DNA of 64,000 nucleotides from contig NZ_KB893433.1 of NCBI RefSeq assembly GCF_000374085.1, positions 1 through 64,000 of the forward strand, in the 5' to 3' direction. Numbering within the stretch: the first letter of the stretch is position 1; each line of letters starts with the position of its first letter. The notes under the pieces were generated by a model that made no database searches, had not been told where the DNA came from, and worked only from the letters and a program-made list of their open reading frames with translations. Position numbers and translations under genes: made by a program. Below are positions 1 to 64,000 of the stretch, one piece after another. The DNA comes from Spirosoma spitsbergense DSM 19989. GTDB lineage: Bacteria > Bacteroidota > Bacteroidia > Cytophagales > Spirosomataceae.

Positions 1-120
1 AGGGACTCAATAATGTGATTCGGTATGTCAAACGGATCAGTTATGGGCTACCAAATTTCGCTCATCTTCGGCTCAGAGTACTAGCCCAAGCCATCTGACC
101 ACAAGAATTGTCAGAGTACC
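1..120 (+). mobile_element. Right end of an ISL3-type insertion sequence (cut by window edge)
   Basis: The first 98 bases encode the end of a transposase, followed by a short non-coding tail ending at about base 120. Read on the opposite strand, bases 120 to 99 start GGTACTCTGACAATTC, which resembles the GG-plus-TCT type terminal repeats I remember for ISL3 elements. The next eight bases, AAATATTT (121-128), are AT-rich and would suit the 8-bp target duplication typical of the family. The left end lies outside the window, so neither the inverted repeat nor the duplication can be confirmed here. Confidence 0.6.
3..98 (+). CDS. Transposase, C-terminal fragment (ISL3/IS204-like)
   Basis: This frame is open from the window edge and ends at TGA 96-98, giving 31 residues that begin GLNNVIRYVKRISYG. 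The pattern GLNN-x-I-x-x-x-KR-x-x-YG followed by a basic F-x-x-x-RLR-x-L tail is what I know from the C-terminus of ISL3-family DDE transposases, just after the last catalytic acidic residue. The frame stays open to base 3, so the gene simply continues outside the window. The fragment is short, so the family call rests on one motif. It matters mainly because it explains the broken WG-repeat gene beside it. Confidence 0.6.
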   Translation, partial: GLNNVIRYVKRISYGLPNFAHLRLRVLAQAI

Positions 121-145
121 AAATATTTTGCCTTTCTTCGAAGGT

Positions 146-853
146 ATGGCTATCTTTTCTGATAACTGGCATCCTTACATTTCATTTTATGGATATGTTA
201 ACAAAAGAGGTGAAAAAGTAATTGAATCTAAGTACAGTTATGCAGATAATTTTTCAGAGGGCTTGGCATTAGTAATGACAGATGATGATTTCTGTGGATT
301 TATAAACTTATCTGGGCAGGAAATTCTTCCTATTACTGGTGCTTTTAGGACTTTTTCCGAGGGTTTGGCTCTCGAATATACTTGGGAGAGCATTGATAAA
401 CATAAATATAGTAACGAATCCATATACATCGTTGATGAACACGGAGGGTATGAAAAAAGTCGTTTTTTTATAAATATGAATGGGGAAAAGACTATTGAAG
501 TCGAAAAATATGATGAGGTTGAATCATTTTCAAATGGTTTGGCGAAAATATCTGTTGATTCAAAAATTGGATATATAGATCAAGTTGGAAATGAAATAGT
601 TAAGCCAAGATATGACAGAAGCGAATTCAATAAAAGTGGAACTTTTTCAGAAGGTCTAGCAGTCGTACAACAAAACAATAGATGGGGGTATATTACTAAT
701 AATGGAGATGAGATTATCCCACTACTCTACTTTAATGCTGGAAAATTTAGTAATGGTTTAGCACGGGTAGAATACTGCAACAAGAAAACTATAAATTACT
801 GTATATGTTCAGGTTATTTTGACTCTAAGGGAATTGAATATTGGGAAGATTAA
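146..853 (+). CDS. WG-repeat protein, N-terminus missing
   Basis: The protein is about 236 residues from ATG 146 (a TTG at 128 is possible) and consists of WG/KWG-type beta repeats, with recurring blocks such as FSEGLA, GYVNKRGEKVIE and WGYITNNGDEIIP. There is no signal peptide. The first residues read PFFEGMA, which is the end of a repeat whose start is missing, and the frame upstream runs into the insertion-sequence end without a sensible protein. I infer that the element inserted into a longer WG gene and removed its 5' part. The gene is much richer in A and T than the genes from 1457 onward. WG proteins are common in Bacteroidetes, usually of unknown role; expression of this remnant is doubtful. 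Confidence 0.7.
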   Translation: MAIFSDNWHPYISFYGYVNKRGEKVIESKYSYADNFSEGLALVMTDDDFCGFINLSGQEILPITGAFRTFSEGLALEYTWESIDKHKYSNESIYIVDEHGGYEKSRFFINMNGEKTIEVEKYDEVESFSNGLAKISVDSKIGYIDQVGNEIVKPRYDRSEFNKSGTFSEGLAVVQQNNRWGYITNNGDEIIPLLYFNAGKFSNGLARVEYCNKKTINYCICSGYFDSKGIEYWED

Positions 854-902
854 AAAAATTTGGTTACAATAATTAATTAGTAAAAATATCTTTTTTTATT
901 AG

Positions 903-1139
903 TTACTGATTGATTAATATTGTTTCATCTTTCATTATTGTGTAATAACTAACATTTTCATATATTTCTGTTTTAAAACTTTGTTTTTCATGAATATTAT
1001 TAATTTTTCTAAAAATTAGAACAGCTTCGTTTTCTTCTTTATTCAAAAAAAAACTTTGAAAGTTATGATCTGCTTGAGAATAAGTTATTTTTATAACTTT
1101 TCCAGGATTTTCTAGATGTATAGTTATAGCTATTTCCAT
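903..1139 (-). CDS. Hypothetical small protein, very AT-rich
   Basis: A 78-residue frame runs from ATG 1139; a GTG at 1154 would add five residues. It faces the WG gene tail to tail with about 50 bases between. The protein has no membrane segment or signal peptide that I can see, contains a lysine/asparagine-rich middle and ends in TILINQ. I do not recognise it. Its base composition matches the WG gene and differs from the rest of the window, so both probably arrived together. It could be a real orphan or a chance frame in AT-rich DNA; the hydrophobic/charged alternation looks protein-like, which is the only reason to list it. Confidence 0.35.
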   Translation of the reverse strand: MEIAITIHLENPGKVIKITYSQADHNFQSFFLNKEENEAVLIFRKINNIHEKQSFKTEIYENVSYYTIMKDETILINQ

Positions 1140-1204
1140 ATATAAGTTTAGCACGTGAAACGATTGAAAAGCCTTTAAAGTTTTAATTAATTTAAAAACA
1201 CACG

Positions 1205-1390
1205 ATGCAATTTTTGATTATCCCAAAAGACGATGTCGAGCTGGAATTGCTAGCCCGGTTAAATTTCTCTACTACCGTTATTGCCGAAGACGATAAGGAG
1301 GATGTTGGCTTGGGTATTCTGCTTCAGGAGGCCGATAGAAACGAGCAAGTTAGCCGGGAGTCTGTTTTTAAGACATTGGACCGCTCATGA
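1205..1390 (+). CDS. Antitoxin-like small protein
   Basis: A 61-residue acidic protein begins MQFLIIPKDDVELELLARL and ends in a short helical tail. This size and an N-terminal MQ-x-x-I-I strand followed by a leucine-rich helix are typical of small antitoxins paired with RelE/ParE-type toxins in Bacteroidetes. The stop codon overlaps an ATG (ATGA at 1387-1390) that opens a 30-codon stub, the usual translational coupling of antitoxin and toxin. Since the toxin is not intact, this would be an orphan antitoxin. The function is inferred from size and arrangement only. Confidence 0.45.
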   Translation: MQFLIIPKDDVELELLARLNFSTTVIAEDDKEDVGLGILLQEADRNEQVSRESVFKTLDRS

Positions 1391-1479
1391 AAACGGTCTT
1401 TCTGAGTCAATTTGAGAATGCAAGAACGAAATCTCTAAAAGTAAGAACACTAATTTATGACCATTCAACCTATCCTTAA
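1387..1479 (+). pseudogene. Stub of a RelE/ParE-type toxin
   Basis: This frame starts at the ATG overlapping the antitoxin stop and encodes MKTVFLSQFENARTKSLK before running into unrelated sequence and a stop after 30 codons. The opening strand and helix resemble the beginning of RelE/ParE toxins, which are normally 85 to 100 residues. Everything after about residue 18 is missing, and the next gene (ATG 1457) starts inside the tail. I read it as a deletion remnant; the short match makes this tentative. Confidence 0.35.
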
Positions 1480-1771
1480 TCGCAATCTTCCCCGCATCGC
1501 GCAAATTTTGAAACAGAATCAGGTGAAGCGGGCGTATGCGTTTGGATCGGTCTGTACGGAGCGTTTTGGGCCGGATAGCGACGTCGATTTATTAATTGCC
1601 TTCGAGGAGGGTTTGGACCCGGTTACGTACGCCGAAAACTACTTTGCTATTGCCGAAGCCTTGGAAGATCTCCTGCAACGGCCCGTTGACTTAATTACGG
1701 AGTCATCCCTTAAAAATCCGTATTTCATTAAGGTGCTCAACCAAACGAAAACGCCGATTTATGAAGGATGA
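1457..1771 (+). CDS. MntA-like minimal nucleotidyltransferase (antitoxin)
   Basis: The 104-residue protein has the minimal nucleotidyltransferase motif GSx10DxD: G30-S31, then D42-V-D44, and a third acidic position can be placed in the strand around PVDLITES. In the HEPN/MNT toxin-antitoxin family the MNT partner transfers AMP from ATP to a tyrosine of the HEPN toxin and so silences it. The next gene is exactly such a HEPN protein, overlapping by 11 bases. The length is normal for the family. The gene starts about 66 bases after the orphan antitoxin and is the first of three overlapping genes that end in a PLD/J-domain protein. Confidence 0.8.
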   Translation: MTIQPILNRNLPRIAQILKQNQVKRAYAFGSVCTERFGPDSDVDLLIAFEEGLDPVTYAENYFAIAEALEDLLQRPVDLITESSLKNPYFIKVLNQTKTPIYEG

Positions 1772-2102
1772 AGCCCGTAAGTATTTGTTTGACATATCAG
1801 AAGCCATTACCCACATTGATTTGCATTTGGGTGGCACTCGTGATTTTGTGCTGTTTTCCAGAAACCTCACGATTCAGCGGGCGGTTGAGCGAGAGCTGGA
1901 AATTATTGGTGAAGCCATGAGCCGATTGCTCAAATTACCTAATCCCGTCACTGTATCCCATGCACGCCAGATTGTTAACCTGCGGAACCGGGTTATTCAT
2001 GCCTACGATGCCGTCGATTTAGTTACCATCTGGGGTGTTATTAATAAAAGCCTTCCGTTGCTGGCAGACGAAGTACAAGCCCTGCTCAACTTGCCCGATT
2101 GA
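1761..2102 (+). CDS. HepT-like HEPN-domain protein (DUF86 toxin)
   Basis: The 113-residue all-helical protein carries R75-NRVI-H80-A-Y82, a perfect match to the Rx4HxY motif of HepT toxins. In known pairs R and H form the RNase centre and the Y is the residue adenylylated by MntA. The start overlaps the MNT gene by 11 bases, and the TGA stop overlaps the ATG of the next gene (TGATG at 2100-2104), so the three are probably translated as a coupled set. The expected activity is cytoplasmic RNA cleavage, kept off by the MNT partner. The motif is intact, so there is no sign that the toxin is dead. Confidence 0.82.
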   Translation: MKDEARKYLFDISEAITHIDLHLGGTRDFVLFSRNLTIQRAVERELEIIGEAMSRLLKLPNPVTVSHARQIVNLRNRVIHAYDAVDLVTIWGVINKSLPLLADEVQALLNLPD

Positions 2103-3454
2103 TGGAAACCACCGCTCACTTCACCCACATTTACGAAACAATTATTGCCGAGTTACAAAAGGCTCGACAAAGTGTGTACGTGGCAGTGGCGTGGTTTACG
2201 GATCGGGATTTGTTTCAGTGCCTTTGCGAACGGGCAGCAACGGGCATTCGAGTGAAGTTAATGCTTACGAATGATACGATCAATTTCCGGGAGGGTGGAC
2301 TGCCGTTTGATAGGTTGAGTCAGGCAGGAGGACAGGTCTATATCATCGGTTCTGGTGGTGAGAAACAAACGCTGATGCACAATAAGTTCTGCGTTATTGA
2401 TGAACAAACGGTCATTACCGGCTCGTTCAACTGGAGCTACAAAGCCCGGCAAAATCACGAGAACATTACCATCACCACTGATGCGGAGTCGTTAGCCAGA
2501 CAGTTTGTAGCCGAATTTCGGCAATTACGCGACCGCTACATACGAGTTCCCGATAAAGCCCCGCTCGATCTTGGCAAGGTGCTCAAACGACTCGATCTCA
2601 TCAAAACGCTGATCGCGTTGGACGAACCCGACGACCTTAAACCGCATATTGATAAACTGGCCCAACAACAGCTACCGGAAGACCTGGAGAAAATTGTCGC
2701 TTTGCTCCAAGGCAATCAATTTGCCGAAGCCGTTAGCCGGATTGATCTGTTCGGAAAACAGTATACCACGCTTACCGCTTATGTGGATGCCGAATTGAGT
2801 GGGTTGAAAATCGAAATCCGAATTCTGGAACTACAGGTGAAAGCACTAGAAGCCGAAAAGGCCGACATGGAAAAACTGCTCCATGAATTCAGCGTCCAGC
2901 ACTCGCTCCACCTCGGCGACCTCATTCTGAAACTTCTCAACCTCCGCCGGAAACAGGCGATTACTGATGAGGAACGCACCGAAGCCGAAACGGATTACAC
3001 CCAGTATAGCCAGGAATACGCCGAAACCCGGCAGCAACCCCGTTTCGAGTTGTCAGCTGATGAACAGAAGGAATTGAAACGAAGGTTTCGGAAAGCGGCC
3101 CAGCTTTGCCACCCCGATGTAGTGGCCAAAGCCCTCAAAACACAGGCAGAAAGCCTTTTTAATGAGCTTAAATTAGCCAACGACCGTAACGACCTGACCC
3201 GCGTAACGGAAATTCTGGCAACCCTGGAACGGGGAGACACGTTTGTTTCCCGCTCCGAAACCGTCACCGAGAAAGCACTGCTAAAACATGAGCGAACACG
3301 GTTGCAAGCCCTCACTGCGCAGTTACAAACGGAGGTTCAGGCGTTGCAGCAATCGACCCAATATCAAACGGTTAGCCAGTTACCGGATTGGGCCAGCTAC
3401 TTCGCCGAAAAACGGCAGCAACTGGCCCAACAACTGGAAGAATTAGCGGTGTAG
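2102..3454 (+). CDS. Phospholipase D-like nuclease fused to coiled coil and J-domain
   Basis: From ATG 2102 the protein is 450 residues. Residues 1-150 form one PLD-type domain with the catalytic signature H93-N-K95-x4-D100 followed by GSFNW. Residues about 200-300 are strongly helical, with a long coiled coil. Residues about 315-370 hold a J-domain-like helix pair around an HPD triplet (QLCHPDVV, near residue 336), which in DnaJ proteins contacts DnaK. A second coiled coil closes the protein. One HKD motif means it would work as a dimer. PLD domains of this short type are often nucleases in defence systems. The ATG overlaps the stop of the HEPN gene, so it belongs to that operon. A TTG at 2099 is less likely. 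Substrate and role are unknown. Confidence 0.7.
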   Translation: METTAHFTHIYETIIAELQKARQSVYVAVAWFTDRDLFQCLCERAATGIRVKLMLTNDTINFREGGLPFDRLSQAGGQVYIIGSGGEKQTLMHNKFCVIDEQTVITGSFNWSYKARQNHENITITTDAESLARQFVAEFRQLRDRYIRVPDKAPLDLGKVLKRLDLIKTLIALDEPDDLKPHIDKLAQQQLPEDLEKIVALLQGNQFAEAVSRIDLFGKQYTTLTAYVDAELSGLKIEIRILELQVKALEAEKADMEKLLHEFSVQHSLHLGDLILKLLNLRRKQAITDEERTEAETDYTQYSQEYAETRQQPRFELSADEQKELKRRFRKAAQLCHPDVVAKALKTQAESLFNELKLANDRNDLTRVTEILATLERGDTFVSRSETVTEKALLKHERTRLQALTAQLQTEVQALQQSTQYQTVSQLPDWASYFAEKRQQLAQQLEELAV

Positions 3455-3495
3455 TTTTTCCCGCTGAGTTTCAGCTCCACTAACAGAAATACCCC

Positions 3496-4359
3496 TTACT
3501 CCACCTTGTAAGCAACCAGGCTGTTTTTGTAGAACGTAGGAACAACCAACAGTTTTTTCTTCGCTACGTACTCGATATCTGCCGAGTTAACTTTGGCGCT
3601 TCGGGTGTCCAGTAGTTGCTCTTTTGTACCGTTGGCATTGACGTGAAAAATCTGGCCATTCCAGTCCGACACGAAGTAATTACCCTTGCCTTCGGGCACG
3701 ATTCCGTCGGTAGCGGCCATGCCATCGGCCAAGGTGGTGATGGCTTTCGTCGTTACATCCACCGACCGCAGGGCACCGATTTTACCACTCCCAATCATGA
3801 GCTTATCGGTACCGACGGCCAGCAGGCCATTGGGTTTGTTGAGTTGTTCGCCTTCCATAAACACCTCCCATTTGTCGTCTTTCAGGCGATAGATTTTATC
3901 GATACGACTGTCCGATACGTAGACTGTACCATCTTTTGCTACCGTTACGTCGTTCAGGAAGGAGCCTTTACCAATTGCATCCCAGGTCTTTTCGGCCTGT
4001 CCTGTTTCGGTGTTAATGGCTATTAGCCGATACACATCCGTTACGTAGAGCCGTTTTTTGTAGATTCCCATCCCTTTAGGCGCGTTCAGGCCCGATGTCC
4101 AGTGCAAATTTTCAATTTTGCCATCGAGCGATACTTTCGAGATAAAACCACTGCCATCGAGCGCGTCCGCCTGTCCGTCGATGTTGGCTACGTACAGGGT
4201 ATTTTTACCGTCGTACAGGACGGACTCCGGCGTGCGAAGTGTCGTATCTGTTTCCCAGGCTTTCACTAATTTCATTGGCTTAGGGGCCTTGGCTGGTATC
4301 AGCGCAATAAAGCTGAAAGTAACAAGCACGGCGGTCACCAATAGGTACGTATGTTTCAT
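3496..4359 (-). CDS. Exported SMP-30/gluconolactonase-like beta-propeller protein
   Basis: The 287-residue protein has a signal peptide (MKHTYLLVTAVLVTFSFIAL, then a likely cleavage near residue 24) and a six-bladed propeller pattern with repeated PEsVLYDGKN, LNDVTVAKDGTVYVSD and NKPNGLLAV blocks. These N-D and N-x-x-x blocks are the metal-site regions of SMP-30/lactonase folds. It probably sits in the periplasm. It stands alone: the gene before it on this strand is outside the transcription unit, and the PLD/J gene converges on it 41 bases away. The substrate cannot be read from the sequence; it may be a lactone or simply a binding propeller. Confidence 0.65.
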   Translation of the reverse strand: MKHTYLLVTAVLVTFSFIALIPAKAPKPMKLVKAWETDTTLRTPESVLYDGKNTLYVANIDGQADALDGSGFISKVSLDGKIENLHWTSGLNAPKGMGIYKKRLYVTDVYRLIAINTETGQAEKTWDAIGKGSFLNDVTVAKDGTVYVSDSRIDKIYRLKDDKWEVFMEGEQLNKPNGLLAVGTDKLMIGSGKIGALRSVDVTTKAITTLADGMAATDGIVPEGKGNYFVSDWNGQIFHVNANGTKEQLLDTRSAKVNSADIEYVAKKKLLVVPTFYKNSLVAYKVE

Positions 4360-4516
4360 GGTTTAACTGGTTTTCAATTGGTTTGGCACTTAACTATTTC
4401 GGACGGCCGGATAATCCGCCCTTCCGCGTGTATGTGTAAAAGGGGAAATGTGGTTTTTCTAACTGCTTAGCTGGCTACAGAGCAAGTTTCACTAGCAACA
4501 GCCTTTGCTGTTTTAC

Positions 4517-5785
4517 CTATAGCCCTGTCATGCTGTCGTCCAAACGTACCGAAAATAATGCTTTCGATTTGGCATATACATAGCTCACCACTCCCAGCGT
4601 AACTAAACCGCCTAAGGCCACTGATGGTACCGTACCCAGCAAACTGGCCATCAACCCCGACTCGAACGCACCAATCTCGTTCGATGAACTAATGAATATG
4701 CCGTTCACAGCTGCTACACGCCCGCGCATGTGGTCGGGTGGAAAAATCTGCAGAATTGTTTGCCGGATAATCACGCTGATACTGTCGAATGCACCCGTCA
4801 AGGCAAGCATAAAGAGGGACAGATAAAAACTGGTGGATAGCGCAAAGACGAGGGTAGCCACCCCAAAACCCAGCACGGCCAGCAACATATTCCGCCAGGC
4901 GTTATGCGTTGGTGGGTGTTTGGTCATGTACGCCATTGTCAGCAAGGCACCGATAGATGGAGCTGCCCGCAGGAAACCAAGCCCCTCGGCCCCAACTTTT
5001 AAAATATCTTCGGCAAAAACCGGCAAGATAGCCACCACGCCCCCAAACAGTACCGAGAATAAATCGAGCGAGATGGCATAGAATACAATCTGGGTGTTGA
5101 ATACAAACCGAAATCCCTCTTTCAGACTCTCCAGAAAATTCTTCGCGGGTTCATTGCTTACGAGTACGGGCCTGGGTTTAATCAACGTAAGCAACAGGAA
5201 ACAGACAGCCAGCAAAACGATAACAAAAATCAGCGTATTGTCGAAACCAAACCAACTGTACAGAAACCCGGCAATGCCCGGCCCGGCAATGGCTCCGGCC
5301 TGCCAGAATGAACTGCTCCAGGTGGCCGAGTTGGTGTATAATTCGCGGGGGACCAGAAACGGTTTCAGCGAGGAGCTGGCCGGTGAGTAAAATCCTTTAG
5401 CTGTGCCAATCAGCATGATTACCCCGTAGATAATAACCAATTGCATGGTTCGCGAAAGGCCGGAAACAACAGATGGTTGAAAAGCCAGATACAGGATAAC
5501 AGAGCCAAGCAGGATAACCAGCAAACTCCACTGCAAAATACGTTTCTTGTCGCGCCGGTCGGCGAGGTGCCCGCCAAACAGTGAAAGGGCAATGAACGGT
5601 AACGCTTCGGCCAGGCCCACCAATCCCAGTGCCAGCGGATCATGCGTCATTTTGTACAGTTCGTAACCCAGTGTAACTTCCTGAATCAGCAGCGTAGCCG
5701 TGATCAGGAAACTGTTCATAACGAAGTAACGAAAATCGGGGATGCGCAACGAAGCAAACGCATCGGGAGGGGTCAGTGGCACCAT
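4517..5785 (-). CDS. MFS transporter, EntS-like
   Basis: The 422-residue membrane protein has about twelve hydrophobic segments and the conserved GGHLADRRDKKR loop between segments 2 and 3 of major facilitator proteins. Its start, ALRIPDFRYF, is typical for the MFS_3/EntS-like exporters, many of which export siderophores or drugs. Substrate is unknown. It is divergent from the TrpF-like gene, and a short palindrome (5796-5811) lies between them. The ATG at 5785 leaves a 55-base shared promoter region. Confidence 0.75.
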   Translation of the reverse strand: MVPLTPPDAFASLRIPDFRYFVMNSFLITATLLIQEVTLGYELYKMTHDPLALGLVGLAEALPFIALSLFGGHLADRRDKKRILQWSLLVILLGSVILYLAFQPSVVSGLSRTMQLVIIYGVIMLIGTAKGFYSPASSSLKPFLVPRELYTNSATWSSSFWQAGAIAGPGIAGFLYSWFGFDNTLIFVIVLLAVCFLLLTLIKPRPVLVSNEPAKNFLESLKEGFRFVFNTQIVFYAISLDLFSVLFGGVVAILPVFAEDILKVGAEGLGFLRAAPSIGALLTMAYMTKHPPTHNAWRNMLLAVLGFGVATLVFALSTSFYLSLFMLALTGAFDSISVIIRQTILQIFPPDHMRGRVAAVNGIFISSSNEIGAFESGLMASLLGTVPSVALGGLVTLGVVSYVYAKSKALFSVRLDDSMTGL

Positions 5786-5795
5786 TCAGACACAA

Positions 5796-5822
5796 GTCGT
5801 ATGTTTACGACGTATATTTTTG
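5796..5822. promoter_or_regulatory. Palindrome and -7 element between MFS and TrpF-like genes
   Basis: The 16-base palindrome GTCGTATGTTTACGAC (5796-5811) has 6-bp perfect arms and sits in the 55-base gap between two divergent starts, a usual place for a repressor site. A TATTTTTG (5815-5822) matches the Bacteroidetes -7 consensus TAnnTTTG and would drive the plus-strand gene. No good TTG at the right distance upstream was found. No regulator gene is adjacent. Confidence 0.35.
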
Positions 5823-5840
5823 CTTACTCAACCGAAAACA

Positions 5841-6209
5841 ATGGAATCTCCGTTCCGAACAAGGGTTAAAATTTGTTGTATCAGCAGCCTGGAAGAAGCC
5901 CGGTTAGCCATCCTGTTCGGGGCCGATGCGCTGGGGCTGGATTCCGGCAATCCAACTCTTGCCCTAAAAGAACTGGGCGGTACGGGCCGGGTACATAACT
6001 GGCGGGAGAGTCGGCAAATCGTAGCGCAATCGCAGGTACCGGTTTTTCTGGTCGGCGGGTCGAATCCCGAAAATGTGCAAAAGGCGCTGGAGTCGGTTCA
6101 GCCCTACGGACTCGACATTTGCAGTGGCGTCCGTACCAACGGGCACCTGGATGCGCACAAACTGGAAGCGTTTATGCAGGTAGTCCGGAACCTACTTTTG
6201 CGGCTATAA
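5841..6209 (+). CDS. TrpF-like (phosphoribosylanthranilate isomerase-like) protein with internal deletion
   Basis: The 122-residue protein starts TRVKICCISSLEEARLAI, matches the VKICGIT start of TrpF, and ends with VFLVGGSNPENVQKAL and LDICSGVRTNG, matching the phosphate-binding end of that TIM barrel. The middle is missing: GADALGL, close to the end of strand 2, runs straight into DSGNPTLALKELGGTGR, which in full-length members of the KICC subgroup lies near strand 6. About 90 residues are therefore absent while the frame is kept. A complete barrel cannot form, so the protein is probably inactive. ATG 5841 was preferred to a longer upstream frame that overlaps the MFS start. Confidence 0.65.
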   Translation: MESPFRTRVKICCISSLEEARLAILFGADALGLDSGNPTLALKELGGTGRVHNWRESRQIVAQSQVPVFLVGGSNPENVQKALESVQPYGLDICSGVRTNGHLDAHKLEAFMQVVRNLLLRL

Positions 6210-6211
6210 AA

Positions 6212-6239
6212 AAAGCCCGCGCTAATCAGCACGGGCTTT
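6212..6239. terminator. Bidirectional terminator hairpin
   Basis: A 12-bp stem with one mismatch (6212-6223 with 6228-6239, loop AATC) has an A-run on one side and a T-run on the other. It lies just after the stop of the TrpF-like gene and 20 bases beyond the stop of the converging hsp20 gene, so it can serve both. Confidence 0.8.
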
Positions 6240-6259
6240 CCGATTGATGAAAAAGGCCA

Positions 6260-6682
6260 TTAGGCAACGGCAATCTCTTTCACTAACTTCTCTTCTTTTG
6301 CTTCAATTTTTGGTAGTTCAACCGTCAAAATTCCGTCGGTATAAGCAGCCTTAATTTCGTCGGCGTTCACGTTTTTGGGCAGACGAAAACTACGTTCAAA
6401 CGAGTTGAAGGAAAACTCCTGACGGGTAAATTTATCCGTCGTTTCTTCGTTTTTCTGCTCAGACTGGTACCCAATCGTGAGGTTATTTTTCTCTACGTTG
6501 ATTTTCAGGTCCTCTTTTTTCAGGCCGGGAGCGGCTAGTTCGAGAACAAATGCCGTTTCGGTTTCTTTCACATTCACCGCCGGTACATTAGGCGTTGTGT
6601 TATAATACCGATTGATTACAGGACGACCGTAAAATGGATTGAAAAAAGTGGGGAGTTGATTATAGCGAGCTAAGGTTGCCAT
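6260..6682 (-). CDS. Small heat shock protein, Hsp20 family
   Basis: The 140-residue protein has a short N-terminal arm and an alpha-crystallin domain from about residue 35 to 130. The domain contains the family ELAAPGLKKEDLKI block, the RSFRLPKNV strand, and AAYTDGILTVELPK near the end. It is a cytoplasmic holdase chaperone that keeps unfolding proteins soluble. The usual C-terminal I-x-I anchor is represented by KEIAVA, so oligomer contacts may be altered. It is a single-gene unit; a 19-bp inverted repeat sits 87 bases upstream and may be involved in its regulation. Confidence 0.92.
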   Translation of the reverse strand: MATLARYNQLPTFFNPFYGRPVINRYYNTTPNVPAVNVKETETAFVLELAAPGLKKEDLKINVEKNNLTIGYQSEQKNEETTDKFTRQEFSFNSFERSFRLPKNVNADEIKAAYTDGILTVELPKIEAKEEKLVKEIAVA

Positions 6683-6768
6683 GATTTTGTTAATTGTCTA
6701 AATGTTGTTTACTGTTCAAACACGTTATCCCTTAAGTCAAATCCTGTACCAACACTTGAAAGAGTCTT

Positions 6769-6834
6769 AAAATATGCCATTTTGTCTTATTTTCAAAAAC
6801 AAGCGCAATAAAAATAGACAAAATGGCATATTTT
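6769..6834. promoter_or_regulatory. Perfect 19-bp inverted repeat between hsp20 and the TPR gene
   Basis: Bases 6769-6787 (AAAATATGCCATTTTGTCT) and 6816-6834 are exact reverse complements, separated by 28 bases. Each arm contains TGCCATTTTGTC. The repeat lies in the 327-base gap between divergent hsp20 and TPR genes. Two outward-facing copies of the same site suggest paired binding sites serving both promoters. It is not CIRCE, which reads TTAGCACTC. An RNA hairpin is less likely because the site lies upstream of the apparent TPR promoter. Confidence 0.6.
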
Positions 6835-6930
6835 TATATATTTAGGTAATCAACCGGCTATTTTTGGGTACCTTTTTGGCTGTAAATTTTGCTTACGGAG
6901 CGATTTTATCAATTATATCATTTTACCAAC

Positions 6931-6961
6931 TTGACCGAACGGCAACTAAGCCCTAATTTTA
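6931..6961 (+). promoter_or_regulatory. Promoter of the TPR gene
   Basis: TTG at 6931-6933, a 20-base spacer, then TAATTTTA at 6954-6961 fits the Bacteroidetes -33/-7 promoter pattern with one mismatch in the -7 box. It lies 49 bases before the ATG at 7010. The same TAATTTTA with a 19-base spacer precedes the carbonic anhydrase gene at 33643. Confidence 0.4.
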
Positions 6962-7009
6962 GCCCGCTCAACGGCCAAAAAATCTCACCAAAACACTTGT
7001 ACTTATCTT

Positions 7010-8350
7010 ATGAAGCGACATGTACTGCCGCTGGTAACTTTATTTTTGTGTACCAGTCTCACTTTTTCTGCTACTGCGCAACAGACTGCCGTCGACTTTT
7101 TTGAAAACGGTATTGCGAAGGCCAAAGCCAATGATTTTACGGGCGCGTTGCAGGCGTTTAGTATGGCAATTACGATGAATCCCGAAAATTCGTCCAGCTA
7201 CTATAACAGAGGCCTGGCCAAGGCTAACCTAAAAGACCACCGGGGAGCTGTTCTGGACTATGACCGGGCTATTGAACTGAATGCAAAAGATGCTTTAGCC
7301 TACCTGAGCCGGGGCGTTAGCAAGAGCAAGCAGGAAGACCACCGCGGTGCATTGCTTGATTTCAGCCGGTCTATCGAACTAAATCCCGACGATCCACAGA
7401 CGTATTATAACCGGGGTATCAGTCGTACCCGCATTGATCAGTACCGGGGTGCCCTGGCAGATTTCACCAAAACGATAGAGCTAGACCCAAACAATGCCCA
7501 GGCATTTTACGTGCGGGGTGCTACCAAACAGCAGCTGGGTGACTTCGCCAGTAGCCTGCCCGATTTCACCCGGGTAATCGAGCTGACACCCAAACGTCCG
7601 CAGGCGTATACAGGGCGGGGTATAGCGAAAGTGGAGTTGGGGGATTTTACCGGCGCAATAACCGACCTGAATAAAGCCGTTGAACTCAGTGCCAGCGATG
7701 CTGATTCCTATTTCTACCGGGCCTTCGCCAAAGCGAAAATGGACGACTTTAAAGGGGCCCTGCCCGACTACGACAAGTCAATTTCACTCCAGGGTAACAA
7801 CTACAAAGCGTACTACGGTCGGGGCTTTTGCCGTAGCAAGCTGGGCGACCAGAAAGGGGCAGTCCAGGATTTCAACCAAGCTATTGGCATGAATAATACT
7901 AACAGCGATACAAAAGTCGTGTACAGTGGGCGCATCAGCCGGGCTACGCTCGACAACCTTCGCAACCTGGTAAAAGAACGCAACAAAATCAATGACGTGA
8001 GCGACGAACGGGCCGAAGCTTATTTTAGCCGGGGCGTTAGCCGCAGCAAACAGGGCGATGAGAAATCAGCCATCATTGACCTGAACAAATCCATCGAACT
8101 TAACCCAACATACGCCGAAGCCTACTTTAGCCGGGGCCTGATCAAATCAGCACAGGGCGATCAGCGGGGCGCTATTATGGACTGCAACAGCGCTGTTAAA
8201 CTGAACCCCCGTTATGGCGAAGTGTATTATGTTCGGGGATTGATCAAACACAGCCTCGGCGATGAAAATGGCGGCTGTTTAGACCTCTCCAAAGCGGGTG
8301 AACTTGGCTATAACCCTGCTTACAAAGCAATTAGTGACTATTGCAACTAA
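7010..8350 (+). CDS. Exported tetratricopeptide repeat protein
   Basis: The 446-residue protein has a signal peptide (MKRHVLPLVTLFLCTSLTFS, then ATA/QQ) followed by about eleven tandem 34-residue TPR units from residue 27 to the end. The units repeat A-x-x-x-F-x-x-GI/RGxxKxxxGDxxGAxxDfxxAIELNPxxAxaYY. A 30-residue insert near residues 305-330 (RATLDNLRNLVKERNKI) breaks the regular spacing. TPR arrays of this kind are protein-binding scaffolds; the location would be the periplasm or outer membrane. No partner is suggested by the neighbours. The gene ends in its own strong terminator. Confidence 0.85.
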   Translation: MKRHVLPLVTLFLCTSLTFSATAQQTAVDFFENGIAKAKANDFTGALQAFSMAITMNPENSSSYYNRGLAKANLKDHRGAVLDYDRAIELNAKDALAYLSRGVSKSKQEDHRGALLDFSRSIELNPDDPQTYYNRGISRTRIDQYRGALADFTKTIELDPNNAQAFYVRGATKQQLGDFASSLPDFTRVIELTPKRPQAYTGRGIAKVELGDFTGAITDLNKAVELSASDADSYFYRAFAKAKMDDFKGALPDYDKSISLQGNNYKAYYGRGFCRSKLGDQKGAVQDFNQAIGMNNTNSDTKVVYSGRISRATLDNLRNLVKERNKINDVSDERAEAYFSRGVSRSKQGDEKSAIIDLNKSIELNPTYAEAYFSRGLIKSAQGDQRGAIMDCNSAVKLNPRYGEVYYVRGLIKHSLGDENGGCLDLSKAGELGYNPAYKAISDYCN

Positions 8351-8370
8351 GAACAAGGTAGGATTGGGAA

Positions 8371-8417
8371 ATTAAAAAGTGGCGTCGGTTTTTGAGAAAC
8401 CGACGCCACTTTTTAAT
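8371..8417. terminator. Strong bidirectional terminator
   Basis: A perfect 21-bp stem (8371-8391 with 8397-8417) with a 5-base loop TTGAG is flanked by A and T runs. It separates the TPR gene from the converging AMP nucleosidase gene and can stop transcription in both directions. Confidence 0.92.
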
Positions 8418-8436
8418 TTCTTTGAAAAAGATTGAT

Positions 8437-9207
8437 TTACTCGAAGCGAAGGTGCTTCACCGTATCGCCGGAAGATTCGAGTTCGATCAGGGCATCAATG
8501 CCTATTTCCAGGTGAATATTTACGAACTGGGCCGTAACAATTTTATCGCTCTCTTCGGTTTTGACCCCTTCCGGAACCAGTGGATTGTCGGATACCAGCA
8601 GTAGCGCACCATGCGGAATGGAGTTCACAAAGCCAACCGTAAAGATGGTTGCCGTCTCCATGTCGATGGCCATCGTCCGTAGCTCTACGAGATACTCCTT
8701 AAATGCTTCGTCGTGTTCCCAAATTCGCCGGTTGGTGGTGTAGACTGTACCCGTCCAGTAATCTAGTTCGTATTTTTTGATGGTCGACGACACAGCCCGC
8801 TGTAGGCGAAAAGAGGGCAGGGCCGGGATTTCGGGTCGCATATAGTCATTGCTTGTTCCTTCGCCCCGAATGGCCGCAATGGGCAGAATCAAATCCCCAA
8901 CCTGCGTTTTTTTCAGCCCCCCGCACTTCCCCAGGAATAATACGGCCTTCGGAGAAATAGCCGAGAGCAGGTCCATAGCAGTAGCCGCCATGGCGCTGCC
9001 CATACCAAAATTAATGATGGTTATGTTGTTGGCGGTAGCGGTTTGCATAGCCCGCCCAACACCAAACACGTCTACATTGAATTTCCTGGCGAACAGGTCA
9101 ACGTAATTGATAAAATTGGTCAATAATATATATTCGCCAAATTGCTCGATGGGCGTACCTGTGTAGCGTGGTAGCCAGTTCTGAACGATTTCTTCTTTCG
9201 TTTTCAT
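8437..9207 (-). CDS. amn: AMP nucleosidase
   Basis: From ATG 9207 the protein is 256 residues, the length of the short Bacteroidetes AMP nucleosidases that lack the N-terminal domain of the enterobacterial enzyme. It has the purine phosphorylase fold with NFGMGSAMAAT, LGKCGGLK (phosphate-side loop), and TMAIDMETATIFTVGF, whose MET segment binds ribose, plus LLLVSDNPL. It hydrolyses AMP to adenine and ribose 5-phosphate in the cytoplasm, a purine salvage and AMP-control step. The longer frame to 9267 adds residues unlike the family start, so MKTKEEIVQNW was chosen. Confidence 0.85.
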   Translation of the reverse strand: MKTKEEIVQNWLPRYTGTPIEQFGEYILLTNFINYVDLFARKFNVDVFGVGRAMQTATANNITIINFGMGSAMAATAMDLLSAISPKAVLFLGKCGGLKKTQVGDLILPIAAIRGEGTSNDYMRPEIPALPSFRLQRAVSSTIKKYELDYWTGTVYTTNRRIWEHDEAFKEYLVELRTMAIDMETATIFTVGFVNSIPHGALLLVSDNPLVPEGVKTEESDKIVTAQFVNIHLEIGIDALIELESSGDTVKHLRFE

Positions 9208-9342
9208 AAATAATGAGTGAGTGAGCAGGCCACCGGTACGGTGAAAGAGCGAAACAGGCAAAGGCAAACGATGTAATTTTCATTCAATCTTTTGCTCCGT
9301 TTCGACGTAGCGATTCACCTTTTTGCTCTTTACATTTGATGT

Positions 9343-9786
9343 ATGGTTGCGCTGAATCTTCCGGCCTTTGAGTACAAAACTAAGCAAGTCGATGGAAAAC
9401 CGTACATTTTTGATTTGTTACGCCGGAAGTATGTCCGTTTGTCGCCCGAAGAGTGGGTTCGGCAACACATCGTCAATCTGCTGCTTTCACATTATGCCTA
9501 CCCAAAAGCCCTCATTCGGGCCGAGGGAAGTCTGACACTGAACAAAACCCAAAAGAGAACGGACGTTGTGGTCTTCGACCGGCAGGGTCAGCCTTTTCTG
9601 GTGGTCGAGTGCAAGGCTCCGCATATCCCGCTTACGCAAACCGTTTTCGACCAGATTGCCCGGTACAACCACGTTCATCAGGCTCCGTACATCGTTGTTT
9701 CCAACGGACTGGTACACTATTGCTGTTGCGTGAATCATGCCACTGCCGAAATAACCTTTATGGACGACTTTCCCGCCTTCCTCTAA
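9343..9786 (+). CDS. HsdR N-terminal-like nuclease-fold protein, stand-alone
   Basis: The 147-residue protein resembles the N-terminal nuclease domain of type I restriction R subunits (HSDR_N_2 type). It contains RKYVRLSPEEWVRQH, an acidic residue in KRTDVVVFD, and FLVVECKAP, which together form the D-(10-20)-ExK centre of the PD-(D/E)xK fold. No helicase, methylase or specificity gene is nearby. This stand-alone form is widespread in Bacteroidetes as a single gene, which argues for a housekeeping role rather than restriction. A TACATTTG at 9331-9338 could be a -7 box, which would make the transcript nearly leaderless. The DHCW-type cupin gene follows after 15 bases. Confidence 0.75.
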   Translation: MVALNLPAFEYKTKQVDGKPYIFDLLRRKYVRLSPEEWVRQHIVNLLLSHYAYPKALIRAEGSLTLNKTQKRTDVVVFDRQGQPFLVVECKAPHIPLTQTVFDQIARYNHVHQAPYIVVSNGLVHYCCCVNHATAEITFMDDFPAFL

Positions 9787-9801
9787 ACGACCCAACCTGC
9801 T

Positions 9802-10149
9802 ATGATAGCCGTCACTATCCCTTTTCAACTGACCGACTGGGGCAGTATTCCAGCCACTGAGCATCCGGGCGAAACTGGAATGGCTTATTGGCGAACGCTG
9901 GAGTTTGGCACCCTGCGCGTTCGCATGGTGGAGTACACCCCTGGGTATATGGCAGATCACTGGTGTCAGAAAGGACATATCCTGTACGTTATTTCCGGCG
10001 TACTTGATACCGAACTGGAAAACGGAGAAGTCTTCCGGATGACGCCGGGTATGTCGTATGAAGTATCGGATAACCTGAGTTCTCATCGTTCTCACACCGA
10101 AGCGGGAGCTATTTTGTTTGTTGTAGACGGTGCTTTTCTGGGGACTTAG
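9802..10149 (+). CDS. Small cupin, DHCW-motif type
   Basis: The 115-residue single-domain cupin contains ADHWCQKGHILYVISG, with the D-H-x-C cluster that names the DHCW family, and a second cupin half ending SHRSHTEAGA. The histidines would hold a metal in the barrel. The family has no firm function that I know. It starts 15 bases after the HsdR-N-like gene, so the two are probably one transcript, ending in the terminator at 10159. Confidence 0.8.
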   Translation: MIAVTIPFQLTDWGSIPATEHPGETGMAYWRTLEFGTLRVRMVEYTPGYMADHWCQKGHILYVISGVLDTELENGEVFRMTPGMSYEVSDNLSSHRSHTEAGAILFVVDGAFLGT

Positions 10150-10158
10150 CCCACAAAA

Positions 10159-10186
10159 AAAGTCCCCGCCAGAAGGCGGGGACTTT
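10159..10186. terminator. Bidirectional terminator
   Basis: A perfect 12-bp GC-rich stem (AAAGTCCCCGCC, loop AGAA) lies between the converging cupin and YceI genes, with an A-run before and T-run within its 3' arm. Confidence 0.88.
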
Positions 10187-10204
10187 ACTTATGCAGACAG
10201 ACAA

Positions 10205-10774
10205 TTAGTTCGCTTTTACCAGCTCGCCGGTAGCCCGGATAGTAATTTCGTCGCTTACAACAGCGGCAGGAATGCTACCCAGCGTGAAATCAGCCCGTTT
10301 TACTTCACCGCTCACTTTAAAGCCAGCCAGCGTTTTCTTGTTCTGCGGATTGGTGACCGGACCGGTGATTACGGCGTCGAGCGTTACGGGTTTCGTTACG
10401 CCGTGCATCGTCAAATCGCCCATCAGTTTGTATTTGTTACCCGATACTTTGCTGATCGACTTACTCTTGAACGCCAGAGTAGGGTATTTAGCGGCATCGA
10501 AAAAATCACCACTTTTCAGGTGACCGTCACGCTTTTCCTGGTTGGTGTAAATGCTGTTCACATCGGCAGTCAGGTCGATTTGAGCATCAGTGAAATCTGG
10601 CTTTGCCGAGGTCATTTTCACATCGAAATCCTGGAACTTACCATCCACTTCCGACAGCATCATGTGCGTTACGGTGAAAGCCAGGTTAGAGTGGGCTTTG
10701 TCGAGCGTCCAGTTTTGAGCGAAAGCGCTTACTGAAGCAAAAAACAAGGCAGCAAATAGTGTCACTTTTTTCAT
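10205..10774 (-). CDS. YceI-family periplasmic protein (copy 1)
   Basis: The 189-residue protein has a signal peptide ending AFAQ near residue 20, then a YceI lipocalin-like barrel: WTLDKAHSNLAFTVTHM at the start, GHLKSGDFFDAAKYPTL in the middle, and GDLTMHGVTKPVTLDA. YceI proteins bind isoprenoid or other lipid chains in the periplasm; some respond to acid or osmotic stress. A MarR-type regulator starts upstream on the same strand, 53 bases away, suggesting co-transcription and shared control. A second copy lies at 26796-27392 and is very similar throughout. Confidence 0.9.
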   Translation of the reverse strand: MKKVTLFAALFFASVSAFAQNWTLDKAHSNLAFTVTHMMLSEVDGKFQDFDVKMTSAKPDFTDAQIDLTADVNSIYTNQEKRDGHLKSGDFFDAAKYPTLAFKSKSISKVSGNKYKLMGDLTMHGVTKPVTLDAVITGPVTNPQNKKTLAGFKVSGEVKRADFTLGSIPAAVVSDEITIRATGELVKAN

Positions 10775-10827
10775 TGATTCTAGTTGTAAATGGTTGATTG
10801 ATTATACGACAATTGATTATTCATGAA

Positions 10828-11283
10828 TTATTCTCTAAGCCGGTCAAGTAAATGACTCAAATGAGTGGCTTCCTCCTCCGTCAGCTTTTTGCGTTGCTTG
10901 TCAGACCATTCGTCCATGTGAATGTCTATTTTACTCAGCAACTCCATCCCTTTTTTGGTAATAACAACATCAACTGCCCGGCGGTCGCTGGGGCACTCGG
11001 TGCGTAACGCCAGTTTTTTGAGAACGAGTTTATCGACCAGGCGGGATGCATTCGACATTTTATCGAGCATACGCTCCGTAATGTCGCTCACCTTAACCGG
11101 ATTAGGGTACTGCCCACGCAGTATCCGCAGCACGTTGTACTGCTGTGGGGTCAAGCCTGATGGTTTCAATAACTGCGTCTGATTCGTCGCAATCCAGTTA
11201 CTGGTGTACATCAGGTTTACCATCACTCGCTGATACGGCGTTCGGAACGGAGTGTTTTGTTTAATGTCGGTTTCAATAGACAT
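10828..11283 (-). CDS. MarR-family transcriptional regulator
   Basis: From ATG 11283 the protein is 151 residues. The winged-helix core runs from about residue 35 to 110 and includes LTPQQYNVLRILRG, the recognition helix region MSNASRLVDKLVLKKLA and the wing TECPSDRRAVDVVITKKG. Such proteins bind short palindromes as dimers and release them on binding small ligands. The YceI gene follows, so autoregulation plus control of YceI is likely. A 13-base palindrome sits 20 bases upstream of the start. The longer frame to 11301 would put the palindrome next to the coding start and was not chosen. Confidence 0.9.
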   Translation of the reverse strand: MSIETDIKQNTPFRTPYQRVMVNLMYTSNWIATNQTQLLKPSGLTPQQYNVLRILRGQYPNPVKVSDITERMLDKMSNASRLVDKLVLKKLALRTECPSDRRAVDVVITKKGMELLSKIDIHMDEWSDKQRKKLTEEEATHLSHLLDRLRE

Positions 11284-11302
11284 GCTACAAAGATAAGACA
11301 AT

Positions 11303-11315
11303 TACATTTAATGTA
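11303..11315. promoter_or_regulatory. Likely MarR operator palindrome
   Basis: TACATTTAATGTA (11303-11315) is a palindrome with 6-bp perfect arms and one central base, directly upstream of the MarR-type start. The half-site CATTTAAT recurs just after it at about 11319-11327. Autorepression through such a site is the normal arrangement in this family. Confidence 0.5.
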
Positions 11316-11340
11316 GCAACATTTAATCAATCTATTTTTG

Positions 11341-13329
11341 TTACTGGTATGGAATAATCTGGGGAGCTGATAAATCGAAGTCGCGGAAACGTAATGTCGG
11401 CACTTCCTCAAAAGACTGCCTGAAGGGTATTGTGTTGTTCGGGATATTGGGATAATAGGCCAGTCGAATCTGGAAGCTGGTAAACGTCAGGTTTTCATTC
11501 CGGAGCCGAAATCCAAGGCCATAGCCCTGATAAAGCGGACCACTCAGCAGTGGCCGGTCGGGGAAGTTGACCAACCCCAGATTGACAAACGTAACGAAGG
11601 CAACCCGGAAGCCGATTAGATTAAGCCGGGAGAAAAGTACGTTCTCGTAGTTGACAAACCACCGTCTCGTTCCCCGCAGGGCATCACTGTTCACCCCAAT
11701 ACCGTCGGTATTGATACCACTACCACTGCTGCCCAGCACGATGTATTCGTTGCTAAACCGGTCGATTCCCGTTGTGTAGCGCGTGTTAAAGAAGTGCCGC
11801 ATGTTGCCCCACTTCGTTTTCATGAGTGGACTAAAGAAATTCGACTCGAAGGAGAAAACCCCCTGCTCTATTCTATTCTGGCGGATATACCCGCCCAGAT
11901 TAACCAGCCCATACACGTACCCAACGTGCCGGACGTACCGGCCCTGCGAGAAATTCGTTCCCAGGTACATCCGACGGCCCAGCTCTGCATTGTCGACCCC
12001 CGCAACTACTGCCACCGATTGGCCAATCGGTACGTCTTCGGTACGACCAAAGCCATAAATAAGTACATCACGGGTGTATTTCCGCCGGGAAAAACCAACG
12101 CTCGCGAGTATGGTGCGGCTGTCCTGGTAAATCTGATTTGTATCGGCCGTTATGTTGGGGCGTTTTTTGTAATCATAGTTTGTGTATCGTGCGGCCAGTA
12201 TAAGGCGCGAACGACCTTTTTCTTCGGAATCATTCTGGCGGTAAAACAGCCGAAATGAGCGGCCAACCCAAACGTCGGTATAATCATAACTAACCGGTAC
12301 CAGCACAACGCTATCGGTGCGGGTAACAAGCCGGTTATTTATTTGCGTGTGATTCCATTCAACTGAACCCGCATATTTGGTGTTGGGCGTTATAAAAGGC
12401 CGATAGAGCTTGACAGAGGTCTGTTTTAAGTCGCGCAGGTACAGCCTGTTGGCCTCGGCCGTCAGAAACGTTTTACCAATGAATGGAACTTTATACCGGC
12501 CCTGGTATTCAGTCGTTTGCCGGGGGTCGGTACCTGAATAGGCAAACTGCACGAAAAGCTGGTGGCCCAGCCCCCGGAAATTGACCTGATCGAACCCTAC
12601 GCTGAAATTAGTCAAACCACCAAATCCCCCATTCGGCAGCAGTGACCAGACATCCTGCGTAATCACGTACACATCCACAAACTGACGACTTCCCTTGCGG
12701 GGCACCACCAGAATCCGGGCATCATGAAAAATAGACGAACTACGTAACAACCGTTCATTATCGCGCAGCACAACCGGATCCAGCAGGTCGCCCTGCTGAA
12801 ACAGCAGATACGAATTGCGGATAACGTGCTCGCGGGTATTGGTGTGCAAACGGCTACCCACCCGCTCAACCCAGTTATTAGGTTTGCGAAGGGTATCATA
12901 CACCGTCTGGCCAAATACGCCCAGTCGGCGAAAGTAAATATCGCCGATGATGCGTCCTTCAAAGAGTTTGAACGGGTTGACTTCAATCTGGCTCACCTCA
13001 CCCGTTCTGACCCGGCTGTTGTACACATCCTGAAACAGCGCGTCATAAATCTGGCGGGTTACCCGATGCTTATACATTTTGGTCTTCAGTCGGGTATAGA
13101 AAACACTATCCCGCTGCATCAGAATACTATCGCTGATGGCGATCGAACGGAGCGTAGCCATAGAATCTATAGCAGCACTGGATTGCAACGTATCTATCGA
13201 AGTGGGGGAAAGATAACCCTTCGTAGTATCTGCCTGACCAGTAGCCACACTGCATCCAAACAGCAACAGCAACCACGTCAGGAAATGACGCAGCGTAATG
13301 AGTTGTCTGTTCGGATAAAACTGGTGCAT
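11341..13329 (-). CDS. BamA/TamA-like outer-membrane beta-barrel protein
   Basis: The 662-residue protein has a signal peptide (cleavage near SVATGQA), then a segment with POTRA-like character (RIIGDIYFRRLGVFGQTVYDT and VIRNSYLLFQQGDLLDPVVL, then LRSSSIFHDARILVVP). From about residue 240 to the end it is a beta-barrel with alternating aromatic strands, ending in a phenylalanine-rich strand. The pattern is that of Omp85 proteins that insert or export proteins or lipids at the outer membrane. It is shorter than BamA and has one or two POTRA-like units, so it is not the essential BamA. Single-gene unit; its partner is unknown. Confidence 0.75.
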   Translation of the reverse strand: MHQFYPNRQLITLRHFLTWLLLLFGCSVATGQADTTKGYLSPTSIDTLQSSAAIDSMATLRSIAISDSILMQRDSVFYTRLKTKMYKHRVTRQIYDALFQDVYNSRVRTGEVSQIEVNPFKLFEGRIIGDIYFRRLGVFGQTVYDTLRKPNNWVERVGSRLHTNTREHVIRNSYLLFQQGDLLDPVVLRDNERLLRSSSIFHDARILVVPRKGSRQFVDVYVITQDVWSLLPNGGFGGLTNFSVGFDQVNFRGLGHQLFVQFAYSGTDPRQTTEYQGRYKVPFIGKTFLTAEANRLYLRDLKQTSVKLYRPFITPNTKYAGSVEWNHTQINNRLVTRTDSVVLVPVSYDYTDVWVGRSFRLFYRQNDSEEKGRSRLILAARYTNYDYKKRPNITADTNQIYQDSRTILASVGFSRRKYTRDVLIYGFGRTEDVPIGQSVAVVAGVDNAELGRRMYLGTNFSQGRYVRHVGYVYGLVNLGGYIRQNRIEQGVFSFESNFFSPLMKTKWGNMRHFFNTRYTTGIDRFSNEYIVLGSSGSGINTDGIGVNSDALRGTRRWFVNYENVLFSRLNLIGFRVAFVTFVNLGLVNFPDRPLLSGPLYQGYGLGFRLRNENLTFTSFQIRLAYYPNIPNNTIPFRQSFEEVPTLRFRDFDLSAPQIIPYQ

Positions 13330-13474
13330 TGATAAAGAAAACGCTGGTTAGATACTTCGTGTGGCAAATGGTTTAACTAACGAACAAGGCCAGCCGTTAT
13401 GCCTGACTGGTGACGATTTCAGCCCGCCCTTTTATTTATGAATTGATTAAAAATTATCCCTGAAACCCAATGAA

Positions 13475-13996
13475 TTAACTAATTAACGATTTCCAGACCC
13501 AGAAGTCCCGCTGTCGTTCCGAGCCAAACTGGAAATAATGGAAACCGAATCGCACAAAACCCATTTTTTCGTAGAAGGCCAGTGCGTTCGTATTTCGTTC
13601 CCACACGCCCAGCCAAACGGCATGGTACCCTTGCTGACGAGACCAGTTGAGGCAGTGTTCCATCAGCCTTCTCCCCTGCCCCTGACCAATCTGCGTTTTT
13701 GACAGATAAATACGTTGAATTTCAATGGCGTTTCGCTTGGGTATCCGGCGGGGAGGGGCATGTTGGCGAAGCTTAACGTAACCAACAACCGTTTTGTCGG
13801 GTAACTCCAGCAGAAAAAAAGTAGCGCGGGGATCTTTCAGTTCGGCCTCCATTAAGGGTACCGTAATGGCAGACTGAATGTATTCCTCTACCAGTTCAGC
13901 CGGGTTATAGGGTGGGCCAAAGGCTTCACGCATGGTCGTTGTTGCCAGTTCGGTTAGTATAAGGGCGTCGGAGGGCGTAGCGAATCGAATGGTCAT
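13475..13996 (-). CDS. GNAT-family N-acetyltransferase
   Basis: The 173-residue protein is a standard GNAT fold: motif A reads IQRIYLSKTQIGQGQGRRLM with the Q/RxGxG/Q acetyl-CoA loop, and motif B contains WLGVWERNTNALAFYEKMGF. The substrate cannot be told; the closest groups are amino-group acetylases for spermidine, ribosomal proteins or small molecules. It is divergent from the Maf gene. Confidence 0.88.
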   Translation of the reverse strand: MTIRFATPSDALILTELATTTMREAFGPPYNPAELVEEYIQSAITVPLMEAELKDPRATFFLLELPDKTVVGYVKLRQHAPPRRIPKRNAIEIQRIYLSKTQIGQGQGRRLMEHCLNWSRQQGYHAVWLGVWERNTNALAFYEKMGFVRFGFHYFQFGSERQRDFWVWKSLIS

Positions 13997-14075
13997 GTGT
14001 TTTTAGGTCGAAGCTGACTAATCTACGTAAAAACCCTGTGTTTGGGTTATTTTTGTGATTCGCTTTTTTACTTAT

Positions 14076-14678
14076 ATGCTCACATTACGCTATCCACTGG
14101 TACTGGCATCGGGGTCACCCCGCCGAAAACAACTCATGACCGATGCCGGTTTTTCGTTCACCATCGAAACCCGCCCCACCGACGAACTATTTTCCGAAAC
14201 GATGCCCGTCGACGCCGTAGCCGAATACCTGGCCCGGCAGAAAGCGGAGCAATTTTTGCCGGATTTGAACGACCGAATCATTCTCTGTGCGGATACCGTC
14301 GTTATCGTAGACAGTCAAATCCTGAATAAGCCGCAGACCGAAGCAGAAGCCCGGCAGATGCTGCAACAACTATCGGGCCGGACGCACCGCGTTCGAACGG
14401 GCGTGGCTATTCTGGCACCTGATGCTACCGGTAAGCCTGACCTGCACTCGTTTACCGACGAAACAATCGTCCGGTTCGTCTCGTTGACCGCTGATGAAAT
14501 TACCTACTACATCCACACCTGTAAACCGTTCGATAAAGCGGGTTCGTACGGGGCGCAGGATTTCATTGGCCTGGTGGGTATCGAACGACTGGATGGCTCG
14601 TTTTATACGGTCATGGGGCTACCCACGCACCGCGTTTATCAGGCTCTGAAAGCCTACGAAAGCAGGCCAGAAAATTGA
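14076..14678 (+). CDS. maf: Maf-type nucleoside triphosphate pyrophosphatase
   Basis: From ATG 14076 the protein is 200 residues. It starts with LVLASGSPRRKQLM, the Maf phosphate-binding motif, and contains ILCADTVVIVD with the catalytic aspartate, KPQTEAEARQML, and DKAGSYGAQDF. Maf enzymes hydrolyse modified or non-canonical nucleotides such as dTTP/UTP or m7GTP, and were named after a septation defect. The IERLDGSFYTVMGLP end places it with YhdE-like members. A GTG at 14055 would lie within a TATTTTTG -7 box (14048-14055), which supports the ATG as the start. Confidence 0.9.
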   Translation: MLTLRYPLVLASGSPRRKQLMTDAGFSFTIETRPTDELFSETMPVDAVAEYLARQKAEQFLPDLNDRIILCADTVVIVDSQILNKPQTEAEARQMLQQLSGRTHRVRTGVAILAPDATGKPDLHSFTDETIVRFVSLTADEITYYIHTCKPFDKAGSYGAQDFIGLVGIERLDGSFYTVMGLPTHRVYQALKAYESRPEN

Positions 14679-14711
14679 CTATTTTTATATACCACTTATC
14701 CTGAAAACGAG

Positions 14712-17555
14712 ATGCGGGTATTATTTTACGCTTTACTGCTTGGCTATTGGCTGTGCCTGTCCGCCGTGGGTCAGGTCATTACGACCCAACCCACTTTCCC
14801 AACAGCCGATACCGAACTAACCCTCATCTTCGACCTGAAACTGGCGAAAGACGGCCGGGCACAGAGTCTTTTGGGAAAACAGAACGACGTGTACCTGTGG
14901 GCGGGGGCGGGTTCAACGGCAACCGGTAATGCCTTTGAGTTTCAGCCCGCCGGGCAAACTGACTTTTCAAAACCCTTTACGCCGGGTCTGATGACTGCCC
15001 TCGGCAATGACCGCTGGCAGATAAAACTAAAACCCCGTACCTACTTTGGCGTTCCTGCCGGTAAGCCCATCCGGCGGTTGGGCGTGCTCCTAAAAAGTGG
15101 CGATGGCAAGGCCCAGACGGAGGATTTATTCGTTCAGATTTACGACGACAGCTTTAACCTCTCCCGATTAGCCCCAGGCCAGAAACGGTTCTACGTCGAG
15201 GGTAATATCGATTTGTCGGTGCGGTACAAAGCGTCGCAAACAGCCACCTTTACGGTGCTTGTAGATGGTCAGTCTACCGCCAGTTCAACGGGTACCGATT
15301 CGCTCCGCACGACGCTGAACACGGGCAATCTGGCTGGTTTGCAACGCACGGTTGTGGTACGGGCAACATCGCTGAGTGCCACTCCCGCCACCACTGTTGC
15401 CGACACGTTTTTTTTCACGGTAAAACCCCGCCCGCCAGTAGCCGCCCTGACGATTGGGATACAGGATGGCATCAACTACACCGGGCCGAACCAGGCCACG
15501 CTGGTGCTGTACGCGCCCAAAAAGAGTTTTGTGTATCTGCTCGGCGAGTTTAACGACTGGACCATCAGTCCGGCTTACCTGATGAATCAGACGCCCGATG
15601 GCAACCGTTACTGGCTCGACCTGCCCAACTTACCGGCGGGAGAAACGGCTTTCCAGTACCTGGTGGACGGGCTGATTCCGGTGGGCGACCCCTACGCCGA
15701 TAAAATTCTCGACCGGAACAACGACCCGTATATTTCACCCTCGACTTATCCGGGCCTGAAGCCGTTTCCCGCCAAAGCGCAGGGCAACATCGTATCCGTG
15801 TTGCAGCCGGGGCAAACACCCTTTGTGTTCCAGACAACCAACTTTCAGCGCCCCGCCGTGAACACAATGGTAGTCTATGAGCTACTGGTGCGCGATTTTG
15901 TGCAGGACCGGACGTATAAGACCGTAACGGATAGTTTGGCCTACCTGAAACGACTGGGCATCAACACCATCGAACTGATGCCGGTTACAGAGTTTTCGGG
16001 TAACGATTCGTGGGGATACAATCCCACCTACTACTTCGCGCCCGACAAAGCATATGGCCCCAAAGATGCGCTGAAACGATTTATCGACGCAGCGCACAAA
16101 CAGGGTATTGCCGTGGTACTTGATATGGTGCTGAATCAGGCCGATTACGAATTTCCGTACGTAAAAATGTACTGGGCAGGCGACCGCCCCTCTGCCGACA
16201 GTCCGTATTTCAACCAGCAGGCCACGCACCCGTACAGTGTCTTTTTCGATTTTAACCACGAGAGCCGCGATACCAGAAACTTCGTTGACCGGGTTTGTGC
16301 CTATTGGTTACAGGAGTATAAAATTGATGGGTTCCGGTTCGACCTCTCCAAAGGCTTTACCCAGAAAAATACGGGGAACGATGTAGGGGCCTGGGGTGCG
16401 TACGACGCCAGCCGGATTGCTATCTGGAAACGGATTTACAACCAGATTCGCACCGTCGACCCGACCGCCTACGTTATTCTCGAACATTTTGCCGACGGTC
16501 AGGAAGAAACCGAACTGGCCAACTATGGCATGCTGCTCTGGGGAAATCACAACGGCGATTTCCGGGGGGCAACCCGCTCGGCGCAGGGAGACTTTTCGGG
16601 TCTGTCGTACCAGAAACGTAATTTTCAGCAGCCGAACCTGGTGGGTTACGCCGAAAGCCACGACGAAGAACGACTTGTGTACGACGTGCGGCAGAACGGC
16701 CTGACAACAGGTAGCTACAGCGTCAAATCATTACCTATCGCCCTCGACCGGGCCAAACTGGCCGCAACCTTCCTGCTGGCCACTCCCGGACCAAAGATGA
16801 TCTGGCAGTTTGGCGAACTGGGTTACGACCTGTCCATCAACACGTGCTCCGATGGCACGACTATCAAAGACGATTGCCGCACAGCTGCCAAGCCCGTTCG
16901 CTGGAACTATTACCAGGATACAGACCGGCTGAAACTGTACAAAGTATACAGTGCACTGGCGAAGCTGAAAACCACCGTACCCGCCTTTGCCACCACCGAT
17001 TTCACAACTGATTTTAGCGGTGTTGTGAAGCGACTAACGTTACGGAGTACATCGGGAACGGTATTTCTGATTGGCAATTTCGACGTGAAGGCGCAGACGG
17101 TCAACCTGAGTTTTCCAGCCGGGGGGAAGTGGTACCACTTCTTTTCGGGGCAGGAGGTTCAGGTAGATGACGTGAACCGATCGGTTACGCTGGAGCCGGG
17201 AGCTTTTCATCTTTATTCGACCACTAAACTCCCCACGCCCGAAGCGGGGCTGGTGCCTTTTGCCGTAGTGCCAGGTCAGGTAACGGCCCTCACCGACGAA
17301 CCCATCGACCAGATCACCCTCTCCCCCAATCCGACAGACGACTACCTGACGGTGAAGTTAACAGGCGGCTACCGCGGCATGGTCGATTTTAGCCTCCGTA
17401 CAGTGACCGGGCAACCAATCCAGACCTTCCAGATTCGCAAACCGGTCGATGTAGTCAGTCGGCCCATCAGTCTGCAATCGCTGCCCGCGGGTGTGTACTT
17501 TTTGCAGGTACAGCAGGGTAACCGGCAGCGATTGTTAAAAGTAGTAAAGCGTTAA
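14712..17555 (+). CDS. Secreted GH13 alpha-amylase-like enzyme with type IX sorting domain
   Basis: The 947-residue protein has a signal peptide (to about residue 20), an N-terminal Ig-like region (to about 250), a CBM48/E-set module (about 255-330, VYLLGEFNDWTI), and a GH13 barrel (about 370-760). The barrel shows IELMPVTEF, VVLDMVLNQ, DGFRFDLSK with the nucleophile near residue 540, VILEHF with the acid/base near 590, and GYAESHDEER near 650. The last 80 residues are a type A C-terminal sorting domain (ITLSPNPTDDYLTVKL, ending RLLKVVKR), which sends the protein out through the type IX system encoded at 34.7-40.8 kb. It should degrade starch-like glucans at the cell surface or outside. Confidence 0.9.
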   Translation: MRVLFYALLLGYWLCLSAVGQVITTQPTFPTADTELTLIFDLKLAKDGRAQSLLGKQNDVYLWAGAGSTATGNAFEFQPAGQTDFSKPFTPGLMTALGNDRWQIKLKPRTYFGVPAGKPIRRLGVLLKSGDGKAQTEDLFVQIYDDSFNLSRLAPGQKRFYVEGNIDLSVRYKASQTATFTVLVDGQSTASSTGTDSLRTTLNTGNLAGLQRTVVVRATSLSATPATTVADTFFFTVKPRPPVAALTIGIQDGINYTGPNQATLVLYAPKKSFVYLLGEFNDWTISPAYLMNQTPDGNRYWLDLPNLPAGETAFQYLVDGLIPVGDPYADKILDRNNDPYISPSTYPGLKPFPAKAQGNIVSVLQPGQTPFVFQTTNFQRPAVNTMVVYELLVRDFVQDRTYKTVTDSLAYLKRLGINTIELMPVTEFSGNDSWGYNPTYYFAPDKAYGPKDALKRFIDAAHKQGIAVVLDMVLNQADYEFPYVKMYWAGDRPSADSPYFNQQATHPYSVFFDFNHESRDTRNFVDRVCAYWLQEYKIDGFRFDLSKGFTQKNTGNDVGAWGAYDASRIAIWKRIYNQIRTVDPTAYVILEHFADGQEETELANYGMLLWGNHNGDFRGATRSAQGDFSGLSYQKRNFQQPNLVGYAESHDEERLVYDVRQNGLTTGSYSVKSLPIALDRAKLAATFLLATPGPKMIWQFGELGYDLSINTCSDGTTIKDDCRTAAKPVRWNYYQDTDRLKLYKVYSALAKLKTTVPAFATTDFTTDFSGVVKRLTLRSTSGTVFLIGNFDVKAQTVNLSFPAGGKWYHFFSGQEVQVDDVNRSVTLEPGAFHLYSTTKLPTPEAGLVPFAVVPGQVTALTDEPIDQITLSPNPTDDYLTVKLTGGYRGMVDFSLRTVTGQPIQTFQIRKPVDVVSRPISLQSLPAGVYFLQVQQGNRQRLLKVVKR

Positions 17556-17568
17556 ACAAAGTCAGTCT

Positions 17569-19104
17569 ATGTTGGCAGTTAGTGAACCGGATGTCTCTCC
17601 ATCCGTTTTGGTACCCGTTGGCCAGACGGGTGTGCATTACGAAATCTTCGTTCGTTCCTTCGCCGACTCCAACGGCGACGGTATCGGCGACCTCAACGGG
17701 ATAACCAACAACCTCGATTACCTCAAAGACCTGGGCGTGTCGGCCATCTGGCTCATGCCCATCAGCCCCTCACCTACTTACCACAAGTACGACGTGACGG
17801 ACTACTACAGCATCGATCCCGAGTACGGCACGATGGATGATTTCAAACGGTTGATTTATGAAGCGCATCGGCGCAGCATTGCGGTTATCATTGACCTGGT
17901 GCTGCACCATACCAGCATCCGGCACCACTGGTTTCAGGAATCGGCCAAAGGACCGGATAATCCATACCGGAAGTTCTACAACTGGCTGCACCCCCACGAA
18001 ATCAAAGCCCGCAAACTGGCCACCCGCGACATCACCGCCGATTCGGGTGAACGCAACCCCTGGCATTCGGTAAAAGGCTCAACCAGCCCCGAGCAATACT
18101 ACGGTATGTTCTGGAGTGGTATGCCCGACCTGAACTTCGACTACCCGCCACTGCGCGAAGAAATTTTCACCATCGTTCGCTACTGGCTCAATGATATAGG
18201 CGTAGACGGCTTTCGGCTGGATGCGGCCCGGCACCTGTACCGGGAAGCGGAAGAGCCGAAAAATCATGCGTTCTGGGAAGAGTTTGGCAGGGTGGTGGAA
18301 ACGGCCAAACCGGGCGCTTACTCCGTGGGCGAAGTGTGGACCCGGCCGGAGCGCATTGCGCCTTACTTCCGGGGGCTGAAAGCCAATTTTAACTTCGATT
18401 TGCAGTTGATGATTCCCGAAATCATTCGGCGGGAGGATGATACCGAAGATCTGATTGAATTTATGGCCTACGTCCACGGGGCATTTGCCAACGTCAACCC
18501 GCAGTTCATCGACGGACTTATTTTGTCGAACCACGACCAGAACCGAATTGGCAGTTTGCTGAAAGGCAACCTGAATCACTTGAAGGTAGCGGCCAACCTG
18601 CTCCTGACCCTGCCGGGCCTGCCCTACCTGTACTACGGCGAAGAAATCGGGATGCTGGGCATGAAACCCGACGAGCACATCCGGGAGCCATTCCTGTGGG
18701 ACACCCGCGACCAGGACCGGCAGCGCACCCGCTGGCGACGCGGCACTTACACCACCAGCCAAACCGTCAACCCACTAGCCCGGCAACAGGCCGACCCCGA
18801 CTCTCTGGTCAATCACTACAAGCAACTGATCAACTTCCGCAACAGTCACCCCGTACTGAACGATAACCTGAGCCGACTGGAGCAGACAGGTATCCGGCAA
18901 AAAGGGACCGTTTCGTTTATCCGGCGTTCGGGCAATGGTCAGCGTGTACTGGTCGTACATAACCTGACCAGAAATCCCATCGAAGTCGTTTTCTCCCCCG
19001 GCGAAACCTGGTGCCAGCGCGTCGTATTCGCTACGGCACTGGGCAGTTCGGTATCAGACAATCGGGTTCTGATACCGGGGTACGGGTGTGTAGTGTTGGA
19101 GTGA
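17569..19104 (+). CDS. Cytoplasmic GH13 alpha-glucosidase/alpha-amylase
   Basis: The 511-residue enzyme has no signal peptide. GH13 motifs in order are SAIWLMPISPSPTYHKYDV, IIDLVLHHT, DGFRLDAARH (nucleophile near residue 216), SVGEVWT (acid/base near 254) and LILSNHDQNR (near 322). The QPDLN-like signature, usual in oligo-1,6-glucosidases, is here MPDLNFDYP. It starts 13 bases after the secreted amylase and must share its transcript, so it probably cuts imported maltodextrins to glucose. No transporter gene is in the pair. A trehalose synthase activity cannot be excluded, but the fused maltokinase-type tail is absent. Confidence 0.85.
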   Translation: MLAVSEPDVSPSVLVPVGQTGVHYEIFVRSFADSNGDGIGDLNGITNNLDYLKDLGVSAIWLMPISPSPTYHKYDVTDYYSIDPEYGTMDDFKRLIYEAHRRSIAVIIDLVLHHTSIRHHWFQESAKGPDNPYRKFYNWLHPHEIKARKLATRDITADSGERNPWHSVKGSTSPEQYYGMFWSGMPDLNFDYPPLREEIFTIVRYWLNDIGVDGFRLDAARHLYREAEEPKNHAFWEEFGRVVETAKPGAYSVGEVWTRPERIAPYFRGLKANFNFDLQLMIPEIIRREDDTEDLIEFMAYVHGAFANVNPQFIDGLILSNHDQNRIGSLLKGNLNHLKVAANLLLTLPGLPYLYYGEEIGMLGMKPDEHIREPFLWDTRDQDRQRTRWRRGTYTTSQTVNPLARQQADPDSLVNHYKQLINFRNSHPVLNDNLSRLEQTGIRQKGTVSFIRRSGNGQRVLVVHNLTRNPIEVVFSPGETWCQRVVFATALGSSVSDNRVLIPGYGCVVLE

Positions 19105-19143
19105 GTAAGCCGTTCCAGCTTTCATCTTTTTGTGGTGACAGCA

Positions 19144-19422
19144 GTGAAACATCGACTTGTCTTTTTGCTTCGTTACGCAACCGGTAACGCACAAGGTTAG
19201 CTAACATTATTTTCATTCTAGCCGATGGCCTAGGCTATGGTGATATGGATTTTAGCGGATAAAGACACCCAATATTGACCGGCTGGCGAAAAAAGAGATG
19301 CCGTTTACCCTACCAAAAGTCATAACGTAGCCGCTCAAAACCCGGACCGTGCCCGTCAGCTCAGTCAGTTGATGAGCGAGTCGCACATCGAATCACCCCT
19401 GTTTCCGTTCCAAAACGACTGA
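19144..19422 (+). pseudogene. Sulfatase gene remnant (frameshifts and large internal deletion)
   Basis: Pieces of one sulfatase can be followed in three frames. GTG 19144 opens a signal-peptide-like KHRLVFLL; from 19203 the frame reads NIIFILADGLGYGDMDFSG, the metal-binding N-terminus of sulfatases, ending at TAA 19260. After a frame change at 19262 comes KTPNIDRLAKKEMPFT, the next block of the same family. From 19321 another frame reads HNVAAQNPDRARQL and ends HIESPLFPFQND, the typical C-terminus of arylsulfatases. About 350-400 residues, including the formylglycine motif CxPSR, are missing. The gene is dead. A living copy would have followed the amylase pair. Confidence 0.8.
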
Positions 19423-19460
19423 ATCAGCTTCTTTACTGATAACTTTATCGCTCAGCGGCC

Positions 19461-19468
19461 TATCTTTG
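19461..19468 (+). promoter_or_regulatory. -7 promoter element of pyrB
   Basis: TATCTTTG matches TAnnTTTG exactly and lies 40 bases before the pyrB ATG, at a normal distance. No TTG is seen at the expected -33 position, so only the -7 half is supported. Confidence 0.35.
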
Positions 19469-19508
19469 CCCAATTTTATCGGACCGCCGAAGCGGTCGCA
19501 TTATTCCC

Positions 19509-20447
19509 ATGGCCCAATCGACCCATCGAACTGCCCTCAGCGTCCGCCATTTGGTGGGTATCAAAGAACTGACCGAGTCCGACATTCAGCTTATTCTGGA
19601 TACAGCCGGGCAATTTAAGGAGGTCATCAATCGCCCGATCAAGAAGGTCCCATCGCTGCGTGATATTACTATTGCCAACGTTTTCTTCGAGAACTCTACC
19701 CGTACGCGGCTGTCGTTCGAGCTGGCGGAAAAACGACTGTCAGCCGATGTGGTCAACTTTTCCGCTTCGGGAAGCTCGGTCAAAAAAGGGGAAACCCTGC
19801 TGGATACAGTCAACAACATCCTGGCTATGAAGGTAGATATGGTCGTGATGCGGCACAGCAGCCCCGGCGCCCCGCACTACCTGACCAAACACATCAAAGC
19901 TAACGTAGTCAACGCGGGCGATGGCACCCACGAGCATCCCACCCAGGCGCTGCTGGACTCCTTTTCCATCCGCCAGAAACTCGGCGATGTAGCGGGGAAA
20001 CGGGTAGCTATTATCGGTGATATTACCCACTCGCGGGTGGCTTTATCCAATATTTTTTGTCTGCAAAAGCAGGGTGCGGAAGTGATGGTTTGCGGCCCCA
20101 AAACTCTGATTCCGAAACACATGGCATCACTGGGTGTGAAGGTGGGGCACGATGTACGGGCCGCCCTGGCCTGGTGCGATGTGGCCAACGTACTGCGCAT
20201 TCAGCTGGAGCGGCAGCAGATCAAATATTTCCCTTCCCTGCGCGAATACTCCCTCTACTTCGGCATCTCGAAGCAGATGCTCGATGAGTTGGACCGGCCC
20301 ATCGTACTCATGCACCCCGGCCCCATCAACCGGGGCGTCGAACTCACCTCCGATGCAGCCGACTCGGCCCACAGCATCATTCTCGATCAGGTAGAAAACG
20401 GCGTAGCCGTTCGGATGGCCGTACTGTATCTGCTGGCACAGCTGTAA
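19509..20447 (+). CDS. pyrB: Aspartate carbamoyltransferase, catalytic chain
   Basis: The 312-residue protein carries NVFFENSTRTRLSFELAEKR, the carbamoyl phosphate loop, GTHEHPTQALLDSF, and VLMHPGPINRGVEL, which together are diagnostic. It condenses carbamoyl phosphate with aspartate, the first committed step of pyrimidine synthesis, in the cytoplasm. Full family length. No regulatory chain gene pyrI and no other pyr gene lies beside it. The sulfatase remnant lies just upstream, so pyrB has its own promoter. Confidence 0.97.
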   Translation: MAQSTHRTALSVRHLVGIKELTESDIQLILDTAGQFKEVINRPIKKVPSLRDITIANVFFENSTRTRLSFELAEKRLSADVVNFSASGSSVKKGETLLDTVNNILAMKVDMVVMRHSSPGAPHYLTKHIKANVVNAGDGTHEHPTQALLDSFSIRQKLGDVAGKRVAIIGDITHSRVALSNIFCLQKQGAEVMVCGPKTLIPKHMASLGVKVGHDVRAALAWCDVANVLRIQLERQQIKYFPSLREYSLYFGISKQMLDELDRPIVLMHPGPINRGVELTSDAADSAHSIILDQVENGVAVRMAVLYLLAQL

Positions 20448-20570
20448 TAGTTCACGGCTTTTTCTGGTTGTAATTGATCAGGCTTGTGGCCCTTGGCAAG
20501 CGAACAAATCCGCGAATCGCACTGTTCTTCTGGCGTACCCTACGACTGACTTACTCATTGACGATTTTTT

Positions 20571-21674
20571 ATGAAAGGTTTTCAATTCTCCGACTTTGTG
20601 CCGCCCGAACAGAAAGAAGGCAGCAATTTTGATAAACTGCTGAATATCTTCCAGCAACTGCTACTGCTCACTTCCGGCGATGTGGAACAGGCTATGTCCT
20701 GGATGAGCCAACTTGACCGGCAGTATGGGCTGACCGATGACAAATACGGCATCGGTAACTTCTTCGACGACCTTAAGGAAAAAGGCTACCTGACCGAAGA
20801 GAATCAGGAGGGTAAACTGGTAATGACGCCCAAAAGTGAGCAGACTATACGCCGGGCCGCCCTAGAAGAAATTTTCGGCAAACTCAAGCGCTCGAAGTCA
20901 GGAGGTAACCACAATACGCCCTATACAGGCACCGGCGATGAGCTGAGTAGCGACCTGCGCACCTACCAGTTTGGCGATTCGCTGGAACAGATTTCCATGA
21001 CCGAGTCGATCAAAAACGCGCAGATCAACAGCGGGGTAGAAGAGTTTACGCTGATGGAGCGCGATCTGGAAGTAACGGAAAAAGAGCAGAAAACCCAGAC
21101 CTCCACCGTACTAATGATTGACATCAGCCACTCGATGATTCTGTACGGCGAAGACCGCATTACCCCCGCCAAGAAAGTGGCCCTTGCGCTAGTAGAGCTA
21201 ATCAAACAGAAATATCCCAAAGACACGCTTGACATTGTGGTGTTCGGCAACGATGCCTGGCAGATTCAGGCGAAGGAACTCCCCTATCTGGAAGTTGGCC
21301 CCTACCACACCAATACCGTTGCCGGACTGGAACTGGCGATGGATTTGCTGCGTCGGCGGAAGAACAAGAACAAGCAGATTTTCATGATCACCGATGGCAA
21401 ACCAACCTGCCTGAAAGAAGGAATCAAGTACTACAAGAACTCCTTCGGGCTGGACCGGAAGGTGGTGAGCAAAACCCTGACCCTGGCCGCACAGGCCCGT
21501 CGGCTGGAGATTCCTATTACCACGTTCATGATTGCCTCCGACCCGTACCTGAAGCAGTTTGTGCAGGAGTTCACGAAGGTGAACAATGGCCGGGCCTACT
21601 ACAGTGGTCTACAGGGACTGGGTAATATGATGTTCGAGGATTTCCAGCGGAACCGTCGGAAGAACATTAAATAG
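20571..21674 (+). CDS. von Willebrand factor A-domain protein (CoxE/BatA-like)
   Basis: The 367-residue protein has a helical N-terminal half (1-150) and a vWA domain in residues about 175-350. The metal-ion site is complete: DISHSM (D-x-S-x-S), a threonine in HTNTVAG, and ITDGKPT. It has no signal peptide or membrane segment. Such proteins usually work with a MoxR-type AAA ATPase encoded next door, but here the neighbours are pyrB and a converging fbp gene. The stop overlaps the end of fbp by 8 bases. Partner and client are unknown. Confidence 0.8.
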   Translation: MKGFQFSDFVPPEQKEGSNFDKLLNIFQQLLLLTSGDVEQAMSWMSQLDRQYGLTDDKYGIGNFFDDLKEKGYLTEENQEGKLVMTPKSEQTIRRAALEEIFGKLKRSKSGGNHNTPYTGTGDELSSDLRTYQFGDSLEQISMTESIKNAQINSGVEEFTLMERDLEVTEKEQKTQTSTVLMIDISHSMILYGEDRITPAKKVALALVELIKQKYPKDTLDIVVFGNDAWQIQAKELPYLEVGPYHTNTVAGLELAMDLLRRRKNKNKQIFMITDGKPTCLKEGIKYYKNSFGLDRKVVSKTLTLAAQARRLEIPITTFMIASDPYLKQFVQEFTKVNNGRAYYSGLQGLGNMMFEDFQRNRRKNIK

Positions 21675-22722
21675 CCGCCGTCGACGCCTGCTTACTGACT
21701 GGTTTTGGATTTACCAGACTCATCAATTCATCGACCATGACGGGTGCGCCGATGTACAGGGTGGTGCGCTGGTGTACATCGGTAGGCTGAATATTCAGAA
21801 TGGATTCGGTATCGTTAACCGCCCGGCACCCGGCCCGTTCCGCAATGAAGGCCAATGGATAGCATTCGTACAACAGCCGAAGTTTACCGTTCGGATTGGC
21901 CGGTGTGGGTGGATACAGATAAATGCCGCCTTTCAGCAGATTCCGGTGAAAATCGGCCACCAGCGACCCAATGTACCGGGCAGAAAACTGCCGCTTCCGG
22001 CACAATGTCAAATAGGTTTTCACCGCTATGCCATACGAATCAACATTGCCATCATTACAGGAATAAGTAGCTCCGTCCTGTGGAGTTTTTATGTCGGGGT
22101 GGGAGAGAATGAATTCGCCCAGCGACGCATCATACGTAAAGCCATTGACGCTATGCCCGGTGGTGTACACGAGCATAGTTGACGAACCATACAAAATATA
22201 GCCGGCCGCTACCTGTTCGTGTCCACCCTGCAAAAAATCGGCAATCGTCGGTTCACTGCCGATGGGACTAACCCGACGATAGATAGAGAAAATAGTACCG
22301 ATGGATACATTTACGTCAATGTTCGATGACCCATCCAGCGGGTCAATAGCCACCACGTATTTCCCTTTATTATTCCCGGTAAGAATCATCTCTTCTTCCT
22401 CTTCCGAAATCAGGGCGCATACTTCGCCCCCATTAGTCAGTGCCCGCCGGAACCGGATATCGGCAATGACGTCCAGTTTCTGCTGGTTTTCACCCTGCAC
22501 ATTCTGCTGTCCCATACCCCCGGTCAGATCAATTAGCCCCGCCCTATTTACCTCACGATGTACTATTTTACCGGCCAGGGCAATATCCCGTAACAGTTGA
22601 GATAATTCGCCGGTGGCAAAAGCAAAGGCGTGTTGCCGATGCATGATGTACCGGTCGAGGGTAGTGCCAACAGGCAATGCCAAAGGGTGTGCGTGTGTTG
22701 GGTCAAATGGTGCAGTGTTCAT
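21667..22722 (-). CDS. fbp: Fructose-1,6-bisphosphatase, class I
   Basis: From ATG 22722 the protein is 351 residues. It has LIDLTGGMGQQNVQGENQ, the metal-site EEEE stretch (LISEEEEEMIL), and the signature VAIDPLDGSSNIDVNVSIGT, then YIGSLVADFHRNLLKGGIYL with the sugar-phosphate residues. It removes the 1-phosphate of fructose-1,6-bisphosphate in gluconeogenesis. It begins with an extra 20 residues rich in proline and histidine compared with E. coli Fbp. It is a single gene converging on the vWA gene. Confidence 0.96.
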   Translation of the reverse strand: MNTAPFDPTHAHPLALPVGTTLDRYIMHRQHAFAFATGELSQLLRDIALAGKIVHREVNRAGLIDLTGGMGQQNVQGENQQKLDVIADIRFRRALTNGGEVCALISEEEEEMILTGNNKGKYVVAIDPLDGSSNIDVNVSIGTIFSIYRRVSPIGSEPTIADFLQGGHEQVAAGYILYGSSTMLVYTTGHSVNGFTYDASLGEFILSHPDIKTPQDGATYSCNDGNVDSYGIAVKTYLTLCRKRQFSARYIGSLVADFHRNLLKGGIYLYPPTPANPNGKLRLLYECYPLAFIAERAGCRAVNDTESILNIQPTDVHQRTTLYIGAPVMVDELMSLVNPKPVSKQASTAAI

Positions 22723-22867
22723 AATCAAACGTATAGAGAGTAAGAGTAGGGCTAAAACAGCCAGTTTATCTCATAAATGAGTTGATTGTAACTCTTGAAG
22801 AGAAAGTAAACAGTGGCTGATGGATACCCTTTCGGCAGCGGAAATCAGGATATGGAAACTGGTAATC

Positions 22868-23977
22868 TTATTTTACCCGGAATAGCATGTCAACGAAAAG
22901 ATGGGGCGTAGGGGACTTATTTTTACGGGTGATATCCCGGTCAAAAGGGCGATTCAGATTATTACCAGCCAAATCCTCCAGTCGGCTCTCTATTTTCAGG
23001 CGATACTGTCCGGTATTCCACGACATCACCGGTTTGAACAGGCCGCGCTTTTCCTCATCGACGGGTTGCCATTTTCCCGCAATAGCCCTCCCCTCTTCAT
23101 CTATAACGTGTAACGTTTCGGTGAGTAAACTATAATCCAGCGGCTCACCGAAGGTAACCTCCAGAGGGTCTAGACTTCCCTGTTTCGGCTGGTTGATTGA
23201 CCACTGCTCAGGGTCGGGAGAAAGGCTGTCTCGGGGAACCGTTACAAACGATTTTGTCGCGCTCCGTCCCAGCGTGGCCCCCTGCGTATCGGGCCAGTTG
23301 GCAGAAACGACTATCTGATAGGGAACGCCCGTTTGTAAGGGTGCTCCCAGGCGTTTGTTTGGCTGCAAATCGCGTTTAATACGACCGGGGTCCAGCCAGA
23401 GCGTGAGTAGCGTTCGGTCGGCATTCCAGAGTTCCGGTTGCAAATCGAGCAATACACCGGGCAGGGTATCATTCTTATTTTTCAAAATAGCTACGTACTT
23501 CGGCGACTGCCCTTCCCGCATGGGTCTCGAAAAATGAAGATATATTTTCAGCAGATTTTCGGGCAATGAATCCTGTGTGGGATATATGCCCAGTACCGTT
23601 GGTTTATCGTCGGGATTGAGGTTGGGAATGGCGACTTCCCCAAGGCGTTTATTGCCTAACCAGATGGTGTAGTGTAAACCACGCGTGAGAGGAATCAGGG
23701 GTTCAAAGAGGATGTCGTTGTCGGCCAGTTGAAACTGCCCCAACATGGACGTTTCGTTACCCGCCAGTCGTACGGCCATCCGTTGATTCAATGAATCGGC
23801 CGCAACAGCCAGTGCGAGTTGTCGGGGTATGCGTAGTCCGGTGGCCCGTTTATCGGCCCATCTGATTCGGATGCCCGCATCCTCGGTTGACTGTTGACAG
23901 GAAACAAAAAAAATCAGGTTACACCCAATGTATAACCTGATCAAAAAGCACCAGCAACGTTTATAAGTACCGCTCAT
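22868..23977 (-). CDS. Ig-like-domain lipoprotein
   Basis: From ATG 23977 the protein is 369 residues. A hydrophobic segment ends in a lipobox-like FFVSC-QQ near residue 27, so it is a likely lipoprotein. The rest holds Big_5-type Ig-like repeats, seen in PTVLGIYPTQDSLPENLLKI with IYLHFSRPM and again in DPLEVTFGEPLDYSLL. Such domains are common in Bacteroidetes surface proteins. Its start overlaps the stop of the upstream propeller gene by 17 bases, so the two are co-expressed and perhaps work together. Function unknown. Confidence 0.65.
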   Translation of the reverse strand: MSGTYKRCWCFLIRLYIGCNLIFFVSCQQSTEDAGIRIRWADKRATGLRIPRQLALAVAADSLNQRMAVRLAGNETSMLGQFQLADNDILFEPLIPLTRGLHYTIWLGNKRLGEVAIPNLNPDDKPTVLGIYPTQDSLPENLLKIYLHFSRPMREGQSPKYVAILKNKNDTLPGVLLDLQPELWNADRTLLTLWLDPGRIKRDLQPNKRLGAPLQTGVPYQIVVSANWPDTQGATLGRSATKSFVTVPRDSLSPDPEQWSINQPKQGSLDPLEVTFGEPLDYSLLTETLHVIDEEGRAIAGKWQPVDEEKRGLFKPVMSWNTGQYRLKIESRLEDLAGNNLNRPFDRDITRKNKSPTPHLFVDMLFRVK

Positions 23978-25073
23978 TAGATGTCCAAAGGTCAAGACTA
24001 CCATTTGAGCGACGCTGGAGCAGCACCATGTGGGTATCGTCCAGTTTGTCGAGCTGGATCACGTTTGTGAGGGGCAACGAGACAAAATCCACCCCGGCGG
24101 TCGCGAAGTTTTCCACAACGGGCGTAGTCAGCGAACCCTGATACTCCTCCAGATTCTTGTACTTAACCTTGAATACCGGCCGACTTGAGTTGGCCATCAT
24201 CAGGAAGGATTCATCCCCCTTTTTCATAATCACCATATCCAGGGGCGAGTTACCGCTTCCCATTTCGGCCACCGTACGGCCTTTTACGTGACTTCCGGCC
24301 TTCAACTCATCCAGCGGAAACAATACTAGTGGCGTACAGGTATAGCTGGCCAGCAGGTATTTTTTACCCTTTATTTCGGTCGTCGTAAAGGTTTTGATGG
24401 GCGCCATTGTCTCGTACTTGCCATGGGCCGCGTGGTAAATTTCGAGCGACGCCTGGTTCTGCGTGTTGGTAAACGGAAAGGGAATACTACGAAACGTAGA
24501 GCCAAATTCCTGATTCGACAACCCGCTAACCATCACTTTTCCGTCGGCATAGCCCATGTCGGAAATAGACGCCACGCGCAGGGATTCGCCCCGGCGATCT
24601 TTTGCATCTTCGGCGGCAACGTTGGTCAGCGCGAGCATGGAAAACGGAACGTCTTTCAGCGATACAGCCGATAGTTTATCGCCTTCTATTTTCAGCAAAA
24701 CCGGCGTACCATCGCTATGCTGCACAGCGCAGTACACGTTCTTCGATACGGGGTTGACGGCAATATCCTGAATGGTAATATTGGCCACTTCGGTACCCAA
24801 CAGGGCGGCAATTTTCTGGTCAATATTCTTGATGTCGGCTCCGGCAGATTTGTCCACAGGAGCGGCATCTTTGGTATCGACGGCAAAAACGGTGGCACTC
24901 TTCCCATCGCCGATAAACAGCACACCGTCGGGGCCGAACGTCAGCGCGTTGATGGACTTGATGGAGGGCGTTCCGGTCACCATTCCATACTGATTCTGGA
25001 TGGGGCGGGTCGTGGTAGCCAGAAATAAAAGTCCGGCAACACCGAGTGCCAGTATAGCATACGTTTTTTTCAT
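23961..25073 (-). CDS. Exported beta-propeller-like protein of unknown function
   Basis: The 370-residue protein starts with a signal peptide (MKKTYAILALGVAGLLFLAT) and continues with propeller-like blocks such as INALTFGPDGVLFIGDGKSATVFAVD and IQDIAVNPVSKNVYCAV. Only one cysteine pair region is present and no catalytic motif stands out. It would be periplasmic or surface-bound. It is the first gene of a two-gene unit with the Ig-like lipoprotein, which its stop overlaps. I do not recognise a named family. Confidence 0.6.
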   Translation of the reverse strand: MKKTYAILALGVAGLLFLATTTRPIQNQYGMVTGTPSIKSINALTFGPDGVLFIGDGKSATVFAVDTKDAAPVDKSAGADIKNIDQKIAALLGTEVANITIQDIAVNPVSKNVYCAVQHSDGTPVLLKIEGDKLSAVSLKDVPFSMLALTNVAAEDAKDRRGESLRVASISDMGYADGKVMVSGLSNQEFGSTFRSIPFPFTNTQNQASLEIYHAAHGKYETMAPIKTFTTTEIKGKKYLLASYTCTPLVLFPLDELKAGSHVKGRTVAEMGSGNSPLDMVIMKKGDESFLMMANSSRPVFKVKYKNLEEYQGSLTTPVVENFATAGVDFVSLPLTNVIQLDKLDDTHMVLLQRRSNGSLDLWTSNERYL

Positions 25074-25182
25074 ATGGATTGGGGTTAATCGTTTACAAAC
25101 ACGTTGATTATGAGGCCTAATGTACTCATAATTAGTCTAACTTTCAAGCCATACCCGTTGATTATCAGGAAGTATTACCCCG

Positions 25183-25476
25183 TTACGGCAAGGGTTCATA
25201 GTCTATTTCCAGGAAATCATCGACGTTCTTCGCCCAGTAGGTTTGTACGAAGTGAACATGATCCGGGTGGTGGTTGTACTGCTCGTACAGCGTAGCATTG
25301 TCGAACTCCATAGACAGACCAAAATCGAAGTTATTTTTGGGGCTGATCTGTTTCAGGCATTCAAAGTTGCGCACACCCGGAATAGCGGCCAGCTTCCTTG
25401 CAGCTGTAAAAAAATCGTTCGTTTCCGGCGAGGCTGGCGGATTCTTCAGTTTAAAAACAACAGTGTGCCGTATCAT
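25183..25476 (-). CDS. Dabb-family (stress-responsive A/B barrel) protein
   Basis: From ATG 25476 the protein is 97 residues, beginning IRHTVVFKLK and ending in the YEQYNHHPDHVHFVQTYW block; together these are the signature of the small dimeric ferredoxin-like Dabb fold. The H-P-x-H segment fits the family. Roles known for relatives range from stress proteins to small aldolase-like and cyclase enzymes; none can be chosen here. It is 99 bases downstream of the sugar isomerase-like gene on the same strand, hinting at one transcript. Confidence 0.8.
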   Translation of the reverse strand: MIRHTVVFKLKNPPASPETNDFFTAARKLAAIPGVRNFECLKQISPKNNFDFGLSMEFDNATLYEQYNHHPDHVHFVQTYWAKNVDDFLEIDYEPLP

Positions 25477-25575
25477 ACAGTCGGTTTTGACTTTCAAGGC
25501 TTGTCGGGTAGTAATCTGACAGAAAAACCAATAGTGTCGATTGGTAACCGTTTGACAACGACCAATTATACACAG

Positions 25576-26613
25576 TTAACTCAGGGCATTCCGGCAGTAG
25601 TCCAGACACTTTTTCACCTCGGCTACGGAGGTCGAACCAGCAGGAATTTTGTATTCCAGTTCCACCGTAGCAGGGAAGGTATACTTCTGGTCGCGCATCA
25701 GTTTCAGCACCTGAAGCAATGGCGTATCTCCCTGTCCCCAGGGAAGATTCCCCTTTTCGTGTTCGGGCGTCTGACGGTCTTTGATGTGCATACTGGCAAT
25801 CCGGTCGTGCTTCAGTTTCACAAATCCAATGGGGTCGGTGTTACCAGCCGCTACGAAATGGCCTAAATCCAGGTTCAGCATATTGGCTGGCGACTGGGCG
25901 AGGGCGGTATCCCAAAAGGTGGGTGTTTGCTGCTCATGCCCGTGATAAGCAACCTTCATCCCCTGTTTTTGGGCCATCGTCCCTAGCTTAAGGGTTTGGG
26001 CATCATTACCGGGATGTTCGAGCGTGACTTGACTGGCACCCAGTAATTTAGCCGCTTTCAAGCCATATTCAATTTCAGCGTCAGAACTCTGCATGCCAAA
26101 CGTGTCGGGTTTGAAGGCGTAGATTTTCACACCCGCCTGGTTGTACATCTTCCGCATCTGCTCAAATTTGTTCATGGGGGCAGACAGCCGCCATTTGGTT
26201 ATCTCCTGCCGGTACGCTTTCATCTGAGCTTCGGCTTCATCCAGCATTTTGTTCTCATCCGCTGTCAGTTCCTGCTTCTCCCGGCGTTTCCGCATTAGGG
26301 GAAATACCGTTTGCATGTTAACCGTGTTTTTCGGTGCCCCGGCAAACGACTCGGCCGGACCGCCCATCAGCTCAATCGCACTGATCCCACTGTCGAGTAC
26401 ATAGTTCAGCGTGGCCTCGGCACTCTGGTCGGGCATATCCCGGAACGAGTACGTGATAGCCCCAATCTGTACACCATTTATCAGTGAATTCGGTTTACCC
26501 AGATTACGGATGTAGGCGGGTGCGCCGAACAAGTTGTTGCTGCTGAGTACGGCTCCCGAAACAAGGGCTGCCGTGGCACCCAGGAACTGACGGCGTGATG
26601 GTTGATTTTTCAT
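25576..26613 (-). CDS. Tat-exported sugar phosphate isomerase/epimerase-like protein
   Basis: The 345-residue protein opens with a twin-arginine signal (SRRQFLGATAALVSGAVL) and then a xylose-isomerase-like TIM barrel. Barrel landmarks are GAITYSFRD, SAIELMGG, KIYAFKPDTFG, VAYHGHEQQTPTF, NLDLGHFVAAG, ASMHIKDRQ and PATVELEYKIP, which supply the E, D, H and E that bind a divalent metal in this superfamily. It is the type found in many copies in Bacteroidetes as exported enzymes acting on oxidised sugars or inositols. The exact substrate is unknown. Confidence 0.82.
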   Translation of the reverse strand: MKNQPSRRQFLGATAALVSGAVLSSNNLFGAPAYIRNLGKPNSLINGVQIGAITYSFRDMPDQSAEATLNYVLDSGISAIELMGGPAESFAGAPKNTVNMQTVFPLMRKRREKQELTADENKMLDEAEAQMKAYRQEITKWRLSAPMNKFEQMRKMYNQAGVKIYAFKPDTFGMQSSDAEIEYGLKAAKLLGASQVTLEHPGNDAQTLKLGTMAQKQGMKVAYHGHEQQTPTFWDTALAQSPANMLNLDLGHFVAAGNTDPIGFVKLKHDRIASMHIKDRQTPEHEKGNLPWGQGDTPLLQVLKLMRDQKYTFPATVELEYKIPAGSTSVAEVKKCLDYCRNALS

Positions 26614-26695
26614 TTGTTTACGTTACTAGTGTTAACTGGTTTAGTCGATTTCCGCTGACTCCGAAATGAGTCAGGCGATATGATTTCAAAAGCAT

Positions 26696-26723
26696 AAAAG
26701 ACAGGCTATTATACCTGTCTTTT
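26696..26723 (-). terminator. Terminator after the second YceI gene
   Basis: A perfect 10-bp stem (AAAAGACAGG, 26696-26705, with 26714-26723) and an 8-base loop lies 73 bases beyond the stop of the minus-strand YceI gene. The 3' arm on the minus strand ends in a T-run. Confidence 0.7.
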
Positions 26724-26795
26724 ACTAAAGATGGGGGTAGAAAAAGATTGGTATACCAGCCCAGACGTGTTAATGGGTATACCCATGCGGGGTTA

Positions 26796-27392
26796 TTACT
26801 TCTTATCGGCTACAGCGGTATCCTGCTTCACAAATTCACCGGCAGCTTTGATTTCTACTTCTTCACTAACCACAGCCGTTGAGGAAGACCCTACGCCGAA
26901 GTCGGAACGCTTTATGGTACCGCTGATTTTCAAACCAGCTTTCTCCTGCTTGCCGCGCGGATTTTCCATCGTTACGGGGCCCGTCAGAACAGCCTCCAGG
27001 GTCACGGGCTTTGTAACGCCGTGCATGGTGAGGTCGCCGGTAAGGCTGTATTTCTTGCCGTCCACTTTTTTGAACGAGGTACTTTTGAATGTCAGCGTTG
27101 GGAACTTGGCTGCGTCGAACCAGTCGGGGGTTTTCAGGTGGCCATCGCGCCGGTCGTTCTCGGTGTTGATGCTGTTTACGTCGGCGGTCAGCTCGATCAT
27201 CGCATCGGACAGGTCCGGTTTCGCCGACATGATTTTGACATCGAACGTTTTGAAGTTACCGTCTACTTCCGACAGCATCAGGTGCGTAACCGAAAAACCT
27301 ACTTTGGAATGGGCTTTGTCTACCGCCCATGTTTGTGCGTTGGCAACCGAAAAAGTAAGGAACGCGGCAACGGTGAATACGAATGATTTCAT
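26796..27392 (-). CDS. YceI-family periplasmic protein (copy 2)
   Basis: The 198-residue protein has a signal peptide ending VANAQ, then the same YceI barrel as copy 1: WAVDKAHSKVGFSVTHLMLS, GHLKTPDWFDAAKFPTL and GDLTMHGVTKPVTLEA. The two copies match over almost their whole length, with the clearest differences in the C-terminal tail, here TAVADKK. It lies 62 bases downstream of a TonB-type receptor on the same strand, which suggests co-transcription and a lipid or hydrophobic ligand that the two may share. It has no MarR gene next to it, unlike copy 1. Confidence 0.9.
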   Translation of the reverse strand: MKSFVFTVAAFLTFSVANAQTWAVDKAHSKVGFSVTHLMLSEVDGNFKTFDVKIMSAKPDLSDAMIELTADVNSINTENDRRDGHLKTPDWFDAAKFPTLTFKSTSFKKVDGKKYSLTGDLTMHGVTKPVTLEAVLTGPVTMENPRGKQEKAGLKISGTIKRSDFGVGSSSTAVVSEEVEIKAAGEFVKQDTAVADKK

Positions 27393-27454
27393 GGGAAAAA
27401 TTTGATTGGTAAAACTGGTGAAACTATACTAAAACGAACGGGGTATACTAACGA

Positions 27455-30082
27455 TTATCTTGGCCGATTGGCGGCTGGTGCGGCCTGTTGCTGACCACCA
27501 GCGTCGCCACCGCCTTCACCTTTCACGTCGTCGTTGCTCACCGAACGAGCCTTACGACGGGGTTCTTCAAAACTCATCTTGCCAATCCGGTATGTAAAGG
27601 TTACTTTCAGGTTAGCGTTGTATAAGTGATTGACGTTCACCTGCGATAGTAGGGGTGAGTTCAGGGTGCTGCGCATGGTTATACCGTTTCCGGCAAAGTT
27701 TTCGGCAGCCAGCCCAATGCTGCCCCGCTTACTAGCCAGGTCTTTCCGAACGCCCAGCGAGTACATGTAAAAACTGCCCTGCGTACCCTGCAACTGGGGG
27801 CTTGGTCCCCGGAAGAAACTGAACACCTGTGCACTCCATCCCTTGTTGAGTTGTAGCTGACTCATTAGTCGGCCCCCAATACTGACCCCGGTATTGCTGA
27901 TCATCATGGATTTGCCGTCAGCCCCAGGTGTCAGGCCCTGCATGTACACGTAGTACCCATCCAGACCACCGTTTATGCTCCACTTTGCCGTCAGGTTGGT
28001 GTTGAAGAAGACGTTGGCCCCAGCGGTACGCTGCACCCCGATATTTTGATACGTGGTAATGATTCCTCCGGCCAGCGTATCCGATGGAAGCCGGATTTGC
28101 GTGATAGCGTTGTTGGTCAGTCGGCCAAACAGGGCGGCATTCAGGTACGTTTTTTTGATGGTCGAACTCAGGCTCAGTTCAGCGTTGTCCGTCAGTTCGG
28201 GTTTCAGCGTAGGATTTCCAACCATCACCGTCTGCGGGTTGGCCGCGTTCGGGTTAGGGTTCAGTTGCTGCAAACCCGGCCGCTGAATCCGGCGGTTGTA
28301 AGCAGCTTTCAGGGTGGTTCCGCCTTTCAGATTTTTTGACACATTGATGCTGGGCACCAGATTGCCGTAGTTAGGGATGGCCAGGGGAGTACTCCCTTTT
28401 TGCTCCGTCGATTGCGTCGCCGTTATGCCCGTATGTTCGTAGCGCGTTCCCACCTTAAAGGTGTACTTGCTGGGCGTTACGTAGGTGTACGAAACATAAC
28501 CGGCACCAATGTTCTGGCTGTACAAAAGCGAGCCTGCGGGATTGGTAGGGTCAAAGATCAGCTCACCGGAACTGCTGCCCACCTGATACTGGTAATGGCT
28601 GTCGACCTGCCGCATGATGGCTTTCCCTCCAAACTCCAGCAGCTGATTTTTCCGGATGGGTGTCTGATAGTCCGTCTGGATGGTCATTTCCTGGTTGGTA
28701 TTGTTGTTCAGGTTCCGCTGGCGCCCTGTCAGGGCACCCATATTGTTCAGTATGTCCGCATAAAAATTATTTGTCAATCCCGTACGGCTGTACTGCGTTG
28801 AGATAGACCACTCCTGCTGCGGTTTGAAGGTGTGAATGTAATCCAGATTCATATCGACCGAGTTGGAAAGATCCTTTCGGTTCACATCACGATTGGTCAT
28901 GGTCAGCAACGAGTCGATACTCCGCGAGGTTTGGGTATACGTACTGGTTAGCTGCTGCTGCTGCTGGATGAAATTACGGGTACCATACCGGACGTTAGCC
29001 GTCAGCGACTGATTTTTAGCCAAATCATAATCGAACCCCAGCGTATACTGACCGAAAACCGGCTTGTCGAAAGCCGTTGCCTGTTGGCTGGTCCGCAGGA
29101 GTTGCGAGCCAACCAGCGTTGTCTGGTCCAGCGTTGAGGAAGCCCGGTTGTACATAGCCCGCCCAAAACCACCCAGGCTAATACCCAGTTTACCCTGTCG
29201 GAATGAACCGTTCAGACCCAGGTTAGAGGCCCGTAAACCTGCGCCCGCATCTACATTCAGCGTCAGGCCGTGCAGCGTAATTTTTTTGGTGACAATATTA
29301 ATGATACCTGCTGCCCCTTCCGCATCGTATTTGGCGGATGGACTGGTAATCACTTCCACCGTTTTAATCATATCGGCGGGAATCTGCTTGAGCGCATCGG
29401 CCACGCTGGACGCTACGATGGTAGACGGTTTGTTATTGATCAGCACCCGAATATTTTGGCTACCGCGCAGGCTAACATTACCATCCAGGTCAACGGACAG
29501 CATCGGCACGCGTTTCAACACATCCGATGCGTCGCCCCCTTTTGATGTCATGTCTTTATCGGCGTTGAACACCAGCCGGTCCACTTTTTCTTCAATCAGT
29601 GCGGCTTGTCCCGTTACCACTACTTCGCCCAGGGTGCGGATATCGGCCGGGAGTTTTACCGCTCCCATAGTCAGGTCTGTTCCTTTGGCAATGGTGAAGG
29701 GCTGGGAGTCAACATTTTTGTAGCCGATAAACGAGTACTGAAGCCGGTAGTCGCCAGGGGCTAGTTTATTCATCGAGAACTGTCCTTTGGCATCGGACGT
29801 AGTCCCATCAATGGGTTTGTTGGTTTTAACACTCATCAGGGCAATCGTAGCAAACTCAACGGGTTTACCCGAAATGGAATCGACCAGAATGCCGGTAATT
29901 TTACCATTGCCTTTTGGGGCATCTTCCGTTACGCCCGTAAATTCCTTTTTACGCTGATTATCCTGACCGAAGCCGCCGGGTCCACCAGGGCCACCACCCG
30001 GAGGGCCGAACTGAGCGAATACCGATAGGGTTTGCGTAAAGAGACCCAGGGTGAGGAACAGGAAGAAGATGTGCTTTTTCAT
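27455..30082 (-). CDS. TonB-dependent-receptor-like outer-membrane protein
   Basis: From ATG 30082 the protein is 875 residues. A signal peptide (to about residue 24) is followed by a glycine/proline-rich stretch, a CarboxypepD_reg-like domain (about 60-140, VEFATIALMSVKTNKPIDG and YSFIGYKN), a plug (about 150-260, LGEVVVTGQAALIEEKVD and INIVTKKITL) and a long beta-barrel of the OMP_b-brl_3 type with a disordered basic tail. The family imports or binds oligosaccharides, metals or peptides. It is divergent from a LytS/LytTR pair, and a YceI gene follows. The ligand is unknown. The longer frame to 30229 lacks a good signal peptide start. Confidence 0.88.
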   Translation of the reverse strand: MKKHIFFLFLTLGLFTQTLSVFAQFGPPGGGPGGPGGFGQDNQRKKEFTGVTEDAPKGNGKITGILVDSISGKPVEFATIALMSVKTNKPIDGTTSDAKGQFSMNKLAPGDYRLQYSFIGYKNVDSQPFTIAKGTDLTMGAVKLPADIRTLGEVVVTGQAALIEEKVDRLVFNADKDMTSKGGDASDVLKRVPMLSVDLDGNVSLRGSQNIRVLINNKPSTIVASSVADALKQIPADMIKTVEVITSPSAKYDAEGAAGIINIVTKKITLHGLTLNVDAGAGLRASNLGLNGSFRQGKLGISLGGFGRAMYNRASSTLDQTTLVGSQLLRTSQQATAFDKPVFGQYTLGFDYDLAKNQSLTANVRYGTRNFIQQQQQLTSTYTQTSRSIDSLLTMTNRDVNRKDLSNSVDMNLDYIHTFKPQQEWSISTQYSRTGLTNNFYADILNNMGALTGRQRNLNNNTNQEMTIQTDYQTPIRKNQLLEFGGKAIMRQVDSHYQYQVGSSSGELIFDPTNPAGSLLYSQNIGAGYVSYTYVTPSKYTFKVGTRYEHTGITATQSTEQKGSTPLAIPNYGNLVPSINVSKNLKGGTTLKAAYNRRIQRPGLQQLNPNPNAANPQTVMVGNPTLKPELTDNAELSLSSTIKKTYLNAALFGRLTNNAITQIRLPSDTLAGGIITTYQNIGVQRTAGANVFFNTNLTAKWSINGGLDGYYVYMQGLTPGADGKSMMISNTGVSIGGRLMSQLQLNKGWSAQVFSFFRGPSPQLQGTQGSFYMYSLGVRKDLASKRGSIGLAAENFAGNGITMRSTLNSPLLSQVNVNHLYNANLKVTFTYRIGKMSFEEPRRKARSVSNDDVKGEGGGDAGGQQQAAPAANRPR

Positions 30083-30333
30083 TCGTATCGGGGAGATTAA
30101 TGAGTCAAAGCAACAGCACATTCCTGAATCCCGAAAACGCAATAGACAGGGAAGCAGTAGACATCGGCCAATCCCCCGTTTTAACCGACAAAAGCCCTTC
30201 TGATCAGGCAATGGTCGACTAACGACCATTCGTCGGTTGAAACGCCCCTCTTATCGGTGAATCCGGGCTGTAGACCGATTTATGACACCGGGCATCACTT
30301 TTTAGTCTAAACTTGTAGCTTTCCAGACCCTTG

Positions 30334-31401
30334 ATGGCTGCTACTCCTTTTTCCCGTCGTTACGTTTCCTTGCTGAGTCATTTGCTGGGCTGGGGATTGC
30401 TGGGTTACCTGCTTTTCTTTTCTCAGTCGTTCAATGCCGAAATCCGGCTCCCCGGTTTATTCTGGGTGAGACAAGGCATTTTCCTTTGCCTGATGGTCGC
30501 GACTTTCTACCTGAATTCGCAGGTGCTGGTACCACGACTATTATTAAGAAATCAAACGGGGCGTTATGCAGCCGCCCTACTGGGTGTTGTAGTGCTTATT
30601 GTTCTGGTTTTAGTTGCGGTAGAAACGTGGTTTAACCTACCGGTTCTTATGCACCGTGCCTTTCATCCCGATGGCAAAGGCGTGCCTAAATTATACGGCT
30701 GGATCCAACCGGCCCTGTTCACCATTCTGCTGGTGCTGGGCATTAGCACCAGCCTGGCCATGTTGCAAAAGTGGCAGACAGAAACGACGCTCCGGCTGGC
30801 GCTGGAACAGGCGAAAACCGCGTCTGAACTGTCCTTTTTGAAGGCACAGATTAACCCGCACTTCTTTTTCAATACCCTCAATAACATATACGCCCTAACG
30901 CTGATTGACACCGAAACGGCCCGCGAAGCCATACACCGGCTCTCGCGTATGATGCGCTATATTCTCTACGATACCCAAACGGGTACCACAATGCTAAGTA
31001 AGGAACTCGCCTTCGTCGGCGATTATATCCAGCTTATGCAATTGCGACTGACCGATAAGGTGACGGTTACGTTTAGTACACCAAGCCCCCTGCACGACCA
31101 GCCCGTAGCTCCCATGATTCTGCTGCCTTTTGTCGAAAATGCCTTTAAGCACGGCGTTAGTGCCACGCAGCCAAGCCGGATTCATATTGGCATTCAGCAA
31201 GGAAAAAACAAGTTGATTCTGGATGTTGCCAACACCGTCTTTATCGAGAAAATGCCCTCGCTGGAAGCAGGTAACGGCATCGGCCTGATTAACACCCGCC
31301 GACGACTGGATTTGTTGTATCCGGAGCATTATACGCTGCAAATCAATGAACAAACCTCATCTGGTGAATACCAAGTACACCTTGCACTCGACCTATCATG
31401 A
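30334..31401 (+). CDS. LytS/YehU-type sensor histidine kinase
   Basis: From ATG 30334 the protein is 355 residues. Four hydrophobic segments occupy residues 10-150, followed by the His_kinase domain with QINPHFFFNTLNNIYAL (phospho-accepting H176) and the ATP-binding block LPFVENAFKHGV and GNGIGLINTRRRL. No extracellular sensor domain is seen, so the membrane part must do the sensing. Its stop overlaps the start of the LytTR regulator (ATGA). The pair is divergent from the outer-membrane receptor and may control it. A TTG three bases earlier is an alternative start. Confidence 0.93.
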   Translation: MAATPFSRRYVSLLSHLLGWGLLGYLLFFSQSFNAEIRLPGLFWVRQGIFLCLMVATFYLNSQVLVPRLLLRNQTGRYAAALLGVVVLIVLVLVAVETWFNLPVLMHRAFHPDGKGVPKLYGWIQPALFTILLVLGISTSLAMLQKWQTETTLRLALEQAKTASELSFLKAQINPHFFFNTLNNIYALTLIDTETAREAIHRLSRMMRYILYDTQTGTTMLSKELAFVGDYIQLMQLRLTDKVTVTFSTPSPLHDQPVAPMILLPFVENAFKHGVSATQPSRIHIGIQQGKNKLILDVANTVFIEKMPSLEAGNGIGLINTRRRLDLLYPEHYTLQINEQTSSGEYQVHLALDLS

Positions 31402-32159
31402 AACTTTCCTGTATTGCGGTTGATGATGAGCCATTAGCCCTGGGGCTGGTTTGTGCGTTTATCGAGAAAACGCCGTTTCTGAATTTAAAAGGGCAGTATA
31501 GTAGTGCCGTGGAGGCTTTGCAGGGGTTAATGGCCGGGCCGGTAGACGTCATTTTTCTGGACATCCAAATGCCCGATCTGACCGGGCTGGAACTGGCCCG
31601 CGTACTGGAACGTAGCAACCGGGGAGCGCATACCACCCGAATCATCTTTACCACCGCCTTCGATCAGTTTGCCCTCGATGGATTTCGGGTCGATGCGCTG
31701 GATTATCTGCTCAAACCGTTCAACTACGAAGAGTTTCTGCGGGCAGCCAGTAAAGCCCGCGCTTATTTCGAACTGATTCATCGTGTAGAACCAATACCGG
31801 TAGCCCTTCCGGCAGCTACTCCCGTTGAAACGGCAGCCGACTACCTGTTTCTGAAAGTCGAATACCAATTGGTGCGGATTGCGTACAAAGACATTCTGTA
31901 CATAGAGGGATTGAAAGATTACGTAAAAGTATATCGACAAACGGAACCGGAAAAACCACTCCTTTCCCTCACCAGTTTAAAGGCACTCGAAGACAAACTC
32001 CCCCCCAAACAGTTCATGCGCGTACATCGGTCATTCATCGTGGCACTGGATCGTATCAATGCCGTCACGCGCAACTCCGTACAGATTGGGTCGGCTATGA
32101 TTCCGGTCAGCGATCAGTACAAGGACGTTTTTAGCCAGTTCATTAGCCGCTGGCTGTAG
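31398..32159 (+). CDS. LytTR-family response regulator
   Basis: The 253-residue protein has a receiver domain (1-120) with the acidic D9-D10 pair, phospho-acceptor D55 in VIFLDIQMPD, T89/K-type LLKPF end, and a LytTR DNA-binding domain from about 150 to 250 (VRIAYKDILYIEGLKDYVKV and FMRVHRSFIVALDRI). It partners the kinase encoded just before it, with which it overlaps by 4 bases. Its direct-repeat binding sites could not be identified in the neighbouring divergent promoter. Confidence 0.95.
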   Translation: MKLSCIAVDDEPLALGLVCAFIEKTPFLNLKGQYSSAVEALQGLMAGPVDVIFLDIQMPDLTGLELARVLERSNRGAHTTRIIFTTAFDQFALDGFRVDALDYLLKPFNYEEFLRAASKARAYFELIHRVEPIPVALPAATPVETAADYLFLKVEYQLVRIAYKDILYIEGLKDYVKVYRQTEPEKPLLSLTSLKALEDKLPPKQFMRVHRSFIVALDRINAVTRNSVQIGSAMIPVSDQYKDVFSQFISRWL

Positions 32160-32236
32160 GGCTAGTAATCCGTCCGGTTTTAAACCCTGTGTGGTAGTGG
32201 CCAGATCAGAAACTGTTTTCCTGGCTAAAAGACCCT

Positions 32237-33124
32237 TCAGGCCAGTTTCTCGTTGAAAAAGTCAATTGTGCGTTTCCAGGCCAGCTCGGCAGCCGCTTTA
32301 TCAAAACGAGGGGTTGTATCATTATGAAAGCCGTGATTAACCCCGTCATACATGTAAGCGGTATACTCTTTATTGTTCTTCTTTAGTGCCGCTTCATACG
32401 CTGGCCATCCCTCATTCACCCGCGTATCCAGCCCGGCGTAGTGCAACAGGAGAGGAGCTTTTATGCTGGGTACATCTTCGCTCGCGGGCTGACCGCCGTA
32501 AAAAGGAACGGATGCGGATAAATCGGGAACCCGTACAGCCATCGAATTGGAAATTCCGCCACCAAAGCAAAAACCAACAACCCCAATTTTGCCCGTACAG
32601 TCTTTGTGATTTTTCAAATAATCATAAGCCGCAATGAAATCTTCCAGCATTTCGTTTTTGTCCCGTTTACTCTGCATTGTACGCCCTTCGTCGTCATTAC
32701 CCGGGTAGCCGCCCAACGGGGTGAGTGCGTCGGGAGCAACCGAGATAAACCCGGCCAAAGCAGCCCGTCTGGCTACATCTTCAATGTAAGGGTTCAGCCC
32801 CCGATTTTCATGCACTACCACAATACCACCGAGTTTCTTTTTCGTATCGACCGGCATCGACAGCAGGGCTTTAATCGTTCCGCCCCCTTTAGGCGACTGA
32901 TAATTGATGTAATCCGACTTCAGGCGAGGGTCATCCGCTTTAACCTGAATAGCACCCTGATAATCGGGCATGATAAAACTCATCAGTGAGGCCACGGTAA
33001 GGCCACCTACGGCATAGGTTGATAACTTTTGTACAAACTCCCGCCGGTCAATGCGGCTATGGGCATAGTCGTCATACAGATCAAATACTTCCTGCTTGAT
33101 TTCCTCTTTATTAATCTTGTCCAT
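32237..33124 (-). CDS. Dienelactone hydrolase-family protein, Tat-type leader
   Basis: From ATG 33124 the protein is 295 residues. It begins with a helix and [20 protein letters not shown], which looks like a twin-arginine signal, and continues as an alpha/beta hydrolase. The nucleophile is the C in [12 protein letters not shown], the acid is in [10 protein letters not shown] and the histidine in NHGFHNDTT, the Cys-Asp-His triad of dienelactone hydrolases. Such Tat-linked members are common in Bacteroidetes and probably cleave ester or lactone compounds in the periplasm. Single gene; substrate not known. Confidence 0.85.
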
Positions 33125-33642
33125 ATCAGTCTGCGTACGTTTTTTACCTAAAGTTAGTGATTCAATCCGTAAAAGCCAGGCACAGAGAATCAGCAGAAAA
33201 TCAGGCAGCAGACAGGAATACGATAAGGAGTATAAACTGTCCATCCACCTGCACGAAGTGGTTCTGAAGGTGTCGTCTGCGGTTGATAAATTCCAGCCTG
33301 TCCGTACCAGTAGGCATCCATTTACGTAATGCCGGGCAAGTTCAACAATCTATACGCAAATGCGTCAATCGTCTAGTTCTACTTCCATCACACTACTTTC
33401 ATACCTGATTTCTGTTTAGGTAGAGTTCAAATGCCCATTCCTTGTCCGGTACCAATAACTGCTCTTACAAATTAAACATACGAGTGCGCCGTACTCTTCC
33501 AGCCTGGACAACCAATAAACTACACTGACTTATTCAATAGCCACAAGCGTTGAACAAATCAATTTACGTTCTAATTTTACCTAAATTAGCTTGTTAAGCA
33601 TTCCGTTTTATATATAATCGTTGAACAAAAACTAAGTACGAT
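33125..33642. promoter_or_regulatory. 518-base intergenic region with carbonic anhydrase promoter
   Basis: No credible gene was found between the hydrolase start and the carbonic anhydrase start; open frames here lack any family feature. The one clear signal is TTG at 33550-33552, a 19-base spacer and TAATTTTA at 33572-33579, which fits the Bacteroidetes promoter with one mismatch and lies 63 bases before the ATG at 33643. The rest of the region shows no repeat I could find. Confidence 0.45.
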
Positions 33643-34272
33643 ATGACTTTGTATGAAAGTGTATTCGCCTATAACCGCCAATGGGTTGCCCAACAATTAG
33701 AGGAGGATGCCGACTACTTCAACCGGATGGCCGACGGACAGGAACCGGAATTCCTCTACATTGGCTGTTCCGATAGCCGAGTACAACCTGAAGACTTCAT
33801 GGGCGTTAAACCGGGCGAAGTGTTTGTTCATCGGAACATTGCCAATCTGGTCGCTAATAATGATACCAATTCCTATGCAGTATTACAGTACGCTGTCAAA
33901 TTTCTAAAAGTAAAGCATATCATCGTGTGTGGCCATTACGGTTGCGGAGGTATTAAGGCCGCTATGGATCGTAAAGATTTGGGGGCTCTCAATTCCTGGA
34001 TTCGGAACATTGGTGATGTGCACCGCCTTCATCGCCAGGAGCTGGATGCCCTGCCTAACGATGAGGCACTCTTCCGTCGACTGGTCGAGTTGAACGTACA
34101 GGAGCAATGTCTGAATATTATGAAGCTGGCCTTCGTACAACAGGCTCGGGCTGAGGGAGAGTATCCCCGTATTCACGGCTGGGTGTATGATATTGCCCAG
34201 GGTACTGTCCGTGATCTGCTTATCAATATGGCTAATTTCAGTGAGGAGCTGGCGCCATACCAATTGGATTAA
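33643..34272 (+). CDS. Beta-class carbonic anhydrase (copy 1)
   Basis: The 209-residue enzyme shows all beta-class residues: C42-S-D44-S-R46, FVHRNIANLV at 61-70, and H98-Y-G-C101-GG, giving the zinc ligands C42, H98, C101 and the D44-R46 dyad. It interconverts CO2 and bicarbonate in the cytoplasm. It is a single gene behind its own promoter. The second copy (49710-50351) has the same residues at the same positions, but sits with a SulP transporter. Confidence 0.95.
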   Translation: MTLYESVFAYNRQWVAQQLEEDADYFNRMADGQEPEFLYIGCSDSRVQPEDFMGVKPGEVFVHRNIANLVANNDTNSYAVLQYAVKFLKVKHIIVCGHYGCGGIKAAMDRKDLGALNSWIRNIGDVHRLHRQELDALPNDEALFRRLVELNVQEQCLNIMKLAFVQQARAEGEYPRIHGWVYDIAQGTVRDLLINMANFSEELAPYQLD

Positions 34273-34654
34273 TACGTTCCTAATACTACTGAAACCTCGC
34301 CCATGTCGTCGGAACCGATCATTCTGACACGAAGTAGGCTATGGCTGGTAGTCAAAATCGAGACCGAATCGGCGAGCGCACAGAGACCTTGCAGAGTCAG
34401 AAAGCCGGTATTCACTACGCCGTTGTGGATGCCCTGTCAAGAATTCGTTTTACTGAAGTTAAAATCGGCAAAATATGGGACAGTAATCTCGGACGTGTAT
34501 TCGATACGGCTGCGGTTAGTCCCTCTTGACCTCGAACGTTGGCCCTCCTATAACGACAGTCGCTACCTCCCGGATAATCTATGGGTAACAGCGCCTGTCG
34601 TTTTAACTCTGAAAATGTGTTGCTCCACTAAACTTCGGGATTGCTCTTAACAAA
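34273..34654. other. Gap between carbonic anhydrase and gldN
   Basis: About 380 bases hold two overlapping plus-strand frames of 115 codons (34303-34650) and 62 codons (34341-34529). Neither has a recognisable motif, hydrophobic core or plausible start context, and they cannot both be real. The longer one has an unlikely composition (many C, R, W, S). I see no repeat or RNA gene. It may be a decayed gene; nothing firmer can be said. Confidence 0.3.
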
Positions 34655-34703
34655 GAGAAATCGCCTGCTTCGAGGGTTTTTATCCCACCAAACAGGCGAT
34701 CTC
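34655..34703 (-). terminator. Terminator of the gld operon
   Basis: Bases ATCGCCTG (34660-34667) and CAGGCGAT (34693-34700) form an 8-bp stem extended by GAGA and CTC, with a 25-base loop. On the minus strand it follows the gldN stop by 16 bases and is followed by a T-rich stretch, so it probably ends the operon. Confidence 0.55.
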
Positions 34704-34718
34704 AATAACTAAAAATTT

Positions 34719-35771
34719 CTAGTATTCCCAAAGACCGTGCTCGGTCTCCATCAGTTCGTATTCAGTCTGGTATGATTTTAACAAACCTTCCCGGTCGCCA
34801 TACATGCCAACCAAGTCCGTATCGCCGGGGTTAGCCACCTTTGTAATCCGACCGTAGAACAGGCGCAGATCGAATGCATCGGCCAGGTTTTTGTGTTGAG
34901 CCTGGTTTTGTGGGTTGTACCAGATAAACTTCTTCGGGTCACTGCGGAACAGTTTATCCAGATCCTTGTACTTGAAAGAAGCAATAGGTTTTTCGTAACC
35001 GGCAGCATTCTTATCGGCTGGTAATAGTAGTGTTACAGACTGAATATCGTAATACAAACGCGAACGTTTCCGATCAAAAATCCAGTCTTCTTTTACCTCC
35101 AGAATGTTCAATTCTTTCGGGAAGTATTCGTCGCCCGAAAAAGTAGGACCTTTGGCAACCGCTACTGTATCTTTCTTTTCCTCAACAATCGGTTGTGCTA
35201 TTTTAGCGCCTTTTTTCCCCTTCGTTGTCTTGGCTACAGCTGTTTTTTTCTTGGGTGCTCCCCAGCCATCATCGGCGGGTTCTGCCTTGGCAGTTGCTTT
35301 CTTGGGTGCTCCCCAGCCATCATCGGCCGCTTTTTTATCGTCCTTCTTAGGCTTATCCCAGCCATCGCCACCAGTACCTGCGTCTTCTTTAAAACCAGCC
35401 GCGATTTCTTCAGCTGATAAGCCGCCACCGGTGCTTGGTATCAGCAAATTTTCGTGAAACTTCTGCGGATCTATCTTCGTCGTTAACGAGTCGTTCGCAT
35501 AAGCATCGATCAAACCGGCTTTTACGGCTTCCATCAGATACCTCGAAATCTCATTATTCTTAGAGAACATGGACTGATTCTGCTTCTCCTTCAGGTCGAT
35601 CCGACGCCAAAGGGTTTTCTTCATCATAATGTCGTTCTCATTGATAGGCCGTGTCGAGTTGGCATTCATGCCGGTACTCGCCCTTTCCTGAGCCGTTGCC
35701 TGCCCACCTGCCAGAGCCAGCGCAGCTATGGCAAGTAATCCGGTATATCCTATTGTTTTGTACTGTATCAT
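34719..35771 (-). CDS. gldN: GldN/PorN, type IX secretion ring component
   Basis: From ATG 35771 the protein is 350 residues with a signal peptide ending TATAQE near residue 28. A first conserved region (RPINENDIMMKKTLWRRIDL) is followed by a low-complexity, lysine-rich linker (about 135-195) with repeated DDGWGAPKK units, then the C-terminal GldN domain (VKEDWIFDRKRSRLYYDIQ onward). GldN with GldK forms the periplasmic ring at the outer membrane of the type IX secretion system. Last gene of the operon; the linker is longer than I expect of the family. Confidence 0.93.
   Translation of the reverse strand: MIQYKTIGYTGLLAIAALALAGGQATAQERASTGMNANSTRPINENDIMMKKTLWRRIDLKEKQNQSMFSKNNEISRYLMEAVKAGLIDAYANDSLTTKIDPQKFHENLLIPSTGGGLSAEEIAAGFKEDAGTGGDGWDKPKKDDKKAADDGWGAPKKATAKAEPADDGWGAPKKKTAVAKTTKGKKGAKIAQPIVEEKKDTVAVAKGPTFSGDEYFPKELNILEVKEDWIFDRKRSRLYYDIQSVTLLLPADKNAAGYEKPIASFKYKDLDKLFRSDPKKFIWYNPQNQAQHKNLADAFDLRLFYGRITKVANPGDTDLVGMYGDREGLLKSYQTEYELMETEHGLWEY
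35247..35327 (-). repeat. Two 30-base direct repeats within gldN
   Basis: Bases 35247-35276 and 35298-35327 are identical (both contain TTGGGTGCTCCCCAGCCATC) and 51 bases apart in register, so each adds one DDGWGAPKK unit in frame. A third, weaker unit, GGDGWDKPKK, lies further 5'. Exact identity at DNA level suggests recent expansion or contraction. Confidence 0.85.
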
Positions 35772-35829
35772 GGCTCTTTCTTTGTTGTTCAATTCCCTAT
35801 AGTAACGGCTGGAGAACCGCTTTAGTACA

Positions 35830-37419
35830 CTAGTATAGCGAAACCTGTACAGGAGCATTACCGACCGGTACATCACTGATTTCCCCCCGGAAGTTGCGAC
35901 GCTGTACGCCGTCAACTTCAACAATAATCCGGTCACCGGGTTGCGCTTCAGCAGCTATTTCCCCAATGGAACCACCACCTGCTCCTACTTTTGCAGCTTT
36001 AACTCGTTTAGTACCCCGTACCAGCGATACGGTAGCTCCGGTAGTACGGAAGTTAGCATCATCAGGTGAGAAAGCGGCAAAGCTTGGATCAGAAACAGCC
36101 TGTATTCTGACACTACGGGCCGATGAAACCGGCACACCACGAGGATCATTTGCACGCGTACCGCCTATGAAGATCTCAATAGTAGGACGAGGTACTTTGC
36201 TGACTTTAAAACGCTCCGTTCCTAATAAACTACCGCCATTGCTAATGTTCAGCGCTACACTGGCTGCACTGGGAACAACAGTGACTTTACCTTTTTCGCC
36301 CGATTGTATGACAGCAGCCCCGTCTGCCGAAATGTTGGGACTCCACAAGGCCCCTAGTTGAGGGCTTTGAATACTTAGTTTGTTGGCACATCCCAGGTAC
36401 AAAGGCGGTAATGTCCCTGTTTCGATCTGATACGAAGGCTTGGCAACAAAATACTCTGCTGTTAAGGGGACGGTCTTGGGGCCACTTGGTGAATCATAGC
36501 TTATGCTCCCTGTCAATGTCCGCTTAGCCAGGCCATTTTTGTCATAAGAGCCACCCTGAGCCGTAAATTCAATCAAGCCCGTTCCGTCTACTATACGAAC
36601 AGGGCCACCATTTAAACTCATGCGTGGCTGTATGCCCGATGAGGATGCCGACAAGAACATTTCCGCTTTAAATTTGGTACCTGCCACCACTACCTTCGAG
36701 TCCATGCTCAGTTTAGCGATGATCTTATCAAACTTAACATCCTGAGCACCTACCTTACTGGCCAATACATCCAGCACTTCCCCCTCGATACGGCGAACAT
36801 CCGTTTGACGCTGACTCAATACCGCTAAAGCAGCAGGTACGGGCGTTTGAGCGAAGTTAAGTTCGCCAAAATCCTTGTTACGCTGCTCTGGCGACCGGCT
36901 GGAGATTGGGTCATCTTTAGCATTCATGGCCAGCGATGAATACTTGGCCGGACTATATTTCGATAGACCAGCAATGTAATCATCAAGCTTCTTCTTTAAG
37001 GTATAAGCCTCTCCGTTATGATTGCCTCCAACCATAATCTGGGCCACTTTTTCTTCTTCACTTAGATTTTTGACGGATCCGGTTTCGTCAAGACCACCGC
37101 CTGCTTCCGTGATAATACGCTGTTTGAGCCCGTCAATCTGCGCGATAACATCCGCAGTCTCTTTCCGAACCTGATCAGCCTGCTTTACAATTTCCAGATC
37201 AGTAGCCCGATTACCAGATTTTTCGACGGTAGCTTTAATACTGTTAAGTACCTGCTGGTTCACTTTACTTGCTTCAGCGGTGGTCTGTTCCAAGCTATTA
37301 TTTAACAAAACAAATTTGTCCAGAATAGCGGAAGTAACCTGCAAAGCCAGCAATGCGGTCAATACCAGATACATCATCCCAATCATTTTCTGACGGGGTG
37401 TCTCTTTTGTGCCTGCCAT
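35830..37419 (-). CDS. gldM: GldM/PorM, type IX secretion and gliding motor subunit
   Basis: The 529-residue protein starts MAGTKETPRQKMIGMMYLVL, with one membrane helix at about residues 15-35 that enters the GldL ring. The rest is periplasmic: a helical D1 (to about 215) followed by beta domains D2 to D4 that form a long shaft reaching the GldK/GldN ring. In related systems GldLM is a proton-driven motor that powers both secretion and gliding. It follows gldL after 122 bases and is 58 bases before gldN. Confidence 0.95.
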   Translation of the reverse strand: MAGTKETPRQKMIGMMYLVLTALLALQVTSAILDKFVLLNNSLEQTTAEASKVNQQVLNSIKATVEKSGNRATDLEIVKQADQVRKETADVIAQIDGLKQRIITEAGGGLDETGSVKNLSEEEKVAQIMVGGNHNGEAYTLKKKLDDYIAGLSKYSPAKYSSLAMNAKDDPISSRSPEQRNKDFGELNFAQTPVPAALAVLSQRQTDVRRIEGEVLDVLASKVGAQDVKFDKIIAKLSMDSKVVVAGTKFKAEMFLSASSSGIQPRMSLNGGPVRIVDGTGLIEFTAQGGSYDKNGLAKRTLTGSISYDSPSGPKTVPLTAEYFVAKPSYQIETGTLPPLYLGCANKLSIQSPQLGALWSPNISADGAAVIQSGEKGKVTVVPSAASVALNISNGGSLLGTERFKVSKVPRPTIEIFIGGTRANDPRGVPVSSARSVRIQAVSDPSFAAFSPDDANFRTTGATVSLVRGTKRVKAAKVGAGGGSIGEIAAEAQPGDRIIVEVDGVQRRNFRGEISDVPVGNAPVQVSLY

Positions 37420-37448
37420 TTATTTATGGAGAATTATAATAATGAAAA

Positions 37449-37527
37449 AGTCATAAGTCGAAAAAGTCTGGGAGTCGTAGGTACTACCGCCCGAGCATTC
37501 CTGCGCCAGCACTTACGACCTATGACT
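37449..37527 (-). other. Possible RNA hairpin between gldL and gldM
   Basis: AGTCATAAGTCG (37449-37460) pairs with CGACCTATGACT (37516-37527) at 11 of 12 positions, with a 55-base loop that contains the shorter palindrome GGTACTACC. It fills the only long gap inside gldKLMN. It has no T-run, so it is not a normal terminator; it could stabilise the gldL end of the message or slow transcription into gldM. Confidence 0.4.
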
Positions 37528-37541
37528 CACTCTTTCGTGAC

Positions 37542-38354
37542 TTAATTTCCGCGCATAGCGGTCAGCATGCTACCGTACACGCCGTTGAGAGATGCTAAAT
37601 TACCGGTTAGCTTGGCCAGTTCGTTTTTGAACTGTTGTGTATCACGGCTGGCATCACTCATATTTTCCATTGCTGCGGTCAGACTACCATAGAAAGCATT
37701 CATTGCTTTCAGGTGCTTGTTCGTATCCTGCAATTCCAGTTCATATACAGCGTTCAGCGCACCCATATTCTTGGTTACTTTCTGGAACTGATCGCGGTAA
37801 TCTTTAGCTTCGGATGTAGCATCAGCCATTGAGTTCATAGCCGTAATTGCCGTGCCGTATGACTTATTCATTTCGGTAATAGAACCGGCTGCTGTTTTCA
37901 CATTACGGGCATAATCGTTGGTAGCAACAGTTGCATCCGTCAGATCCGTCAGTTTCGATACAGTATCGTTCAGATTGCGGAAACCGGACCCAAGACGCTC
38001 AAATACATCAGGAGTCACTTTGGCCTGGGCCAGCATCTGATCCATATTACCTGTCAGGCCATTCGCTTGTGGTGCAGGCTTACGAGCTTCTCCTTTATAA
38101 TCATCTGCCAACTCAGGGTATACGCGTTCCCAGGAATATCCGTCCTCTCCAGCAGCTGGCATGGTAAAACTCTGAACGGCGTACAGAGCAAAAATTACTA
38201 CTTCCGTTAACAGACCAACTGTTAACATAAAACCAAACTGTTCATTGTGGGTAATTTTAGCCCAGGCTCCGAAAATAACGACGGCGGCTCCCGCACTATA
38301 GATGGTTGGAACCAAGCGATCCCAAAAGAAATTCGTGGATTTATCTGCTGCCAT
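37542..38354 (-). CDS. gldL: GldL/PorL, type IX secretion and gliding motor subunit
   Basis: The 270-residue inner-membrane protein has two membrane helices (about 12-32 and 40-62; FGAWAKITHNEQFGFMLTVG and LTEVVIFALYAVQSF), then a cytoplasmic tail with long helices. The tail repeats NDTVSKLTDLTDATV-like and NMGALNAVYELELQDTNKHL-like heptads. The glutamate in LLTEVVIF corresponds to the conserved membrane acid expected in proton-driven motors. In related motors five GldL surround two GldM helices. It is 35 bases after gldK. Confidence 0.95.
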   Translation of the reverse strand: MAADKSTNFFWDRLVPTIYSAGAAVVIFGAWAKITHNEQFGFMLTVGLLTEVVIFALYAVQSFTMPAAGEDGYSWERVYPELADDYKGEARKPAPQANGLTGNMDQMLAQAKVTPDVFERLGSGFRNLNDTVSKLTDLTDATVATNDYARNVKTAAGSITEMNKSYGTAITAMNSMADATSEAKDYRDQFQKVTKNMGALNAVYELELQDTNKHLKAMNAFYGSLTAAMENMSDASRDTQQFKNELAKLTGNLASLNGVYGSMLTAMRGN

Positions 38355-38389
38355 GATAAGCGTGTTAATTGATATAGGGTATTAAGTTT

Positions 38390-39535
38390 TTAGATTTTAC
38401 TGGTTTTCGTTTTTTTACTGCTTTTGCTCTTGCTGCTTCCACCTGCTTTGCTGGCTCTGCCACCCCGTGCCGATGCAGTACGCCCTTCCAGATTGTCCAT
38501 GATACAACGGAAACCAATGTATGAGCGTTTCTGGTCTTCGTATTCATACGAACGGGTACCGGTTTCGAGGTAGTAGGCAATATCTTTCCAGGAACCACCC
38601 CGAACTATTTTTCTAGGCTCATCGGCATTCTGGTTGTCTGGATTCATGTCCCACACAATAGCATTTGTATTGTCGGCATAGGCATCGCGGCACCATTCCG
38701 CTACGTTGCCAGCCATGTTGTACAGGCCGTAGTCATTGGGGCTGTAAGCAGTTGCCGGAGCGGTATATGGATACCCATCAGCGTCGTAATTACCCCGTTG
38801 TGGCTTGAAGTTGGCCAGATAACAACCTTTCCCATTGGCTACGTAAGGATTTCCCCAAGGGTATTTAGCACCCTGTTTGCCGCCACGGGCGGCCCACTCC
38901 CACTCCGCTTCTGAGGGAAGCCGGTAGCCAAAGGAACGATAGTTTCCTTCTTTGGTACGAAAATCATCCAGGGTATTAGTCCGCCACTTACAAAAATGAT
39001 TGGCAGCAATCCAGCTTACACCTACTACCGGATAGGTATCAAATGCGGGGTGGGCATAGTAATGCTCCAGCATTGGATCGCCGTTGTGGTAGGTGAAATC
39101 ATTTTTCCATACGGTTGTATCAGGGTAGTACTTAGCCATGATTTCTTCTTCGCCCAGCACCGAAACCGAATCGGCCAGCAGGGCGTTGACGTACTGCCGA
39201 TACTCATGGTTGGAAATTTCAGCATCGTCCATATAGAACGAACTAATGGTTACCTGACGGTTCATGTTTATTTGGGTGGCTGCCACATCCTCATCAGCCT
39301 GACCCATTATAAACGAACCGGATGGTACCAGTACCATTCCGTAAGGTGTAGGCTGCCTCCAGCCCTTACGACCGGTAGCGGTAACTTCCCCGTTTGTTAT
39401 ACCGACTTCTCCTCCCTTGCCACTTTTGCCGCCAAATTTTGACTTCAAAAAGCCGCAACCCTGCATCAGCAACACCACTATTGCGACCATCACTACCCGG
39501 GTTGCGTTGCTTGTTAACCAGTTATACTTCATCAT
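38390..39535 (-). CDS. gldK: GldK/PorK, outer-membrane lipoprotein of the type IX system
   Basis: The 381-residue protein has a lipoprotein signal (VVMVAIVVLLMQGCGF, lipid on the C near residue 27) followed by a formylglycine-generating-enzyme-like domain from about residue 65 to 355 (FIMGQADEDVAATQ, SEAEWEWAARGGKQGAKYPWG, GNVAEWCRDAYADN and RGGSWKD). The active-site cysteines of true FGE are not expected here, and the fold serves as a scaffold. A lysine/serine-rich tail closes the protein. GldK and GldN form the ring that GldM touches. It has its own start after a 258-base gap from porP. Confidence 0.95.
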   Translation of the reverse strand: MMKYNWLTSNATRVVMVAIVVLLMQGCGFLKSKFGGKSGKGGEVGITNGEVTATGRKGWRQPTPYGMVLVPSGSFIMGQADEDVAATQINMNRQVTISSFYMDDAEISNHEYRQYVNALLADSVSVLGEEEIMAKYYPDTTVWKNDFTYHNGDPMLEHYYAHPAFDTYPVVGVSWIAANHFCKWRTNTLDDFRTKEGNYRSFGYRLPSEAEWEWAARGGKQGAKYPWGNPYVANGKGCYLANFKPQRGNYDADGYPYTAPATAYSPNDYGLYNMAGNVAEWCRDAYADNTNAIVWDMNPDNQNADEPRKIVRGGSWKDIAYYLETGTRSYEYEDQKRSYIGFRCIMDNLEGRTASARGGRASKAGGSSKSKSSKKTKTSKI

Positions 39536-39793
39536 CGTAAAACTTTTCTTCTTCTTGTGCGAGACCAGACTAAAAACGAAAATCTATTTAGTTATTGTAT
39601 GTTCTGTCAGGTTCTGAATTATTTTCCGTCAATATCCTGATTGAACGTTTATTTATGCTTCAGACGAACCAGTTCTACTTTAGGACAGTCTGTCTTCCTG
39701 AAAGTAAGTTTACTTTTACAAACTGCGTAACAAGAATATTGCCAAGACTGCTCAAATGACCAAAATAAAGGCCTTTTCCTGTGCCCAGCCGTA

Positions 39794-40768
39794 TCAATAG
39801 CGGAAACGGGGTGTGCGTACAATTGGTTTCTTACGAACATCGGGAGCAGGCAGGGCATAGCCCACTAAAATTTCGTACGACGCAGGACTTTTTATTTGCG
39901 CTCCTCCCGTAGTGATATCCAGTGCCGCCCCAATACGCAGCGCATTATTTCTCATAAGATTGATACCAGCCGTAGCCATTACCGCGTCTTTTAACCGATA
40001 TCCCAGACCCGCCCAAATTCGGTTGTCGTATGTTCCCACCAAATTAACCGAAGCTACCGATCCGGGGATGCCCTGTTTTGTGCTGTATTGTACCAGTACA
40101 GATGGCTGTATGTCAATGTTATACCCTAACCCCAGGCGGTAACCAGCCGATAGATAGGCTTTTGGTTCGGAAGGATCAAGTGATCGGCCAACAACGTAGC
40201 TGTAGGTTGCCTTGTTCAGGTGTGTCATGCTTAGGCCAACCCAATAGTCGGTCGTGTTATAGTAGATACCCGCGCCAATATCCGGTTTAAACTGATTAAT
40301 ACGTCCGGTTGGAATAAGTGGGTCGCCAGGATCGGTAGCGCGAAACTGGCCAAAATCAAATCCCCGATTGAACATACCCGCCTGCACCCCCAGAGCCAGC
40401 GTTCCATTCTTCAGAGCCAGGCGATAGGCATAAGACAATTGCACCGCCTGATTGATAGACGGGCCGTATTTATCATTCAGAGCGTAAACACCGATACCAC
40501 TCTTAATTTTAGCCAACGGCATATTAAATGATATCATCTGCGTACTTTGAGCCGCACTACCGTCACCATTACCAATTGTCTGGTAGCCCAGATATTGCGT
40601 TCGCTGTGTAAGTTGTAAACGGGATACTCCCTCAGAACCAGCCGCTGCGGGGTTATAGTAAAGCGGGTTGTACATATATAGGCTAAACTGCGGGTCCTGT
40701 TGGGCCAGAGCCGTTGGAGCAGCAAGCACAGCCAGTAAAAAGGCGTAAACGTATAGTATGCGAATCAT
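39794..40768 (-). CDS. PorP/SprF-family type IX secretion membrane protein
   Basis: The 324-residue protein has a signal peptide (cleavage near ALAQQ, residue 23) and the family start QDPQFSLYMYNPLYYNPAAAGSEG. The remainder is a 14-strand-like barrel pattern ending KPIVRTPRFRY. PorP/SprF proteins sit in the outer membrane, and many act with gliding adhesins such as SprB or with the plug of the translocon. Its position before gldK is the usual one in Cytophagales. The 258-base gap to gldK has no clear gene. Confidence 0.92.
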   Translation of the reverse strand: MIRILYVYAFLLAVLAAPTALAQQDPQFSLYMYNPLYYNPAAAGSEGVSRLQLTQRTQYLGYQTIGNGDGSAAQSTQMISFNMPLAKIKSGIGVYALNDKYGPSINQAVQLSYAYRLALKNGTLALGVQAGMFNRGFDFGQFRATDPGDPLIPTGRINQFKPDIGAGIYYNTTDYWVGLSMTHLNKATYSYVVGRSLDPSEPKAYLSAGYRLGLGYNIDIQPSVLVQYSTKQGIPGSVASVNLVGTYDNRIWAGLGYRLKDAVMATAGINLMRNNALRIGAALDITTGGAQIKSPASYEILVGYALPAPDVRKKPIVRTPRFRY

Positions 40769-40992
40769 ACGGCCTGGACAATATTCAAAAAGACTTTTAT
40801 ATACACATACGAAAGAAAAGAGCGGAAGGAATCAACACTAAGCAATTGATTTTCAATAGAAATTGGCTCGTATTCTCTCTTTGTTCTTACTAGCTTCTAT
40901 ATCAGTGATAACAGAGTTCGACCGAAATTTTATCACAGTTTACAATTAAACGTATGTAAGGGCAAATTATTGGCCGGAAAATAAAAGCAAAA

Positions 40993-41036
40993 TGCCGGAA
41001 ATGAGCATTATTACCCGGTTCCGGCACGAAGGGTCA
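40993..41036 (-). terminator. Possible terminator after hemD
   Basis: TGCCGGAA (40993-41000) pairs with TTCCGGCA (41029-41036) around a 28-base loop. On the minus strand it follows the hemD stop by 15 bases and is followed by TTTTGCTTTTATTTT. The large loop makes it a weak candidate. Confidence 0.4.
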
Positions 41037-41050
41037 ACACCGCATTTCTA

Positions 41051-41833
41051 TTAAGTGTTGGCCTTTTTAAGGTATAGTTCCAAAGCCCCCGTCATAGATG
41101 GGGCATTGGGCAGCGGGGCTTCGATATCAAGTGTCAGGCCCGCTTCAATAACGGCTTTGGCAGTAGTAGGCCCAAAAGCAGCTATCCGTGTTCCGTTCTG
41201 ATCGAAATCAGGAAAATTGACAAATAATGAGTTTACCCCCGATGGGCTAAAAAAGGCGATGATATCGTAACTACTGATTTCCAGGTCAGAGAGGTTAGTG
41301 GAAACTGTTGCGTACATCTCAGCTTCTGTAAAATGAAGACCGCTGGTATCCATAAATTCGGGGATATCATTCCGACGAATGTTCGAACAGGGAAACAGAA
41401 ATTTTTCGTTTTTATGTTTCCTGATCAGATCAAACAGTTCAGTAGCTGTCTTTGTACCGTTGAAAATTTTCCGCTTCCGGATGACGATATACTTCTGTAG
41501 GTAATTGGCCGTCTGCTCCGAAATACAGAAATATTTCATGTCGGCAGGTACATCAATGCGTCCTTCCTGGCAGATACGAAAAAAGTGATCTATGGCATTC
41601 CGGCTGGTGAAAATAATAGCGGTGTGGGCCAGAATATTGATTTTCTGACGACGGAAATCCTTAAACGATTCACCCTGAATTTGAATAAATGGGCGAAACT
41701 CGATCTGGATATTGTACTTGCTAACTAAATCAAAATAGGGAGATTTTTCGTCGGCGGGTCGAGATTGGGACACTAAGAGCCGGTTTACTTTCGTGATCCG
41801 GGCTTCGGCGGGTTGCATACTTGTCTCGTTCAT
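41051..41833 (-). CDS. hemD: Uroporphyrinogen-III synthase
   Basis: The 260-residue protein has the two-lobed HemD fold with weak sequence conservation: VNRLLVSQSRP at the start, HTAIIFTSRNAIDHFF in lobe 1, then YDIIAFFSPSGVNSLF with IAAFGPTTAKAVIEAGL near the end, which is the most conserved part. It closes the tetrapyrrole ring during haem synthesis. It lies between a DUF4271 gene and porP/gldKLMN, an arrangement I know from many Bacteroidetes, with no known functional reason. Start could also be 5 residues later. Confidence 0.88.
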   Translation of the reverse strand: MNETSMQPAEARITKVNRLLVSQSRPADEKSPYFDLVSKYNIQIEFRPFIQIQGESFKDFRRQKINILAHTAIIFTSRNAIDHFFRICQEGRIDVPADMKYFCISEQTANYLQKYIVIRKRKIFNGTKTATELFDLIRKHKNEKFLFPCSNIRRNDIPEFMDTSGLHFTEAEMYATVSTNLSDLEISSYDIIAFFSPSGVNSLFVNFPDFDQNGTRIAAFGPTTAKAVIEAGLTLDIEAPLPNAPSMTGALELYLKKANT

Positions 41834-41929
41834 TGAATCTTTACTCGGGTCATTAGGAATCGGCGATACGAACTAGATAGTAAAAGAACTTATCAACCAA
41901 CTATACTTTATTAACTAAAAACTCACTCA

Positions 41930-43207
41930 TCATAGCGCAAAACGCAAACCAATGATCAGCGGAACCAATTCAACGATACAAAGGTACGAAAATAAATAAA
42001 GATTTTTGATAGGTTCAAGGCTGCGTATGACGAAGTATAGCAGCGCTAGACGGGTGGCATAAAAGATGACTACCGGCACTAGTAAGACGCTCTGCGACCA
42101 GGATACGACCCAAGTATTGTACGCTAGTATGGACAGAAGCAGGGTTAGAAACGTAAAAAATAACAGGGACGACTGTAGTATTTTGAAGTAGTGAATATTA
42201 ACCACCTCCTGCAGCTTATACAGCCCTCCCATCACCTCCAGCGAGATATATTTACCCAGAAGGCTTAAAAAGGTAACACCACTCAACAAAAAAAACTCAC
42301 TTAGCAACCCGCCCATATTCTGCCCCGCCAGTAATAATGTCCCCGATGTAAATACAGTTAGATCCTGGCTTTGCAAGAAGACAATCAAATAGGCAATGAC
42401 AAAGCTCAGATTAAGCGCAAAAAGCGTATTAGTACTACTTAATGGACGGTTGATAAGAAACGATTCTTCCTGTGCCCGAACGGACAGCAGATCGCGCAGG
42501 TTGTAAAATCGCTGAAAAGCGCGACGATAGAACGTAAACAGAAAAGTGTGAGTAGTCAGTAAAAATAATAGCCCCAGCCCCAGAAAGTCGTTATAAATAG
42601 TACTGGGACGAGGTCGCACACTTAGGTTATCATCATGCAACAGTATGGGCGTTTGCGTTGCGGACTTTGGGTAACCAATAAGTAATTGCTTGTTATCCAG
42701 ACCGGGACTGCCGTAAATAGTGAGAAATAGTTCAGGCTGACGATAGACCTTGTACAGGCTATCAATATTTAATACTTGCCAGCCTTCGGCACGGAGCTTT
42801 CGTTTGAGAGCAGCGTTGATAAACAGATAACCGTCCTGCCGGGTTGCAATAAGAAGGCTATAATGCCGGTTACTCTCCAGGTCTACATATACGCTCAGGG
42901 CCGTCTGGTCGGCATGTTTCTCAACAATGTAGGGTACGTAGGATTTGGCTCGTTCGTCATATACCTGAAAGTCATCTCGAAAATCGTGGACGGGGTAGTA
43001 TCGCTCGCCCGGGCCAGTGCCTGTCTGCCGAGGTTGAGCAAAAGCAGAGGAGATAGAGAAGACAAAGAGCAAAAAAGCGGATCGGGTCGCTGAACCGGAA
43101 GGAAAGAGCGAAAAAAGGCAGGAACAAGATACTATGTCAAGTCCTTTTACCATCTTTCGCTCTTTCCTTCCGGTTCGGCGACCCGATCCGCTCTTACACT
43201 TTTTCAT
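41930..43207 (-). CDS. DUF4271-domain membrane protein
   Basis: The 425-residue frame from ATG 43207 overlaps the sucD stop (ATGA). An export signal ends SSAFAQP near residue 58, and the C-terminal half (from about 200) has five or six membrane helices typical of DUF4271, such as [15 protein letters not shown] and [16 protein letters not shown]. The family is conserved next to hemD in Bacteroidetes; its function is unknown. The start is uncertain: an ATG at 43153 would give a 407-residue protein and a shorter n-region. Both starts lie within a 38-bp inverted repeat, so the palindrome has added the first residues or hides the real start. Confidence 0.8.
43076..43192. repeat. 38-bp inverted repeat over the start of the DUF4271 gene
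   Basis: Bases 43076-43113 (from AGCGGATCGGGTCGC) and 43155-43192 are reverse complements at 37 of 38 positions; the 41-base loop is 43114-43154. The message of the DUF4271 gene would fold into a very stable hairpin covering the ATG at 43153 and its purine-rich GGAAGGAAAG. Both arms are in coding frame. Only this pair occurs in the window. Confidence 0.9.
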
Positions 43208-44079
43208 TTTCCCAGCGCCTTCAGCATCGTATCGCCGATAAGAGCAGGTGATTCAACTACGTGGATACCACACGCCCGCATAATAGCCATCTTGGCCGCT
43301 GCCGTATCATCTGCGCCACCAACAATAGCACCGGCGTGGCCCATCCGGCGACCCTTGGGGGCCGTTTGGCCGGCAATGAATCCCACAACGGGTTTACGAT
43401 TGCCATCGGCCTTGATCCAGTTAGCTGCCTCAGCTTCCATGCCGCCACCTATCTCGCCAATCATAACGATAGCATCGGTTTCCGGGTCATTCATAAGAAG
43501 TTCAACTGCCTGCTTGGTGGTAGTACCAATAATTGGATCGCCACCGATACCAATAGCTGTCGATTGCCCCAGGCCTGCTTTGGTGAGCTGGTCAACGGCT
43601 TCGTAGGTTAATGTACCTGACTTGGAAACGATTCCGATACGGCCTTTCTTGAAAATAAAGCCGGGCATAATCCCCACTTTACATTCTTCGGCGGTCATTA
43701 CACCAGGGCAGTTTGGCCCGATGAGTCTTACATCTTTATTATTCAGGTAGTTTTTCACCGCTACCATATCTTCCGTTGGAATACCTTCCGTAATGCAGAT
43801 AATCACTTTTATACCTGCTTCTGCGGCTTCCATAATAGCATCGGCAGCAAAAGCGGGCGGCACAAAAATGATGGATACATTGGCTCCGGCCTGGTCCACA
43901 GCTTGCTGAACCGTATTGAAAACAGGACGGTCGAGATGGGTTTGCCCTCCTTTTCCCGGCGTTACCCCACCAACAACGTTAGTACCGTATTCAATCATCT
44001 GCTGAGCATGAAAACTGCCTTCTGAGCCAGTGAAGCCCTGGACGATAATTTTTGAATCTTTGTTAACTAGAACAGACAT
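43204..44079 (-). CDS. sucD: Succinate-CoA ligase, alpha subunit
   Basis: The 291-residue protein starts with the CoA-binding Rossmann part ([19 protein letters not shown]) and has the conserved [17 protein letters not shown] and the catalytic [14 protein letters not shown], whose histidine is phosphorylated. It makes ATP or GTP from succinyl-CoA in the citric acid cycle as a complex with SucC; sucC is not in the window, so the genes are separate as often in this phylum. Its stop overlaps the DUF4271 start. Confidence 0.97.
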
Positions 44080-44197
44080 AACAGGAATTTGGAAATCGTT
44101 GGCAATACGGACATACGGAAGAAAGCCGAAAAAATAGCGTTTAACCCGCTACCTTTATTCGTTTATCGGCCCTTCCTGCTTCTGGTAGAAAGTTGGG

Positions 44198-44205
44198 CAA
44201 AAGTA
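44198..44205 (-). promoter_or_regulatory. -7 promoter element of sucD
   Basis: On the minus strand this reads TACTTTTG, a full match to TAnnTTTG, about 120 bases before the sucD start. The -33 half is not clear. It lies in the shared region divergent from the membrane-protein gene at 44229. Confidence 0.35.
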
Positions 44206-44228
44206 GCCGAAACTTCCTAAATTACGTG

Positions 44229-44819
44229 ATGATTTTTTCGCATATCCTTTCCGGCTCTGTTCTGGCCGGAGTGGGCGTCGTGGTGTTCTGGCACTTTTTC
44301 GGACGCATTCCCCTGTTTAACCGACTCCTGTGGGGGTTCTTTTTCTTAACTATTTCCCTGGCCGCTCTGATCGGAGTGGTTCATTTTGCCGGAAACGAAT
44401 CACTGGAGCCGCTGCATGGTTCCGTGATTATCCTGTCCGATACGATGGGGGTTGTATGCGTCGTTATGGCGGTATATGCACTACTTAATCAGCGTACACT
44501 TTCCTTCTTTCCGTTTGTTGCTACCGTAGCATTTGGTTTGTTTCTTTTCACCTCTTTACTACTACCCCGCGTACGCGTTTTCACCCCGATTGTCCCATCG
44601 CTGGGTATCCTGGTCCTGATGTTACTAGCCGTATTTTCGCTGCTTCAGCGTAACAAACGGGGTCTTTGGATAGTGCTGGCCGCTATGATGATGGGCTTGG
44701 CTACCAAAGCAGAAGCATTTTACTCAATCATTCACCCAACGGATTTTTACCAGTACGCCACAGCACTATCCCTCTGGTTTTTTGGAAAGGCCTCCGATTG
44801 GCGCGTGGGCTTGCGGTAA
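44229..44819 (+). CDS. Hypothetical multi-spanning membrane protein
   Basis: From ATG 44229 (or GTG 44226) the protein is about 196 residues with six hydrophobic segments, for example LSGSVLAGVGVVVFWHFF, LLWGFFFLTISLAALIGV, FPFVATVAFGLFLFT and LGILVLMLLAVFSLL. One histidine in VHFAGNESLEPLHGS lies in a loop. I do not recognise a family. It overlaps nothing, and the topoisomerase IB gene starts 10 bases downstream, so the two are probably co-transcribed by chance or design. Confidence 0.6.
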   Translation: MIFSHILSGSVLAGVGVVVFWHFFGRIPLFNRLLWGFFFLTISLAALIGVVHFAGNESLEPLHGSVIILSDTMGVVCVVMAVYALLNQRTLSFFPFVATVAFGLFLFTSLLLPRVRVFTPIVPSLGILVLMLLAVFSLLQRNKRGLWIVLAAMMMGLATKAEAFYSIIHPTDFYQYATALSLWFFGKASDWRVGLR

Positions 44820-44829
44820 AGTATTTTTT

Positions 44830-45978
44830 ATGGTGCGCAGGAAGGCCAGCCTGATAACTATTTGGCGGATACAGCAGTTACTCAATGACGCATTTTTTAC
44901 CTACTCAACAACCGTGAATGCATCCGAGTTACTCCACGACCCCGTCGAAACGGCGCGGGCGGCCCGACTGGTTTACATGTCAGATACCATGCCGGGTATT
45001 CAGCGGCAGCATAACCAGAGCCTGTTTCGATATTTTGATACCCAGGGCAACGAGTTGACCGACTCCGATACCCTGACCCGCATCCAAAGCATGGCCCTGC
45101 CCCCTGCCTGGAAAAATGTCTGGATTAGCCCAAAAACCAACAGCCATTTGCAGGCAACGGGAATTGATACTAAAAATCGAAAACAGTACCGCTACCACCC
45201 AAAATGGAACGCGATTCGGAGTCAGACAAAGTTTTTCCGGATGGTAGCTTTTGGTCAGGCCCTCCCCCTGCTCCGTACCAGACTGGCCAGAGACCTGAAG
45301 ATCAGGATGCTCACTCGCGAAAAAGTGATCGCTATTGCGCTGAGCGTTATGGAGCAAACCCTCATTAGGGTCGGTAATGCAGCCTACGAGAAAGAGTATG
45401 GCACATATGGCCTTACCACCCTCAAAGACCGTCACGTAAAAATGGATGGTCGTGAAGTCCGGTTTAGTTTCAAAGGAAAAAAAGGCATTTATCACGATAT
45501 AACTCTGCTTGACAGGCGGTTATCTCGTCTAGTAAAAGCCTGCCGGGATATTCCGGGTAAAGAGTTATTTCAATACGTCGATGCGGAGGGTAACCGCCAC
45601 CCAATCGACTCGGGTATGGTGAACGACTATCTGCACGAAACAATGGGCGACGATTTCTCGGCGAAGGATTTCCGAACCTGGGCGGGTACCGTAAACGCTT
45701 TTCGACTGCTGGCCGAACTGGCTCCCTGTGAAACCGAAAAAGATCGGAAGAAAAACGTGAACACAATACTGGATGAGGTATCTCACAAGCTGGGAAATAC
45801 CCGAACCGTTTGCCGAAAACACTATGTACATCCCCAGATTCTGGAAGCCTACGAATGCCAGGATTTAACCCCATATATCAAACAAAAGGCCCGTTTTAAG
45901 CAAACGGACCCGCACGGGCTGGACGGCACCGAAAAATTATTGCTGAAGTTTCTAAAAGACCAAACTCAGAAGCATTAA
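44830..45978 (+). CDS. DNA topoisomerase IB (poxvirus type)
   Basis: From ATG 44830 the protein is 382 residues, near the usual length of the small bacterial TopIB. Conserved pieces are MALPPAWKNVWISP, ATGIDTKNRKQYRYHPKW, GNAAYEKEYGTYGLTTLKDRH with the K and H, FRTWAGTVNAF with an arginine, and CRKHYVHP with the catalytic tyrosine near residue 332. It relaxes supercoils through a 3'-phosphotyrosyl bond without ATP. It is an accessory enzyme in bacteria. It follows a membrane-protein gene with 10 bases between. Confidence 0.9.
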   Translation: MVRRKASLITIWRIQQLLNDAFFTYSTTVNASELLHDPVETARAARLVYMSDTMPGIQRQHNQSLFRYFDTQGNELTDSDTLTRIQSMALPPAWKNVWISPKTNSHLQATGIDTKNRKQYRYHPKWNAIRSQTKFFRMVAFGQALPLLRTRLARDLKIRMLTREKVIAIALSVMEQTLIRVGNAAYEKEYGTYGLTTLKDRHVKMDGREVRFSFKGKKGIYHDITLLDRRLSRLVKACRDIPGKELFQYVDAEGNRHPIDSGMVNDYLHETMGDDFSAKDFRTWAGTVNAFRLLAELAPCETEKDRKKNVNTILDEVSHKLGNTRTVCRKHYVHPQILEAYECQDLTPYIKQKARFKQTDPHGLDGTEKLLLKFLKDQTQKH

Positions 45979-46149
45979 GCACCGAAGTGCAGGCAAGTCT
46001 GCTCAAGTAACGGCCCTTACCTGGGCAGAACAAACAGATTATTCAGGAATAAAATCAATAATAGCGTCCCAATAGAATCAAACTAATTTGTGCCGGTTCC
46101 CACGTTTGTAAAACAATCAACAAAAGTGGGGAAATGTCTCCACAGCATC

Positions 46150-46190
46150 AAAAAAGCGCCGACCTAAGTAAATCGGTCAGCGCTTTTTTT
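46150..46190. terminator. Bidirectional terminator
   Basis: A near-perfect stem, AAAAAAGCGCCGACC with GGTCAGCGCTTTTTT, has one C-A mismatch, a short loop, and ends in a long T-run. It lies between topoisomerase IB and the converging lipoprotein gene, serving both. Confidence 0.8.
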
Positions 46191-46215
46191 AAGGCTGTGT
46201 AATTGGTAAAGACGC

Positions 46216-46731
46216 TTAGTTTTTACCGTCAAGCTTATCACCTGCTTTGTCGAAGGCGTCACCGATTTCACGACCTGCCTGCTTAAAGCCGCTTTTCACA
46301 TCCTGCCAGGCATCGGCAGTAGCATTCTTAGCCTTGTCCATGTCATCGTCCAGTTCTTTCCGTTGCTCTTCCAGCTTGGCTTTCTGGCGCTCTGTTTCAG
46401 CCTTTGCCTTATCGCTTTGCTTATCTGCTTTTGCCTGCAATTCGTCTATTTTAGCATCCAGCTTATCTTTTTGTACTTTCATTTTCTCTATGGCTTCATC
46501 GCGTTCCCGCTTAAAATCATCAGCCATTTCGTCCGTTTTGGCATCGGCTTTATCTGCTGCGTCGTTGGCATCGGCAGACATTGCATCCCCCGTGTTTTCG
46601 ATGGCGTCCTCAGTACGTGATTCTTTCTTTCCATCAGAGCTACAGGCCTGAAATAGAGCCAGTGATGCTACGAGTAGCAACGTGCCAGCAACGTGTTTGA
46701 TACGGGTCATTAGCAATAAGGACTTTTTCAT
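46216..46731 (-). CDS. Coiled-coil lipoprotein
   Basis: From ATG 46731 the protein is 171 residues. A signal peptide ends at the lipobox LALFQAC, near residue 30. The rest is a highly charged helix without aromatic residues except a tryptophan in the end block (DAWQDVKSGFKQAGREI), with heptads such as EKMKVQKDKLDAKIDELQAK. This looks like an envelope-spanning lipoprotein in the manner of Lpp-like or YtxH/apolipoprotein-like stress proteins. It is anchored in the outer or inner membrane. Function unknown; single gene. Confidence 0.75.
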   Translation of the reverse strand: MKKSLLLMTRIKHVAGTLLLVASLALFQACSSDGKKESRTEDAIENTGDAMSADANDAADKADAKTDEMADDFKRERDEAIEKMKVQKDKLDAKIDELQAKADKQSDKAKAETERQKAKLEEQRKELDDDMDKAKNATADAWQDVKSGFKQAGREIGDAFDKAGDKLDGKN

Positions 46732-47199
46732 AATGATTATTGTGTAGTTTGATTTACAAAACCACGTTTGCAAAGGACATGCCAGAAAAAGGAGTTCGTA
46801 CATGCTCGTGTACAATCAGTTATTCTGTTAGCTCTGTATGAAATGACAGGATAGATGGAGTAATGAGTGAGCACTACAGTAGTTATCCAGGACCAACTGG
46901 TAAACGTCGGGTTAATCTCCGGGTTACAGGAAAGTCCCCTACGTTCTGTACCGCTGCCAGGTTGTTGACAGTGTCCTGAATAGGTAACAGGATCATAAAT
47001 AGGGAGGTGCGGAGCTAATAAGTTCTACGTTTGAATATTAAAGACCCTATCAAACAACTAATTTTGATTTTATACGGTTGACTATTAGTAGGACAGGCAA
47101 TTTGATATGAACTGATGACAGTTCAATACAAAAACGCTCCTCTCAAAAACCATAACCTGTTTATAGCAAACAGGTTATTCGTACGTAAACCAATAAAGA
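46732..47199 (+). promoter_or_regulatory. 468-base intergenic region: promoter and leader hairpin of the cold-shock gene
   Basis: No gene is visible here. A TAATTTTG (47059-47066) matches the -7 consensus exactly and would start a message with a leader of about 125 bases. In this leader, ATAACCTGTTT (47152-47162) pairs perfectly with AAACAGGTTAT (47168-47178) around a 5-base loop, ending 21 bases before the ATG. Cold-shock genes often have long structured leaders that respond to temperature, and this hairpin is well placed for that. It has no T-run, so it is not a terminator. Confidence 0.45.
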
Positions 47200-47643
47200 A
47201 TGGAGACATTTAGTAAAAAAGAAAAAGAAAAAGCAAGACAGAAAAAGAGGAAAGACAAAGAAGAAAAACGGGAAGAACGGAAAGCAAATGCGCAGAAAGG
47301 GCAAGCACTTGATCTGATGATGGCCTACGTGGATGAAAATGGAAATATTACCTCCACACCGCCCGATCCCCGGAAGAAACGGGTTATTGATCAGGAAGAC
47401 ATTCAGATTGGCGTATCCAGACAAGAAGCAGTTGAAGCGCAGGATGTAGTTCGCCAGGGAATCGTAACATTTTTCAATGCCTCTAAGGGCTACGGTTTCA
47501 TACGGGATCTTCAGACGCAGGAAAGTATATTTGTACACATGAACGGTTTAGTTGATGCAGTGGGCGAACAGGACAAAGTAACCTTCGAAGTCACAAGGAC
47601 CCCAAAGGGGCTAAACGCGGTTGATGTAAAAAAGGTCGTTTAG
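47200..47643 (+). CDS. Cold-shock-domain protein with basic N-terminal extension
   Basis: The 147-residue protein begins with about 35 residues made almost only of K, R, E, Q and A, then a linker, and a cold-shock domain from about residue 80 (GIVTFFNASKGYGFIRDLQT). RNP1 reads KGYGFI and RNP2 reads ESIFVHM, so nucleic-acid binding is intact. It is about twice the length of CspA. This extended form is typical of Bacteroidetes and probably acts as an RNA chaperone or ribosome-linked protein. The charged start may bind RNA or the ribosome. Confidence 0.9.
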   Translation: METFSKKEKEKARQKKRKDKEEKREERKANAQKGQALDLMMAYVDENGNITSTPPDPRKKRVIDQEDIQIGVSRQEAVEAQDVVRQGIVTFFNASKGYGFIRDLQTQESIFVHMNGLVDAVGEQDKVTFEVTRTPKGLNAVDVKKVV

Positions 47644-47778
47644 CGTAAGCTAATTCGCTATCAGACGGTATTCTGCCAGCTGCTGCCAGAAATTATAGTA
47701 CCAACGACGGCCACTCCTCGTTGTCCAGTAAAGCCAGGTGCCAACGCGGACACCAGCCCCATCACTATCATCTATATT

Positions 47779-47958
47779 ATGAGTAAGCCGATTTACACCT
47801 CCATCCCCCCCACTACCGATAACGTTTACTGGATGCTCAAATTCTCGGACGGGAAAACCAGCATCTATGTCCCACGGGATAGAGAGCTTGATCGAAAACT
47901 CAAGATTAAATTTCAGGCCGAAGTAGCTGCCCGCACATCGCCGAAACGCAAAAAGTAA
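47779..47958 (+). CDS. Small basic hypothetical protein
   Basis: A 59-codon frame begins MSKPIYTSIPPTTDNVYWML and ends TSPKRKK. It is in a 487-base gap between the cold-shock and SulP genes. The composition looks like a protein: an ordered middle (WMLKFSDGKTSIYVPRD) and a basic tail that could bind nucleic acid. There is a stop at 47958 and no other frame of the kind. I do not recognise it. The rest of the gap (47644-47778 and 47959-48130) shows nothing clear. Confidence 0.4.
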   Translation: MSKPIYTSIPPTTDNVYWMLKFSDGKTSIYVPRDRELDRKLKIKFQAEVAARTSPKRKK

Positions 47959-48130
47959 CGGCGGACACTTTCATCCGTTTCTGAAAGGCGACTAAAACGA
48001 CAGGCCTTGTCAATGGGGTTTGCTCACGGAGTGTTGCCTTTTCGTTGGTGCAATGTAACATTTTTTGCAATTTGTCATGATTTTGCCCCTTCCGGCAAAG
48101 CACTGAATCTACGACATATCTACTCAGAAA

Positions 48131-49723
48131 ATGCCCTATTATAGCCCTTTTCGGTCACTAACGCACTACCGTACAGCCTATCTGCCAGATGATATGACGG
48201 CCGGGCTGTCCGTTTTTTTTGTATCTCTCCCGTTGTGTCTTGGTATTGCTCTGGCTTCGGGAGCACCCTTGTTTGCTGGTTTAGTCGCCGGTATCATCGG
48301 AGGAATGGTAGTTGGGTTATTATCCGGTTCAGAGGTAAGTGTTAGTGGCCCGGCGGCCGGACTGGCCGTCATTGTCATTGAAGCCATACGGGCATCCGGC
48401 TCTTACAGGGCCTTTTTGGTAGCCGTTATTCTGGCGGGTATTTTTCAACTTATACTAAGTCTGGTAAAGGCGGGGCGGCTTAGCGGATTCTTTCCTAATT
48501 CAGTAATAAGGGGGATGCTGGTGGGTATTGGTCTGGTCATTTTATTGAAACAGATTCCCCACGCGTTAGGGCGCGATAACGATTTCGAAGGAGATTATGA
48601 GTTTCGGCAATTGGCGGATAGTGAAAACACTCTCTCTGAAATTTATCGGGCGTTAGTAACGGCTAGTCCCGGAGCGATACTAATTAGCGTTGCAGCCCTG
48701 CTGATCCTTATCTTTTGGCGTAAGCAGGAAGAAAAGGGCAGTCGTTTTTTCAAGATCGTGCCAGCGGCATTGCTCGTGGTGTTGGTCGGTATCGGGCTAA
48801 ATGAATTATTCCGCTACTACGTGCCGGGCTGGTATTTAGGGAACTCAAATCAACACATGGTTCGTATTCCGATCCTATCGGAAAATAAGTCGTGGACATC
48901 TATTTTCGATTCCCCGGATTTCAGTGCGTTGCGCACAATTCGTACCTACGGTATTGCCGGTACATTGGCGGTGGTAGCCAGTCTTCAGGGATTAATCAAT
49001 GTGGAAGCTGCCGACCGGGTTGACCGGCTCCGTCGGGTGTCTTCTACTAACCGGGAGCTGGCCGCACTGGGGATCGGGAATATCCTGTCGGGCCTGGTAG
49101 GCGGTTTACCTATCACGTCTGTTGCGGTGCGTACCTCGACCAATATTTTCAACAATTCCAGAACCCGGCTATCTACCATGATACAGGGATTTCTGTTGCT
49201 GATATCTGTATTTCTGGCGGCCTCTGTGCTCAACCGTATCCCGTTGGCCTGCCTGGCGTCTATCCTGATTGTGGTTGGATACCGGTTGGCAAATCCAACT
49301 GTTTTCAAGTCGGTTTACCGGGAAGGTATGAGCCAGTTTATTCCGTTTATCGTAACGATACTTGGCATCTTGTTTACGAATCTGTTGATTGGTATTCTGG
49401 TTGGTTTAATGGTAGGATATTCATTTGTTCTCTACACCAATGCCCAATCGTCGTTCCGGGTTATTCGTGATGGGCACAATGTGCTGGTGAAGTTTCAAAA
49501 GGACATCTATTTTCCGAGTAAACCACGTTTGAAAGAAACCCTGCGGTCACTGAAACCCGGTGATTCAGTGCTGATAGACGGGCGTTACGCCAGCTTTATC
49601 GACCATGATATTTACACATTGCTGACAGAGTTCGCCCAAACTGCCCGCACCTCAGATATCAATTATGAACTTCGGGATGTGACAAAAGAAAAACGAAACT
49701 TGCGCAGTCATGCAACCATCTGA
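48131..49723 (+). CDS. SulP-family anion transporter (possible bicarbonate transporter)
   Basis: The 530-residue protein has about eleven to twelve membrane helices with the SulP signature SLPLCLGIALASGAPL and SVSGPAAGLAVIV in the first half and GGLPITSVAVRTSTNIFNNS in the second, then a cytoplasmic STAS-like tail from about residue 440 (VLVKFQKDIYFPSKPRLKE, PGDSVLIDGRYASFID). SulP proteins import sulfate, bicarbonate or other anions. The stop overlaps the start of a carbonic anhydrase by 14 bases, which points to bicarbonate as in BicA-type uptake. Confidence 0.9.
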   Translation: MPYYSPFRSLTHYRTAYLPDDMTAGLSVFFVSLPLCLGIALASGAPLFAGLVAGIIGGMVVGLLSGSEVSVSGPAAGLAVIVIEAIRASGSYRAFLVAVILAGIFQLILSLVKAGRLSGFFPNSVIRGMLVGIGLVILLKQIPHALGRDNDFEGDYEFRQLADSENTLSEIYRALVTASPGAILISVAALLILIFWRKQEEKGSRFFKIVPAALLVVLVGIGLNELFRYYVPGWYLGNSNQHMVRIPILSENKSWTSIFDSPDFSALRTIRTYGIAGTLAVVASLQGLINVEAADRVDRLRRVSSTNRELAALGIGNILSGLVGGLPITSVAVRTSTNIFNNSRTRLSTMIQGFLLLISVFLAASVLNRIPLACLASILIVVGYRLANPTVFKSVYREGMSQFIPFIVTILGILFTNLLIGILVGLMVGYSFVLYTNAQSSFRVIRDGHNVLVKFQKDIYFPSKPRLKETLRSLKPGDSVLIDGRYASFIDHDIYTLLTEFAQTARTSDINYELRDVTKEKRNLRSHATI

Positions 49724-50351
49724 GAAACTACTTCTATTCAATAAAGCGTGGGTTCAGGACAAGCTTGAATTGAATGACCGTTACTTCGAATCCTTAGCTG
49801 CCGATCAAAAGCCTGATTTTTTATGGATTGGCTGCTCAGACAGCCGTGTACCTGCTAATGAAGTTACGGGCACAGATCCCGGCGAAATGTTTGTACACCG
49901 CAACATTGCCAACCTGGTCGTTCCCGGCGATTTGAACGTGCTGAGCGTAGTGCAATATGCAGTAGAAGTACTTCAGGTGAAACACGTTATTATTTGCGGC
50001 CATTATGAGTGTGGAGGGGTGAAGGCGGCTATGGCAGACAAAAAACTTGGCCTGATTGATGAGTGGCTGGTCAACATAAAACACGTACAGCATAAATACC
50101 AGGACGAGCTGAACCATATTAACGATACTCAGGATCGTTTCGACCGCCTGGTCGAGCTGAACGTTCAGCAGCAGATTTTAAACCTATCCGAAACTGCCAG
50201 TGTCCAGAATATGTGGGCCACCCATCAGATACCGAGTTTACACGGTTGGGTGCTGAACCTGCGTAGCGGCCTGCTAAAAGAAGTAATAAACCGGGTCCCC
50301 TCCAATTCCGTATCCGGTCCTGCCTTTAAAACAACGCCCGTTAGTCATTAA
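49710..50351 (+). CDS. Beta-class carbonic anhydrase (copy 2)
   Basis: The 213-residue enzyme has C42-S-D44-S-R46, FVHRNIANLV at 61-70 and H98-YE-C101-GG, so the zinc site is complete. It shares key residues with copy 1 at the same numbers, but has HYECGG where copy 1 has HYGCGG. Its start lies within the SulP gene (14-base overlap), so the transporter and enzyme are made together, with the enzyme turning imported bicarbonate to CO2 or the reverse. Confidence 0.95.
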   Translation: MQPSEKLLLFNKAWVQDKLELNDRYFESLAADQKPDFLWIGCSDSRVPANEVTGTDPGEMFVHRNIANLVVPGDLNVLSVVQYAVEVLQVKHVIICGHYECGGVKAAMADKKLGLIDEWLVNIKHVQHKYQDELNHINDTQDRFDRLVELNVQQQILNLSETASVQNMWATHQIPSLHGWVLNLRSGLLKEVINRVPSNSVSGPAFKTTPVSH

Positions 50352-50460
50352 TGACGTTCTGACTACAATTTGACAAGACTAATTTCTGGAACTTTTGGCT
50401 CTCTTGTTGTTTAAGCAGACAGTCGAACCGTATCGGCTCCTGTCTAACACTCAACAGTTT

Positions 50461-51516
50461 CTACCGGGGCTTTCCTGCCCAAATCAATCCGTAATCCATC
50501 TGAGTAGCTACCGTATCCGTAGTATTTATTAATCCAACTTGTGCAAACCAGTTCCGGTACTCTGCCCGGCTGTAGGCGCGTCCTTTTGTCACACAGAAAA
50601 GCTGGGCTGAGTAATCTGTGACGGCCATTGGTCCATCGAGCGTATCGTTCAGAAACGAATCGTGTACCCAAAGCGTACCACCCGGACGAAGCACCCTGGC
50701 AAACCGGCTGGCCAACTGAATACAGGTTGGCGCAGGCCAGTCGTGGAAGAGACTTGCGGCTAGAAGTATATCCGTCTCCGGGAGGTTGTCCGTCAGCATA
50801 TCACCGGGCAGGAAAGTCACCCGCTTCTTTATCGTTTCCGCACCTGCCCGTCCGCTTTGACTAAATTCATCCAGTAGTTCAGCGGCCACGGCAAGTACGG
50901 CCGGCCGGTCGAACACGGTAGCCGTGGCAGCAGGATTTCGGAGCAGCCATTCGTAGGTGTAGTAACCCGTACCACCAGCAACGTCGAGCAGATGACCGTT
51001 GCTCCTGGGTAGCGCAGCCGCCACCAGCGGAGCCAGGTATCGGGCACGACCCGCCAGACCCAGGGTTAGCGTGCGAGCCAGTTTCGGGTCATCCATCGGC
51101 GAAGGCGTAACTTCATCTTTCACGAATGAAACACCCTTGTGTATGTCGAGTGGTCCATCGTTCCGGAGTAGTGTAACCATGTCGATTACGCCTGGGTCAT
51201 CCTTCTCCAAACCCGTGTACCCAATTAGGTTAGGGACATACTTTGCACTGACAAATTGCCCCAGTTCCGTGATGTATAGCCGACCGGCTGCATCATAAGC
51301 CAACACCCCCATAGCGCACAAAGCCGGAAAAAGCACCATAGCCGGTCGCCCATTCAGCTGGAGTCGGTAACGGAGTTCAGACAACGAGAGAGGCTTTGCA
51401 CTCAGTTCCTCAAAAACGGGAATATAGTGAATCGCGGCTAATAGTAATCGGGAACCAAACATGGCACGCTGGTAGCGGGTAATGGGAGCCGGATCGGGTG
51501 GTACAGACAAGAACAT
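50461..51516 (-). CDS. SAM-dependent O-methyltransferase (plant/hydroxyneurosporene type)
   Basis: The 351-residue protein has an N-terminal dimerisation domain with a winged-helix look (SLSELRYRLQLNGRPAMVLFPALCAMGVL) and a Rossmann domain with LLDVAGGTGYYTYEWLL for SAM, then LLAASLFHDWPAPTC, where H and D match the catalytic His region of these enzymes. Relatives methylate hydroxyl groups on phenols, polyketides or carotenoids. It stands alone, divergent from a sugar-kinase gene, so the substrate cannot be told. Confidence 0.85.
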   Translation of the reverse strand: MFLSVPPDPAPITRYQRAMFGSRLLLAAIHYIPVFEELSAKPLSLSELRYRLQLNGRPAMVLFPALCAMGVLAYDAAGRLYITELGQFVSAKYVPNLIGYTGLEKDDPGVIDMVTLLRNDGPLDIHKGVSFVKDEVTPSPMDDPKLARTLTLGLAGRARYLAPLVAAALPRSNGHLLDVAGGTGYYTYEWLLRNPAATATVFDRPAVLAVAAELLDEFSQSGRAGAETIKKRVTFLPGDMLTDNLPETDILLAASLFHDWPAPTCIQLASRFARVLRPGGTLWVHDSFLNDTLDGPMAVTDYSAQLFCVTKGRAYSRAEYRNWFAQVGLINTTDTVATQMDYGLIWAGKPR

Positions 51517-51685
51517 AGCAGTAAATCAGCAAATAAATTTGGGAGAGCAAAGGTAATGATTACCAATACTCCGGTAAGCAGACGGGGCCTTAGCAAGCTA
51601 CGATCAGGTGATTTTCGAGAAATAAAAAAGAGTAGTCAGGACAGCGTATGTAGCTTTTTGCTTTACTAGACCCAACTCAGTCATC

Positions 51686-52696
51686 ATGACCAGCCCCGCT
51701 ATTACGGCCCTCTCTCAGCGCTTTGCTTCCCTGAAGGTAGGCGTTATCGGCGATTTTGCCCTCGATCTATACTTCGATATACAGACCCGCACCGGTGAGT
51801 ACTCACTTGAAACAGGCCGGGAAGTTTTCTGGGGAAGCCAACCCCGTGCATCATTGGGAGCCGCCGGTAATGTTGTGCAGAACCTGCATGCGCTGGGTGT
51901 GGAACACTGCTGGGCCATAGGATGCATTGGAGATGACCTGTTTGGGCGTGAAATGTTGCACCTGTTTCGTTCGCTGGGGGTGAATACCCAGTATATGCTA
52001 CTCGCCGAGCAGTGGACTACCTGTTTGTACACCAAACCAAACCGGCAGCATCAGGAATTGAACCGAATTGATTTTGGTACCGCTAATTCCCTTACTGATC
52101 GCCTTTTTGCCAGCCTCATGGCGGGTCTGGAGCAATGCCTGCCCGATCTCGATGTATTAATCATCAATCAACAGTTTCCGAATCCTTTACTCACCGCCAA
52201 CCGGGTAGCTGTACTGAATGCGTTAATAGCCCGTTTTCCCAGGGTTCGGGTGGTAGCGGATATGCGTAACGTTGGTATGCACATTCGGGGAGCCACGTTA
52301 AAAGTAAACACCGCCGAATTAGCTTATTTTTTAGGCATCGACCTGCCCGAAAATCCTGACCTGAACTGGTGTGTGGAGCAGGGAGCTGTTTTCCGAAAAC
52401 AGACAAACGTTCCCTTACTGATTACGCGCGGGCAAGCCGGTATTCTATACACCGATGAGGCCGGAACGGAGTACATCGACGGTCTAGCCTTACGGGGTGA
52501 GCTGGATACTGTTGGGGCTGGCGACACTGTTGTTGCCGCCTGGGCCACCTGCATGGGAGCCGGAACCACGCCCGAACAGGGGCTGAAAATAGCCAATCTG
52601 GCCGCTGGCGTTACCGTGCAGAAACTTGGCCAAACCGGAACAGCCAGTCTGACTGAAATCCTTACCCTTCATGATGAATACCAATCCCATGCGTAA
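51686..52696 (+). CDS. PfkB-family sugar kinase
   Basis: The 336-residue protein is a ribokinase-fold enzyme related to the kinase half of RfaE/HldE: it begins LKVGVIGDFALDLYF, has a glycine-rich ASLGAAGNVVQNLHALG, and the catalytic DTVGAGDTVVAAWATC with the anion-hole GAGD. The substrate is unknown. The next gene, an epimerase, starts within its last codons, and the overlap suggests coupling. The pair may convert and then phosphorylate a sugar or a sugar-containing metabolite. Confidence 0.88.
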   Translation: MTSPAITALSQRFASLKVGVIGDFALDLYFDIQTRTGEYSLETGREVFWGSQPRASLGAAGNVVQNLHALGVEHCWAIGCIGDDLFGREMLHLFRSLGVNTQYMLLAEQWTTCLYTKPNRQHQELNRIDFGTANSLTDRLFASLMAGLEQCLPDLDVLIINQQFPNPLLTANRVAVLNALIARFPRVRVVADMRNVGMHIRGATLKVNTAELAYFLGIDLPENPDLNWCVEQGAVFRKQTNVPLLITRGQAGILYTDEAGTEYIDGLALRGELDTVGAGDTVVAAWATCMGAGTTPEQGLKIANLAAGVTVQKLGQTGTASLTEILTLHDEYQSHA

Positions 52697-53960
52697 CGAA
52701 CTGCTTACCCATTGGCGGCAGGAATGGCAGAAGCACCTGACCCACGAATTATTACCCTTTTGGACTTCCCGCACAGCCGACTATGAACACGGCGGCTTTA
52801 TTACACACTTTAACCAGTTTGGTGAGGATTCGGGCGAGGATGAAAAGTCACTCATTGCCCAAACCCGTTCCATCTACACCTACGCATCGGCGCACCGGGC
52901 AGGCTATGGTAACGGCGAGCTGGCTAAACTGGCAAGGCATGGGGTCGATTACCTGCTTACCCATATGTGGGACCACGAAAACGGCGGCTTTTACTGGATG
53001 GCCAATCGAAAAGGCGACGTACTGAATGACCAGAAAATAGTGTACGGTCAGAGTTTCGCTATCTACTGCCTGAGTGAATATACGCTGGCAACGGGCGATA
53101 CGCGCGGTGTTGAGTACGCTCAAAAAGTATTCGATCTGTTGCAGAAATACGCATCGGATACCTGTTACGGCGGTTACTTTGAAATGTTCTATCGGGACTG
53201 GACACTGAAAGGACCAGGTTCAGGTGGGGGCGACCGCAAAACGCTCGATGCGCACATGCACCTGATGGAAGCCTACACCACCCTGTATGAATGTACCCGG
53301 CAACCCATCCATCGCCGGAAACTGCTGGAAATAATTGAACTACTGGTTCATAAAATAATGCATCCCGTTTATGGCACCGGCGTTCCACAGTTCTGGGCCA
53401 ACTGGGAGGTAGCTCCGCAAATTAAGTTCGACATCATCTGGGGCTGGGATCGGTTTACCGAAGACGGGAGCAAACAATCGGCTGATGATAACACCAGTTA
53501 TGGCCATAACGCCGAGTTTGCCTGGCTACTGCTGCACGCACTCGATGTGCTGGACATACCCCATGAAACCTACAGGGATCAACTCCTCAAATCCTTTTCG
53601 CACGCAGTCGATTACGGCGTTGACTGGACTTTTGGGGGTATTTTCGTGGAAGGTTCGCACAGTGGTGAGGTATATGACCGGGAAAAGGAATTCTGGCAGC
53701 AGGCCGAAGTGCTGATTGGTTTTCTGGATGCCTGGCGGATTTTCGGAGATGAAAAATACGGCAAAGCCTACGAAAATGTTCACCGGTTTGTGATGGACAA
53801 CATGATTAACCACTCGGCAGGAGAATGGTGGCCGTTAATGACCCGGCAAGGTGTACCCATCTGGACACACATGAGCCATTCCTGGAAAATAAACTACCAC
53901 ACCGTACGCTCGGTTATTCAGTCGATCAAACGGATTGATCGGCTGTTGGCTATTGAATAA
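52671..53960 (+). CDS. AGE-family (N-acylglucosamine/cellobiose 2-epimerase-like) enzyme
   Basis: The 429-residue protein is an alpha/alpha-barrel of the AGE family: ADYEHGGFITHFNQFGE at the start, WDHENGGFYWMANRKG, the catalytic histidine region HMHLMEAYTTLYE and SYGHNAEFAWLLLHALDVL. Motifs and length fit cellobiose/mannobiose 2-epimerases better than the sialic-acid epimerase, but mannose or N-acetyl sugars remain possible. Possible starts are ATG 52671, 52674 or 52689; all overlap the end of the kinase gene. No oligosaccharide transporter is beside it. Confidence 0.86.
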   Translation: MMNTNPMRNELLTHWRQEWQKHLTHELLPFWTSRTADYEHGGFITHFNQFGEDSGEDEKSLIAQTRSIYTYASAHRAGYGNGELAKLARHGVDYLLTHMWDHENGGFYWMANRKGDVLNDQKIVYGQSFAIYCLSEYTLATGDTRGVEYAQKVFDLLQKYASDTCYGGYFEMFYRDWTLKGPGSGGGDRKTLDAHMHLMEAYTTLYECTRQPIHRRKLLEIIELLVHKIMHPVYGTGVPQFWANWEVAPQIKFDIIWGWDRFTEDGSKQSADDNTSYGHNAEFAWLLLHALDVLDIPHETYRDQLLKSFSHAVDYGVDWTFGGIFVEGSHSGEVYDREKEFWQQAEVLIGFLDAWRIFGDEKYGKAYENVHRFVMDNMINHSAGEWWPLMTRQGVPIWTHMSHSWKINYHTVRSVIQSIKRIDRLLAIE

Positions 53961-54022
53961 CGCGTGGAGTAATTCTCATTAATCGAAAAAACAATGTAGG
54001 CTACCAGGTCTATCTGTCTCGT

Positions 54023-54487
54023 TCAGACCACCCCCAATATTTCATACGTCAGTTTATTGAACGTAGCTACCTCCCCTACTTTCCGCCCTGCCAATGCAAT
54101 GGCAATAGGTGAGCCGGACGATACGCCAAAATAAGCAGCGTCATCAAGTAACAGTTTACCCGCACCAATGCTGATAAAATACCCACCTCGATTGGTTGTG
54201 ACAATACTCCCCGGCTGAACGGATTCGTAGGTTTTATCAATCACAACCTGTTGAAGGTCACGTTTCAGTTGCAAAGCACCTGCCAGGAGTTGAGCGTTAC
54301 GGTCGCGTTCGAGCTGAGCCATGGCACGGCCTGTTTCATACTTATCGCCCGCACTGCTTTTCGATTCGGAGTTTGCCGCTTCCTGTGCGGCTTCCATCGC
54401 TTGCCGGGCCGTATCAATCCGTTGTTGTACGTATTGCTGACAAAGACTGAAAAGGGCAGCTTTGGTATTCTGATTTATTTCTAGCAC
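54023..54487 (-). CDS. GreA/GreB-like protein (often misnamed 3-oxoacyl-ACP synthase)
   Basis: The 154-residue protein has a GTG start one base after the GMC oxidoreductase stop. An N-terminal coiled coil (about 10-80, containing SSAGDKYETGRAMAQLERDRN) and a C-terminal beta domain (about 85-154, ISIGAGKLLLDDAAYFGVSSGSPIAIAL) resemble the two parts of GreA-type factors that enter the RNA polymerase channel. The acidic tip residues of GreA are not clear here, so cleavage activity is doubtful. Bacteroidetes databases label such proteins 3-oxoacyl-ACP synthase without reason. Confidence 0.7.
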   Translation of the reverse strand: MLEINQNTKAALFSLCQQYVQQRIDTARQAMEAAQEAANSESKSSAGDKYETGRAMAQLERDRNAQLLAGALQLKRDLQQVVIDKTYESVQPGSIVTTNRGGYFISIGAGKLLLDDAAYFGVSSGSPIAIALAGRKVGEVATFNKLTYEILGVV

Positions 54488-54488
54488 G

Positions 54489-56201
54489 TTATAGATTTCC
54501 TTTTTTCATCTCTTTAACCGCAAAATCGGCCGCCCGTGCGGTGAGAGCCATAAAGGTAATGGATGGATTTTGTGAACCAGTCGAGGTCATGGCCGCTCCG
54601 TCGGTAATGAACACATTTTTCACGCTGTGAAGCTGGTTGTGCGCGTTGAGCAACGATGTCTTCGGGTCGCGACCCATGCGTACTCCGCCCATTTCGTGAA
54701 TATCAAGACCAGGATTTCGATGATCATCGTAGGGCTTGATGTTTTTACAGCCCGACTTATCCAGCATTTCAGCGCCCTGCTCCAGAAAATCGGCCATCAT
54801 TTTCAGGTCGTTATCCGTATAGTCAATGTCCGTTACCAATTGCGGAATACCCCAGGGATCTTTCTGATCGGTACTGAGCCGAACGTGGTTTTCGTAACGC
54901 GGAACGGTTTCAGCCTGCATCATCATAAACACATGCCAGGGACCGGGGTCGCTCAGGTTATCCTTAAAATCGGCGCCGAAACCAGCTTGTGCATTACCGC
55001 GTTGCCAGCCTCCACGGGCCGCACTAAACGCGACCATATAACCCCGCTGAAAATCCATCTCCTGCTTCCGAACATTTCTAAAATTGGGCATAAACGCCGT
55101 AGTGGGTCGTCGTCCATAATAATATCCGTCGGCAAAACCTTCATAATCGGCCACAATGTTACCCCTGTAGTTATGGAAGGCTATATAGCGCCCTAACAGG
55201 CCATTATCATTTCCCAATCCATTTGAAAAACGGTTAGAAGTAGAGTTAAGGAGAACAAGGTTGGTGTTCAGACAGGCGGCATTCACGAATATAACTCGGG
55301 CATAGTACTCCGTCATTTGCTTTGTATGCGTATCGATCACCCGAACACCGGTTGCCCGTTTCTTTCCTTCATCGTAGATAATCGAATGCACCACAGAATC
55401 CGGGCGCAGAGTCAGTTTGCCCGTCTTGGCAGCCCAGGGAATAGTAGATGAGTTACTGCTGAAGTACCCTCCATACGGGCAACCCCGGTAGCACAAGTGC
55501 CGGGCCTGGCATTGTGCCCGGCCCTGGTCGTAGTGAATTTGTTTGGGTTCGGTCAGGTGGGCACATCGCCCTATAATCACGTTTCGGTCCTGGTAGCTTT
55601 CGGCTACCCGTTTCTGAATGTGTTTTTCTACACAGTTCAACTCCCAGGGTTTCAGAAACTCACCATCGGGCAGCGTTTCCAGTCCATCTTTGTTACCGCT
55701 GATACCCACAAACTTTTCGACGTAGCTGTACCAGGGCGCAACATCTTCGTAGCGAATAGGCCAGTCGACGGCGGCTCCATCGCGGGCGTTGGCTTCAAAA
55801 TCGAACGTACTCCATCGCTGCGTTTGCCGCGCCCAAATCAGCGACTTCCCGCCCACCTGATACCCCCGAATCCAGTCAAAGGGTTTTTCCTGTACGTATG
55901 GATGTTCGGCATCTTTCACGAAGAACTGCTGGGTTGCTTCATCCAGTGCATAGCACTTGGTCGCAATCGGATTGGCCTGATCGAACGCTTCGGGCATCCG
56001 GTTGCGGTGCGGAAACTCCCACGGGTTTTGGGTAGCCGTTGGGTAATCGACAATGTGCCGAACATCACGCCCACGCTCCAGCACGAGCGTACGCAATCCT
56101 TTGCCACACAGTTCTTTCGCTGCCCAGCCTCCACTAATACCGGAGCCGATTACAATGGCATCGTACGTTCGGGCCGCTTTAGCATCGCCATTTATATTCA
56201 T
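54489..56201 (-). CDS. GMC-family flavin oxidoreductase
   Basis: From ATG 56201 the protein is 570 residues. The FAD-binding start is AIVIGSGISGGWAAKELCGKG and LVLERG; the C-terminal GMC block is HEMGGVRMGRDPKTSLLNAHNQLHSVKNVFI with a catalytic histidine, then GSQNPSITFMALTARAADF. There is no Tat signal. In this phylum such enzymes are usually paired with a small gluconate-2-dehydrogenase subunit 3 and oxidise sugars or keto-sugars; that partner is missing. The neighbour is the GreA-like gene. Divergent from the cytochrome P450 gene. Confidence 0.9.
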   Translation of the reverse strand: MNINGDAKAARTYDAIVIGSGISGGWAAKELCGKGLRTLVLERGRDVRHIVDYPTATQNPWEFPHRNRMPEAFDQANPIATKCYALDEATQQFFVKDAEHPYVQEKPFDWIRGYQVGGKSLIWARQTQRWSTFDFEANARDGAAVDWPIRYEDVAPWYSYVEKFVGISGNKDGLETLPDGEFLKPWELNCVEKHIQKRVAESYQDRNVIIGRCAHLTEPKQIHYDQGRAQCQARHLCYRGCPYGGYFSSNSSTIPWAAKTGKLTLRPDSVVHSIIYDEGKKRATGVRVIDTHTKQMTEYYARVIFVNAACLNTNLVLLNSTSNRFSNGLGNDNGLLGRYIAFHNYRGNIVADYEGFADGYYYGRRPTTAFMPNFRNVRKQEMDFQRGYMVAFSAARGGWQRGNAQAGFGADFKDNLSDPGPWHVFMMMQAETVPRYENHVRLSTDQKDPWGIPQLVTDIDYTDNDLKMMADFLEQGAEMLDKSGCKNIKPYDDHRNPGLDIHEMGGVRMGRDPKTSLLNAHNQLHSVKNVFITDGAAMTSTGSQNPSITFMALTARAADFAVKEMKKGNL

Positions 56202-56359
56202 GTTTGTTTGTTCTTTCACTATAAACATAACCAATGATTTATATCGCTCAAAATCCCAGTTTGATACAACGGAAGCGAAGCCATCAATTCATATTGATTT
56301 TGAACAGGCAACCGTATCTTTATAGTCGTTCAGAAACCCTGTTCAAAACGGCTTTTTTT

Positions 56360-57718
56360 ATGGAATCAACGGTTAGTTCATCCCTTCCTGTCCCCCTGCA
56401 TCCGGGATTGCCCGTGGTGGGTAATACCTTTTCATTTCTGCGCGATCCACTCGGTACGTTGCAAACAGCACAACGTCAGCGGGAGCGCCTGGTGCATTTT
56501 CGTATCGGTGGCAGGCATCAGTACCTGGTTTTTCGGCCGGAAGACGTCAAATACATCCTGCAGGAAAACAACCGGAATTATGGCCGGTCACCCGCTTTCG
56601 AGGTATTAAAGATTTTCCTGGGGAATGGCCTGCTCACCAGCGAAGGTGATTTCTGGCGACGGCAACGGCGACTGGCCCAACCGGCCTTTCACCGGCAAAA
56701 GCTGGCAGCCCTGGCGCAAACGATGGTTGACGAAACCACAACCTGGATTGACGAACTGAAACACCTTAACCGACAACAGCCCGTCAATATTTCTCAGGCG
56801 TTTATGGATGTGACCATGCGAATCGTCTGTAAAACCCTGTTCGGTTCCGACGTTATTGGCAAGTTGGATGGGCTATCGTCGGCACTCGACACGCTTAATT
56901 ACATGGCGAATGACCGGATGCTGTCTATCATTCGATTTCCTCTAAACTGGCCAACACCAGCTAATGTCCGCTTTCGAAACGCTGGAACGCTGGTCAATTC
57001 CTTTATTTACAATGTCATTGACCAGCGCCGGCAACAGGCGGACGATAGTGATGATTTGCTCGGGATGCTGCTGGCGGCCGAAGACGGGGAAACGGGCGAG
57101 CGCATGTCTGACCAGCAACTGCGCGACGAATGCGTAACGCTGTTTGCCGCCGGTCATGAAACCACATCCGTCTCCATGGCCTGGACACTTTACCTGTTAA
57201 GTCAGAATCCAGCTGTATTGACTAAAATCAAGGCTGAAAGCAGGGCGATACTGGGCGATGTGGCTAGTCCGTCGCCCCATGTGTTTCGGTCACTAACTTA
57301 CACGATGCAGGTTATTCAGGAATCCATGCGGCTCTATCCACCCGCCTGGATTATGAGTCGTCTGGCGCTGCATGATGACCATCTTGGTCCTTACACGATT
57401 CCGGCGGGTGCTACCGCCCTTATCTCCCCTTACTTACTCCACCGCGATCCCGTCAACTGGCCTGATCCCGAACGGTTTGACCCGGATCGATTTGCGCCAA
57501 ATGGCCCAAGTGAGCAGCTTCACTCCTATGCTTATCTGCCCTTTGGAGGTGGCCCCCGTTTATGCATTGGTAACCAGTTTGCCCTGATGGAGATGCAGAT
57601 ATTACTGGCAATGCTGGTCCGTGAATTCGATATTCAACCGACAGCTAATCAGCGGATTACCATGAAACCGTTGATTACGTTACGGCCTGAACAACCGGTT
57701 CGGGTAACATTACGGTAA
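56360..57718 (+). CDS. Cytochrome P450
   Basis: From ATG 56360 the protein is 452 residues. It has the I-helix AGHETTS, the K-helix ESMRLYPP (E-x-x-R), and the haem loop FGGGPRLCIGNQFA with Cys near residue 402. No membrane anchor is seen, so it is a soluble P450 that needs a separate redox partner, none of which is nearby. The YPPAWIM...R region and length resemble CYP175/CYP102-like fatty-acid or carotenoid hydroxylases. A lycopene cyclase lies about 2 kb downstream, so hydroxylation of a carotenoid ring is one possibility. An upstream ATG/TTG at 56234 is less likely. Confidence 0.9.
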   Translation: MESTVSSSLPVPLHPGLPVVGNTFSFLRDPLGTLQTAQRQRERLVHFRIGGRHQYLVFRPEDVKYILQENNRNYGRSPAFEVLKIFLGNGLLTSEGDFWRRQRRLAQPAFHRQKLAALAQTMVDETTTWIDELKHLNRQQPVNISQAFMDVTMRIVCKTLFGSDVIGKLDGLSSALDTLNYMANDRMLSIIRFPLNWPTPANVRFRNAGTLVNSFIYNVIDQRRQQADDSDDLLGMLLAAEDGETGERMSDQQLRDECVTLFAAGHETTSVSMAWTLYLLSQNPAVLTKIKAESRAILGDVASPSPHVFRSLTYTMQVIQESMRLYPPAWIMSRLALHDDHLGPYTIPAGATALISPYLLHRDPVNWPDPERFDPDRFAPNGPSEQLHSYAYLPFGGGPRLCIGNQFALMEMQILLAMLVREFDIQPTANQRITMKPLITLRPEQPVRVTLR

Positions 57719-57932
57719 CACTGAAATTATATTATAGAAAGAACTTTACCAGTCGCCCAGCCCTGCTTTATTCAGAAGAACAACGTTATCAGCACCTTAT
57801 CTTAGTTAGTACAGCAATCAGTGACAAACGGACTTGCACCTTTCGTAGAGTGCCTTGACTTTGTGGTTCATAAAGCCAAACTTAGGCAGTCCATTGATGT
57901 TCTTCGTATCAATTCACTTAAAACGCGACACA

Positions 57933-58310
57933 ATGAGACTACAAATGCACGCCGTTAAGTTCACGGCAGATCAGAGCCTGTTAGATTTTATCCAGGCCAA
58001 ACTTGATAAGTTAGACACATTCCACGACCGAATTATTAGTGGCGAGGTGTTTCTAAAACTAGAAGGCGCCGACTCCAATAAGGTCAAAGACAAAGTAGTT
58101 GAGGTTAGACTACTGTTGCCGGGCAAGGAGTTATTCGTCAAAGAACAAGACAAAAGCTTTGAATGCGCAACGGACCGAATAATGGATGTGTTGAAAGACA
58201 AACTCGTTCGGTTTAAACAAAAGCGCAACAATATATCCAGTCCAGCCATTACGGAAGCTAAATCACAGGTAGATGTAGAGGATGAGATTTATGAATCGGA
58301 TGAGTTGTAA
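57933..58310 (+). CDS. hpf: Ribosome hibernation factor, HPF/RaiA family
   Basis: From ATG 57933 the protein is 125 residues. It starts MRLQMHAVKFTADQSLLDFI and has the FHDRIISGEVFLKLEGAD strand-turn and ECATDRIMDVLKDKLVRFKQK block of the short HPF form, with a basic helix that enters the tRNA channel of the 30S subunit. A disordered acidic tail of about 25 residues follows. It would silence ribosomes in stationary phase. The frame extends 26 codons upstream to a TTG without a convincing start. Confidence 0.9.
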   Translation: MRLQMHAVKFTADQSLLDFIQAKLDKLDTFHDRIISGEVFLKLEGADSNKVKDKVVEVRLLLPGKELFVKEQDKSFECATDRIMDVLKDKLVRFKQKRNNISSPAITEAKSQVDVEDEIYESDEL

Positions 58311-58336
58311 GGGAATCTAATAAATCCCGTAAAACT

Positions 58337-58364
58337 GAAAGCCACTCCAAACGGAGTGGCTTTC
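58337..58364. terminator. Bidirectional terminator
   Basis: A perfect 12-bp stem (GAAAGCCACTCC, loop AAAC) stands between the converging hpf and metK genes; the arms end in short A and T runs. Confidence 0.85.
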
Positions 58365-58403
58365 GCTATTTTCAACAATAATGTAGCCTAATCTGTTGTC
58401 GAT

Positions 58404-59681
58404 TTACAGGCCAAAAGCAGCTTTTATCTTATCAACAAAATCCAGCTTTTCCCAGGTGAACAGTTCAACTTCCAGTTCAATCGTCTGACCATTTGAACCA
58501 AAGGTTTTCTTTACCACTTCGTTTTTACGGCCCATGTGGCCATAGGCGGCTGTTTCCGAGTAAATAGGGTTACGAAGCTTGAGCCGCTGCTCGATAGCGT
58601 AAGGGCGCATATCGAAGATTTCACTCACTTTCTCCGCAATAGCACCATCGTGCATATCCACCTTGGCCGTGCCGTAGGTATTCACATACAAACCACACGG
58701 CTTGGCAACACCAATGGCGTAAGATACCTGAACCAACACCTGATCGCACAGGCCGGCGGCAACCAGATTTTTGGCAATGTGCCGCGTCGCATAAGCCGCC
58801 GACCGGTCTACTTTAGACGGGTCTTTACCCGAAAAAGCACCACCACCGTGGGCACCTTTTCCGCCGTAGGTATCTACGATAATTTTACGACCTGTCAGCC
58901 CTGTATCACCATGAGGGCCACCAATAACGAACTTGCCGGTTGGGTTGATGTAGTACGTGATGGCACCATCGAATAAACCCTGTAGTTCGGCTTTCTGAGC
59001 GGCTTTTACGCGGGGAATCACAATATTGATGATGTCCTTTTTGATTTTAGCCAGCATCGTTTCATCATCAGCGAAGTCATCATGCTGGGTCGATACAACA
59101 ATCGTATCGATACGGATAGGCTGATCATCATCTGAATATTCAATCGTCACCTGCGATTTGGCATCAGGCCGCAAATACGGCATCAGATCGCTCTCATTGT
59201 TGCGAATCTGTGACATCTCCCGCAGGATGGCATGGGCCAGATCAAGCGGCAGGGGCATGTAATTATCAGTTTCGTTGGTAGCGTATCCAAACATCATCCC
59301 CTGATCACCCGCACCCTGAGCGTTAGCTTTCGACTCGAAGTCGTCTTTGACAGACTCCCGATCAACGCCCTGGTTAATATCGGCCGACTGATCATGCAGG
59401 GCCGAGAAAATACCACACGAGTTAGCCTCAAACATGTATTCGCTCTTGGTATAGCCTATTTTGCGAATTACCTCACGCGTAATTTTCTGAACATCCAGAT
59501 AGGTGTCGGTTTTAATCTCGCCAGCCAGCACAACCTGGCCCGTTGTAACGAGTGTTTCGCAGGCTACCTTGCTGGAAGGATCAAACGCCAGAAAGTTATC
59601 AATTAATGCGTCGGAGATTTGATCAGCGACTTTGTCGGGATGTCCCTCAGAAACAGACTCGGAAGTGAAAAGATAAGGCAT
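58404..59681 (-). CDS. metK: S-adenosylmethionine synthase
   Basis: The 425-residue protein has the three MetK landmarks: [20 protein letters not shown] at the start, [15 protein letters not shown] in the middle, and [19 protein letters not shown] near residue 290. It makes SAM from methionine and ATP. The length is slightly above the 380-400 usual in other phyla, as in other Bacteroidetes. It has its own promoter. No SAM riboswitch fits in the 84 bases upstream. Confidence 0.98.
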
Positions 59682-59712
59682 TTCGCTTTGCGTATAGCTT
59701 GATTTTAAACCG

Positions 59713-59742
59713 CAAAGCTACGAGTTTATGAGCAAGGGTCAA
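59713..59742 (-). promoter_or_regulatory. Promoter of metK
   Basis: On the minus strand TTG (59742-59740), a 19-base spacer and TAGCTTTG (59720-59713) fit the Bacteroidetes -33/-7 consensus without mismatch in the -7 box. It lies 31 bases before the metK ATG. This is the clearest promoter in the window. Confidence 0.65.
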
Positions 59743-59765
59743 GTGATGAATTGATACCTTGTTTA

Positions 59766-60917
59766 CTAACCGAATAATTTACGGCGCATCACATCAAAAA
59801 ATGCGACAATAAATGGCCATTTGGGCATGGTGGCAAACAGCCGAAGTTCTTCAACAAAACGCGTGTCTTCGTCTAAAAAGGTAAAAACACGACCTGGATT
59901 TCTCGTGTACACTCGGGTAAAAATATCATCGGCAGGGTGACGATGTTTCTCCAGTACATTCAGAAAAATACTATCATACAGCAAAAAACGGCGTTTGAAC
60001 CAGGGCACGGACCGATGCGGTTTACCAGTAGCCGCCAGGTTCTGTACAATACGCTGCAAATACCGTTGGGTACGCTGAAACGTGTACCCCGAAGAAGGCT
60101 TGGTAAAGCCGCCCGATGTGCCAATGCGAACGATATGCCTGGAGGGGTTCTCCCGCGTCGGCTCATCCGACATCGGGATAATTCCATACTCGGTATCATA
60201 AATACGATACGTACCCACATCCAGAAACCGGTCGATATACTGGCGCAATTCGGTTTCGTATTCGGCATCGGTCAGGAGTTTGTCGTTAAAGAGCGTAAAC
60301 TCAACTAAAGCCGTTTTTTCGTCGAAAGGCAGCACATACAGAAAACGGCAATCGCCGTGTTGCTCAATCCGAAAGTCCATGATTTCGGGTTGAGCCGGGT
60401 TGAAACAAGGTTTTTCTGTGGTAATAAACCAGCCTTTAAAATGTTGCAGCAGATTATGATTTTCGGGCTTGTTCAGTTGTAGCGGAAATGTACTATCAAA
60501 CACGTAATCGGCAATATATGGCTCATTCTCAGCAATCACAAAAGCACCCTGTGGCGTGTCTTTAATCCGTTCGATGGTAGCTTGTTTTTGCTCGATATTC
60601 GGATATTTGGCCAGTTCTGCTTTCACAAAGTCGTAGAAGTCGATACCACGCAGCATTTTGTACTGATATGATCCCATACCCAGTTGACCGGCATAGGTAG
60701 TGCCATGAAAGCTAACATCGTTCCAGGTTTTATACAGAATGGCCTCAAAAGGACTGGGTTTTCGCTCCCAAAAACACCAGGTCCGGTCATTACGGTCCTT
60801 TGGCTCCCGGTCTAGAATAAGAATACTACGGTCACGCAACGATGACTGACTTACGTAATAAGCCAGACTTAAGCCTGCCATGCCCCCGCCGGCAATGATG
60901 AAGTCGTATTTTTTCAT
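59766..60917 (-). CDS. crtY: Lycopene beta-cyclase
   Basis: The 383-residue protein is a FAD/NAD-fold cyclase of the CrtY type: FIIAGGGMAGLSLAYYVSQ at the start, LDREPKDRNDRTWCFWE, which is specific for the family, a FDSTFPLQL segment, DFRIEQHGDCRFLYVLPF and SGGFTKPSSGYTFQRTQRYL. It converts the ends of lycopene to beta-rings to give beta-carotene. The other carotenoid genes are not here. It starts 13 bases after the lipA terminator. Confidence 0.93.
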   Translation of the reverse strand: MKKYDFIIAGGGMAGLSLAYYVSQSSLRDRSILILDREPKDRNDRTWCFWERKPSPFEAILYKTWNDVSFHGTTYAGQLGMGSYQYKMLRGIDFYDFVKAELAKYPNIEQKQATIERIKDTPQGAFVIAENEPYIADYVFDSTFPLQLNKPENHNLLQHFKGWFITTEKPCFNPAQPEIMDFRIEQHGDCRFLYVLPFDEKTALVEFTLFNDKLLTDAEYETELRQYIDRFLDVGTYRIYDTEYGIIPMSDEPTRENPSRHIVRIGTSGGFTKPSSGYTFQRTQRYLQRIVQNLAATGKPHRSVPWFKRRFLLYDSIFLNVLEKHRHPADDIFTRVYTRNPGRVFTFLDEDTRFVEELRLFATMPKWPFIVAFFDVMRRKLFG

Positions 60918-60930
60918 GCAGTAAAGAAAA

Positions 60931-60953
60931 AGTCCGGACTCCCGGTCCGGACT
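60931..60953 (-). terminator. Terminator of lipA
   Basis: A 9-bp GC-rich stem (AGTCCGGAC with GTCCGGACT, loop TCCCG) is followed on the minus strand by TTTTTC. It lies 68 bases beyond the lipA stop and just upstream of the crtY start. Confidence 0.75.
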
Positions 60954-61020
60954 CGCTTCTTTAAATAACAGCTTTAAATAACAGAAATGTTTATTTGTTT
61001 TTAAGTGTCTGTAACGAGTG

Positions 61021-61959
61021 TCATACGTTCACGTGCTTCTCGGCGTGGTAGCTCGACCTGACCAGGGGTCCTGATTCCACGTACTTTAACCCGCGCTTCA
61101 GACCTTCTTCTTTATACGTAGCAAATGTTTCGGGGTGAATCCATTCGATGACTTCGTGGTGCATCTTGGTCGGTTGCAGGTACTGACCCAGGGTAAGAAT
61201 ATCGAGTCCGTTACTGACCAAATCGTCCATCGCCTTAAACACTTCCTCCGGCGTTTCGCCCAGACCAAGCATGATCCCCGATTTTGTTCGTTGACCGTAA
61301 GCCTTAGTTCGGCGAATCTGCTCCAGGCTCCGTTCGTAGCGGGCTTGTGGGCGTACACGACGATACAGCCGCTCTACAGTCTCCATATTGTGCGAAACAA
61401 CCTCCTGCCCAGCCGAAATCATTCGTTCGAGGGCTTCCCAGTTTCCCTTTGTATCAGGAATAAGGGTTTCGATGGTGGTATTGGGCGATGCTTCTTTGAT
61501 AAGCCGGACGGTTTGGTACCAGATTTCGGCTCCCCGGTCTTTTAGTTCATCCCGGTTCACAGAGGTAATAACCGCGTGTTTAACCTTCATCAGGACAATG
61601 GCTTCAGCCACGCGACGGGGCTCGTCGGTATCATATTCGTTTGGCCGACCGGTGGCCACCGCACAGAACGTGCAGCTACGGGTACAAACATTGCCCAGAA
61701 TCATGAATGTAGCGGTACCAGCGCCCCAGCATTCGCCCATATTTGGGCAGTTACCGCTCTCGCAAATTGTATGTAACTTGTGCTCATCAACCAATTTGCG
61801 GACTTTGGCGTATTCTGGTCCAATGGGCAATTTCACACGTAACCAGTCAGGACGTTTTCTTCGTACAGGACCCGCATCGATGGAGGTGCCGCTTTCCGAG
61901 GTGCGGCTATCCGACTGGCTCATTTGTCCCTGAGAGGGTATTATGGGTAATTCAATCAT
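61021..61959 (-). CDS. lipA: Lipoyl synthase
   Basis: The 312-residue radical SAM enzyme has both iron-sulfur clusters: the SAM cluster in [13 protein letters not shown] (Cx3Cx2C) and the auxiliary cluster in [13 protein letters not shown], and the C-terminal RSSYHA. It inserts two sulfur atoms into octanoyl chains on lipoyl-dependent enzymes. The first 45 residues are a variable extension. It stands alone, with the usual partner lipB absent. Confidence 0.97.
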
Positions 61960-62022
61960 AGCTCCTCAATCCTTTTCAGCAAAATTCGTTTTTCGCCCGT
62001 AAAGTTCAGGAAACGGTCAAAG

Positions 62023-62103
62023 AGTTAGCCAGTCAATGAGTTGGTCAGACAACCAGTTGGGCTAAAACTTACGTCAGCTATCAGCCAACTAACTGGCTGA
62101 CTG
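62023..62103. repeat. Palindromic intergenic repeat, copy A
   Basis: Arms AGCCAGT (62027-62033) and ACTGGCT (62092-62098), and GAGTTGG with CCAACT closer in, form an imperfect hairpin of about 75 bases just after the stop of the 62106 gene. It aligns roughly with the repeat at 63003-63067, sharing the core CGTCAGCT. Confidence 0.55.
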
Positions 62104-62105
62104 TT

Positions 62106-62891
62106 TTATTTTTTGCTTCCGAAAAATAAGGTGATGTAAGCGGAGGTGAAGAAACTTCGGTTTCCGTCTGAACGGTTACCATTGGGGCTGTTATTGGGAA
62201 TAATAACAATTTTATTCGGAAATGCTTCGGCCAGAAACCCCACTTCTACCCCAGTCGTGTTGGCTCTGAAAGCACTGAGTTCAAAACTTAATGCCGCTTT
62301 TACGTTTAACCCAACGGTTAGTTTGGACTCACCCAAGCCCTGGAAGAACCCACCCGCCCCGGTAATTACCTCGCCTGTGGGAGTAGTAGACCCATTCAAC
62401 TGTGAAACTGGCACATTCCGGGATGTATTACCAGAGGTTACTTCTACATAGTAGGGCTTAATGATACCCAGCGAAGGCCCGGCAGCCAAAATTCCACTAA
62501 CGGCAATACCTTCATCACTATTACGCTGGAATAACCGTACCTCCCGACCGTATTGCGGGCGGAGGACAAACAAATAATTTTCCTTGCCGTCAATGTAGCG
62601 TGACCCGATATTATTCAGGGATGATTGAATTTCTTTGGGGTGCTTTACATTCACCAGTTCAACGCTGAGGTAACTATACTGAGGCATTCCCAAAAGCGTA
62701 CCCGGTAGCAGTTTAGCTTTTCGAAAAGAAAAGCCGCCAACAATACCCGAATTCGTATTCGTAAGCAGGCCGAATGTGGTCACCGTTGGGTAGTTATCAT
62801 CCTCGACATCATTGTTTTGTGCATTGGAAATTTGCCCTGACAATAACAGGTAACCAATCGTAAATCCAAGTAATCTGTATAGTGTTCGCAT
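62106..62891 (-). CDS. Exported beta-barrel protein, hypothetical
   Basis: The 261-residue protein has a signal peptide (cleavage at SNAQ, near residue 24) and alternating hydrophobic strands typical of a small outer-membrane barrel, ending in the aromatic strand SAYITLFFGSKK. It opens with NYPTVTTFGLLTNTNSGIVGGFSFRKAKLL. The gene at 63549 is a similar outer-membrane-like protein; they may be paralogues. Function unknown. The gene is flanked by two copies of a palindromic repeat. Confidence 0.7.
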   Translation of the reverse strand: MRTLYRLLGFTIGYLLLSGQISNAQNNDVEDDNYPTVTTFGLLTNTNSGIVGGFSFRKAKLLPGTLLGMPQYSYLSVELVNVKHPKEIQSSLNNIGSRYIDGKENYLFVLRPQYGREVRLFQRNSDEGIAVSGILAAGPSLGIIKPYYVEVTSGNTSRNVPVSQLNGSTTPTGEVITGAGGFFQGLGESKLTVGLNVKAALSFELSAFRANTTGVEVGFLAEAFPNKIVIIPNNSPNGNRSDGNRSFFTSAYITLFFGSKK

Positions 62892-63002
62892 TGCCGTAAA
62901 ATCCTGAATTAAAGCTACTCAATTTTACTATTATTCACAAAATCCACTCTCACAATTAGTGTAACTACTCCATTATTCATATGTTTGAACCCAATTAATC
63001 AA

Positions 63003-63067
63003 GTCAGTCAGTTGGCCAGATAAGCAGTTAGCCTAACACCTGCGTCAGCTGGCAACTGACCAACTCA
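63003..63067. repeat. Palindromic intergenic repeat, copy B
   Basis: GTCAGTTGGCCAG (63007-63019) pairs with CTGGCAACTGAC (63049-63060) apart from one bulged base, giving a strong 12-bp hairpin. It ends 10 bases before the OsmC start, so it would lie in its leader. Related to copy A at 62023. Confidence 0.6.
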
Positions 63068-63076
63068 CTTTGTTCT

Positions 63077-63520
63077 ATGGCAACGATTCACATCGATTAC
63101 CTGGGTGGGCTGCGTACCGATTGTGTACACCTACAATCCGGCACCCATATAAACACGGATGCCCCGACAGATAATCAGGGCTTAGGCGAAGCCTTTTCGC
63201 CTACTGATCTGGTAGCCAATGCGCTTGGTACCTGCATCATAACAACCATGGCTATTTTTGCCCGGCGGGAAAACATCGATTTGAACGGTAGCCAGTTGGA
63301 CGTAACGAAAGTAATGACCAGTCAGCCACCCCGACGCATTGCCCGTATTGACATAGACCTGGTTCTACGTGCCAGTCACAGTGGTACACCTTTTATTCCT
63401 GAACAAGCTACCCGAACCCGGCTGGAAACGATTGCTCACACCTGCCCTGTTGCCATTAGTCTCCACCCCGATATCGAGCAGAAAGTGAGTCTTCGCTGGG
63501 AAGAAGATGTAATAGCCTGA
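63077..63520 (+). CDS. OsmC-family peroxide-detoxifying protein
   Basis: The 147-residue protein has the OsmC/Ohr fold: FSPTDLVANALGTCIITTMAIFAR holds the first catalytic cysteine, and IAHTCPVAISLHPDI holds the second, so both active residues are present. These thiol peroxidases remove organic hydroperoxides. The short length and ALGTC/HTCPV context place it with the general OsmC group. The start is preceded by a palindromic repeat. Confidence 0.88.
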   Translation: MATIHIDYLGGLRTDCVHLQSGTHINTDAPTDNQGLGEAFSPTDLVANALGTCIITTMAIFARRENIDLNGSQLDVTKVMTSQPPRRIARIDIDLVLRASHSGTPFIPEQATRTRLETIAHTCPVAISLHPDIEQKVSLRWEEDVIA

Positions 63521-63548
63521 CTACTCTCTTTACCAAAATAGCAGCGCA

Positions 63549-63998
63549 TCAGGGAGTAGCGGCCAACTTCTTTTTTCGTTTTTGATGCCATTGCTTAACA
63601 TCTGCCACCAGGTTTTCGAGGAAAAAGGATGGTCCAACCGATATATATAAGCCTGTGTAGTTAATCTGACTATCGGGAATATCCTTTTTAAGAATAAACC
63701 GATAGCCTGTCAGCACATTTACGCCAAACCAGTGTATTGGTCGAAACCAGCGAATGGGTGGAAACTGATAACTGGCGGAGAGCCCTATCCCCAATGGAAG
63801 AAATATTCCTCGTGCCACTTCGTACTTGTTGGCCTGGTCATCACTGCGTTCGTAGCGCGAATGGCCATAGCCAAACTCAATTGGCATACTTATTTCGAAG
63901 GCATTCCGGCGCAACAGGTAGCGTTCATAGTAAACCGTAGCAATGCGTAGATGGCGCGTAACTGATTCTGATGTGCCCGGTAGTAGACCTGGTATATC
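63549..63998 (-). CDS. Outer-membrane beta-barrel protein, 5' end outside the window
   Basis: The frame is open from the window edge to a stop at 63549, with 149 residues visible. They include YYERYLLRRNAFEISMPIEFGYGH, then an amphipathic barrel-like strand series ending SVGPSFFLENLVADVKQW and a basic tail KRKKKLAATP. There is no ATG at the edge, so the gene begins outside; a TTG at 63914 is not a start I believe. The neighbour, OsmC, converges on it. Function unknown. Confidence 0.65.
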   Translation of the reverse strand, partial: DIPGLLPGTSESVTRHLRIATVYYERYLLRRNAFEISMPIEFGYGHSRYERSDDQANKYEVARGIFLPLGIGLSASYQFPPIRWFRPIHWFGVNVLTGYRFILKKDIPDSQINYTGLYISVGPSFFLENLVADVKQWHQKRKKKLAATP

Positions 63999-64000
63999 GA

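Follow-up and report, generated by a model that had tools for sequence, protein, structure and literature searches.

Gene content of the locus

The window, meaning the whole 64,000-nucleotide stretch of Spirosoma spitsbergense DNA that was analysed, contains a short TrpF-like gene flanked by an MFS transporter gene and an Hsp20 family gene. The features of this locus are the following.

4517..5785, minus strand: MFS transporter gene, a syntenic neighbour, divergent from the short gene
5786..5840, no strand: upstream gap of 55 bp, common to the short gene and the divergent MFS gene
5841..6209, plus strand: internally deleted KICC-type TrpF paralogue, 122 codons and a stop (open reading frame; PRAI profile, 49.8 bits; 312-bp gap against S. 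luteum)
5919..5945, plus strand: fusion point, where the beta2 segment GADALGL is joined to the DSG of the beta6 segment
6210..6241, minus strand: terminator-like hairpin between the convergent genes (folding energy -22.3 kcal/mol on the minus strand, -17.1 kcal/mol on the plus strand)
6260..6682, minus strand: Hsp20 family gene, a syntenic neighbour, convergent with the short gene

The open reading frame at 5841-6209 encodes 122 residues, in which a KICC block near the N-terminus and a VGGSNPENVQKAL/SGVR block flank a gap, with the fusion at GLDSGNP, just as the first-pass annotation had read the translation. Residues 34-113 match the C-terminal part of the Pfam PRAI (TrpF) profile; the motifs of the KICC-type family are present (KICC, LDSG, LGGTG and CSGVR), and the MFS-hsp20 neighbourhood is kept. 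In particular, C12 and D34 align with the family-invariant C12 and D138, positions that we take to be the catalytic Cys and Asp of TrpF. The closest relative compared, S. luteum, has a 220-residue orthologue between the same divergent MFS gene and convergent hsp20 gene. The window copy runs on for six codons beyond the point where the S. luteum gene stops; as C-terminal length is variable among the relatives, this extension carries no weight. Beyond hsp20, S. luteum carries an IS200-like transposase gene (PF01797; L034:3952-4386, minus strand) where the window has a TPR gene.

Within its own genome, the short protein as query finds no second copy of the KICC-type subfamily at an E-value of 0.001, and the full-length protein finds only the gene's two halves and, weakly, the trpF of the trp operon. 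A scan for the PRAI family returns three genes: the window gene, the trp-operon trpF and, with a weak score, a third paralogue. A second, intact trpF, for which the first-pass annotation had advised looking, is thus at hand: the canonical gene sits intact between trpC and trpB in the trp operon and, because it is kept there, tryptophan synthesis should not depend on the KICC-type gene. The third paralogue (G000:C237, L004:1480-2115, plus strand; 26.4 bits) is very divergent, with VKISN in place of the KIC of TrpF, so that the usual Cys is missing.

Elsewhere in the window, positions 1457-2102 (plus strand) hold adjacent genes for a nucleotidyltransferase (PF01909) and a HepT-like ribonuclease (PF01934), by domain a toxin-antitoxin pair of the MNT/HepT type; the nucleotidyltransferase gene also matches PADLOC PDC-S09. 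The next gene (2099-3454, plus strand) overlaps the end of the HepT gene and encodes a protein whose N-terminal domain is PLD-like; close to the C-terminus there is a weak DnaJ match that stays below the cut-off, and PADLOC gives weak matches to DrmC.

The deletion and its junction

Aligned with full-length KICC-type TrpF proteins of related genomes, as the first-pass annotation had proposed, the window copy differs from the 220-residue S. luteum orthologue by a single gap of exactly 312 bp, or 104 codons; the earlier estimate of about 90 residues was too low. The middle strands of the barrel are indeed removed: mapped onto the strands of the intact protein from S. luteum, the loss covers residues 34-137. 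It takes away beta3-beta5 whole and joins the first part of beta2 to the last part of beta6. Moreover, 12 of the 41 family-invariant residues lie in the deleted stretch, and the MPSGPG loop is missing too.

At the junction, the window sequence matches the beta2 copy as far as GGG and then, starting with GAT, the beta6 copy; the word GCTGG at 5936-5940 is found in S. luteum at each of the two parental sites. In all of the 30 intact genes checked (25 from Spirosoma and five from two sister genera), the distance from the beta2 segment (GADALGL) to the beta6 segment (e.g. GVDALLLD) is 312 bp. The corresponding 24-bp stretches are identical at 11-18 of 24 bases (mean 14.7), compared with a background mean of 6.0-6.6 for all pairs of 24-mers within the same genes. 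In S. luteum the repeats share 16 of 24 bases, a likeness equalled by about 0.01% of in-frame pairs; for the weakest pair (L125), 2.6% of all pairs are equally alike. At the protein level, alpha1-beta2 and alpha5-beta6 of S. luteum are alike at 8 of 18 residues, a likeness also visible as overlapping hits. The imperfect repeats exist because these two parts of the barrel resemble each other in sequence, which fits the two-fold symmetry of the barrel. Short-homology recombination or replication slippage is the likely event behind the loss, and the reading frame would have survived by itself because the repeat spacing is a multiple of three.

The assembly is a draft of 237 contigs, and the gap could in principle be an artefact that hides an intact gene. 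Yet the repeats are imperfect and share an exact word of at most five bases at the crossover, which should be too short to collapse in assembly; moreover, the junction lies inside contig C47, and both of its sides bear the window's own substitutions. An artefact is accordingly very unlikely.

The intact KICC-type family

Intact relatives match the whole PRAI profile (PF00697; 80 bits for S. luteum) and align with T. maritima TrpF (1LBM/1NSJ) over residues 7-203, with the KIC Cys and the LLD Asp kept. Against the NCBIfam model for PRA isomerase, whose cut-off is 215 bits, the KICC-type protein scores 117.6 bits; since the trp-operon TrpF of the same genome also falls below it (188.9 bits), this cut-off does not separate the two. 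In contrast to T. maritima TrpF, the family has an invariant Gly42 (64 of 64 intact proteins) at the position of Arg36, presumably a substrate-binding residue. The window copy has lost Gly42 with the deletion and differs further from TrpF and PRA isomerase in being without 104 residues of the barrel. From these sequence features, the KICC-type family is probably an enzyme with another substrate.

Relatives are encoded in 127 stretches; the best 80 of these 127 come from Bacteroidota, Ignavibacteria and several proteobacteria, among others. The gene neighbours could be read at 72 of the 80 loci, the other eight giving no gene under the search pattern. Across the 72 readable loci no partner gene is common to most. 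The MFS and hsp20 neighbours each recur in eight loci, from Spirosoma and Larkinella, and one transporter cluster adjoins intact KICC-type genes in seven loci from several phyla (L069, L062, L088, L082, L085, L090 and L113), the three members scanned being EamA proteins. A GNAT acetyltransferase cluster, of which one member was scanned, recurs in six of the 72. The transporter and MFS neighbours are at most suggestive of a transport link for the family. In the literature surveyed, the titles and the openings of abstracts listed name neither the KICC-type family nor the 312-bp deletion of the window gene.

Distribution of the short form in Spirosoma

The S. luteum protein was searched in 36 Spirosoma genomes and matched 32. 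An uninterrupted full-length gene is present in 27 of the 36, S. luteum included, and the 312-bp deletion form in one, the window genome. In G032 the gene is split over two frames by a frameshift, which may be a sequencing error; in G026, G027 and G035 it is cut by contig ends. The search returned no match in G012, G025, G029 and G030, among which G025 and G029 are 84% and 71% complete. In G012, G025 and G030 the MFS, hsp20 and TPR genes are adjacent with no TrpF-like gene among them, and tblastn (E below 0.5) found no TrpF-like sequence at their MFS-hsp20 loci.

These counts bear on whether the short gene is an old small domain, conserved as such, which the first-pass annotation had tied to finding the same short form in many relatives. 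The form was looked for in the 36 genomes and is confined to one, with full-length genes at the site in 27. Further, a phylogenetic tree places the window copy as sister to the full-length S. luteum gene, and a by-eye count gives 96 uninterrupted full-length matches in 222 genomes of the family, two of them only 50% identical. On the genomes searched, an old small domain can be set aside with near certainty.

Remnants in other genera

Among the 222 family genomes, 151 have a match of any kind, a figure that takes in weak hits to other TrpF-like genes. When 390 genomes were drawn from the order, 66 matched at an E-value of 1e-9, and the short or broken matches listed were those already found in the family. 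Nine genomes with short or broken matches supplied ten stretches, which were examined for decay. The copy in G106 has a frameshift and a stop, that in G115 is a broken remnant, that in G032 is frameshifted, and that in G195 has lost its frame through an internal deletion. G086 contains two remnants; one of them (L147:447-659, plus strand) joins the start of alpha1 in frame to beta7, leaving a 71-residue open reading frame from ATG to stop. In G161, alpha1 is joined in frame to alpha7 and the frame reads on past the normal end. The copies in G085, G027 and G035 end at contig boundaries.

In total there are four clear internal deletions, the window's included, with breakpoints that all differ; three of the four are in frame, for which the hand-calculated probability is 0.11 at a one-in-three chance each, in a small set. 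The scattered short forms are repeated losses of one gene, not a conserved short form. The two in-frame deletions besides the window's, L147:447-659 and L150:411-827 (both plus strand), come from other genera and have breakpoints unlike the window's.

Substitutions and selection

Over 111 shared codons, omega on the window branch is 0.234 (range about 0.08 to 1.3) against a background of 0.093; a test of equality gives p = 0.10, and a test against omega = 1 gives p = 0.071. The S. luteum branch has an omega of 0.055, and omega = 1 is rejected there (p = 0.00014). Pairwise, omega between the window copy and S. luteum is 0.086; three neighbouring genes give 0.042-0.070, with dS of 0.53-0.74. The two proteins differ at 13 amino acids, of which seven are window-derived, one is S. 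luteum-derived and five are left unassigned by the rule used. Three of the seven window-derived changes put V, S and E where 29 of 29 others have A, L, and V or I, respectively. Two positions that are near-invariant in relatives, A175 (64 of 64) and L178 (63 of 64), are altered, A175 to V. Private residues do not decide the matter: the window copy has seven, a count reached by 3 of 65 alignment rows, but for changes at 90%-conserved columns its value is reached by 21 of 65 rows. Of the two changes that it has at columns invariant elsewhere, one is N-terminal, in a column trimmed from most rows. Together, these comparisons of sequence suggest, without proving it, a late relaxation of selection on the window copy. 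A frame that is still open fits a young deletion; 2.8% of random changes would create a stop.

Flanking signals

The first-pass annotation also held that the gene had kept its frame, promoter and terminator. The frame is open from start to stop; the promoter and terminator bear up only in part. The 55-bp upstream gap contains TATTTTTG at 5815-5822, conserved in S. luteum with one T fewer, which we take to resemble a Bacteroidetes -7 element; this gap also serves the divergent MFS gene. A sigma70 scan, which does not cover Bacteroidetes promoters, found no promoter upstream of the short gene. Downstream, the hairpin at 6210-6241 folds on both strands, but its U-tract lies on the minus strand, where a terminator of hsp20 would have it; the hairpin is not among the calls of a consensus terminator scan. 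Because the neighbouring genes share them, both flanking regions would be retained whether or not the short gene is used, and the retained 'promoter' and 'terminator' say little about its use.

Predicted structure of the short protein

AlphaFold was given a family alignment built from 63 of the 96 listed gene references plus S. luteum, with the window protein added for the short form. Eight strands are predicted in the intact protein of S. luteum (pLDDT 90.1). The window copy, without a complete eight-stranded barrel, is predicted to alternate four strands with four helices (pLDDT 82.6, pTM 0.78), with low confidence at residues 42-47. The model predicts a fusion in register and does not show that the protein folds. 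The top Foldseek matches to the short model are portions of TrpF and thiamine phosphate synthase barrels, and no target under 190 residues is among the 50 matches listed.

The deletion product might be a retained small protein, a (beta-alpha)4 half-barrel with a new role, which would dimerise into a pseudo-barrel or bind phosphate ligands or another barrel. The kept frame, start, stop and flanking signals speak for such a protein, as do the predicted fold with its overall scores and the 71-residue in-frame product of L147 in another genus, with its own start and stop. However, the short form occurs in just one Spirosoma genome, the short forms of other genera have other breakpoints, A175 and L178 are altered, and model confidence is low at residues 42-47; moreover, the alignment consists of full-length proteins, so the confidence may mirror the parent barrel, and the 50 listed Foldseek matches offer no small counterpart. 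A retained protein with a new role is very unlikely. The narrower proposition, that a deletion between the symmetry-related beta2 and beta6 left a natural in-register (beta-alpha)4 half-barrel that may still be made and folded, perhaps as a dimer, is a shade less probable again.

According to excerpts of PMC8250049 and PMC3741200, (beta-alpha)4 half-barrels are known as engineered proteins or from human splice variants. The window protein would be like them in that, by the prediction, four beta-alpha units are left and the fusion preserves their register; it differs from those described there in being a natural bacterial deletion across the middle of a gene, known from its sequence and a predicted monomer. 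A folded product would reverse, in nature, the half-barrel duplication from which TIM barrels are proposed to have arisen. Since the fusion is placed in line with the barrel's internal symmetry, the short protein offers a naturally occurring test of whether a half-barrel can fold; should it not fold, the finding would be an ordinary one.

Origin and meaning of the short gene

The window gene is very probably a recent deletion allele of a dispensable KICC-type TrpF paralogue, in early decay and on its way to loss. In the proposed sequence of events, the Spirosoma ancestor would have had a full-length paralogue of about 220 residues between the MFS and hsp20 genes, and a single deletion, later than the divergence from the lineage of S. 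luteum, would have fused the imperfect direct repeats. The product, without the MPSGPG loop, beta3-beta5 and one of the two fused strands, would be expected to have no enzyme activity. The gene appears to be dispensable in the genus, and the allele would be young and heading for loss.

In support of decay are the full-length syntenic orthologue in S. luteum and its sister place in the tree, the rarity of the short form in Spirosoma, the constant spacing of the repeats, the gene-free sites of G012, G025 and G030, the frameshift in G032, the remnants in G106, G115, G086, G161 and G195, the lost invariant residues with the change at A175, and the intact canonical trpF. Against it stand the open reading frame, selection tests that fall short of proving relaxation, a pairwise omega close to the 0.04-0.07 of the neighbours, the three in-frame deletions among the family's four, and the confident fold predicted for the short chain. 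Overall, early and ordinary gene decay is the most likely course, and is favoured over a new small protein. The first-pass annotation had left a choice between a new role and a recent deletion; the full-length genes in 27 of 36 genomes and the junction on short imperfect repeats bear out the deletion, and the new role found no positive support. In-frame retention is no sign of a new role, because the spacing of the repeats is in frame by itself; nor do the flanking signals, which other genes use, support one. In several relatives, moreover, this gene is missing or broken.

The case resembles the known decay of bacterial genes through deletions between short direct repeats in its imperfect-repeat loss, its dispensable gene and the independent remnants and empty sites in relatives; nothing essential sets it apart, except that the window's frame happens to survive and that the fusion respects the symmetry of the barrel. 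It is thereby a clean case of early decay, in which intact, in-frame deleted, frameshifted and gene-free states are found at one syntenic site in one genus.
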